Source: a virus
Reading direction: 5' to 3' (one strand)
DNA length: 28,084 nt
Virus record (IMG/VR): IMGVR_UViG_3300025264_000082
Span: 1-28,084 of that record
In this document: positions 1 to 28,084 of the stretch, piece by piece
Layout: each line of letters opens with the position of its first letter
Numbering within the stretch: position 1 is the first letter of the stretch
Translations under genes and position numbers: made by a program
The notes under the pieces: generated by a model
Seen by the model: the letters and a program-made list of their open reading frames with translations, nothing else
Databases searched by the model: none
Told to the model about the DNA's origin: nothing

Positions 1-172
1 CTACTAGTGTAGAACCAAAGTTTGCTTTAAGAGATAAAGAAATTTCTTCTTTGTATTCGTTTATATACTGCTCACACAATTTCTTATCAGTGTAAGCAAA
101 CGTATGTTGTATCCAACCTAATGGAGGTAGGACATTCAACATTATCAAGACTGTTACAAAATATACTGTCAT
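1..172 (-). CDS. Partial small exported or membrane protein, 3' end outside window
   Basis: An open frame of 57 codons starts with ATG at 172 and has no stop before the window edge, so the gene continues to the left. The start has GGAGGG seven to eight bases upstream, inside the end of the preceding gene, as is usual in this packed operon. The N-terminus (MTVYFVTVLIMLNVLPPLGW) is hydrophobic and is followed by a polar stretch with one cysteine, which suggests a signal peptide or one membrane segment. I do not recognise the family. It is the last gene of the minus-strand array visible here. Confidence 0.6.
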   Translation of the reverse strand, partial: MTVYFVTVLIMLNVLPPLGWIQHTFAYTDKKLCEQYINEYKEEISLSLKANFGSTLV

Positions 173-173
173 T

Positions 174-386
174 TTAATTTCCCTCCATTTCTGCTGAGTC
201 TAATAACCATTGTTCACTTTCTACCTCTTCACAATTTGTTATATCAGACTCCAGAACATCAACAAAATTATCATATTCATCACAACTCAATTTTTCTACT
301 TCAGCAATAGCATCTTGTTCACAGTCAGCATGTACCACATATTCAACCTGTATTTCTTGAAGTACTGTTACAATATATTTTCTCAT
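174..386 (-). CDS. Small acidic phage protein carrying the DEYDNF cassette
   Basis: This 70-residue acidic protein begins MRKYIVTVLQEIQVEY, an alternating pattern typical of a short beta strand, followed by a predicted helix. Many small phage proteins of unknown function look like this. AAGGAG lies at a good distance upstream of the ATG. Residues 36-51 are DEYDNFVDVLESDITN, encoded by a 48-bp stretch that is identical to one in the unrelated gene at 4483-4818. The rest of the two proteins does not match. A hairpin (406-431) precedes the gene. Function is unknown. Confidence 0.75.
   Translation of the reverse strand: MRKYIVTVLQEIQVEYVVHADCEQDAIAEVEKLSCDEYDNFVDVLESDITNCEEVESEQWLLDSAEMEGN
234..281 (-). 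repeat. 48-bp exact repeat, copy 1 (in-frame peptide cassette)
   Basis: These 48 bases are identical to 4636-4683. In both places they are read in the same frame as exactly 16 codons (DEYDNFVDVLESDITN). Identity stops abruptly on both sides. Confidence 0.95.
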
Positions 387-405
387 TATAATCTCCTTGT
401 GATAA

Positions 406-431
406 AGTGGACCCTCACTTGAAGGCCCACT
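406..431 (-). promoter_or_regulatory. Intercistronic hairpin
   Basis: In the minus-strand RNA this stretch folds as an 11-bp stem, including two G-U pairs, around the loop AAGU (arms AGTGGGCCTTC and GAGGGTCCACT). It fills most of the gap between the DUF932 gene and the next gene and ends about 14 bases before the AAGGAG of that gene. There is no U-run after the stem, so it is unlikely to be a simple intrinsic terminator. A processing, stability or translation-control element is more likely. Confidence 0.55.
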
Positions 432-443
432 ACCACTGACTAA

Positions 444-1367
444 TCAAGCTGCCAACGCCTCCCATTCTGGAGAAACCAACATCTTCCTGACCTTATCTTC
501 TCTGTTAACCTTTACATTATGTGGTGAATTTCCACGCTTACTATCAGGATGGGAAGACCAGTAGGTAGCTGCATTGTATGCAGTCCAGAGGGTTCCTTCA
601 TCTCTCTGAGCATAGCTCTCATAGTGTCCACGGCCATGTATGTGACGGTTCTCTTCATCGAAGATCTTCATAAGGTTGGATAGCATTACCTTGTTAGCTA
701 CCTTCTTCTTACTGACATTATCAGTACGTTGTGCCAGTGTTTTAGTAAAGAGGTTAATAGCCTCATACCTTTTTACTGGGGTATCATACCAGTTCTTCAT
801 CTCTTCAAGACCGGAGCCAGCTATAAACTCACCAGCATTCCTAATCTTGGTAGCAAAGCTGGCAATATTAAAGTTCCTGGTATGCCTACCATAGACATAG
901 GCCAGCTTATCACCAGAGACCAGAGTATTATAACAGAAGGATCTCCATAGTCCCATCATACCATTGTTAGCCCATGTCCGGTTATGGGAAGTCCTAAAAA
1001 CAAACTCAGGTATAATACTATCTTTACCTTCTCGCATGGTCATCTCATGTGCAGGGAACTTAGCTCTGAGTTCGAGTTTAGCTCCAGTATCATAGACATT
1101 AGTTGTAAAGTCAGCGTCAGTCATGTCTATCTTAGCCCTTTGTAAGGCTTGTTCTACACCATCTACTATCTCTGCATACTGAACAGGAAAGTACTCATCA
1201 CTGACTATACCTATAGGTTCTTTGGTATCTGTACGCCTCAGACCTACCCCAATATGTGAAGGTATTGTATTATGCCAGTCACGTATGTCAGGTACTACTC
1301 CTTCTTCCCATTTATTAATAAGTGGGAACTTCTCTACCTTAAAGTCTATCTTGCTATGATCAAACAT
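444..1367 (-). CDS. DUF932 family phage/plasmid protein
   Basis: This 307-residue protein matches the DUF932 (phage/plasmid-like TIGR03299) pattern by eye. It has the early IGIVSDEYFPVQYAEI segment, a central beta-rich region ending in FRTSHNRTWA, the CYNTLVSG segment and a C-terminal AYNAATYWSSH part. Proteins of this family are common in phages and mobile elements; their biochemical role is not established. AAGGAG precedes the ATG at 1367. A TTGACA-N17-TATTAA promoter (1384-1412) lies just upstream, so this gene may be boosted independently of the genes before it. Length is normal for the family and there is no sign of damage. Confidence 0.85.
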   Translation of the reverse strand: MFDHSKIDFKVEKFPLINKWEEGVVPDIRDWHNTIPSHIGVGLRRTDTKEPIGIVSDEYFPVQYAEIVDGVEQALQRAKIDMTDADFTTNVYDTGAKLELRAKFPAHEMTMREGKDSIIPEFVFRTSHNRTWANNGMMGLWRSFCYNTLVSGDKLAYVYGRHTRNFNIASFATKIRNAGEFIAGSGLEEMKNWYDTPVKRYEAINLFTKTLAQRTDNVSKKKVANKVMLSNLMKIFDEENRHIHGRGHYESYAQRDEGTLWTAYNAATYWSSHPDSKRGNSPHNVKVNREDKVRKMLVSPEWEALAA

Positions 1368-1383
1368 AGTCTTTCTCCTTAAG

Positions 1384-1412
1384 TTAATACTATATTACTC
1401 AATCAATGTCAA
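1384..1412 (-). promoter_or_regulatory. Candidate sigma-70 promoter for the DUF932 gene
   Basis: On the minus strand TTGACA (1412-1407) is followed after 17 bases by TATTAA (1389-1384). It overlaps the last codons of the upstream gene, so the -35 is also coding (Leu-Asp-Ile). Fit to consensus is 6/6 and 4/6. It lies just upstream of the DUF932 start. Confidence 0.45.
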
Positions 1413-1602
1413 GAAATTCTTCGTACCCTCTTTCAAAAGAACTACGTTCTGTTTCAATCCATTGATTAAGCTCCGTTATATCCAGGTCTTCTTCTGGATC
1501 ACTTATGCCAACATACTCCTCGACCATTGGCATACACCATACATCTCCTCCACGTTCCAGGAATTGATGTACCTCTTCAGTGTTTCTAAATTTAATTTTC
1601 AT
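1399..1602 (-). CDS. Small acidic hypothetical protein
   Basis: This 67-residue protein is acidic (DPEEDLDITELNQWIETE) with a predicted N-terminal helix. The ATG overlaps the stop of the upstream gene as ATGA, so translation is probably coupled. AAAGGCG lies before the start. I do not recognise a family, and no catalytic motif is visible. Confidence 0.7.
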   Translation of the reverse strand: MKIKFRNTEEVHQFLERGGDVWCMPMVEEYVGISDPEEDLDITELNQWIETERSSFERGYEEFLDID

Positions 1603-1808
1603 GATTTACGCCTTTTATGAGGGATTGATTTGCCATTAAGACTAGTTATAAGTTTGTCATCACTGAACAATGTTATTTCTTCAGTAGTGACTTCTTCACT
1701 CCACTTTGATTGGCTCTTAATCTTTATACATGTAATCATACCAGCATCTTTTGCTAAATCGCTGGAAGTTATACTTACTTCCTTTACAAAATGAATTGAA
1801 GAATTCAT
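1599..1808 (-). CDS. Small hypothetical protein with basic C-terminus
   Basis: This 69-residue protein has beta-strand-like alternation in its middle (KEVSITSSDLAKDAGMITCI) and a basic tail (KSIPHKRRKS). AAGGAG lies eight bases before the ATG, inside the end of the previous gene. Its stop overlaps the start of the next gene. Function is unknown. Confidence 0.7.
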   Translation of the reverse strand: MNSSIHFVKEVSITSSDLAKDAGMITCIKIKSQSKWSEEVTTEEITLFSDDKLITSLNGKSIPHKRRKS

Positions 1809-1809
1809 C

Positions 1810-2019
1810 TTACTTCTCCTTAAGTTTAAATAAAATGTATGGCTCTCCTCCTGATACCTGTAGGGATAGTGCTTTAGCTGTAGGATCTAAAGGCTGCTGT
1901 TCTACATAGTGCCAGGAAGCTCCAGCTTTTATTTGTACGTTAGCCGTATCAAAAAACTCTGCGTTATTTGATATGAAAGCTGTTGTTAGTAGTGGTATTA
2001 CTATCGTTAACATTATCAT
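1810..2019 (-). CDS. Small predicted exported protein
   Basis: This 69-residue protein begins MIMLTIVIPLLTTAFISNNA, a likely signal peptide or anchor, followed by a soluble part with WHYVEQQPLDPTAKALSL. The start could be the first ATG or the third codon ATG. It overlaps the stop of the small basic gene upstream. A promoter candidate sits 33-61 bases upstream. Exported phage peptides of this kind may act in the envelope (superinfection exclusion or lysis timing), but nothing in the sequence decides that. Confidence 0.65.
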   Translation of the reverse strand: MIMLTIVIPLLTTAFISNNAEFFDTANVQIKAGASWHYVEQQPLDPTAKALSLQVSGGEPYILFKLKEK

Positions 2020-2141
2020 ATGCTAGTCCTTTCTTTGTGTTTAATTTTCCTATTATACTTCTTTCTTCCTTTCTTTGCAAGCACTATTTTGTGCGACAAA
2101 GCTCTTAGCCAACGCCAGTTAGGGTCACGTTGTTTTTTCAT
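2016..2141 (-). CDS. 41-aa strongly basic micro-protein
   Basis: This short gene begins MKKQRDPNWRWLRALSHKIV and continues with a run of lysines and arginines. It starts 17 bases inside the 3' end of the upstream gene (AGAGG just before the ATG) and its stop overlaps the next ATG, so it closes the gap 2020-2124 exactly. Short basic phage proteins with an RDPNWR start are familiar to me from marine phage genomes, but I know of no function; RNA or DNA binding would suit the charge. Confidence 0.7.
   Translation of the reverse strand: MKKQRDPNWRWLRALSHKIVLAKKGRKKYNRKIKHKERTSI
2052..2080 (-). promoter_or_regulatory. Candidate sigma-70 promoter inside the basic micro-gene
   Basis: On the minus strand TTGCAA (2080-2075) and a perfect TATAAT (2057-2052) are separated by 17 bases of purine-rich sequence. 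A transcript from here would start about 25 bases before the gene at 2019. Because it lies inside a coding sequence, chance cannot be excluded. Confidence 0.5.
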
Positions 2142-2373
2142 TGTCCTCTTTCATAAGATTAGCTATCTCTTTTTGTAATTCTGGAAGTGTTTTCTTCGAT
2201 TCCTTTTCATAATCTTCGATAACACCCAGTAATTCCCGGACATCTGCACGATAGAGGGACCAGTACATTTCTTTGTCAAGCTCTTTCCTACTGTGCGCCC
2301 AGTTATCGGCTTTCATTAAATTTTCATAGGCAGTTTTCTTTACTTGGTCTATTCTTTCCTTTGTTCTTAGCAT
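2125..2373 (-). CDS. Helical hypothetical protein
   Basis: This 82-residue, highly charged protein is predicted almost entirely helical, with heptad-like spacing from residue 50 onward (LLGVIEDYEKESKKTLPEL). It overlaps the 55-aa gene upstream by 7 bases and the 41-aa gene downstream by 17 bases. No family is recognised. A small oligomeric or adaptor protein is possible. Confidence 0.65.
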   Translation of the reverse strand: MLRTKERIDQVKKTAYENLMKADNWAHSRKELDKEMYWSLYRADVRELLGVIEDYEKESKKTLPELQKEIANLMKEDNEKTT

Positions 2374-2534
2374 TTTTTGTTTATCCTTACTATTAAATCT
2401 AATTCATCAGGCCAATCATCGCACTTACATTTAGGTTCTTTTCCTAAACCTTCGCAAATATATTTCCAGATTTCAGGTTTCATATCCTCTTTGTAAAAGA
2501 CAACACTCGTTTCATCATAGTAATCCAGTCTCAT
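2367..2534 (-). CDS. 55-aa hypothetical protein
   Basis: This short gene (MRLDYYDETSVVFYKEDM at the start) follows the methyltransferase directly. TTAGGAG, which is also the end of the methyltransferase coding sequence, sits seven bases before its ATG. It has three cysteines in the second half (C-x7-8 then KCKCDDW), which might bind a metal weakly. It overlaps the next gene by 7 bases. Function is unknown. Confidence 0.65.
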   Translation of the reverse strand: MRLDYYDETSVVFYKEDMKPEIWKYICEGLGKEPKCKCDDWPDELDLIVRINKKC

Positions 2535-2535
2535 A

Positions 2536-3570
2536 TCAATCTCCTAAGTTCTTGAATATGTGGGCGATAACGTCCACGGTCCATCCATTACCCAGCATTT
2601 TGTAGCGTTGGGTATTGGATACATGTGCAGTGTACCCTTCCGGTACTGTCTGCAATCTCTCGCACTCAAGCGGTGTTAGCTTACGCCATTTCAAATTATC
2701 TGTTGCAATTTTTGGTTCCCTGTTTCCACCAGTACAGGCGGTCAAGGTAGGTGACTTACCTTCTGGATGATAGACCCTCTTGATTAGGTCATGCCCCTTC
2801 AGGTCATGGCACATACCTTCATTGCTAAATACAAGTTGTCTTCTACTCTTTTCAAAATAGTTCTTCAAGGAAGATAGGTTTCCACCCTTGAAATAATTTG
2901 CATCTAGGCAGTGAGCCTTGTCCCTATCCACAAAGTTAAATACTATCTGACGTTTAGATTTCTCAAAGTAATCTTTAGGTCTGGGACCATTCTTATAGGT
3001 AGAGGTTACACAAAGAGCCTTGTCTCTGTCCACCAATCCATCCTCGATGATATCCTTGAGCATGATACCTCGATCCTCTGGCATGGTGAAGGGGATGTTA
3101 GTCCAGTACAATCTCTTCCTGTTCTGAGCGGATACAAGGTTGCTGTTAATCATGACAGGTTGGACACCCAGATACCTGCTAATAATATCTTGGCTCTCTT
3201 GCTTCATGCGTACATTTTCCAGGAGAAACCATTTAGGTTCTGTCTCATCCATGAGCCTGACAAACTCAAAGAATAATTTAGATCTGGGATCATCAAAATT
3301 TAAACGACTGCCAGCAAAGCTGAAGCCTTGGCATGGCGAGCCGCCTATTAATAGATCAATCTTGGGACGCAGGTGTGCATGTAACATTGAGTCGTTCCAG
3401 GTTAGATCCTTTACATCTCCTAGCTGGAAGATGTCTGGATAGTTAGCCTTGGATACCTTTATGGCAAACTTGTCTATCTCACAAGCATAGTATTTATCCA
3501 CAGATATCCCGGACTTTTCCAAAGCTATTCGACCATAAGACATGCCGTCAAAGAGACTTAGTACATTCAT
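2536..3570 (-). CDS. DNA (cytosine-5) methyltransferase, orphan
   Basis: This 344-residue enzyme should transfer a methyl group from S-adenosylmethionine to C5 of cytosine in DNA. Visible motifs are the cofactor loop LSLFDGMSYG (motif I, residues 4-13), GGSPCQGFSFAG with catalytic Cys80 (motif IV), ENV at 118-120 (motif VI), QNRKRLYW (motif VIII, 149-156), RKLTPLECERLQ (motif IX) and GNGWTVDV (motif X, 327-334). The LSLFDGMS form is that of phage enzymes related to Dnmt3. The recognition region carries two similar modules, at about 180-211 and 214-248, each VDRDKAxC...YFEKSxRQxVF. No restriction enzyme gene is nearby, so its likely role is protection of phage DNA from host restriction. Specificity cannot be read from sequence. 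Confidence 0.93.
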   Translation of the reverse strand: MNVLSLFDGMSYGRIALEKSGISVDKYYACEIDKFAIKVSKANYPDIFQLGDVKDLTWNDSMLHAHLRPKIDLLIGGSPCQGFSFAGSRLNFDDPRSKLFFEFVRLMDETEPKWFLLENVRMKQESQDIISRYLGVQPVMINSNLVSAQNRKRLYWTNIPFTMPEDRGIMLKDIIEDGLVDRDKALCVTSTYKNGPRPKDYFEKSKRQIVFNFVDRDKAHCLDANYFKGGNLSSLKNYFEKSRRQLVFSNEGMCHDLKGHDLIKRVYHPEGKSPTLTACTGGNREPKIATDNLKWRKLTPLECERLQTVPEGYTAHVSNTQRYKMLGNGWTVDVIAHIFKNLGD

Positions 3571-3713
3571 TTCTTATTCTTTCCTAGTAACATGTTGATT
3601 AATTTATTCAGCTTAAAAATTCCTTCAGTAAGCTCCTTATTTTTAATGTATTGCAATTGCAGTTGCTCTTGCAACTCCTTTACATTTTTCCTTAAAATAT
3701 CCTCTGTATTCAT
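3567..3713 (-). CDS. 48-aa coiled-coil micro-protein
   Basis: This very short gene fills the gap between the methyltransferase and the gene upstream, with ATGA overlaps at both ends. The product is a single long amphipathic helix rich in Leu, Gln, Lys and Glu (VKELQEQLQLQYIKNKEL), likely a coiled coil. Coupling to the methyltransferase start suggests coordinate expression. No function is known. Confidence 0.6.
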   Translation of the reverse strand: MNTEDILRKNVKELQEQLQLQYIKNKELTEGIFKLNKLINMLLGKNKK

Positions 3714-3976
3714 ATCTTGTTTATCTCAAGTATAGTTTCCTCGTTCACTACTATTACTTCCTCACACAAGTATAGAACTTGTTTTACTTCATCTATACTT
3801 TCTTTTGTCTTACTTTTTAATATTACTTTCTCAAGTAAGTATTGAATTGTTTTTACTTTATCTGTACTTGATCTTATCATGCCTATTACTTCCGGTTTTT
3901 TTCCGGTTATATGTGCATCGTTAATAGGCATGTGCATTTTTAACATCTTATCATATTCTTCCTTGGAATATTTCAT
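3710..3976 (-). CDS. Hypothetical helical protein
   Basis: This 88-residue lysine- and valine-rich protein begins MKYSKEEYDKMLKMHMP. It is probably two or three helices. AGAGGA precedes the ATG, and the stop overlaps the next start as ATGA. No family recognised. Confidence 0.65.
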   Translation of the reverse strand: MKYSKEEYDKMLKMHMPINDAHITGKKPEVIGMIRSSTDKVKTIQYLLEKVILKSKTKESIDEVKQVLYLCEEVIVVNEETILEINKI

Positions 3977-3977
3977 G

Positions 3978-4199
3978 TTAGCATTCCTCTATTCTTGCAT
4001 CAGGATATTCCAGCCGAGCATGTGCCATATTTTCCAGACATGTATCATATGTAGCATTTTCTCCATCACCTGAACAGGTACTACATTCGACCTTACTAAC
4101 TGTCACTGCCATTTCTGGATTTCCCGATAGCGAATGTTGATAACAAATTGTACCTTTTCCAGCACAGTCTAAACATTCCAGTATAATTTTATATCGCAT
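3978..4199 (-). CDS. DnaJ-like zinc-ribbon small protein
   Basis: This 73-residue protein has two CxxCxGxG-type knuckles, CLDCAGKGT near residue 9 and CSTCSGDGE near residue 39. Together they could bind one zinc ion, as in the DnaJ cysteine-rich region. The remaining residues include two more cysteines (YDTCLEN and the C-terminal EEC). There is no J domain. Small zinc-knuckle proteins are common in phages and have no assigned role. AAAGGA lies upstream of the ATG. Confidence 0.75.
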   Translation of the reverse strand: MRYKIILECLDCAGKGTICYQHSLSGNPEMAVTVSKVECSTCSGDGENATYDTCLENMAHARLEYPDARIEEC

Positions 4200-4210
4200 C
4201 TTGTATCCTT

Positions 4211-4288
4211 TCAGATTATAAAATTAAAAAAGATTAGGAAAGCCACAATGACAGTCAATCCTAATAATAATTGTAAAAAGTTTACCAT
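4211..4288 (-). CDS. 25-aa single-span membrane peptide
   Basis: This mini-gene has a strong Shine-Dalgarno site (AAAGGAG, six bases before ATG). It encodes a peptide that is hydrophobic almost throughout (LLLGLTVIVAFLIFFNF), enough for one membrane span. It lies directly after another membrane micro-gene in a region of about 280 bases with no longer gene. A holin-like, regulatory or exclusion role is possible. It could also be a chance frame, but the ribosome site argues for translation. Confidence 0.55.
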   Translation of the reverse strand: MVNFLQLLLGLTVIVAFLIFFNFII

Positions 4289-4317
4289 ATTTTTCTCCTT
4301 TCCATGTCGATCTTCTA

Positions 4318-4416
4318 TTATACCACATGTGAAAGAACGAAAATAAAAGCAGCCATGATTATCATTCCTATTGAAAGAACTAATAACTGTTTCATAAAAT
4401 CTTTCCAGAATTCCAT
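4318..4416 (-). CDS. 32-aa single-span membrane peptide
   Basis: The start has AAAGGAG with good spacing. The product has a charged N-terminus (MEFWKDFMKQ) followed by about 20 hydrophobic residues (LLVLSIGMIIMAAFIFVLS), so it is a likely single-pass membrane peptide. It pairs with the similar 25-aa gene 30 bases downstream. No family is recognised. Confidence 0.6.
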   Translation of the reverse strand: MEFWKDFMKQLLVLSIGMIIMAAFIFVLSHVV

Positions 4417-4431
4417 GTTTGTTCTCCTTTC

Positions 4432-4483
4432 TAATGTTGATAGTCTAACTGAAGAAGCCGCCTTTACATATTTCATTAAGCAT
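4432..4483 (-). pseudogene. Decayed copy of the 3' end of the GP88-like gene
   Basis: Read on the minus strand, this stretch spells EICKGGFFS then a stop, matching AICKGGCFSQT near the C-terminus of the protein at 4851-5537. At DNA level about 27 of 32 bases match 4892-4923. After the new stop it continues as ACTATCAACATTA, which matches the very end of that gene if about 30 bases are deleted. A 12-codon frame (MLNEICKGGFFS) starts on the upstream stop (TAATG) and could still be translated. Confidence 0.55.
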
Positions 4484-4818
4484 TACTCCATCTCCGTAAA
4501 GTAAAGGGTATCATCCTCGATTAATTCTTTTAAATGAGAATAGATAATATCCTTAATTGTTATGTAAGGTTCCCCATCTAAACCACTAGGTACGTTAAGG
4601 GTTAAAAGTATTTGATAAGTTTTTTCCATTACTCCATTTGTTATATCAGACTCCAGAACATCAACAAAATTATCATATTCATCCTTCTCCATCTCTTTCT
4701 CTGTTAAAGTTTCAGCTTCGAGTTCTGCCTTGTTTACATCCTTATGTAGTGCCAGCATTTTTTCTAAATGCTTTTCATAAAGAGTTTCATATAAAGCATC
4801 GTTGTATTGGTTACTCAT
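4483..4818 (-). CDS. Hypothetical two-part phage protein carrying the DEYDNF cassette
   Basis: This 111-residue protein has a helical N-terminal part (MSNQYNDALYETLYEKHLEK). Next comes the 16-residue cassette DEYDNFVDVLESDITN at about 47-62, shared exactly with the gene at 174-386. The C-terminal part (TYQILLTLNVPSGLDGEPYI) looks like a separate small phage domain. A Met right after the cassette (VMEKTYQ) could mark an older start, so the gene may be a fusion. AGGAG precedes the ATG. Function unknown. Confidence 0.7.
   Translation of the reverse strand: MSNQYNDALYETLYEKHLEKMLALHKDVNKAELEAETLTEKEMEKDEYDNFVDVLESDITNGVMEKTYQILLTLNVPSGLDGEPYITIKDIIYSHLKELIEDDTLYFTEME
4636..4683 (-). repeat. 48-bp exact repeat, copy 2 (in-frame peptide cassette)
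   Basis: Identical to 234-281 over 48 bases and read in the same frame as 16 codons in a different protein, about 4.4 kb away. Confidence 0.95.
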
Positions 4819-4850
4819 GGTCTTTCTCCTATCTAATTATAACATACTTG

Positions 4851-5537
4851 TTAATGTTGATAAAGTTTTATTGTCCTCCTTTTTCCTATTGTAGTTTGAC
4901 TGAAGCAGCCACCCTTACATATTGCACAATGTCCCTTGATTTTCTTCTTAGTCTTGGGACATTGGAACATGGGTTCATCTGTAGCTGGATCATGATTGAG
5001 TTCATCATCTCCATAGAACATGATGTTCCATCCATCACGGTTAAGCATCTCCCATTCTTCTTTGGTAGTGCTTGGATCAGTGCTGGCATTCAAAGCCAGG
5101 TTAGGCAGGGGCATGAGTTCCTGTTCGATTAAAACTTTCATGATAGGATCACGCCATGCCTTGGTTGGTATCCACAACTCATCATCGGGCATTGCCTGAC
5201 ACATTGCCTTCACCCGATAGACATCCTTTACATCCTTCAAGGATTCCCCTCTAGTGTTAAGTCTTTTTCTTTTGGTTTGTTTTCTTTTACGTTTAAAAAA
5301 GTTGGCAATATTTTCATGGATATTTTCCGGTGTTAGAGCTTGCCAATCTTTCTCTATCCTTATGTCACGCTTAAACATATTGGGATAAAGTTTATAGAGT
5401 TTTATATTAAAGCACGTTTCATCACAGTAAGGTGATCGATGGATACATGATCCTTCAACATCACCTACATCATTGATGGGTCTGTCACTGGCGAACATAC
5501 CAATGTCATCACACCATCTGAACAGATCGTTAAACAT
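4851..5537 (-). CDS. GP88-like cysteine-rich phage protein
   Basis: This 228-residue protein resembles the phage GP88 (gene product 88) family in layout. It has a cysteine cluster at residues 31, 38 and 42, then RLNTRGES (92-99), where the family has a similar R-x-[ST]-G-[DE] motif. WIPTKAWR follows at 122-129, then LALNASTD, and a second cysteine cluster near the end (CPKTKKKIKGHCAICKGGC). The paired clusters suggest metal or iron-sulfur binding. The biochemical role of the family is not known. GAGGAG precedes the ATG, and a long hairpin (5558-5590) lies in the leader. A decayed copy of its 3' end lies at 4432-4483. The family call is by eye and moderate. Confidence 0.6.
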   Translation of the reverse strand: MFNDLFRWCDDIGMFASDRPINDVGDVEGSCIHRSPYCDETCFNIKLYKLYPNMFKRDIRIEKDWQALTPENIHENIANFFKRKRKQTKRKRLNTRGESLKDVKDVYRVKAMCQAMPDDELWIPTKAWRDPIMKVLIEQELMPLPNLALNASTDPSTTKEEWEMLNRDGWNIMFYGDDELNHDPATDEPMFQCPKTKKKIKGHCAICKGGCFSQTTIGKRRTIKLYQH

Positions 5538-5557
5538 TTATTTACTCCTCACGTTGC

Positions 5558-5590
5558 TACCCCTTACCGATACCATATCAGCAAGGGGTA
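5558..5590 (-). promoter_or_regulatory. 15-bp intercistronic hairpin
   Basis: The RNA of the minus strand folds into a continuous 15-bp stem (outer TACCCCTT/AAGGGGTA, inner CTGATA/TATCGG, two G-U pairs) with a 3-base loop. It fills half of the 66-bp gap and ends 21 bases before the next ATG. No U-run follows. It is a candidate RNase III-type processing or translation-control site. Confidence 0.6.
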
Positions 5591-5603
5591 TGTCAACATT
5601 CAT

Positions 5604-5936
5604 CTACTTACTATTTTTGCAACGAATACGCCATACCCTAATGCCGCCCGTTACTTTTCGATAGGCCATTCTAAATTTAGAATTCCACCGTTTAGTATAA
5701 TTAGAACCAGCATTACTAACTCTGGCTCCAAATTTATCTTGAGTAATAGGCGAACAGGGTATTAGAAAGGAATCGCCTACCTTCATGTCATGAAATGGAT
5801 ACATTCCGGTGTATCCATCAATATTATTGTTATGCCAAGTTGGAATCGGCACACCTTTTTCTATAGTAAACCGATTTGTTTTCTCTACTACAACTTGATC
5901 ATCGTTTTCTTCTTTAACAAAAGCTAAAGTATTCAT
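5604..5936 (-). CDS. Small phage protein with YPFxxMxVGDSF motif
   Basis: This 110-residue protein carries IEKGVPIPTWHNNN, YPFHDMKVGDSFLIP (about 46-60), an NAGSNYTKRWNSKFRMAYR segment and a C-terminal IRVWRIRC. This order is that of a widespread small phage family of unknown function. Similar proteins sit near replication or accessory genes in many phages. The gene is preceded by the 48-nt alternative-hairpin leader (5943-5990), which also precedes the ParB-fold gene. The Shine-Dalgarno AGGAG is 8 bases before the ATG in both cases. Confidence 0.75.
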   Translation of the reverse strand: MNTLAFVKEENDDQVVVEKTNRFTIEKGVPIPTWHNNNIDGYTGMYPFHDMKVGDSFLIPCSPITQDKFGARVSNAGSNYTKRWNSKFRMAYRKVTGGIRVWRIRCKNSK

Positions 5937-5942
5937 AGTTAC

Positions 5943-5990
5943 TACTCCTAAAGGTTAGGGGAAATTGTGTCAGCCTTTCCCCATAGGCTG
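5943..5990 (-). promoter_or_regulatory. Alternative-hairpin leader, copy 1
   Basis: On the minus-strand RNA, hairpin A pairs CAGCCT (5990-5985) with AGGCTG (5976-5971). Hairpin B pairs GGGGAAA (5982-5976) with TTTCCCC (5964-5958) around an 11-base loop. The left arm of B lies in the loop of A, so only one can form. AGGAG follows at 5949-5945, eight bases before the ATG at 5936. The first half overlaps the last codons of the HNH gene (QPMGKG-stop). A near-identical copy stands at 8101-8148. Confidence 0.7.
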
Positions 5991-6554
5991 TCTTCTCGTA
6001 AAATGTTTAGGAAAGTACAGTTCGCCGCCGTTCATTCGTTTAGCATGGTTGCAGTTGGCACATAGTAATTGGTAGCGATCCGGTTCTTGTAAGTAATGCC
6101 TTAACTCTATGGATGGTGCGTTGTTTCCATCTCCCGAATAATCGGCATCGTTTTCTATATGGTCTATTTGAAAAAAGATGCTGTCTTTTTCTCCGCAATT
6201 AACACATTGGTTGCCCATCATCTTGAACATTTCCTTGCGTTGGCGAGCTACTCTAAGCTTTCTTCCTAGCTTTTTGTGATGTTTCCTACACAATCCGCTG
6301 TCTAATTTTCGCACGTTACCATTACCCCGAATAGGCTCATCACAATCTTCTAACTTACATATACCTCGCACCACACTGGTTGAGCATGGATGACAACAGT
6401 AATGATTGGCTCTTTCATGGCGTGATTTAACACCAGCCCTATTGAATACCTTTTTACAGTCAGGGTTATCGCATTGGAATGTCCACTTATAACCTGTCTG
6501 AGTTATTGACCCTTTGCCACTTTTATATTTGTAAGGTTCTTTTTTAAGTATCAT
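5970..6554 (-). CDS. HNH endonuclease with zinc knuckles
   Basis: This 194-residue protein has an N-terminal C2H2-like finger (CDNPDCKKVFNRAGVKSRH, residues 28-46), further Cys/His pairs up to residue 92, and an HNH nuclease core. In the core, CVNC (117-120) and CANC (165-168) bind the structural zinc, and DH (131-132) and N/H (169-170) form the beta-beta-alpha-metal active site. Such free-standing HNH genes in phages act as homing endonucleases or as nicking enzymes linked to packaging. Its place in the early arm, away from the terminase, favours a homing or accessory role. AGAGGTGA precedes the ATG. The 3' end is part of the alternative-hairpin leader. Confidence 0.88.
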   Translation of the reverse strand: MILKKEPYKYKSGKGSITQTGYKWTFQCDNPDCKKVFNRAGVKSRHERANHYCCHPCSTSVVRGICKLEDCDEPIRGNGNVRKLDSGLCRKHHKKLGRKLRVARQRKEMFKMMGNQCVNCGEKDSIFFQIDHIENDADYSGDGNNAPSIELRHYLQEPDRYQLLCANCNHAKRMNGGELYFPKHFTRRQPMGKG

Positions 6555-6563
6555 ATGTCACCT

Positions 6564-6944
6564 CTAGAATTCAACGCCGTTACCTACATCAGCAACGGTA
6601 AGTCCATGTTCCTTCCACATTCTGATTACAGATGGGCGGTCATCAAATGCCATGACCGGATTGAATCCTTTACTATTTCCGGTTGCAAAGACACGCCCTA
6701 CACTTGGGTCTGGGTCTGGCGGATAGCCTGGAAATTTTACATCTGGACTCCTGATAATTTCCAGCATCTCTGCCTTCACTTCAGTGTCAGGTCTGTAGTC
6801 CTTATCCTTACGCACCCTCTTACCTAACTTACTTCCGGTGTCAGGCTTAATGAATTTGTAAGGATAGGTTAACGGATCATGTACATTTTTCTGGTACATG
6901 GTCTGACCGTTCATGATAGCTCGATGATCGGATGATAGTTTCAT
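6564..6944 (-). CDS. C-terminal fragment of a HAD-type polynucleotide 3'-phosphatase
   Basis: This 126-residue protein ends with FDDRPSVIRMWKEHG (about 100-114) and VADVGNGVEF. These match the C-terminal motif of the T4 Pnkp phosphatase domain (DDRxxVVxMWRxxG...V..GDF). RPDTEVKAEMLEII (51-64) matches the segment just before it in that domain. The catalytic DxDGT motif and the kinase P-loop are absent. By sequence it should therefore be inactive alone, unless another protein supplies the first half. The N-terminal 40 residues do not match this family. It has a normal start with GAAGGGAT upstream, so it is probably expressed. Confidence 0.6.
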   Translation of the reverse strand: MKLSSDHRAIMNGQTMYQKNVHDPLTYPYKFIKPDTGSKLGKRVRKDKDYRPDTEVKAEMLEIIRSPDVKFPGYPPDPDPSVGRVFATGNSKGFNPVMAFDDRPSVIRMWKEHGLTVADVGNGVEF

Positions 6945-6945
6945 G

Positions 6946-7107
6946 TTACTTTATCCCTTCTATTACTATTTTAGCTGCTTCCAGCCGTCTCTCTTCTTCT
7001 TTTGTATTCAACCATTGGCACATGGTTAAGGCAAGTATCATGTTATGAATTGCCCAACGTGGCTGATTGCCAATGATCCGTTTAGCTTCTTGATATGTCA
7101 TACTCAT
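6946..7107 (-). CDS. 53-aa helical phage micro-protein
   Basis: This small gene begins MSMTYQEAKRIIGNQPRWA and has a second helix NTKEEERRLEAAKIV. I recognise this TYxEAKRIIGNQPxWAIxNM pattern as a small family found in many marine phages, without a known function. GAGGAG lies nine bases upstream of the ATG chosen; an ATG two codons on is a less likely start. The next gene starts within 6 bases of its stop. Confidence 0.75.
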   Translation of the reverse strand: MSMTYQEAKRIIGNQPRWAIHNMILALTMCQWLNTKEEERRLEAAKIVIEGIK

Positions 7108-7110
7108 ACC

Positions 7111-7350
7111 TTACTCCTCGTTGTGATAGAATTCCTTACGGATAATTCTGGTTCTATCTTGCCAGACACATCTGATACCTTCCCTTAAAATAGTTAAGGT
7201 CAGCATCAATTGGTGTTTGATACCCTTATTCCAGTTACATATCCAATCAAAGTATGGAATAAACAGAACCGGAACGAGCCAGTCCATACTATCTCTATGA
7301 TAGTATTCCCTGCCCCATTGGTCATTGGATTTTCTGATATCGTAAGCCAT
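7111..7350 (-). CDS. Hypothetical tryptophan-rich protein
   Basis: This 79-residue protein has a hydrophobic, aromatic middle (DWLVPVLFIPYFDWICNW) that could be an amphipathic membrane-associated helix, followed by a basic part (DRTRIIRKEF). Its ATG follows the stop of the ParB-fold gene directly, with GAAGGGAAG as ribosome site, so the two are likely translated together. No family recognised. Confidence 0.65.
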   Translation of the reverse strand: MAYDIRKSNDQWGREYYHRDSMDWLVPVLFIPYFDWICNWNKGIKHQLMLTLTILREGIRCVWQDRTRIIRKEFYHNEE

Positions 7351-8094
7351 TTACTTCCCTTCCATTTTATAAATTTCCTTAAGCATATCGGTACGCTTCC
7401 CCAATATGTTAAGCTTGTGCTTCTTGGTTGTCAAGTTCTTCTTAAACTTTTCAAAGTCAAAGCTTACATTCTGTAATGCTTCCAGCATAGCCGATTGAAA
7501 CTGCTGTTTTGAATAGGTAGATTTATCTAACGGCGGGTTCTTTCCTATACCTTTTAATTGGGCCAATTGCCTGACCGTTCTAGATACATGATCTAGATGA
7601 TCAAGTGTCAGATTCCCTTCTTTAAATTGTTTACTATCTGACTGTAGTCTACCGCTTTTCTTATTAAATATAGACACTAGTACTCCATAGCTAATGTAAG
7701 GATGTTCTGCCTTAACCTTATTGTATATTTTATAAGGTGTCCTACCCATTACAGCCCAGTAGTTAGCAAAGTCTCCATCATCCCAGTTTCTCTGATTGGT
7801 ATTGATAGCTATCATGTTCTCGTACATATGAGATACCTGCATGACATAGTACGGGATGCCAAGGGCTGTTGCTGCTAGATACCTATGGTGTCCTTCACGG
7901 ATTTTACCGTACCTATCCACAAGGATTGGTACATCTTTCAAAGCCGAACCCTTATTCTTAAAGCTCTCGATCAGGTTCGCCAAGTGACCGCTCTTTACTA
8001 TTCGTTGAGTTTTATGTGGCCTAAGTTCACGGTATAGTGGTGACTTGTCTGTCACTTCATAGACAGTCCGTTCTACTTTTAATTGTGTAAACAT
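7351..8094 (-). CDS. ParB-fold (ParB/Srx-like) phage protein
   Basis: This 247-residue protein has a ParB-type N-terminal domain. It includes VPILVDRYGKIREGHHRYLA (56-74, with the family's GHHR phosphate-binding box), then ATALGIPYYVMQV. A family-typical NTNQRNW segment and a helical C-terminal half follow. Chromosomal ParB proteins bind CTP here, while phage relatives include nucleases and regulators. There is no ParA partner and no visible helix-turn-helix for centromere binding, so a partition role is unlikely. It is preceded by copy 2 of the alternative-hairpin leader, with AGGAG 8 bases from the ATG. Confidence 0.8.
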   Translation of the reverse strand: MFTQLKVERTVYEVTDKSPLYRELRPHKTQRIVKSGHLANLIESFKNKGSALKDVPILVDRYGKIREGHHRYLAATALGIPYYVMQVSHMYENMIAINTNQRNWDDGDFANYWAVMGRTPYKIYNKVKAEHPYISYGVLVSIFNKKSGRLQSDSKQFKEGNLTLDHLDHVSRTVRQLAQLKGIGKNPPLDKSTYSKQQFQSAMLEALQNVSFDFEKFKKNLTTKKHKLNILGKRTDMLKEIYKMEGK

Positions 8095-8100
8095 ATTGTT

Positions 8101-8148
8101 TACTCCTAAAGGTTAGGGAAATTGTATCAGCCTTTCCCCGTTAGGCTG
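8101..8148 (-). promoter_or_regulatory. Alternative-hairpin leader, copy 2
   Basis: Hairpin A pairs CAGCCT (8148-8143 on the minus strand) with AGGCTG (8133-8128). Hairpin B pairs GGGAAA (8138-8133) with TTTCCC (8121-8116) around an 11-base loop. The two exclude each other, as in copy 1. AGGAG (8107-8103) is again 8 bases before the ATG (8094). Here most of the element lies after the stop of the upstream gene, so its conservation is not due to coding. Confidence 0.7.
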
Positions 8149-8344
8149 TCTTGTTTATAAATGGTTTCTCCTTTTTAACTACCAGTTCTCCCCTTTCATC
8201 ATAGGTTATATTCTCCAACGGTGTATCATAAGGCAACGTTGAATTAAGATAAAGATGAAGCAGCTTAGATAATTCGTAATCCTGTTCAATTACGATACTC
8301 TTTATTGCTATTCCATCTTTATTTGTTGTTTTTACTACCGACAT
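8141..8344 (-). CDS. Small hypothetical protein
   Basis: This 67-residue protein begins MSVVKTTNKDGIAIKSIVI and has a helical middle (DYELSKLLHLYLNS) and a short beta-rich end (DERGELVVKKEK). The start at 8344 was chosen because GGAAGGAG lies six to seven bases upstream; the frame is open for 27 more codons, but those overlap the gene before it. Function unknown. Confidence 0.7.
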   Translation of the reverse strand: MSVVKTTNKDGIAIKSIVIEQDYELSKLLHLYLNSTLPYDTPLENITYDERGELVVKKEKPFINKTA

Positions 8345-8357
8345 ATTTATCTCCTTC

Positions 8358-8516
8358 CTAATTGTTAACCCATTTCTCTGCAAACAGAGCCTTATCCAAC
8401 ATTGCATCTGCCTTGGCCTGTTCACCGGAATTTTCCAGAGCTGCGGCCATCTTCAGTCTGGAATCTATTGCATTAATTTCCAGAACTCGACCATCCTTTT
8501 GTATAAATGTAGTCAT
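8358..8516 (-). CDS. 52-aa helical micro-protein
   Basis: This short gene (start MTTFIQKDGRVLEINAIDSR) has AAGGAG seven bases upstream of the ATG and ends just before the next Shine-Dalgarno site. The product is an amphipathic helix-turn-helix-like hairpin rich in alanine (KMAAALENSGEQAKADAM). It lies just downstream of a copy of the near-palindrome (8561-8580). Function unknown. Confidence 0.65.
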   Translation of the reverse strand: MTTFIQKDGRVLEINAIDSRLKMAAALENSGEQAKADAMLDKALFAEKWVNN

Positions 8517-8537
8517 GCTTTCTCCTTACTTGGTTAT

Positions 8538-8553
8538 GGAACAGGATTGTTCC
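8538..8553. repeat. Short perfect inverted repeat
   Basis: GGAACA and TGTTCC flank a 4-base loop in the gap between a palindrome copy and the 52-aa gene. On the minus strand it lies in the leader of that gene with no U-run after it. On the plus strand TTTT follows, but no plus-strand gene needs a terminator here. Confidence 0.4.
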
Positions 8554-8560
8554 TTTTCAA

Positions 8561-8580
8561 AAAGTGCATCGATACACTTT
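8561..8580. promoter_or_regulatory. 20-bp near-palindrome, copy 5 (operator candidate)
   Basis: The minus strand reads AAAGTGTATCGATGCACTTT, with a single mismatched pair around a central ATCGAT. It begins one base after the stop codon of the gene at 8581-9057 and lies in the leader of the next gene. The same 20-mer occurs at four other places, all in non-coding DNA; this copy is in inverted orientation. Confidence 0.7.
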
Positions 8581-9057
8581 TCAAACAAATCTGCCTGACC
8601 TTTTGGTAGTCTTACCATGAGGTCGAGACATCATGACAGGCTCACAGTATTCAACGCCGTCCACTGTGAACCTGAGAAATCCATCAAAGCTTTTACACTT
8701 TGCAAGCTGTGTACCTACGCTGCATCCGGCTTTATCAGGCCATTTAGATGATGTGTGTGGGTATCCGCTGAGTATTTCCCCTTGTTCATCTATACTCTTG
8801 GCAGAACTATGAATTGTTGACAATTTTTTAAGATCAGTTCTGATCTCTTCAGTGGCCCTAACACTTACAACATTGGTACTGAATGGGAGTTTACTTTTCC
8901 CGACAAAATTATCTATTTCTTTTTCAGCCTGTCTTTGTTTACCTTTCCATGTTTTACTTTCTTTTATTTGTTGTGTCTTGCCCCCAACACTTACAACGTT
9001 GGTGCTTAGAGGCAGTACACTGACAGGTGATTGACATGCACTTGTTTGTTTACTCAT
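8581..9057 (-). CDS. Hypothetical protein between two operator-like palindromes
   Basis: This 158-residue protein has a duplicated motif, LPLSTNVVSV (about 15-24) and LPFSTNVVSV (about 57-66), 42 residues apart. The DNA repeats are 8861-8889 and 8987-9015. The C-terminal half has SKWPDKAGCSVGTQLAKCKS and ends in a basic tail. The start at 9057 was chosen because AGGCAAGAAAGA lies upstream; an in-frame GTG at 9090 falls inside a palindrome and is less likely. A strong sigma-70 promoter (9119-9147) lies about 60 bases upstream. No helix-turn-helix is evident. As first gene of its transcript it may be an early takeover or regulatory protein, but that is inference. Confidence 0.65.
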   Translation of the reverse strand: MSKQTSACQSPVSVLPLSTNVVSVGGKTQQIKESKTWKGKQRQAEKEIDNFVGKSKLPFSTNVVSVRATEEIRTDLKKLSTIHSSAKSIDEQGEILSGYPHTSSKWPDKAGCSVGTQLAKCKSFDGFLRFTVDGVEYCEPVMMSRPHGKTTKRSGRFV

Positions 9058-9073
9058 TCTTTCTTGCCTTTCA

Positions 9074-9093
9074 AAAGTGTATCGATGCACTTT
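9074..9093. promoter_or_regulatory. 20-bp near-palindrome, copy 4 (operator candidate)
   Basis: The plus strand reads AAAGTGTATCGATGCACTTT. It lies between the predicted start of transcription near 9112 and the ATG at 9057, where a bound repressor would block elongation from the strong promoter upstream. Confidence 0.7.
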
Positions 9094-9118
9094 TCAGATC
9101 AGTCATTTAAACCAGCCT

Positions 9119-9147
9119 ACTATAAAGATAAAAATAAAGTTAGTCAA
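9119..9147 (-). promoter_or_regulatory. Strong sigma-70 promoter, leftward
   Basis: On the minus strand TTGACT (9147-9142) and TATAGT (9124-9119) are separated by 17 AT-rich bases. Each box matches consensus at 5 of 6 positions. It faces the gene at 8581-9057 and probably the long operon beyond, and it is the best-placed promoter for the left arm. Confidence 0.75.
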
Positions 9148-9289
9148 TAGGTTGAGCCTTTTTTCCCTTTACTATCAGCAGGTTACAGGCAATTCGATGT
9201 TACCCTGGCTGTGGGTACATATTCCATGCGTACACATTACATGATGTATTTCCAGGCTGTGCAGCTACGTTACATGTTCCATATATAAA
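9148..9289. other. Non-coding stretch upstream of leftward promoter
   Basis: I see no gene with a ribosome site on either strand here. The sequence holds weak imperfect repeats (ACAGCCtGGAAATAC and CACAGCCAGGG on the minus strand) but nothing I can name. Confidence 0.4.
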
Positions 9290-9350
9290 TCCGGTTAGAC
9301 CGGAAATTAAACAAAAAAAAAGGGTCTAGAACAATGTGTCCTAGACCCTT
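9290..9350 (-). terminator. Tandem intrinsic terminators of the 9355-10029 gene
   Basis: On the minus strand, AGGGTCTAG (9349-9341) pairs with CTAGACCCT (9329-9321) and is followed by nine U (9321-9313), a textbook Rho-independent terminator starting 5 bases after the stop codon. A second perfect hairpin, TCCGGT-TAG-ACCGGA (9304-9290), followed by UUUAUAU comes right after it. Confidence 0.88.
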
Positions 9351-9354
9351 AATA

Positions 9355-10029
9355 TTACGAACCTTGAGCGTTAAATTTGTCAGTTAATTCGTTATTCAAC
9401 CTGTCATAATTGTAAAGATAATTAATGACAGTATTCGACCAACCATCAACCTGTTTTTGCTCATCATCAGATAACTCTTTGTCAGTTAAGCCGTGAGTAT
9501 CGTTGAAAGTATCAATGCAAGAACTGTATATTTCAACAGATGAATTACTAAGGCAATTAAGCTTTTCTTGGGACTGTGATTTACGATCAAACCTAGCATC
9601 AAATACCTTATTCCATGATGTTAGTTTCTTACTGTCCCACGCTTTAATGATATCATCGGCGGCCATTTTATCGAATGCCTTTTGAACCTGCTTATCATTA
9701 ACATAACGTGAAAGCTTTTTAAACGTATCATCGGAAATAGAACCGCCGTTGGCTTTATCCTCAAATTCACGCATTGCCTTGTTGAAAGCTTTCAAGCCGA
9801 TTTTCTGCATATTCCTCATTTGAATATGAATTGCAACTCTAATACGTTTTAAGCTTTGAATAACCTTGCCATTGGCTTGGTTGTCCTTAGTTAAGCCGTT
9901 AGCCTGATCAACGTTCGCTGTCAATAAGGCGATTAAGAAAGCAATTGTTACCTTGCCACTAGCTGGCTTGGCAACCTGTTCGGTTGCTTTTGGCTTATTT
10001 GACGTTTTTTTAGCTGTTTTTGTAGTCAT
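9355..10029 (-). CDS. Hypothetical basic protein, first gene from the array promoter
   Basis: This 224-residue protein has a Lys/Thr/Ala-rich N-terminal tail (MTTKTAKKTSNKPKATEQVA), like nucleic-acid-binding tails. Two basic helical segments follow (VIQSLKRIRVAIHIQMRNMQ and the KAFNKAMREFEDKANGG region), then an acidic C-terminus. I do not recognise a family. It stands alone as a transcript unit: the promoter is at 10212-10239, the leader is about 175 bases and highly structured, and an intrinsic terminator lies directly after the stop. Such isolation, next to the control region, suggests a highly expressed early protein, perhaps DNA-binding. TTAGGGG is the ribosome site. Confidence 0.75.
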   Translation of the reverse strand: MTTKTAKKTSNKPKATEQVAKPASGKVTIAFLIALLTANVDQANGLTKDNQANGKVIQSLKRIRVAIHIQMRNMQKIGLKAFNKAMREFEDKANGGSISDDTFKKLSRYVNDKQVQKAFDKMAADDIIKAWDSKKLTSWNKVFDARFDRKSQSQEKLNCLSNSSVEIYSSCIDTFNDTHGLTDKELSDDEQKQVDGWSNTVINYLYNYDRLNNELTDKFNAQGS

Positions 10030-10053
10030 AACTATAAAATCCCCTAAGGAATT

Positions 10054-10103
10054 ATAACAGCTATCAACGCACTGTTCGAATAACAGCGTGTTCTAGCTGT
10101 TAT
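10054..10103 (-). promoter_or_regulatory. Long imperfect hairpin in the 5' leader
   Basis: A perfect 10-bp outer stem (ATAACAGCTA and TAGCTGTTAT) encloses an inner imperfect stem (AACgcaCTGTT / AACAGcgtGTT) with a short loop. It lies 25 bases before the ATG of the 9355-10029 gene, so it could control its translation or mRNA stability. Confidence 0.55.
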
Positions 10104-10124
10104 CTGATTTTACTGTCATCCTAT

Positions 10125-10212
10125 TTCGGTTAGGGTGTTAGGATGTAACCCTTATCAACATTGTTATTAACCCTAGAACAATCTAGGTAACTGATCTGAC
10201 AACCTAACCGAA
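10125..10212. repeat. Nested inverted repeats next to the leftward promoter
   Basis: Ten bases, TTCGGTTAGG (10125-10134), are the exact complement of CCTAACCGAA (10203-10212). Three further pairs follow after one mismatch. Inside lies a perfect small hairpin, CCTAGA-ACAA-TCTAGG (10172-10187). The outer right arm touches the -10 box, so it would be only partly present in RNA from that promoter. A tRNA fold was considered and does not fit. Confidence 0.55.
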
Positions 10213-10239
10213 GCATAACGAATTGAATAAGTATGTCAA
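10212..10239 (-). promoter_or_regulatory. Sigma-70 promoter for the 9355-10029 gene
   Basis: On the minus strand a perfect TTGACA (10239-10234) is followed after 16 bases by TATGCT (10217-10212). The near-palindrome array begins 14 bases upstream of the -35 box, a position suited to activation or repression. Confidence 0.65.
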
Positions 10240-10252
10240 TACATCCAACTGA

Positions 10253-10336
10253 AAAGTGTATCGATGCACTTTCCGAAGAGATCAAAAGTGTATCGATGCA
10301 CTTTCCGAATAGATCAAAAGTGTATCGATGCACTTT
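10253..10336. repeat. Three near-palindromes at exact 32-bp spacing (iteron or operator array)
   Basis: AAAGTGTATCGATGCACTTT occurs at 10253-10272, 10285-10304 and 10317-10336. The start-to-start distance is 32 bp in both cases, close to three helical turns, so bound proteins would line up on one face. The spacers are also conserved (CCGAA, then AGATCA or TAGATCA-like sequence), making this a 32-bp tandem repeat. Two single copies occur at 9074 and 8561. Confidence 0.85.
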
Positions 10337-10685
10337 CCGAAATAGGTCTAAACTCTATTCTTTACTCTCCCTTGTGAAGACATTACTCGACACCCTCCGC
10401 ATAAGCAATCCCCAAGTATCAAGCAAGTAATGACCAAGTAATGACCTAAGACCTGGAAAACTATACTGTACCGGCCAAATAAAGGTAACTATTAATAATG
10501 TATCCCCAAGTAGTTAGTAAAGATCGAGGCCCCGCCCCAAAAAAAATGGCTCATGTCTGATATATATATATATGACCTCCAATTATTTACTAAAAATTTA
10601 AGGAAAAGTCATCATTAAGATCATCTTGGTCGGATTTTAATAACTATCTAGATATATATTATATATATATATATATAAATACTTC
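10337..10685. other. Non-coding divergent region, candidate replication origin
   Basis: No supported gene lies here. It contains a tandem 11-bp repeat CAAGTAATGAC (10424-10434 and 10435-10445), two copies of ATCCCCAAGTA (10408-10418 and 10502-10512) and a GC block followed by eight A (near 10530-10548). TA tracts lie at about 10560-10572 and 10650-10677. Easily melted TA tracts beside a phased repeat array at the point where gene direction changes fit an origin or a control region; neither is proven. Confidence 0.4.
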
Positions 10686-10714
10686 TTGCCATTTTAAGAA
10701 TTATAGTGTATAAT
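10686..10714 (+). promoter_or_regulatory. Late-type promoter, terminase (leaderless)
   Basis: TTGCCA (10686-10691), 17 bases, then a perfect TATAAT (10709-10714). The stretch AATTATAGTG before the -10 box resembles AATTGTATGG in the two other rightward promoters. The expected start, seven bases after the -10 box, is the A of the ATG at 10721. Confidence 0.7.
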
Positions 10715-10720
10715 ATATAT

Positions 10721-12259
10721 ATGCTTAATGTACAAGAAAATTATCTGGAATCATTTATCAATCTTAAAGGACTCTTATCTCAAAAGATTAATCAAGAGTC
10801 TAATACAGATTTCTTGACCTTTGTCAGATTAGTAGCTCCTACCCTTGTTCCTGAATTCAAGATGGGAAATCATATAAAAATTATCTCTGATAATCTTAAG
10901 GATATGGAAGAAGGGAAAATAAAAAGACTGATGGTCTTTCTTCCACCTCGTTCCAGCAAGTCCGTGATATGTTCCAAGTTATTCCCTGCCTGGTACATAG
11001 GAAGAAATCCTAATCATGAAATTCTGACTGTCTCTCACAGTGATCAATTGTCTTCTGACTTTGGCAGGTCTGTCAGAGACATTGTCAACACAGAAGAATT
11101 CCAGAAAATATTTAGTGGTGTCTCTCTAAGAAGCGATGTCAGGGCAGCAGGTAAGTGGAAGACAAATCAGGGAGGAACCTACTATGCTGCTGGAGTGAGA
11201 TCCCAGATTGCAGGTCGGGGAGCGCATGTGGCAATCCTGGATGATGTCATGTCTGAAGAAGATGCTTTCTCAGATGCAGGTAGAAGGTATATCAAGGAGT
11301 GGTATCCGGCAGGTTTAAGGACTCGTATCATGCCTAACGGTGCCATTGTAATTATAAATACAAGGTTTCATTACGACGATCTGTGCGGATGGCTTCTAAA
11401 ACAGCAAGAGAACATGTCTGAGTATGAAACCATTCCTTGGAAAGTTATAAAAATTCCCGCCTGGTTGGATGAAGAAGCAGCAGAGTTACTGGATCTTCCC
11501 ATAGGAGGAAGTTACTTTCCCGAATGGAAATCGGAAGAAGTTCTCAGAACAGACGAGAACGAGATCAAGGCCAGTAATGGAAGTCGGTACTGGAACTCGC
11601 TCTATATGCAAGATCCTACCCCTGAAGAAGGAGGTTTAATTAAAAAACGATGGCTACAGAACTGGGAAGATCCTGAACCTCCCTCTTGTGATTTTGTCAT
11701 ACAGACCTTTGATACGGCTTTCTCAACCAAGACCACGGCGGATTTCAGTGTAATTCAAACATGGGGTATATTCTACCTGTATGATCAAGACGAGAGAGGA
11801 TATGAAAGTTATGCTCCGCATTTGATTTTACTGGGAAACATCAAGGGACGTTTTGAATACCCTGAACTAAGGAAACTGGCACAGAAGTTATATAACGAGC
11901 ATAGACCTGATGTCTGCATGATAGAGAAGAAAGCATCTGGACAATCTCTGATACAGGATATGCGAAGAGCAGGATTGCCTGTCATGGAATATCTTCCTGA
12001 CCGAGACAAGGTATCCAGAGTGTATGCGGCTTCGCCTATTATGGAATCAGGAAGATTATGGATACCCAAGAACAAGAAGTGGGCGGATGACCTGATAGAG
12101 GAACTAATCCGGTTTCCCAATGCAGCTCATGATGATCAGGTAGATGCTCTGACAATGGCGGTACACTATCTGAAAGAGTCCTGGCACCTTACTCACCCTG
12201 ATGATCCAGACCTTGAAGATGAACCCAGAGAAAATAAAAGTACTTATTGGACATTTTAA
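10721..12259 (+). CDS. terL: Terminase large subunit
   Basis: This protein, 512 residues from the ATG, is the ATP-driven DNA packaging motor and nuclease. The ATPase part has FLPPRSSKS (73-81, a Walker A variant), VAILDDVMSEEDA (about 170-182, Walker B and catalytic Glu) and the coupling segment NTRFHYDD. The RNase H-like nuclease has acidic residues at FDTAFS (about 330), MIEKKASG (about 400) and AAHDDQVDAL (about 468-477). An in-frame GTG at 10706 lies upstream of the -10 box of the promoter, so the ATG at 10721 is preferred. There is no Shine-Dalgarno site, consistent with a leaderless message. No small subunit gene is visible nearby. Confidence 0.93.
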   Translation: MLNVQENYLESFINLKGLLSQKINQESNTDFLTFVRLVAPTLVPEFKMGNHIKIISDNLKDMEEGKIKRLMVFLPPRSSKSVICSKLFPAWYIGRNPNHEILTVSHSDQLSSDFGRSVRDIVNTEEFQKIFSGVSLRSDVRAAGKWKTNQGGTYYAAGVRSQIAGRGAHVAILDDVMSEEDAFSDAGRRYIKEWYPAGLRTRIMPNGAIVIINTRFHYDDLCGWLLKQQENMSEYETIPWKVIKIPAWLDEEAAELLDLPIGGSYFPEWKSEEVLRTDENEIKASNGSRYWNSLYMQDPTPEEGGLIKKRWLQNWEDPEPPSCDFVIQTFDTAFSTKTTADFSVIQTWGIFYLYDQDERGYESYAPHLILLGNIKGRFEYPELRKLAQKLYNEHRPDVCMIEKKASGQSLIQDMRRAGLPVMEYLPDRDKVSRVYAASPIMESGRLWIPKNKKWADDLIEELIRFPNAAHDDQVDALTMAVHYLKESWHLTHPDDPDLEDEPRENKSTYWTF

Positions 12260-12260
12260 T

Positions 12261-12289
12261 TTGGGAAATGGACAATTGTATGGTATAAT
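12261..12289 (+). promoter_or_regulatory. Late-type promoter 2
   Basis: TTGGGA (12261-12266), 17 bases, TATAAT (12284-12289), with AATTGTATGG directly before the -10 box, shared exactly with the promoter at 17502-17530. It lies in the 53-bp gap after the terminase. Confidence 0.75.
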
Positions 12290-12312
12290 AGTGTAGGGAT
12301 TAGAGGAAAAAT

Positions 12313-14106
12313 ATGGCTAGAACTTTCAATAAAGCGTATGATCATATTAACCAGATGTTGAATGGATCTGGTTTGTCTCCTATTGTCTACAGACAAGGCG
12401 CAGGAAGTATAGTAGGAAGAGGACTTCAAAGAGCTTATAAAGATCTTCCTTCAACTGCCAAGTTTTATCTTCGACAATTTCAAGATAAAGATATTACTGA
12501 TAAAGAATTAAAATCTCTTTTAACTGAAGACGAAATATATGAAATAAGTAAAGCTATAGAACGAAATGAAGCAGCAGAAAAAGGAGATAAACCACTTTTA
12601 GATAGAGAGGGAAATCCTGTCTTAGATGACGATGGTTCAGTTATGATGGTAAAAGGACCAGTAGAAGGAGAAGTAACTTGGGAAACTCCTGGTTATAGAC
12701 AAATTGCTCCACAAGGTCTTAGTCACCTATTTAATGCAAGCCCTCTTTTTAATCTTCAAAATACTTTAGGAAAATTTAAATATGGTCCTCCTAATTTAGC
12801 AGGAGAAAGAATTATAACTGATAAATATAATTGGCATCAGGGAGGAGATAAGCCAGGATTTAAAGCAGTTTTAGACAGTATCAGGAGAGACAAACATGTA
12901 CCTATAAAATTTCTTGCAGAAAATATAGCAGCATCTATACAAGGAAAAAAGGGTAAGGGACCACGTATAAGAGGAAAAATTAATCCTTATAAATGGAAAT
13001 TTGGAGAATCAGGTACATATGATTATGGTCAAGATCGGGGAATGCAGGGAAGTTTACGAGGTATGGAAGGATATTCATATGATCCTCAAACAGATACGAG
13101 TTTTATAGATGACGCAGCTATAGATACAACAGCCGCATTTAAACATGGAGGACAAACAATGCCTGGAGGGTTATCAGGAATAAGGAAATCTATTAATATA
13201 AATGGAGAGCCTCATAATCTTGCATGGATAAATTCAGATGAAGCTTCTGCTCTGAGAGCTATGGGTGGTAGTGGTAAACCCGGACCAATGGGTATCCCTA
13301 GTTATCAGTGGGGAGATTATCCTACTGATGAACAATTTGATCTGGCAATAGCTACTGAAGCTGGTCCTTATAGTATGTCAGAAGAGGTTATTACACCAGA
13401 ACAAATGGCAATTGCAGAATCTGCTATAGGTCAATCAGGTTATCCACAAGATATATCAGTATTACCTCAAGTTACTGAATCTTGGGAAGAAGTTTTTGAT
13501 CCTAAAAGTAAAGTTATAATGGGAGATCGTGCAAGAATAGCAAGAGCAGTAGATGAAGCTCAAAAAGCAGGAAGAGGATTACATCCCTCTGAAAGACGAG
13601 ATCGTAGCATATCAAGAGATGCTCTTAGAACAACTCTTGAAGAAAGTTTACCAACCCTTGAAAGACAAAGAGGCCCTCAAGAATTAAGCCAAGCTTACCC
13701 TTGGTGGGCACCATTTGCACTTCCGATTAAAGCGCTTGGTGGTATAGCAGGATGGTTAAGAGGAAATACTGCACCTGTAATAGCAACAGTTATGGTAGAA
13801 GGTGAAAGAATGAATCTACATGAAGATGGTACTCTTTCAGAAATACGTGCTGGTGATCAAACAACAGAAGATGCAGATTTATATAAACAACCTCTACCTA
13901 TACAAACAGCTAGAGAAGGACTTACTTCTACTGTTAAAGAAGAAGAAAAAGAACTAACAGGAATTGCAAAGTTACTGGATAAACGTAAAGATAAACCTAC
14001 AAAAGGAGAGACACTTCAACCTCAGTTTGATAACATCGTAGCTGCTGGATTTAGCAGACAAGAAGCGGCTGACATGCTTAACCAGCCCGTAAATATTTTT
14101 GCATAG
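12313..14106 (+). CDS. Hypothetical virion-associated protein
   Basis: This 597-residue protein lies between terminase and portal. I do not recognise an enzymatic domain. Visible features are a charged N-terminal helical part, a middle segment AFKHGGQTMPGGLSGIRKSI (about 275-294) followed by HNLAWINSDEASALRAMGGS, a proline-rich region, a hydrophobic segment APFALPIKALGGIAGWLRG (about 471-489) and a C-terminal LDKRKDKPTKGE part. The KHGG motif recurs in two other proteins of this arm. Position and glycine-rich composition suggest an internal or tail virion protein; that is inference. AGAGGA is the ribosome site and a late promoter lies just upstream. Confidence 0.75.
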   Translation: MARTFNKAYDHINQMLNGSGLSPIVYRQGAGSIVGRGLQRAYKDLPSTAKFYLRQFQDKDITDKELKSLLTEDEIYEISKAIERNEAAEKGDKPLLDREGNPVLDDDGSVMMVKGPVEGEVTWETPGYRQIAPQGLSHLFNASPLFNLQNTLGKFKYGPPNLAGERIITDKYNWHQGGDKPGFKAVLDSIRRDKHVPIKFLAENIAASIQGKKGKGPRIRGKINPYKWKFGESGTYDYGQDRGMQGSLRGMEGYSYDPQTDTSFIDDAAIDTTAAFKHGGQTMPGGLSGIRKSININGEPHNLAWINSDEASALRAMGGSGKPGPMGIPSYQWGDYPTDEQFDLAIATEAGPYSMSEEVITPEQMAIAESAIGQSGYPQDISVLPQVTESWEEVFDPKSKVIMGDRARIARAVDEAQKAGRGLHPSERRDRSISRDALRTTLEESLPTLERQRGPQELSQAYPWWAPFALPIKALGGIAGWLRGNTAPVIATVMVEGERMNLHEDGTLSEIRAGDQTTEDADLYKQPLPIQTAREGLTSTVKEEEKELTGIAKLLDKRKDKPTKGETLQPQFDNIVAAGFSRQEAADMLNQPVNIFA

Positions 14107-14114
14107 GATAAATA

Positions 14115-16667
14115 ATGGCAACAGAAAAAAACCCATATGAGATGATACCAGAAGAAATTCCTAACGTAATTCCTATGGTTCCAGAAACAGAACTTGATGC
14201 CAGTTTTGAAGTAGCTGATGATGGTGGAGTTATAGTAGATTTTTCTGAAGAGTCTAGTATAGAGATGCAACCATCAGAAGATATTGCTGAATGGTATGGT
14301 GATCTTGCAGAAACTCTGGAAGAATCAGATTTATTTGAGATAGCCACAGATGTTATAAATGATTTTCAAGCAGATAAAGATTCCAGAGGTGAATGGGAGT
14401 CTATGTTTGAAAGAGGCTTTGATCTTTTAGGATTAAAACTTGAGCCGGGATCAGAACCTTTTGAAGGTGCTTGTACAGCCGTTCATCCTCTTCTGATAGA
14501 ATCAGCAGTTAAGTTTCAATCAAAGGCTTCAGGAGAACTCTTTCCCAGTGGAGGTCCAGTAAAGGCAAACATACTTGGCAAGATAACTCCTGAGAAAGAG
14601 ACACAAGCTAACCGTGTTCAGAATTTTATGAACTATCAGGTTACTGAACAGATGCCAGAATATTTTGATGAATTTGAAAGAATGCTTTTTCATCTTCCCT
14701 TGATAGGATCAGCATTTAAAAAAATATATTATAGTTCTACTCTTAAACGTCCTGTCTCTGAATTTGTTCCCATAGATCAATTTTATGTGTCTTACTATGC
14801 AACTGATCTGAGGAATGCGGATAGGTATACCCATGTTATTAATCGGAGTCCGGTAGAATTACAAAAAGATGTTATAGCTGGTGTCTATAAGGATGTAGAT
14901 CTTCCTAAACCTAATCAATCCAATATAACATCTTTCACAGAGAAAATGGATACTATTCTAGGATTGTCTCCCTCTTCAGATAATGATCCTCAATATATTT
15001 TATTGGAACAACATCGTTATCTAGATATCGAAAATAAAGATCAATCGCTCCCCTATATCGTAACTATAGAAGAACAAACAAGACAAGTACTAAGTATTCG
15101 TAGAAACTATGAACAGAATGATCCGAATATGGAGAAGCGTAGTCACTTTGTCCATTATCGATTTGTTCCGGGTTTTGGTTTTTATGGATTAGGTCTGATA
15201 CATTTCCTTGGTAATCTTACCATGAGTGCAACTGCTGCAATGAGATCTCTAATTGATGCAGGTCAGTTTGCAAATCTGCCTGGAGGTTTCAAAGCCAAAG
15301 GACTTAGAATGGTTGGTGATAATGATCCCATCTCCCCGGGTGAGTTCAAGGAGGTTGAAGCAACTGGAATGGATCTTTCAAAGGCTATTATTCCTCTCCC
15401 CTATAAAGAGCCTTCCTCTACTCTATTTCAGATGCTCCAGTTCGTAGCTGCTGCTGGTCAGAAGTTTGCGGATAGCACGGAACAAGTTATTTCTGATGCT
15501 GCCTCCTATGGACCCGTTGGTACAACTATGGCTCTCTTAGAAGCCAGTAGTAAGTTTTTCACAGCCATACATAAACGTCTTCATAAATCTCAGAAAGATG
15601 AATTTAGAATTCTGGCAAAGATAGATTATGATTATCTTCCTGATGAATATCCTTATGATGTTCCATTTGAAGATAGAAGTATATTTAAAAATGATTTTGA
15701 TGGACGAGTAGATATAGTTCCTGTCTCTGATCCTAATATACCATCCAATGCTCATCGTATGATGCTGGCTAACATGGCTCTTCAAATGGCACAGCAATCA
15801 CCTCCTGGTATGTTTAATCTAGAAGCATTAAACAGAACTATTCTTAATGCAGCTAACATGCCTAACATGGAAGAGATACTTCCTCCCAAGATAGAACCAA
15901 AGCCAATGGACCCTGTGTCGGATATCATGGCCGCTACCAAAGGAATTCCTATAGCTGCTTTTCCAGGACAGAATCATGATGCTCATATTCAGACAAAGAT
16001 GGCATATCTTCAAGATCCTGCTAATGGAGCCAATCCTATTATGCAAAGAATACGTCCTCTTCTGGAAGCCAATATTCAAGAACATTCTGTGATGAAGTAT
16101 CAAGAGCAGATGAACGGGATGACACAACAGATGATTGAGCAAATGCCTCCAGAACAGGCCCAAAATCCTGCTGTTGTAGAAATGGCAATGGCTCAAGCTG
16201 CTCAACAAGTAATGAATGCTAATCAGGCTATAGGAATAACACAGTCACCTGAACAACAACTGGTCGCTCTAGAACAAGCCAAGGTAGAACTAGAAAAACA
16301 AAAACTACAATCTGATACAATGGTTCAAGCTGCTGAGATGGAATTAAAGAATAAGAAACTTGAGCTTGATGAAAATGAACAGATTATTGATATGCTCAAG
16401 ACAGGTGCAACTGATAACTTCAAGAGAGAGAAAGCAGAACTTGACAGAGATTCTAAGAAAGAATTAAAAACTCTGGATATACTATCCAAGATCGGAATTG
16501 AAGAATCTAAATTAGATGCTGAAGATGAAAGAGTTAGACAAAGAATAATGAAAGACTTATTAGAACAATATAATAAAGATGAGAAAGATCTGGATATGAA
16601 GGGTCTAGATGCTCTAGTTAAAATGGCTATTGAACAATCCAAGAAAGATAAAGGAGATAAAGAATGA
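14115..16667 (+). CDS. Portal protein, P22-like
   Basis: This 850-residue protein should form the dodecameric ring through which DNA enters and leaves the capsid. The N-terminal third has the P22-type pattern of a helical clip and stem entry (WESMFERGFDLLGL, then TAVHPLLIESAVKFQSKASG). HLPLIGSAFKKIYY and FVPIDQFYVSYYATDLRNAD follow, and later GLIHFLGNLTMSATAAMRSL. The C-terminal 170 residues are Gln-rich and then a long charged coiled coil, like the extended barrel of P22 portals. At 850 residues it is longer than P22 gp1 (725). The stop overlaps the next start (ATGA). Confidence 0.9.
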   Translation: MATEKNPYEMIPEEIPNVIPMVPETELDASFEVADDGGVIVDFSEESSIEMQPSEDIAEWYGDLAETLEESDLFEIATDVINDFQADKDSRGEWESMFERGFDLLGLKLEPGSEPFEGACTAVHPLLIESAVKFQSKASGELFPSGGPVKANILGKITPEKETQANRVQNFMNYQVTEQMPEYFDEFERMLFHLPLIGSAFKKIYYSSTLKRPVSEFVPIDQFYVSYYATDLRNADRYTHVINRSPVELQKDVIAGVYKDVDLPKPNQSNITSFTEKMDTILGLSPSSDNDPQYILLEQHRYLDIENKDQSLPYIVTIEEQTRQVLSIRRNYEQNDPNMEKRSHFVHYRFVPGFGFYGLGLIHFLGNLTMSATAAMRSLIDAGQFANLPGGFKAKGLRMVGDNDPISPGEFKEVEATGMDLSKAIIPLPYKEPSSTLFQMLQFVAAAGQKFADSTEQVISDAASYGPVGTTMALLEASSKFFTAIHKRLHKSQKDEFRILAKIDYDYLPDEYPYDVPFEDRSIFKNDFDGRVDIVPVSDPNIPSNAHRMMLANMALQMAQQSPPGMFNLEALNRTILNAANMPNMEEILPPKIEPKPMDPVSDIMAATKGIPIAAFPGQNHDAHIQTKMAYLQDPANGANPIMQRIRPLLEANIQEHSVMKYQEQMNGMTQQMIEQMPPEQAQNPAVVEMAMAQAAQQVMNANQAIGITQSPEQQLVALEQAKVELEKQKLQSDTMVQAAEMELKNKKLELDENEQIIDMLKTGATDNFKREKAELDRDSKKELKTLDILSKIGIEESKLDAEDERVRQRIMKDLLEQYNKDEKDLDMKGLDALVKMAIEQSKKDKGDKE

Positions 16668-16876
16668 CAATAAAAATTCCAGAAATGACGAAAGGTAAAG
16701 GCTATATTACTTATAAACAAACAAGTTCTGATAAACCAGTAACTTATGGAGATCCTTTCAAAAGTGATTGTATTGGACCTTGGGAAACACTAGCTGACCT
16801 TAATGAATGGGGCTATGGTGAATTTAAATTTCCAGAACCAGCAAAGAAAAGTCGTAAGAGTACCTTATACACCTAA
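16664..16876 (+). CDS. Small conserved late protein
   Basis: This 70-residue protein (MTIKIPEMTKGKGYITYKQT at the start) has a central SDCIGPWETLADLNEWGYGE segment and a basic tail. It overlaps the portal stop by 4 bases and its own stop overlaps the next ATG by one, so the three are co-translated. I see no catalytic motif. Proteins of this size here may be minor head or completion proteins. Confidence 0.65.
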   Translation: MTIKIPEMTKGKGYITYKQTSSDKPVTYGDPFKSDCIGPWETLADLNEWGYGEFKFPEPAKKSRKSTLYT

Positions 16877-17070
16877 TGGAACTCTGGGATGAGGTTATTC
16901 AAGAGTATAATGAAGAGATTCAAAGACTCAGACTTTCATTAGGAAATGGTTCGGCTGATGATTATGCTCATTATAGACAACTTGTAGGTTCTATCCAAGG
17001 TTTAGAGTGGGCTAGAATTAATTTAAATGATATAATTAAAAAACGAATGTATTCAGAAGAAGAGGAGTAA
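16876..17070 (+). CDS. Small conserved helical protein
   Basis: This 64-residue protein (MELWDEVIQEYNEEIQRLRL) is two amphipathic helices with DDYAHYRQLVGSIQGLEWAR in the second half. I recognise the ELWDEVIxEYNEEIQRLR pattern from marine phage genomes, always next to portal or GroES-like genes, with no assigned function. GAGGAG near its end serves the next gene. Confidence 0.7.
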   Translation: MELWDEVIQEYNEEIQRLRLSLGNGSADDYAHYRQLVGSIQGLEWARINLNDIIKKRMYSEEEE

Positions 17071-17071
17071 A

Positions 17072-17500
17072 ATGCAACAAGTACAAATGGGTAAGGCCCT
17101 AAAAAATGATTCATGGATCAGTGATCCTACTGAAGTAGAAGATCCAGAAGTATTACCTGAATTACCGGGATTTCATGTTTTGGTAAGACCAGTGTCTGTA
17201 AAAAGTCAAACAAAAGGTGGAATTTTTATTCCAGATTCAATTAAAGATGATATGTCATATCTTACCACGGTAGGTAAAGTATTAGCTCTGGGTAAGTTGG
17301 CATATCTGGATAGGGATAAATTTCCAGCAGGAGCTTGGTGTAATGTAGGTGATTATATATGTTATGGTAAACATGCAGGAACAAAGCTTTTTTACAAAGG
17401 AGTAAGACTTATTTTACTCTTTGATGATCAGATTACAATGAAGGTTGAAGATCCAAAAGATCTAGATCCAACATTTAATTTAGGAAAAGGATCAACATAA
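17072..17500 (+). CDS. GroES-like co-chaperonin
   Basis: This 142-residue protein contains a GroES-type beta barrel at about 33-122. It has GFHVLVRPVSV, then KTKGG-like SQTKGGIFIPDS where GroES has KTAGGI, a mobile-loop-length insert, VGKVLALG, and VGDYICYGKHAGTKLFYKG near the end. Phage GroES analogues such as T4 gp31 replace the host co-chaperonin so that GroEL can fold the major capsid protein. Its position just upstream of scaffold and capsid supports that job. The extra 30 N-terminal and 20 C-terminal residues are unusual compared with GroES (97). GAGGAG is the ribosome site. Confidence 0.85.
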   Translation: MQQVQMGKALKNDSWISDPTEVEDPEVLPELPGFHVLVRPVSVKSQTKGGIFIPDSIKDDMSYLTTVGKVLALGKLAYLDRDKFPAGAWCNVGDYICYGKHAGTKLFYKGVRLILLFDDQITMKVEDPKDLDPTFNLGKGST

Positions 17501-17501
17501 T

Positions 17502-17530
17502 TTGGAAAATCGTTAATTGTATGGTATAAT
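17502..17530 (+). promoter_or_regulatory. Late-type promoter 3, head genes
   Basis: TTGGAA (17502-17507), 17 bases, TATAAT (17525-17530), with the same AATTGTATGG before the -10 box as promoter 2. It drives the scaffold and capsid block. Confidence 0.75.
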
Positions 17531-17545
17531 AGTATATCGTTAAAT

Positions 17546-17565
17546 CGTTGATTTCGTAAACAACG
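17546..17565 (+). promoter_or_regulatory. Small hairpin next to a strong ribosome site
   Basis: CGTTG (17546-17550) pairs with CAACG (17561-17565), and GGAGGT follows at once. It would sit at the 5' end of the scaffold mRNA and may protect it or tune translation. Confidence 0.4.
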
Positions 17566-17574
17566 GAGGTAAGA

Positions 17575-18504
17575 ATGGATAAAAAAGAAGAATGGGGAGA
17601 TATAAATCTTTCGAATGAGGAACAGAAAATTGAAATTGAGCTTGAAGATAATGAGTCAAATTCTGAAGAGGGAGTTGAAGAATCTAAAGAAGCCCAAAAC
17701 TCAGATGGTAAAGGAGATGCTCCAGAATTGGAGGGCATTAATACCAAAGGAGCAGAAAAACGTATTCGACAACTTATCCGACAGCGCAAGGAAAGAGATG
17801 AACATATTGCTGCTCTCATTCAAAAAAATGAGGAGTTAAATACAACTCTCAGAACACAATATAAGGAAGTAGACGAGGTTAATAAATTAAGTCTTGATGC
17901 TTCTGAAAAACAATTAACTGATAAACTTGAGCTTGCCAGATCAGTTTATATGGAAGCTTTTGAAGAAGGAGACAAAGAAAGAGTTCTTAAAGCACAGGAA
18001 ATGTTAAATGATGCACAGACTGACTTGAAAGCAGTTTCTTCTGCTCAAAAAAATTATAAAGAAGTACCTGTACAAGAACCTCAATATCAACCACCGCCTG
18101 TGCAACAAGCTTCTGATCCAAGGGCTGAAGAATGGGCTGCAAGAAATAATTGGTTTGGACAGGATAATGTTAAAACCGCTGCTGCATTAGCTATAGATGC
18201 AGAACTTAAAAGCGAAGGTTATGATCCAACCGATAATGATTTTTATCAGGAAATTGATAAGAGAATTAATAAAGCGTTTTCTCAAAATATAGAGGAAACT
18301 ACAGAACGTGTGCAGGATAATACGTCACCACCTGCTCAAGTAGTATCGGGGAGTTCACGCTCATCCCCATCCAGTTCTAATAAAGTTAAACTATCAAAGG
18401 AAGATGTTAGGCTTGCACAGAAATGGAATATACCACTTGAACAGTATGCTGCTGAAAAGCTAAAAGTTTCTGATGCTGACGGCAATTATACTAATATAAC
18501 TTAG
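17575..18504 (+). CDS. Capsid scaffolding protein
   Basis: This 309-residue protein has a very acidic N-terminus, basic and coiled-coil helices at about 60-160 (GAEKRIRQLIRQRKERDEHI onward) and a proline/glutamine linker. A conserved segment follows (DPRAEEWAARNNWFGQDNVK, about 181-200, then DPTDNDFYQEIDKRI). A serine-rich stretch and a basic C-terminal helix (KVKLSKEDVRLAQKWNIP) come last. This is the usual build of phage scaffolds, whose basic C-terminus binds the capsid protein. It lies between a late promoter and the head genes. GGAGGT gives strong translation. Confidence 0.8.
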   Translation: MDKKEEWGDINLSNEEQKIEIELEDNESNSEEGVEESKEAQNSDGKGDAPELEGINTKGAEKRIRQLIRQRKERDEHIAALIQKNEELNTTLRTQYKEVDEVNKLSLDASEKQLTDKLELARSVYMEAFEEGDKERVLKAQEMLNDAQTDLKAVSSAQKNYKEVPVQEPQYQPPPVQQASDPRAEEWAARNNWFGQDNVKTAAALAIDAELKSEGYDPTDNDFYQEIDKRINKAFSQNIEETTERVQDNTSPPAQVVSGSSRSSPSSSNKVKLSKEDVRLAQKWNIPLEQYAAEKLKVSDADGNYTNIT

Positions 18505-18520
18505 CGTGGAGGAATGAAAT

Positions 18521-19015
18521 ATGACACGAAATGAAACACGTAGTAATACTAATCGGGAAACTACAACAAGAGAAGTCGAAGAAGAATATGTCTTTGAGGA
18601 GCCAGATGCCCTCTCTATACCGGATTCGGTACAAGCAAGATTTGACAATGAGGCTATGTCTCTCCGTTGGATACGCATATCTGTAAAAGGTGAAGATGAC
18701 ATCGCAAATGTTGGTAAAAACCAGCAACAGGGATGGATCTTCGTAACTCCTGATGAAGTTCCTGAAATGGCAATTACATCCTTCGTAAGGGAAGAAGGTC
18801 GCTATCTTGGAGCCGTCTGTCGTGGAGACGTAGCGTTGGCAAAGAAGCCAACAGCAAAGGTAGAGGCCAGACAGAAATTTTATGAGAAAAAGGCTAATGA
18901 TATGATGGATGCAGTAAATGCACAACTAATGAAAAGCTCTGATTCTCGTATGCCAATTTCTAATACAAGTAAATCCGTAACAACCAGAGGTAGGCAACCT
19001 TCTTTTCAAAAATAG
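18521..19015 (+). CDS. Conserved head-region protein of unknown role
   Basis: This 164-residue protein has a Thr/Arg/Glu-rich N-terminus. A compact beta-type middle includes MSLRWIRISVKGEDDIANVG and a stretch ending GRYLGAVCRGDVALAKKP. The C-terminus is helical and basic. It lies between scaffold and decoration candidates, so a role in head assembly is likely, but I do not recognise the fold. GTGGAGG is upstream of the ATG. Confidence 0.65.
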   Translation: MTRNETRSNTNRETTTREVEEEYVFEEPDALSIPDSVQARFDNEAMSLRWIRISVKGEDDIANVGKNQQQGWIFVTPDEVPEMAITSFVREEGRYLGAVCRGDVALAKKPTAKVEARQKFYEKKANDMMDAVNAQLMKSSDSRMPISNTSKSVTTRGRQPSFQK

Positions 19016-19044
19016 TCTATCTCTACATTATAAGGAGATGAAAC

Positions 19045-19659
19045 ATGTCTACTACTAAAGCATTTCGTGGTTTCGTCCCTGCTCGTAAAAAAGGTGGTGC
19101 TTATAATAATGAGGCTGTGACCGATATGATCACACTAACCTCAACAGGACAAGCACAAACACCAGCGAATAGTATTTTTACTGGTGATCCTGTCGTATTA
19201 CCGGGAGCTAACTTTACAACTATCTCTCCGTATATTGCTGCAACTCTTAAACCTTCAGGGGTTTTCATGGGTTGTCAATATGTTGAGAATGGTGAACAAA
19301 AGTTCTCACGATACTGGCCGGGTGGAACAAGTGCCACAGACGTTAAATTTTTCGTAATTACTGATCCTGATCAGATTTATTACATCCAGTGTTCTCTGAC
19401 TCTATCGGCTGCTGAAGCTGCTATTGTCAAGAACTACACTGCTACCGTTAGTTCAACTGCCTCTTCAGGCAATACAACTACTGGTCAATCAAGCTACTAC
19501 TTGCTTGCTGCCAGTGGTGCAGAAACTGAACTAGCTTGTCGTGTACTTGGACGTGCTAAGTTTGCTGACGAAGGTAATGACGATGCGTATCCCATTGTAG
19601 AGGTCTGGTTAAATACTCACCGTGACCGATACGTGACGGCTACGGCATCAACGGCTTAA
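19045..19659 (+). CDS. Candidate head decoration (cement) protein
   Basis: This 204-residue protein is beta-rich and Ser/Thr/Ala-rich. It has SIFTGDPVVLPGANFTTISP (a short strand-turn pattern), FMGCQYVENGEQKFSRYWPG in the middle and VEVWLNTHRDRYV at the end. It has the size and place (directly upstream of the major capsid gene) of a capsid decoration protein. A strong Shine-Dalgarno (AAGGAG) suggests high expression. Function is inferred from position. Confidence 0.6.
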   Translation: MSTTKAFRGFVPARKKGGAYNNEAVTDMITLTSTGQAQTPANSIFTGDPVVLPGANFTTISPYIAATLKPSGVFMGCQYVENGEQKFSRYWPGGTSATDVKFFVITDPDQIYYIQCSLTLSAAEAAIVKNYTATVSSTASSGNTTTGQSSYYLLAASGAETELACRVLGRAKFADEGNDDAYPIVEVWLNTHRDRYVTATASTA

Positions 19660-19674
19660 TAGGAGGGATTTATC

Positions 19675-20595
19675 ATGGCTATAAATAGAGCTAGTATATC
19701 AAAAGAACTCCTTCCGGGCCTAAATGCTATATTCGGAATGGAGTATGGAGAGGTGAATAATGAGTTAGAACCTCTTTTTGAAATTGAAAACTCAGATCGT
19801 GCTTTTGAAGAAGAAGTCCTTTTCACTGGTTTTGGGTCAGCCCCAACCAAGGGAGAAGGTGCTGCTGTATCGTATGACGATGCACAAGAAAGTTACACAG
19901 CCCGTTATACGGCTGAGACTGTAGCTTTGGCTTTTGCAATTACGGAAGAGGCAATGGAAGATAATCTTTATGATACCTTTGCTAAACTACGTGCCAAAGG
20001 TCTTGCCCGTGCAATGGCTAATACGAAACAAGTAAAAGCTGCTAACATTTTTAACAATGGTTTTACTGATGTTATTGGTGATAGTGTAGCTTTCTTTGCT
20101 TCAACGCACCCAACCATTTCTGATGGGAATCAGTCCAACGTACTGGCTGCTTCCGACTTATCAGAAGCAACTCTTGAAACTGCACTTACCAGTATACAAA
20201 AGATCAAAGATGATCGTGGTATTTTAATTGGTGCCAGTGCTGTTTCGATGCATATCCCTGTTGACTCTTGGGCAATTGCAGATCGTATTTTATCTAGTCC
20301 TGGTAATACTCAAACGAGTGCTGCTGCTGCTAATCCAAATACGAATGCAATCAATGCTACTCGTCATATGGGTATGTTACCTGAAGGCTATCATATCAAT
20401 CGAAGGTTTACTGATACGACTTCTTGGTTTGTTAAAACGGATGTACCGAATGGAACAAAAATGTTTGTTCGTACTCCTCTTCAAACCAAGATGGAACCTG
20501 ATTTTGATACTGGCAATCTTCGATTCAAGGCAAGGGAACGGTATAGTTTCGGTGTCTCTGATTGGAGAGGCTGGTTTGGTAGTCAAGGTTCTTAA
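19675..20595 (+). CDS. Major capsid protein
   Basis: This 306-residue protein begins MAINRASISKELLPGLNAIF. It carries an EEVLFTGFGSAPTKGEGAAV segment, the helix AFAITEEAMEDNLYDTFAKL (probably the spine helix), RALARAM-like GLARAMANTKQVKAANIFNN, and a C-terminal TGNLRFKARERYSFGVSDWR. This is the layout of HK97-fold capsid proteins related to the Mu gpT group. The strong AGGAGGG site and the hairpin after the gene fit very high expression. No cleavable N-terminal domain is evident; scaffold is a separate gene. Confidence 0.87.
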   Translation: MAINRASISKELLPGLNAIFGMEYGEVNNELEPLFEIENSDRAFEEEVLFTGFGSAPTKGEGAAVSYDDAQESYTARYTAETVALAFAITEEAMEDNLYDTFAKLRAKGLARAMANTKQVKAANIFNNGFTDVIGDSVAFFASTHPTISDGNQSNVLAASDLSEATLETALTSIQKIKDDRGILIGASAVSMHIPVDSWAIADRILSSPGNTQTSAAAANPNTNAINATRHMGMLPEGYHINRRFTDTTSWFVKTDVPNGTKMFVRTPLQTKMEPDFDTGNLRFKARERYSFGVSDWRGWFGSQGS

Positions 20596-20610
20596 TATCA
20601 ATCTTACTAT

Positions 20611-20642
20611 AGGAGAGTGGTTTCGGCTGCTCTCCTCCTTTC
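20611..20642 (+). terminator. Hairpin after major capsid gene (weak terminator)
   Basis: AGGAGAG (20611-20617) pairs perfectly with CTCTCCT (20630-20636) around a 12-base loop, then CCTTTCT. The U-run is poor, so it may stop only part of transcription, lowering expression of downstream tail genes relative to capsid. Confidence 0.5.
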
Positions 20643-20654
20643 TAAGGAGAAATC

Positions 20655-21020
20655 ATGACTACAAATGTTAAAGTAGCACAAAATGTAAGTAGTGATGGAG
20701 CAATTATAACAGGATTCCGTTATATTGATGTTAATACTACTTTAGGAGACGAAGGTGGTGGCGCTAGTCCCACTCCAACAACAACTCGTGTTCTTGCTAT
20801 ACATACCTATTCAACTCTTGCAGGTGAAATTGTTATTTCAGGAACAAAGCAGATTACAAATAGATCAGCTAAAGGAACAGCTATTCGGTATCGTGTAGGA
20901 GCAACTGATTCTAGTGATCAATATATAGGTGATATGGGAGTTGGTGTTATTGGTATTCTAAGTGTTGCAACATCTGGAACAGGAACGATGGCACCTACAA
21001 TTACACTATATGTAGGTTAA
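20655..21020 (+). CDS. Small beta-rich virion protein
   Basis: This 121-residue protein is rich in Thr, Gly and Val with alternating strands (RVLAIHTYSTLAGEIVISGT) and a GVGVIGILSVATSGTG end. It may be a head fibre, decoration or head-tail protein. It lies between capsid and the adaptor-type gene. AAGGAG precedes the ATG. No family recognised. Confidence 0.65.
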   Translation: MTTNVKVAQNVSSDGAIITGFRYIDVNTTLGDEGGGASPTPTTTRVLAIHTYSTLAGEIVISGTKQITNRSAKGTAIRYRVGATDSSDQYIGDMGVGVIGILSVATSGTGTMAPTITLYVG

Positions 21021-21021
21021 C

Positions 21022-21702
21022 ATGGTTGCATATTCATATCTTAAAACGGATATTATTCAAACTTCTGAAAACGATTCTACCGAATTTGCCAGTGCAATTT
21101 CATTCTTTGTAGATCGTACAGAGTTACGCTTACTTAAAGATCTGGATGATGTTGGGTTAAACGAATATACCAGTATTACTTTTACTGTAAGTAATCCTGT
21201 TGTTAGTTTAAATGATAGAGTTCATATTGTTCGTAATGTGAACTATACAACCAGTGCGTCCAGTCTTAAGACAAGCCTTCTTAAACGTACTTATGAATAT
21301 GCTATAGATTACTGGCCTTATGTCAGTTCTTCAGTAGGGACACCCAGATATTATGCTAGAAAAAATAATACTTCTATCTATGTCGTACCCACTCCTGCTT
21401 CTACTTTATCAGGAGAGGTTCAAACAGTTTCTAGACCTTTACCTTTAGCTTCAGCTACAGGTACAAGTGCAACAACTCAAAATTATTTTAGTGACTATTG
21501 TTATGATGCTCTTTTTGCAGGATGTATGCAAGAAGCTACCATGTTTATGAAGGATTGGAATACCCTTCCGGTCTGGCAGACACAGTATCAAACAGCTATA
21601 GCAGCATTACGTAATCAGGCTAGAAGGACTAGACAGGATGATATGGCAGTTGCTGCTTCTCCTGCCGGTGGTCCCGATACCATAACACAGGGAGCAAGTT
21701 AA
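21022..21702 (+). CDS. Head-tail adaptor or tail tube-type protein
   Basis: This 226-residue protein has the helix-rich start (STEFASAISFFVDRTELRLL), a beta-rich centre with RTYEYAIDYWPYVSS and TPRYYARKNNTSIYVVPTPA, and a helical C-terminal part with MQEATMFMKDWNTLPVWQTQ. This matches, by eye, adaptor proteins of podoviruses that attach to the portal. The ATG follows two bases after the previous stop. The last base overlaps the next ATG. Confidence 0.65.
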   Translation: MVAYSYLKTDIIQTSENDSTEFASAISFFVDRTELRLLKDLDDVGLNEYTSITFTVSNPVVSLNDRVHIVRNVNYTTSASSLKTSLLKRTYEYAIDYWPYVSSSVGTPRYYARKNNTSIYVVPTPASTLSGEVQTVSRPLPLASATGTSATTQNYFSDYCYDALFAGCMQEATMFMKDWNTLPVWQTQYQTAIAALRNQARRTRQDDMAVAASPAGGPDTITQGAS

Positions 21703-21752
21703 TGTCAGCAAAAAGAAAAGGAACTAAAAAAGGTGTATCAGCTTTTATTGAT
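21702..21752 (+). repeat. 51-bp near-exact repeat, copy 1 (shared N-terminal tag)
   Basis: The first 17 codons (MSAKxKGTKKGVSAFID) match those at 23249-23299 in 50 of 51 bases. The rest of the two genes differs, apart from a similar KHGG-containing end. Confidence 0.92.
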
Positions 21753-22154
21753 AAAGCATTAGGTATATCTAAGAAGAAGAATATGCAAAAACCACTTCCA
21801 GATGATCCTAATATTGGTAATGTACCTAAAAAAAGAGGTGAGTTACGTGATCGGATTGAAGCAAAAACAGGAGAGCCTTTAGAAACAACATTAAAAAAGG
21901 CTGGTTTAGATAATGATGTTATAGAAAATATAATAAGACCTCATAAATCAACTATAACTGCTGCTCAAAATAGAGCTAGAATAAAAGCTTTACAAAATAA
22001 GAATAAAACGAAAAATAAAAAATCTAAGACATCTTCTGTTACAGGTATGTCAGCAACTTTTCCTAAACATGTAGGTGTAACAGCTAAAAAACATGGCGGT
22101 AAGATTACCTATAAAATGTCAGGCGGTCAGGTAGTAGATGCAGGATACGATTAA
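21702..22154 (+). CDS. Lysine-rich protein with shared N-terminal tag
   Basis: This 150-residue, very basic protein starts with the tag MSAKRKGTKKGVSAFID, also found at the start of the LysM protein. The middle is helical (GELRDRIEAKTGEPLETTLK) and the C-terminus reads AKKHGGKITYKMSGGQVVDA then GYD, similar to the LysM protein's end. Basic proteins of this type may be packaged with DNA inside the capsid. Its 3' end overlaps the next gene by 17 bases. Function unknown. Confidence 0.7.
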   Translation: MSAKRKGTKKGVSAFIDKALGISKKKNMQKPLPDDPNIGNVPKKRGELRDRIEAKTGEPLETTLKKAGLDNDVIENIIRPHKSTITAAQNRARIKALQNKNKTKNKKSKTSSVTGMSATFPKHVGVTAKKHGGKITYKMSGGQVVDAGYD

Positions 22155-22782
22155 GACATATAAGCCAAAGAAGTCCAAGAAGATAGTTCGCCGCAAAGGT
22201 GGAAAAGCTGTTGGAGGACTAACAAGTGCTTTATTAGGTGGTGGCGGTGGTTATGCAACTAGACATATTGATCCTTGGCCTGAAGGTACTCCTTTGACAA
22301 CACAACTAGGTGCAGAAGCTGCTGGTGCATATGTAGGAGCAAATGTTTTAAAAAACATAGGACAAAAAGTTGGGCCAAAAATTCTTAAAGGAGCAGCAAG
22401 AGGATTACCTTTTGGAGGGCTAGTACCAGGTATACTTGCTGGAGGAGTTACTGCTGGATCAGTTATTCCAGAACTTGCTCCTCTTTTTCCTCGAATATCT
22501 GGTAGTGATGATTGGAAAAGACATAAATTACCTGATGGGACGCAACGATTTAAAACAATATCAGAATATCAGAAAGCTCTTATGAATGCTGTTCCTGTTT
22601 TAGGAAAACGAGGATGGGCTGCTTTAGGAGAAAGATATCGAGAAGTACAAAAGAAAGCACCAGCAGAGAAAAAAAGAAAACTAAGTAAAAGTAAACAACG
22701 GCGAAGAAAATATGCAAGAGCTATGACACGTATTGATAAGTCTGGTTCTGAATTAGTAGCTAAAGGATACAAAAATGGTTAA
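22138..22782 (+). CDS. Glycine-rich protein with membrane-active segments
   Basis: This 214-residue protein has a basic N-terminus (KTYKPKKSKKIVRRKGGKAV) and several Gly/Ala-rich hydrophobic stretches (GGLTSALLGGGGGYAT, GAEAAGAYVGANVLKNIG, GLVPGILAGGVTAGSVIPEL). The C-terminus is strongly basic (PAEKKRKLSKSKQRRRKYAR). The pattern resembles podovirus ejection proteins, which carry glycine-zipper segments that enter the host membrane. That function is inferred. It overlaps the previous gene by 17 bases, and the next gene begins 8 bases inside its end. Confidence 0.65.
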   Translation: MQDTIKTYKPKKSKKIVRRKGGKAVGGLTSALLGGGGGYATRHIDPWPEGTPLTTQLGAEAAGAYVGANVLKNIGQKVGPKILKGAARGLPFGGLVPGILAGGVTAGSVIPELAPLFPRISGSDDWKRHKLPDGTQRFKTISEYQKALMNAVPVLGKRGWAALGERYREVQKKAPAEKKRKLSKSKQRRRKYARAMTRIDKSGSELVAKGYKNG

Positions 22783-23035
22783 CAGAGCCAGCATAAGGCA
22801 ACAGATTATGAAACCGGGATTGAAAAGAGGCGGTAGACTCAAGAAGAAGAAGGATGGTAAATGGATACAAAAAGCCAATATAAAAAAAGGTGCTTTGAGA
22901 AAACAGTTGGGAGTTAAAAAAGGTAAGAAGATTACAATGGCTCAATTAAACAAAGCATCCAAGAGTAGTAATCCTACCACTAGACGTAGGGCTAATTTAG
23001 CAAAGACTTTTAGAAGAATGAGAAGGAGAAGTTAA
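22775..23035 (+). CDS. Small very basic phage protein
   Basis: This 86-residue protein has a conserved-looking core GKWIQKANIKKGALRKQLGV (about 29-48) followed by KKGKKITMAQLNKA and an Arg-rich end. I recognise the WIQxAIKKxGALRxxLGVKKGxKI pattern as a small family common in marine phages, of unknown function. Charge suggests nucleic-acid binding. It overlaps the previous gene by 8 bases. Confidence 0.75.
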   Translation: MVNRASIRQQIMKPGLKRGGRLKKKKDGKWIQKANIKKGALRKQLGVKKGKKITMAQLNKASKSSNPTTRRRANLAKTFRRMRRRS

Positions 23036-23036
23036 A

Positions 23037-23246
23037 ATGGGCTTAGGACCACATACATTATTGAAACGTCCACCTGATCTGGATGAGATACTTGGCAAGC
23101 CAACCGGACAGGGATTTGGTGCTGCCAGAAAAGGACCATCAGTAGTAGGTCCTCCACAGGATGTCGTTGTTGATGAAGACTATCAGCAAGGCAAAGCATT
23201 TAAAATAGAAACGTCTGATAAAGACAGTACTTACGGGGAGGCTTAA
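23037..23246 (+). CDS. Small hypothetical late protein
   Basis: This 69-residue protein (MGLGPHTLLKRPPDLDEILG) is Gly/Pro-rich and probably partly disordered, with an acidic end. GGAGAAG lies upstream. It sits between two basic proteins in the same unit. No family recognised. Confidence 0.6.
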   Translation: MGLGPHTLLKRPPDLDEILGKPTGQGFGAARKGPSVVGPPQDVVVDEDYQQGKAFKIETSDKDSTYGEA

Positions 23247-23248
23247 TT

Positions 23249-23299
23249 ATGTCAGCAAAAGGAAAAGGAACTAAAAAAGGTGTATCAGCTTTTATTGAT
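23249..23299 (+). repeat. 51-bp near-exact repeat, copy 2 (shared N-terminal tag)
   Basis: Matches 21702-21752 in 50 of 51 bases; the one difference changes Arg to Gly at codon 5. Confidence 0.92.
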
Positions 23300-24064
23300 G
23301 CAGCAGTAGATACAACTAAAAAAGGTAAACCTAAAGTTAAAACAAATGGTAAACCTAAAGATTTTACATCTTATGATACACCTAAAGTTAAAGAAACATT
23401 AGAGGATATGGGAAAACCTCCTTCTCAAAGGAAGGTTGATGCTACAGGAACAAAGAGAAAGAAACCTGTTGTTGCAACAAAGACAAAGGGTCGTCCTAAA
23501 ATTCCTGTAACAACTCCTCCTGTTAAAAAAGGTAAAATGGGTAAAATTGCTAAAGGTATGGCAATAACAAGTCCTGCATGGTTAGGTCCACCTGCATATG
23601 TTGCATATAAGGAAATGAAACGTCCTAAATCTCATAAAGTTACATCAGGACAGAATCTTTCTAGTATTGCTAAAAAATATGGAACAACTATAAAAGCTAT
23701 TATGAAAGCTAATCCTAGTATCAAGAATGCGAATTTAATACGAATAGGACAAAATATTAAATTACCTTTCTTTGGACGAGGAAAAGATCCTTATAAAGGA
23801 ATGTCTAAATCAGAAATGGCAAAGCTTCATAAAGAAACTCAAGCAAGAAAAGCAAAAAGAGTTTCTAAAAAACAGACTGGAGGTAGAATGAGTAGAATAG
23901 GACTTTCTCCAGCAGAGATGGCAAGGGCTGGTACAATGTCTGAAGCTAAACGTAAACGGTATGTGAAAGGTGGTGGTAAAGTTGGTAAGAAGAAAGGCGG
24001 TACTGTTAATCGTAAACATGGCGGTCAAATAGGAACAGCCTATATAGCGAATTTATATGACTAA
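23249..24064 (+). CDS. LysM domain protein with shared N-terminal tag
   Basis: This 271-residue protein starts with the tag MSAKGKGTKKGVSAFID, then a Lys/Pro-rich linker, and has one LysM domain at about 128-174 (SHKVTSGQNLSSIAKKYGTT through IRIGQNIKLPF). LysM binds peptidoglycan sugar chains. No hydrolase domain follows; the rest is a basic, glycine-rich tail ending in NRKHGGQIGTAYIANLYD. It is therefore more likely a virion protein that contacts the cell wall during DNA entry than an endolysin. Three codons overlap the next gene. Confidence 0.8.
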   Translation: MSAKGKGTKKGVSAFIDAAVDTTKKGKPKVKTNGKPKDFTSYDTPKVKETLEDMGKPPSQRKVDATGTKRKKPVVATKTKGRPKIPVTTPPVKKGKMGKIAKGMAITSPAWLGPPAYVAYKEMKRPKSHKVTSGQNLSSIAKKYGTTIKAIMKANPSIKNANLIRIGQNIKLPFFGRGKDPYKGMSKSEMAKLHKETQARKAKRVSKKQTGGRMSRIGLSPAEMARAGTMSEAKRKRYVKGGGKVGKKKGGTVNRKHGGQIGTAYIANLYD

Positions 24065-24221
24065 AGAAAAATTTAACGACTATACCAAGATAGATTATAG
24101 TTTTCTTAAACCTAGTCAAGAAGATTATAAAACTTTTTCAGAATACTGGGAAGCTATGACTAATCAACAAGATGGTTATTTGTATAAAAAATTTAAATAT
24201 ACCTATGGTAGTAAGTTGTAA
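24057..24221 (+). CDS. 54-aa aromatic micro-protein
   Basis: This short gene starts inside the end of the LysM gene (ATGACTAA) and encodes a Tyr/Lys/Phe-rich protein (YTKIDYSFLKPSQEDYKTFS; then YLYKKFKYTYG). No family recognised. The overlap suggests coupled translation. Confidence 0.6.
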   Translation: MTKEKFNDYTKIDYSFLKPSQEDYKTFSEYWEAMTNQQDGYLYKKFKYTYGSKL

Positions 24222-24232
24222 AAGAAAAAGAA

Positions 24233-24373
24233 ATGATAACCTGTAAGAATTGTGGATACGATTCTCATTGTGGTATACCGTTGATAAAAGATATTACAGG
24301 ATATGCTGAAATAGAACAAATAGAGGTTTGTAAATATTGTCGTTGTGGAAAATGTACTATTCCAGATTGGTAA
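24233..24373 (+). CDS. 46-aa zinc-knuckle micro-protein
   Basis: This protein has CKNCGYDSHC at residues 4-13 and CKYCRCGKC at 33-41, seven cysteines in all, enough for one or two zinc sites. It starts 12 bases after the previous gene with a weak purine-rich ribosome site. It stands next to a second cysteine-rich micro-gene. Function unknown. Confidence 0.65.
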   Translation: MITCKNCGYDSHCGIPLIKDITGYAEIEQIEVCKYCRCGKCTIPDW

Positions 24374-24384
24374 AGGAGAAAAAA

Positions 24385-24495
24385 ATGTGTAATAATGAAG
24401 AATGTAGTAATTCACATTGTACCTGTGATCCTTGTATATGTAGAATAGAAAATCTATGTGAATGTTGTAATGATCATCAAGCAGTAGGACCATGA
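24385..24495 (+). CDS. 36-aa metallothionein-like cysteine-rich peptide
   Basis: This peptide has nine cysteines in its first 28 residues, in CxC, CxxC and CC groups (HCTCDPCIC, then LCECC). The density is like that of bacterial metallothioneins, which bind Zn, Cu or Cd, but it is shorter than most. AAAGGAG lies upstream and its stop overlaps the next start (ATGA), so it is probably real. A role in metal binding is inferred from composition only. Confidence 0.65.
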   Translation: MCNNEECSNSHCTCDPCICRIENLCECCNDHQAVGP

Positions 24496-24695
24496 AAATC
24501 TTTAATTTCAAACATCCTAAAGATGTCAATCTAAATTATTTTAATCATTTAAAATTTTCATGGTGTGAGAGTATCAGAGCATTTGGAATATGTTTGGTAA
24601 TGATTATACATGGGATTATTCCATATATCTTTGATAATACTTTTTCTAATTATATTAAAAAAGCTATGGGAAGAGTTGAAGAAGTGAGTAAATAA
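24492..24695 (+). CDS. Small membrane protein (DUF6356-like)
   Basis: This 67-residue protein has the pattern FKHPKDVNLNYFNHLKFSWC, then one hydrophobic span (FGICLVMIIHGIIPYIF) and FDNTFSNYIKKAM. The order FxHPxxVxxxYxxHxxF...IHxxxPxxFxxTxSxxI is that of a small family I believe is DUF6356, found in phages and bacteria, function unknown. In phages such single-span proteins near tail genes can be holins or spanin-like, but this is not shown. It overlaps the cysteine-rich peptide gene by 4 bases. Confidence 0.7.
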   Translation: MKIFNFKHPKDVNLNYFNHLKFSWCESIRAFGICLVMIIHGIIPYIFDNTFSNYIKKAMGRVEEVSK

Positions 24696-24696
24696 T

Positions 24697-25374
24697 ATGG
24701 CAGTATCTGGCACATATAATTTTAATCTGGATATAGATGAAGTCATTCAAGAAGCTATGGAAATGATTGGAGGAGAAGATACTCTGGGTCATGAACCAGC
24801 TTCTGCTAGACGTTCTATTAATCTTATGCTTAAAGATTGGCAGAATAGAGGGATACTTCTCTGGTCTACAAGTACAACGGCTGTAACAGTTGTTGCTTCT
24901 ACAACTTCTTATGATCTTAGTAGTTCTACAATTAATGCTCTGGAAGTTGTAATTAATCGAGATAATACGGATATTCAACTTACCAGAATTACTCCTGAAC
25001 AATATTTAATTATACCTGCTAAGACACAAACAGGAAGACCTTCTCAATATAGTATTAGAAGGGGAAGAGATAATCCTGTAATGTCTGTATGGCCTATACC
25101 AGAAAATTCTACAGATATATTAAAGATAGAAATAGTAAGTGACTTAGAGGATGTGAATAAATCTGCAATACAGAATGCAGATACACCTAAAAGATTTTTA
25201 CCTGCTTTGACTTGTGGTTTATCTTATTATATGTCAATGAAAAGGCCATTAGTAGCACCAGAACGTATTGCAATGTTAAAAACAAATTATGAGGAAATAT
25301 TGACAAGGGCAATGGAAGAAGATAGGGAACGAGCTAGTCTGTATCTATTACCTAGACTGACGTTTTATAATTAA
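24697..25374 (+). CDS. Tail accessory / DNA-stabilising adaptor, P22 gp4-like
   Basis: This 225-residue protein has the helical start typical of gp4-like adaptors (IDEVIQEAMEMIGGEDTLGH, then SARRSINLMLKDWQNRGILL). A beta-rich middle (TTSYDLSSSTINALEVVINR) and a helical C-terminal part (LTCGLSYYMSMKRPLVAPER) follow. In P22-type phages gp4 binds under the portal and closes the head after packaging. The P22-like portal here makes this role likely. Confidence 0.78.
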   Translation: MAVSGTYNFNLDIDEVIQEAMEMIGGEDTLGHEPASARRSINLMLKDWQNRGILLWSTSTTAVTVVASTTSYDLSSSTINALEVVINRDNTDIQLTRITPEQYLIIPAKTQTGRPSQYSIRRGRDNPVMSVWPIPENSTDILKIEIVSDLEDVNKSAIQNADTPKRFLPALTCGLSYYMSMKRPLVAPERIAMLKTNYEEILTRAMEEDRERASLYLLPRLTFYN

Positions 25375-25389
25375 GAGGAACTTCGTTCT

Positions 25390-25713
25390 ATGGCTACTCA
25401 TAAAAATGCATTAGCTCAATGTGATACTTGTGGATTTGTATATCCATATAGAGTTATGAGGATGAATAGCTATGGATTACTAGTATGCCCAGAAGATTTT
25501 GAAGGACAATATGATTTAAAAAATAATCCTCAGAATAAAGTACCTAATGTAAAAGATGATCCTGCTATTAGAAATCCACGGCCTGATACAGGAGGAAGAG
25601 GTATAACATGGGATGAAACAGCTACATGGATAACTGTTAATCCCACAACTCTGGTAGAAACAACACATACAACTAAGTATGATGATGCTAATAAAAGTTG
25701 GGATGGAATATGA
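25390..25713 (+). CDS. Small zinc-binding tail-region protein
   Basis: This 107-residue protein has CDTCGFVYPYRVMRMNSYGL followed by VCPEDFEGQYDLKN. The CxxC plus a later Cys suggests a small metal site (about residues 11-37). The rest is polar with RNPRPDTGGRG. I have seen this CDTCGF...CPxDFEGxYDLKN pattern next to tail genes in marine phages. Its stop overlaps the fibre start (ATGA), so it is probably made together with the fibre. Confidence 0.75.
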   Translation: MATHKNALAQCDTCGFVYPYRVMRMNSYGLLVCPEDFEGQYDLKNNPQNKVPNVKDDPAIRNPRPDTGGRGITWDETATWITVNPTTLVETTHTTKYDDANKSWDGI

Positions 25714-28084
25714 CAGATTTAACAGGAAAATTAATATCAGGTACTTATAAGCAACTATTATTAATTAATTCTAGTACGACTAATAGTGGAGTAACTTCTT
25801 CTATTACCAGTGTTCAGACAGGAGATGGTACAGGAACTGCTCTTAATGTGGGAACTGGTGGAGTTATAGTTTCTGGAAATATAGGAGCAACAGGAAATAT
25901 TAGTGTAAGTGGAGGCTTGTTAGTAAAGAATAAGGTCTGTGCTTCTGCATATTATGGAGATGGTTCTAATATTACTGGAATTACAGCTACAATAGGCGGT
26001 AATATATCAGTTAGTAATGTTATAGTTGGTGGAACTTTATCTGTAGTAGGGGCCGCTGTTTATAAGTCTAGTGTTACAGTAAGCGGTGCTGTTAATCTGG
26101 GAAGTACATTAACTGTGGCAGGAGCTACAAGTCTGGCTTCTACATTAGATGTGGCTGGTAATGCTTCCATTGGAGGAACACTTACAGGTACTGGAAATGT
26201 AGTATTTGATGGTGATGTGTCTGTTAGTGGAGAATTAAATGTAAATGAGAATGTTTCAGTAGGAGGTACATTTGTAGCAACAGGTGCAGGGACTTTTAAT
26301 TCTAAGACAGAATTTAATGATGCTGTTTCTATAAGTGGAAATTTGGATGTAGCTTCAGCAGCTTCTATAGGAAGTACTCTCAAGGTAACAGGGGTTGCAA
26401 GCTTTTTAACAGATGTGTCTATCAGTGGTAATACTAATGTTGTTGGAAATGTAACGGCTGCTTACTTTTATGGAGATGGTTCTAATCTAAGTAATGTAGA
26501 AGCAGAATTAGGTGTTACTACAAATATTTCTGTATCTGGTTTTATACATGCAGGAGGAAGTGTTTCTGTATCTGGTCCTTTCAATGTTATAGGAGCAGCT
26601 ACATTTCAGGACAATGTCTCAGTAAGTGGTAATGTAAATATTACAGGAACAGCTACAATCGCTGGGGCTGCTTCAATAGGTGGTGCTGTAAGTATAGGTG
26701 GTGCTGTAAATCTATTAAGTACAGCTACAGTTTCTGGTGCTACAGGATTTTTAGGAACAGTCAGAGTAAGTGGAGCTACTTCTCTTGCTTCTACTCTAGA
26801 TGTAGCTGGTAATACCTCTATTGGAGGGACAGCACAGATAACAGGTAATGCTAACTTTGATGGTGATGTTTCTGTTAGTGGAGATGTTTCCATAGGTACA
26901 AATTTATATGTTGGTGGAACTGTTACAATAGTAGGAAATACTACTATGACAGCCAATTTAGGTGTAGGTGGTACTTTTGGTGTTGTAGGAAATGTAAGTT
27001 TAGGAGCTAATGTAACTGTTAAAGGAGATGTACATGTTAGTAGTAAAGTATGTGCTTCTGCTTTCTATGGAGATGGAGCTAATTTAACAAATGTTCCTAT
27101 AGATATTACTGGGAATATATCTGTTGGTAATGCAACTGTAGGTGGAAATCTCTTTGTAGGAGGTACAGTTACTGCTATTGGTGCTGCTTTATTTAATAGC
27201 ACTGTAACTGTTTCAGGTAATGCTACATTTAAAACAGATGTATCTGTAAGTGGAAATACCAGACTTGGAGGTACAGTAACTGTTGGAGGTGCAGTTAGTT
27301 TAGCTTCTACTCTAAGTGTAGGAGGGGCTGCTAATTTTGCTAGTACTGTTACTATAGTAGGAATAGGGACATTTAAAGATGATGTCTCTGTAAGTGGTAA
27401 TACTAATTTATTAGGAACAGTCACTATTGGTGGTGCAGTTAGTTTAGCTTCTACATTGAGTGTAGGAGGAGCTACAAATTTAGCAAGCACTGTAACAGTT
27501 GTTGGTATTGGTACATTTAAGGATGATGTATCTGTAAGTGGTAATACTAATTTATTAGGTACAGTTACTGTTGGAGGTGCAGTAAGTCTTGCTTCTACTT
27601 TAAGTGTTGGAGGTGTAGCTAATTTTGCTGATACTGTTACTATTGGAGGAGCTGTTAGTATTGCAGGAGCTTTAAGTGTTGGTGGTGCTACTAATTTACT
27701 TAGTACAGCTACAGTTTCAGGTGCTGCTGGTTTTCTGGGAACAGTTAGAGTAAGTGGAGCTACTAGTTTAGAAGCTGCCGTAGTAATGAAAAGTACGGCT
27801 ACTGTAAGCGGTGCTGCTGGATTTTTAACTACAGTACGAGTAAGTGGTAATACAACTATAGGAGGAACTTTAGATGTAGCAGGTAATGTATGTCTAGGAG
27901 GTAATGTAACTATTAAAGGAGATGTACATGTAAGTAGTAAAGTATGTGCTAGTGCATTTTACGGAAATGGAGCTAATATAACAGCGATTGGTGTTTTAGC
28001 TAATGATCAGGCTTGGACTGGCTCTCAAAGAGGAACACCAACAACCGATAACGATGGCTCATTTGATATGAATGCAGCAAATAA
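25710..28084 (+). CDS. Tail fibre / tail spike protein, partial (3' end outside window)
   Basis: An open frame of 791 codons runs off the window end. The N-terminus (MTDLTGKLISGTYKQLLLIN) probably attaches to the tail. The rest consists of about 16-residue beta repeats of the form TVTVGGAxSLASTLSVGGA, which suggest a beta-helix or beta-prism shaft. The collagen-like GDGSN motif (YYGDGSNITG and variants) recurs near residues 82, 254, 452 and 751, dividing the shaft into modules. Near the end a new domain begins (NDQAWTGSQRGTPTTDNDGS), so the receptor-binding tip lies beyond the window. It is probably the host-recognition protein. Confidence 0.88.
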   Translation, partial: MTDLTGKLISGTYKQLLLINSSTTNSGVTSSITSVQTGDGTGTALNVGTGGVIVSGNIGATGNISVSGGLLVKNKVCASAYYGDGSNITGITATIGGNISVSNVIVGGTLSVVGAAVYKSSVTVSGAVNLGSTLTVAGATSLASTLDVAGNASIGGTLTGTGNVVFDGDVSVSGELNVNENVSVGGTFVATGAGTFNSKTEFNDAVSISGNLDVASAASIGSTLKVTGVASFLTDVSISGNTNVVGNVTAAYFYGDGSNLSNVEAELGVTTNISVSGFIHAGGSVSVSGPFNVIGAATFQDNVSVSGNVNITGTATIAGAASIGGAVSIGGAVNLLSTATVSGATGFLGTVRVSGATSLASTLDVAGNTSIGGTAQITGNANFDGDVSVSGDVSIGTNLYVGGTVTIVGNTTMTANLGVGGTFGVVGNVSLGANVTVKGDVHVSSKVCASAFYGDGANLTNVPIDITGNISVGNATVGGNLFVGGTVTAIGAALFNSTVTVSGNATFKTDVSVSGNTRLGGTVTVGGAVSLASTLSVGGAANFASTVTIVGIGTFKDDVSVSGNTNLLGTVTIGGAVSLASTLSVGGATNLASTVTVVGIGTFKDDVSVSGNTNLLGTVTVGGAVSLASTLSVGGVANFADTVTIGGAVSIAGALSVGGATNLLSTATVSGAAGFLGTVRVSGATSLEAAVVMKSTATVSGAAGFLTTVRVSGNTTIGGTLDVAGNVCLGGNVTIKGDVHVSSKVCASAFYGNGANITAIGVLANDQAWTGSQRGTPTTDNDGSFDMNAAN
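27222..27653 (+). repeat. Three tandem 144-bp repeats in the tail fibre
   Basis: Codons 505-552, 553-600 and 601-648 are three 48-residue repeats (xTFKxDVSVSGNTxLxGTVT and on). Adjacent copies are very similar at DNA level, so recent duplication or unequal recombination is likely. Confidence 0.85.

Follow-up and report, generated by a model that had tools for sequence, protein, structure and literature searches.

Leader pseudoknots of variable sequence before unrelated early genes of a marine phage lineage: candidate elements of translation initiation

Introduction

Translational pseudoknots (gene 32, rpsO, tisB) and start-associated repeats (ESAS, PMC3203893) are both already known. The gene 32 operator of T4, T2 and RB69 is an H-type pseudoknot of ~28-33 nt located 5' of the ribosome-binding site (RBS) of a phage gene (PMC535899, PMC3014915). 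The ORF for the T4 homing endonuclease segG ends within its 5' part and was proposed to have extended into the pre-existing pseudoknot (PMC535899). In a 2010 review, the T4-type gene 32 pseudoknot was regarded as possibly the sole viral example in translation autoregulation (PMC3014915). Other H-type pseudoknots are bound by ribosomal protein S1 at nM affinity (PMC7708055). They include a SELEX ligand, the tisB standby site and rpsO, lie at or upstream of the RBS and have a weak sequence requirement (PMC7708055, PMC10931766). In tisB the pseudoknot is essential for S1/30S standby translation (PMC7708055), and S1 targets are located 5' of the Shine-Dalgarno (SD) sequence (PMC10931766). The SAS/ESAS of cluster K mycobacteriophages is a short inverted-repeat element directly upstream of many unrelated gene starts, common to related phages and of unknown function (PMC3203893).

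The window analysed here is a virus fragment of 28,084 bases from IMG/VR, in which the same leader occurs twice. On comparative and energetic grounds, its copies carry an H-type pseudoknot 5' of the RBS as gene 32 does. As in gene 32, a homing-endonuclease ORF (HNH here) ends within the 5' part of a knot, and some relatives are without the knot. On the other hand, the gene 32 knot lies ~67 nt from the ATG while the knots here lie 16-26 nt from it; there are no UUAAA/UAAA repeats here, the sequences between knot and start codon being UAACCUUUAGGAGUAGUAACU and AACCUUUAGGAGUAAACAAU; the downstream products are DUF7303-like and ParB-like instead of a binding SSB protein; and the element precedes several unrelated genes. 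The leaders here resemble those of S1/30S standby in having an H-type pseudoknot on the 5' side of the SD, but the tisB knot lies ~100 nt upstream of an RBS that is sequestered, whereas our knots abut the RBS, and S1 binding here is putative. Like SAS/ESAS, the element stands directly before unrelated gene starts in related phages. However, SAS/ESAS consists of a fixed SAS (GGGATAGGAGCCC) and a conserved 17-bp inverted repeat, while our leaders read CTTTAGGAG, CGGAG, GAAAGGA and others, with stems unrelated in sequence; what is conserved here is topology, and the pairing is a pseudoknot. In the literature searched, we found no phage lineage in which many unrelated genes are preceded by a leader pseudoknot that is portable and conserved in shape.

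Results

Two copies of one leader

Both copies are on the minus strand, copy 1 at 5943-5990 and copy 2 at 8101-8148. When the whole record was searched by BLAST with copy 1, the sole match was copy 2 (92% over 52 nt, E = 5.6e-16), and shuffled sequences never yielded a 32-mer of copy 1 even when up to 3 mismatches were allowed. The duplication of the leader is real and chance is excluded. As described in the earlier note, the copies differ by two compensating indels, copy 2 having 1 nt more in loop 1 and 1 nt less in the 3' strand of stem 2, and the distance from AGGAG to ATG is exactly 8 nt in both. The copy 1 RNA reads CAGCC-UAU-GGGGAAA-GGCUG-ACACAA-UUUCCCC-UAACCUUU-AGGAG-8 nt-AUG and the copy 2 RNA reads CAGCC-UAAC-GGGGAAA-GGCUG-AUACAA-UUUCCCU-AACCUUU-AGGAG-8 nt-AUG. 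The features, all on the minus strand, are as follows; the pseudoknots are assigned from sequence, pairing and comparison.

5958-5990, minus: predicted pseudoknot of copy 1, whole
5986-5990 (CAGCC) and 5971-5975 (GGCUG), minus: copy 1 stem 1, 5' and 3' strands
5976-5982 (GGGGAAA) and 5958-5964 (UUUCCCC), minus: copy 1 stem 2, 5' and 3' strands
5983-5985 and 5965-5970 (ACACAA), minus: copy 1 loop 1 and loop 3
5945-5949, minus: copy 1 SD AGGAG, separated by 8 nt each from the pseudoknot and from the ATG at 5936
8115-8148, minus: predicted pseudoknot of copy 2, whole
8144-8148 (CAGCC) and 8128-8132 (GGCUG), minus: copy 2 stem 1, 5' and 3' strands
8133-8139 (GGGGAAA) and 8115-8121 (UUUCCCU), minus: copy 2 stem 2, 5' and 3' strands, the outer pair being G-U
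8140-8143 (UAAC) and 8122-8127 (AUACAA), minus: copy 2 loop 1 and loop 3
8103-8107, minus: copy 2 SD AGGAG, with 7 nt between it and the pseudoknot and 8 nt between it and the ATG at 8094
5604-5936, minus: gene behind copy 1, 110 aa 'YPF' protein, DUF7303-like (PF23978)
7351-8094, minus: gene behind copy 2, 247 aa ParB-like protein, PHROG 12305
5970-6554, minus: HNH endonuclease ORF, reaching into the copy 1 pseudoknot with its final codons (QPMGKG*)
8141-8344, minus: small upstream ORF, 67 aa from ATG, with its UAA stop within loop 1 of copy 2

No credible match to these leaders was obtained with the Rfam covariance models at relaxed E-values (5900-8220 of the window and loci L036, L040, L057 and L073). 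A DNA similarity search of the INPHARED phages gave merely two chance-level matches of 25 nt.

A pseudoknot in each copy

It was claimed earlier that each copy holds two mutually exclusive hairpins, A (CAGCCU/AGGCUG) and B (GGGAAA/UUUCCC with an 11-nt loop), which might act as a small switch. Hairpin B and its loop were found as claimed, but the exclusivity is wrong. All that speaks for such a switch is one A common to the two 6-bp hairpins. The loop of hairpin A pairs with the tract 3' of A, and no linker separates the stems. Since A and B overlap by this single A and cross each other, both can form together, with stem 1 read as 5 bp, as an H-type pseudoknot, with stem 1 CAGCC/GGCUG, stem 2 GGGGAAA/UUUCCC[C/U] and a third loop of 6 nt (AYACAA). 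Compensatory changes in relatives, described below, keep both stems in the same molecules, and a switch between A and B is hardly credible.

The stacking energies of the stems sum to -25.5 kcal/mol in copy 1 and -23.8 kcal/mol in copy 2. By a rough nearest-neighbour estimate with a loop cost of 7-9 kcal/mol, which is an assumption and was not computed, the pseudoknot has -16.5 to -18.5 kcal/mol in copy 1 (best nested fold, -12.3) and -14.8 to -16.8 kcal/mol in copy 2 (best nested fold, -11.4). Under this assumed cost, the knot gains ~3-6 kcal/mol over the most stable nested structure of the same 57-nt stretch. Each copy is read as an H-type pseudoknot of ~33 nt, a predicted structure that is well supported by comparison. 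Its 3' end is 7-8 nt before the SD and ~20 nt before the start codon in both copies.

Genes overlapping the knots

The genes behind the two copies are unrelated, as noted before. The first half of copy 1 also codes for the C-terminus of the HNH protein (..QPMGKG*), with the stop directly after stem 1, while the first half of copy 2 is mostly non-coding, the upstream ORF (..NKTA*) terminating within the element. In L005 and L027 the HNH ORF is absent, yet the same pseudoknot and the YPF gene are present. In L011 an unrelated ORF of 93 codons ends with QPSGKG* at the same place. The HNH gene apparently ran into an already existing knot.

Next to the HNH ORF, a chimeric ORF at 6564-6944 (minus strand) was observed, in which an N-terminus matching a 223-aa ORF of L003 (9070-9741) is joined to a C-terminus that matches polynucleotide kinase (PF25109) at its HAD phosphatase end.

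Close relatives and gene exchange

Of 2.9 million viral contigs scanned with a pattern, three matched, and homologue searches added more. Among copy 1, copy 2, L003, L005 and L011, substitutions and indels are confined to loops 1 and 3 or preserve the outer pair of stem 2, which is G-C, G-U or A-U. The flanks are combined differently from contig to contig. L003 has the copy 2 leader and the same upstream ORF followed by the YPF gene instead of ParB, L005 has copy 1 and YPF with the HNH gene missing, and L011 has the element and the ParB gene with an unrelated upstream ORF. For example, copies 1 and 2 are 94% identical in the leader with unrelated flanks; copy 2 and L003 are 98.7% identical upstream with unrelated genes; copy 1 and L005 are 100% identical in leader and gene with unrelated upstream sequences. 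A second leader type, 87-93% identical, precedes different genes in L013 (ParB), L030 (MTTN gene), and L033 and L036 (MSSI gene); L013 and L033 are 91% identical upstream, and their genes are unrelated. Near-identical leaders with swapped flanks indicate a module around which genes are exchanged, and these comparisons show the leader as a portable module swapped between genes.

The earlier note had offered a mosaic-exchange linker as a simpler explanation, that is, a short shared sequence at gene borders serving as a crossover point only. Leader identities of 87-100% between sequences whose flanks differ (copy 1/copy 2, copy 2/L003, copy 1/L005, L013/L033 and L013/L036) agree with it, and the part that places a junction of gene exchange here stands. 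Compensatory stem changes, pseudoknot topology and fixed start-codon spacing are not predicted by a pure linker, however, and the diverged relatives described below share no sequence to recombine through, so that we regard the linker as quite unlikely to be the whole explanation.

Repeats of other kinds were also observed in the window. A 72-nt segment (DEYDNFVDVLESDITN) at 210-281 and 4612-4683 is common (86%) to two otherwise different small proteins, which is another sign of module exchange within genes. Two genes of the structural region open with the same 74 nt (21702-21775 and 23249-23322, 89%) and then diverge. A 20-bp palindrome, AAAGTGYATCGATRCACTTT, occurs in five copies (8561-8580, 9074-9093, 10253-10272, 10285-10304 and 10317-10336; 0.01 expected), three of which make up a 32-bp tandem array that separates the early genes from the terminase; the palindromes look like an operator or replication-origin iterons. 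From 25698 to 28084 there is a long ORF of imperfect periodic repeats of ~36-48 nt (VSGATSLASTLDVAGN type), probably a tail fibre. Outside the window, on the minus strand of L053 (starts 6154 and 6420), two related small genes follow leaders that are nearly identical and contain a long palindromic structure, which is an independent leader duplication.

Distant relatives

Eighty terminase-selected loci were examined for distant relatives; a terminase scan of genome contigs gave no relative, and tblastn of the ParB and NKW proteins against the INPHARED phages gave none. Before ParB homologues of 31-33% amino acid identity (L073, L078, L081 and L104, and L143), the same topology was found with unrelated stems. 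In L073, L078 and L081 the leader reads ACGGC-CUAAA-GGUGUA-GCCGU-AUUCAA-UACACC or a variant, pairing ACGGC/GCCGU with GGUGUA/UACACC. Any knot with a loop 3 of A[C/T]NCAA occurs at only seven sites on both strands of the ~1.9 Mb of first related loci, and all seven directly adjoin an RBS on its 5' side.

The 'NKW' family, with a 70-aa protein, has the canonical knot in 12 of 23 leaders by scan, and L117, with a longer loop 3, was added by eye. The 12 forms contain 136 stem pairs with 0 non-standard pairs and up to 5 standard pair types per position, a count (like the multi-family one) from structure-fitted alignments in which non-forming homologues were left out. In the independent MAFFT alignment A7 of seven sequences, 96% of cells pair, compared with at most 53% when it is slid; owing to the low variation among the seven, a column-wise shuffle on A7 did not reach significance (120/500). 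The same knot in completely different letters suggests that the folded shape is being kept: as far as the predicted pairings go, the relatives show topology conserved while stem sequences are replaced. The claim that conservation acts on the nucleic acid holds, as compensatory changes preserve pairing in relatives, which displayed neither uncompensated stem breaks nor a mere random duplicate of this genome. Conservation at the gene level was refuted in part, L049/L050 and the YPF genes of L057 and L041 having no pseudoknot leader.

Several NKW leaders (L057, L119, L044, L117, L040/L118, L047 and L137) were also seen to have a near-perfect hairpin of ~20 bp resembling an RNase III site, either directly upstream of the pseudoknot or replacing it. 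The scores of L144 and L047 probably come from the long upstream hairpin and not from a knot.

Enrichment and spacing

In 2519 distinct leaders from related phages, 37 scored at least 29 compared with 3.0 in dinucleotide shuffles, and 21 scored at least 30 compared with 1.3. The density is ~4.5 times higher in leaders (36 per 274 kb) than elsewhere (112 per about 3.85 Mb, some of these non-leader pseudoknots being reverse complements of leader matches). The 3' end of the knot lies 16-26 nt before the ATG in 34 of 44 cases compared with 26 of 80 shuffled ones (p = 1.5e-6). These counts show that the predicted pseudoknot is enriched in leaders and that its spacing from the start codon is constrained. 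Four named, more distant phages had no pseudoknot leaders at scores of at least 27, which means that the scanner does not report such knots everywhere.

When leaders were chosen by homology of their genes alone, 8 of 18 ParB leaders scored at least 24 (0.17 expected), although the one from L030 is perhaps a plain hairpin; for YPF the figure was 4 of 7 (0.2 expected), with one doubtful positive. Homologues with no pseudoknot leader were found for every gene (ParB 10/18, NKW at least 9/23, YPF 3-4/7), which means that the knot is not essential to a given gene.

Discussion

We consider that the element probably represents a portable translation-initiation pseudoknot, of a class used before several unrelated early genes of a marine phage lineage, and we infer that it affects how the gene that follows is translated. 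The earlier proposal of a small switch or a protein-binding site co-regulating both genes survives in its second half: a protein-binding or mRNA-level role is plausible, while the A/B switch is unsupported.

How the knot would act is less certain. The 30S subunit may use it, by way of ribosomal protein S1, as a compact place to dock or stand by, a proposal with a reasonable chance of being right though well short of probable. The position of the element is the one at which mRNA comes into contact with S1 and the 30S platform, and such docking would explain the kept architecture and spacing, the free sequence and the indifference to the gene served. In its fullest form, which we put forward only tentatively, a portable pseudoknot of free sequence but fixed shape and spacing would be an S1/30S landing module behind which genes are exchanged, and phage messages would thereby capture host ribosomes without any conserved sequence.

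The main rival to S1/30S docking is an operator of the T4 gp32 type, in which the pseudoknot would be bound by a phage-encoded RNA-binding repressor shutting off a set of early genes. The closest phage precedent is indeed a ~28-nt pseudoknot 5' of an RBS, two copies per genome before different genes (the window, L057, L067 and L119) fit a shared regulator, and loop 3 tends to A-Y-N-C-A-(A) despite unrelated stems. However, the stems and much of the loops are wholly different between relatives, loop 3 is not universal (UUGA, UGAU and AUGAU occur), and UUAAA repeats are absent from the interval between pseudoknot and start codon. No candidate repressor was found, and the predicted NKW fold (pLDDT 78) had no significant structural match in PDB and viral models. 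We therefore rate an operator as rather unlikely.

The hairpins of the NKW leaders bear on another alternative, namely that the knot serves mRNA processing or stability as a compact 5' barrier shielding the downstream message from decay. With an RNase III-type hairpin of ~20 bp directly upstream, as in L057, L119, L044, L117 and L118, the knot would become the 5' end. This role is nevertheless improbable, as the copies in the window are intercistronic and have no such upstream hairpin, and a fixed distance to the ATG is unnecessary for stability.

A last alternative concerns the SD itself: pairing of CCUAA with the UUAGG of the SD would compete with the pseudoknot, which would be the ON state. 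(C/U)CUAA is present in all 8 of the pseudoknot- or hairpin-bearing UUAGGAG leaders compared with 2 of 36 others, and the nested fold of both window copies contains a CCUAA-CCU-UUAGG hairpin. These leaders represent only about three independent lineages, however, a total of 10 where 5.3 would be expected is weak, and the motif is absent from NKW leaders. Modelling is unsupportive, as the nested folds (constrained partition function) gave no consistent pseudoknot effect on SD accessibility and no consistent rise in its predicted value. Such a switch is possible in a subset of leaders and very unlikely as the general explanation.

For the phages concerned, leader pseudoknots before several gene families appear to be lineage-wide, with compensatory evolution in the knot and gene swapping behind it. 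Covariance searches limited to sequence-conserved, nested structures miss regulatory RNA of this kind in phages. The case also illustrates how homing endonuclease ORFs end up overlapping regulatory knots. If confirmed, these leaders would be natural and varied test cases for S1/30S reading RNA shape over sequence.

Follow-up and report, generated by a model that had tools for sequence, protein, structure and literature searches.

The early region of a marine tailed phage carries five copies of the 20-bp near-palindrome AAAGTGTATCGATGCACTTT. Their role as operators is well supported, and the gene whose leader holds three of them, gene 1, is the probable source of the protein that reads them. 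We consider it likely that the sites serve a gene-1-encoded dimeric regulator which acts on its own promoter and on a few leftward early operons and which has diversified in specificity across the phage family. The first-pass annotation of this DNA had suggested that a dimeric regulator controls the early leftward arm; sequence comparisons now lend this support through the conserved position of the sites, their replacement as a set, their spacing to promoters and their co-variation with gene 1. Beyond that suggestion, the recognition sequence differs between close relatives. A limited search of the open-access literature returned no earlier description of these sites.

Sites and genes of the left arm

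The window, by which we mean the whole stretch analysed, is a 28,084-bp IMG/VR record, a fragment of a marine phage genome. It includes the gene for the large terminase-type protein TerL at 10706-12259, with structural genes running rightward and small early genes leftward, the latter encoding an HNH protein and a GP88 protein in addition to those in Table 1. Close relatives in IMG/VR number in the hundreds. The nearest annotated phages, 023Pt_psg01, the pelagiphages HTVC027P and HTVC023P, and DSL-LC04, are only about 41% identical in TerL; among annotated phages we found no DNA similar to the window, and no detectable relative of the 158-aa ORF or of the two gene-1 proteins tried.

A scan of the window confirmed all five exact copies reported by the first-pass annotation and, with up to three mismatches allowed, returned no sixth; shuffled sequence gives none. 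One copy is inverted relative to the other four, and three form the units of a 32-bp tandem direct repeat (Table 1). Every copy carries the same mismatched T/G pair, as had been noticed before, and this pair is also present in the relative L014. As previously described, all five copies fall outside likely genes: they lie in the leaders of leftward genes, that of gene 1 holding the three copies of the array. Many copies inside coding sequences without promoter association, the pattern held beforehand to speak against a regulon, did not appear. The sites are also under constraint: between the window and L014, 80 of 80 site columns are identical, compared with 745 of 1142 other noncoding columns, gaps included. 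A lone exact 20-mer in an unrelated viral contig (L006, 516-535) was taken as chance.

Table 1 Sites, predicted promoters and genes of the left arm of the window.
Feature	Position	Strand	Remarks
Probable operator, copy 1	8561..8580	- (inverted)	45 bp before the start codon (ATG) of ORF 8358-8516; same place in L014 and L023
Probable operator, copy 2	9074..9093	+	centred at +35 from the -10 of the 9119 promoter; 17 bp before the 158-aa ORF's ATG (9057)
Probable operator, copy 3	10253..10272	+	array unit nearest the promoter; centred at -51 from the end of the gene-1 promoter -10
Probable operator, copy 4	10285..10304	+	32 bp from copy 3
Probable operator, copy 5	10317..10336	+	32 bp from copy 4
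Direct repeat array, 32-bp period	10252..10347	+	contains copies 3-5
Predicted gene-1 promoter, leftward	10212..10239	-	TTGACA-N16-TATGCT; kept in L014 and L023
Predicted promoter of next operon, leftward	9119..9147	-	TTGACT-N17-TATAGT; kept in L014 and L023
Gene 1, 224 aa	9355..10029	-	proposed site reader; no known family
Terminator-like hairpin with T tail	9320..9350	-	directly after gene 1
158-aa ORF	8581..9057	-	function unassigned; first gene behind copy 2
52-aa ORF	8358..8516	-	first gene behind copy 1
ParB-like protein	7351-8094		leftward arm
C5 DNA methylase	2536-3570		leftward arm

Because a terminator-like hairpin follows it directly, gene 1 is probably transcribed on its own from the promoter beside the array, and the next operon from the 9119 promoter. 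The 158-aa ORF contains an internal repeat, LP[LF]STNVVSV, which occurs twice (8853-8895 and 8979-9021). Other repeats are found elsewhere in the window: a 72-bp repeat with 86% identity lies within two separate leftward genes (210-281 and 4612-4683); two gene starts are nearly alike over 74 bp (21702-21775 and 23249-23322, 89%), as if a gene start had been duplicated; and a large rightward ORF, open at the contig end (25698-28082), has many degenerate repeats and probably encodes a tail fibre.

Palindromes in the relatives

We assembled 79 distinct regions of at least 1.3 kb lying 5' of terL in the fetched relatives and searched them for palindrome families, defined as palindromes repeated within the region with one copy 230-950 bp before terL. 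Such a family was found in 37 of the 79 upstream regions, a few of them weak (AT-rich or with two copies only), compared with 3 of 71 equally long stretches downstream of terL, where no copy was required at a set place and the test was thus easier to pass. The other 42 upstream regions have no palindrome family by these criteria. Relative to terL, the usual places of the sites are about -400, -1400 to -1650 and -2100, as in the window.

The position is shared and the sequence is not: about two dozen different palindromes occur among phages whose TerL proteins are 81-100% identical. The window and L014 have the same one, L023 has AAAGTATATCAGTATACTTT and L010 has AGTTCTACGTAGAACT; further examples are CTAGTAACGTTACTAG (L025), GGGTAGTACTACCC (L031), GGTATAACGTTATACC (L034), TGTGAAAATTTTCACA (L050), TTGTACCTAGGTACAA (L064), TCTAGAATTTCTAGA (L078), TTGCCATATGGCAA (L086), GATGCAACGTTGCATC (L113) and CTCGGACAGTCCGAG (L116). 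These sites are palindromes of 14-20 bp, present 2-6 times per genome in either orientation. In long relatives they are restricted to the left arm and are mostly intergenic, with 5 sites in the 59 kb of L050 and 6 in the 32 kb of L078, all six intergenic. A naive ORF set places 62 of 97 sites between genes, a count that is probably too low because probably spurious ORFs, such as 10233-10430, make sites appear coding.

Different kinds of repeat occupy the region in some relatives. Upstream of terL in L035, L052, L062, L076, L077, L081, L084 and L088, the short palindromes are replaced by long (25-60 nt) hairpin-like repeats, rich in TACGTA/TAGTA and present 2-5 times in gene leaders. L072, L069 and L144 carry a six-copy iteron-like TGAGAATSATTCTCA array 200-450 bp upstream of terL, and L144 has a different leader palindrome as well.

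Promoter spacing and co-variation with gene 1

Both promoters proposed by the first-pass annotation were recovered, each on the minus strand. The region contains 9 promoter-like matches compared with 10.2 in shuffled sequence, which is no excess, and the value of the two promoters therefore rests on their conservation: in L014 and L023 both keep their spacing to the sites. Copy 2 is centred at +35 in all three genomes, and copy 3 at -51 in the window and L023 and at -49 in L014.

The same geometry recurs more widely. In a sample of 105 sites from 27 genomes, strong leftward promoters, meaning those that match 10 or more of the 12 consensus bases, peak at two spacings: nine have the centre of a site 40-53 bp before the end of the -10 and nine have it 35-48 bp after, with about one expected in each class at random positions; these 18 cases are partly non-independent, as the window, L014 and L023 share both promoters. 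Hardly any strong leftward promoters fall between the two peaks, and rightward promoters scored against the same sites show no such peaks. Sites of the upstream group fall into two registers (near -41 and -51) separated by approximately one helical turn. This placement beside the -35 suggests an activator that touches polymerase, and the sites centred 35-48 bp beyond the -10 would suit repression, or a roadblock placed in the leader. Judged from spacing, the regulator may both activate and repress.

In the relatives we took gene 1 to be the first leftward ORF behind the terL-proximal site. Its products are 130-300 aa long with a pI anywhere from 4.6 to 9.8, and where tested they gave no convincing Pfam or PHROG match and no recognisable DNA-binding domain. 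Structure models are weak (pLDDT 52 for the window protein, 68 for that of L145), and the lack of a fold match for either in the libraries tried shows nothing either way. Profile comparison of gene-1 groups clearly related only L145 with L059 (93.5%), the others being too divergent to say, and a gene-1 search in viral contigs returned two close relatives only.

The identity of the palindrome follows that of gene 1. Half-sites of homologous gene-1 pairs agree at a mean of 6.4 of 8 positions versus 3.5 for other pairs, a level reached by 0 of 5000 label permutations; the pairs are phylogenetically non-independent, and since gene 1 adjoins the sites, linkage contributes part of this co-variation. 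Palindromes are identical or almost identical between phages whose gene-1 proteins share at least 69% identity, identical or related at 47-57%, and mostly different at 30-39%. TerL identity has no such predictive value: palindromes differ between L009 and L010 (TerL 99.8% identical), L144 and L145 (99.6%), and L113 and L116 (98.6%). In L010, whose TerL is also 99.8% identical to that of the window, the segment 8562-10346 is replaced, comprising gene 1 and all the sites, and the breaks adjoin the outermost window sites. The genomes G006 and G005, which are mostly more than 90% identical gene by gene, differ in their palindromes. Overall identity between the two gene-1 proteins is 39%; it is about 20-33% in each of the three 40-column blocks up to column 120 and rises to 91% at the C-terminus, as though the part for recognition had been swapped while the tail stayed constant.

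We wondered whether the palindromes might be operators read by something else, another phage gene or a host regulator, with gene 1 merely the first regulated gene and hypervariable for other reasons. We regard this as rather unlikely. It would fit the lack of a known DNA-binding domain in gene 1 and the variation of further small genes between close relatives, a few of which also differ between G006 and G005. However, gene 1 alone is found beside the sites throughout and tracks palindrome identity. The first-pass annotation had left open a regulator of phage or host origin, and of these the phage origin is favoured: the regulator is very probably encoded by the phage, with gene 1 as the probable gene. 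Action by a host regulator leaves unexplained the two dozen unrelated sequences seen at a single position in phages with TerL 81-100% identical, and we rejected it as the main reading because the palindrome differs between phages with near-identical TerL. The ParB-like protein was likewise rejected as the reader, its gene being 87% identical in nucleotides in L025, where the palindrome is unrelated. In L023 the palindrome has changed but the 158-aa ORF is still about 97% alike, and we set this ORF aside as well, an exclusion that is weak because the palindromes of the window and L023 are related.

Readings in which the sites are not operators fare less well. The array at 10253-10336 and the AT-rich DNA at 10560-10730 could form an iteron-type replication origin with gene 1 as its initiator and the two distal copies autoregulatory or spurious, and an iteron had been named as an alternative by the first-pass annotation. 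The repeats and AT-rich DNA are indeed present in the window, with a 32-bp period, TATATA tracts nearby and a cumulative GC skew minimum at about 10.5 kb, and some relatives have iteron-like arrays near terL. Yet the skew minimum coincides just as well with the point where the two transcription arms diverge, the array of L144 is additional to a separate leader palindrome, and the fixed spacing to leftward promoters points to transcription. This origin is improbable, because most relatives have one copy there and the others singly, in separate gene leaders up to about 9 kb away. RNA hairpins acting in leader transcripts, in translational or termination control, would account for the many copies located 20-30 bp ahead of a start codon within a transcribed leader, and perhaps for the long hairpin-like repeats that some relatives carry instead. 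But other copies lie upstream of the -35, outside that transcript, the mismatched pairs in the leftward RNA show no G.U bias (26 G.U, 33 A.C and 33 other), and 4 of the 5 window copies would have a C.A mismatch in that RNA; we consider such hairpins very improbable. That the sites adjoin terL, with a ParB-like gene in the same arm, is compatible with packaging (small terminase) or partition (parS-like) sites, a reading we find barely credible: the ParB-like gene does not track the palindrome, as L025 illustrates, and repeated placement in gene leaders at a fixed promoter spacing is not expected of such sites. A TerS-like ORF lies elsewhere in G006, far from gene 1, and the small terminase was rejected as the reader.

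Under the preferred reading, regulation by gene 1, its product would bind the 20-bp near-palindrome as a two-fold symmetric target, presumably as a dimer. Gene 1 would control itself, because its own promoter adjoins the three-copy array, and its product would also act on the leftward early operons through the single leader copies at 9074 and 8561. Across the family, protein and sites would change together and give rise, at equivalent places in the genome, to many specificities unlike one another, diversified in the way of repressor/operator pairs in temperate phages.

Comparison with known phage regulators

The system shows two features of multi-site phage operator systems: several near-identical noncoding sites at promoters, and a candidate regulator that changes together with its sites. 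In its apparent workings it resembles the pairing of repressor and operator in heteroimmune temperate phages. In lambdoid immunity (CI/Cro, tripartite operators), near-palindromic operators are clustered by the regulator's own promoter, and heteroimmune variants swap regulator and operators as one block, as the regulator candidate and sites are replaced as one block between the window and L010. Lambda operators overlap promoters, whereas strong promoters that cover a site are very scarce here; a CI- or Cro-like HTH was not found in the tested proteins, nor was a lysogeny module.

A second parallel is offered by the cluster A mycobacteriophages, whose repressors and stoperators diverge together (PMC6550527) and whose stoperators are asymmetric and bound by monomers (PMC9283540). 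Common to both systems are a syntenic regulator gene, several sites in intergenic spaces and promoters, and joint divergence of motif and regulator (PMC6550527, PMC9283540). The cluster A sites are 13-bp and asymmetric, number more than 20 per genome mostly in one orientation, and are read by a monomer with a recognisable HTH (PMC6550527, PMC9283540). The sites described here do not have that form, being short palindromes, few per genome and in either orientation. Nor could the candidate reader be assigned to a known family: gene 1 gave no match in Pfam or PHROG, and its structure model is weak.

Cluster A phages are either temperate or of temperate descent, whereas no integrase or resolvase was found in the relatives studied here. 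Neither a tyrosine integrase nor a serine recombinase was detected in 11 records, which may be fragments and most of which are 46-59 kb long, and a limited search of a bacterial genome collection with two peptide patterns confirmed no TerL relatives. For these reasons we did not file the system as one of temperate immunity. That marine phages without detectable integration genes carry hyperdiverse regulators, lacking a recognisable DNA-binding family and forming dozens of immunity-like operator groups, is a possibility we put forward tentatively. If true, such phages would meet and cross-regulate in cells often enough for diversifying selection on specificity, whether by unrecognised lysogeny, carrier states or coinfection. 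Diverging operator specificities are a mark of superinfection immunity in temperate phages, and to find dozens of them at one conserved locus, with integration genes undetected, suggests that coinfecting phages regulate one another or that a lysogenic or carrier state has gone unnoticed. The sites also offer a handle on unassigned early genes, as every genome carries its own recognition site and protein-site pairs are directly testable; if our reading is true, the set amounts to a naturally occurring panel of orthogonal regulator-operator pairs.

A lead on activation comes from a distant relative, HTVC027P, a lytic Pelagibacter phage of the HTVC023P type (TerL 42%). Here both leftward genes, gp33 and gp34, have GCTTGAA/AAGCTTGAAGCTT repeats immediately ahead of their TTGACA (L110 2800-3150; MN698241.1 ~17.4-17.7 kb), and the two genes are reported to form a separate expression cluster peaking at 6-9 h in a time course (PMC12753301). 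Repeats by the -35 of a separate cluster would fit activation, though this is only a lead: unlike the window sites, they are heptad direct repeats more than clean palindromes, and the similarity of gp33 is to the GP88-like genes found in the relatives, not to gene 1.
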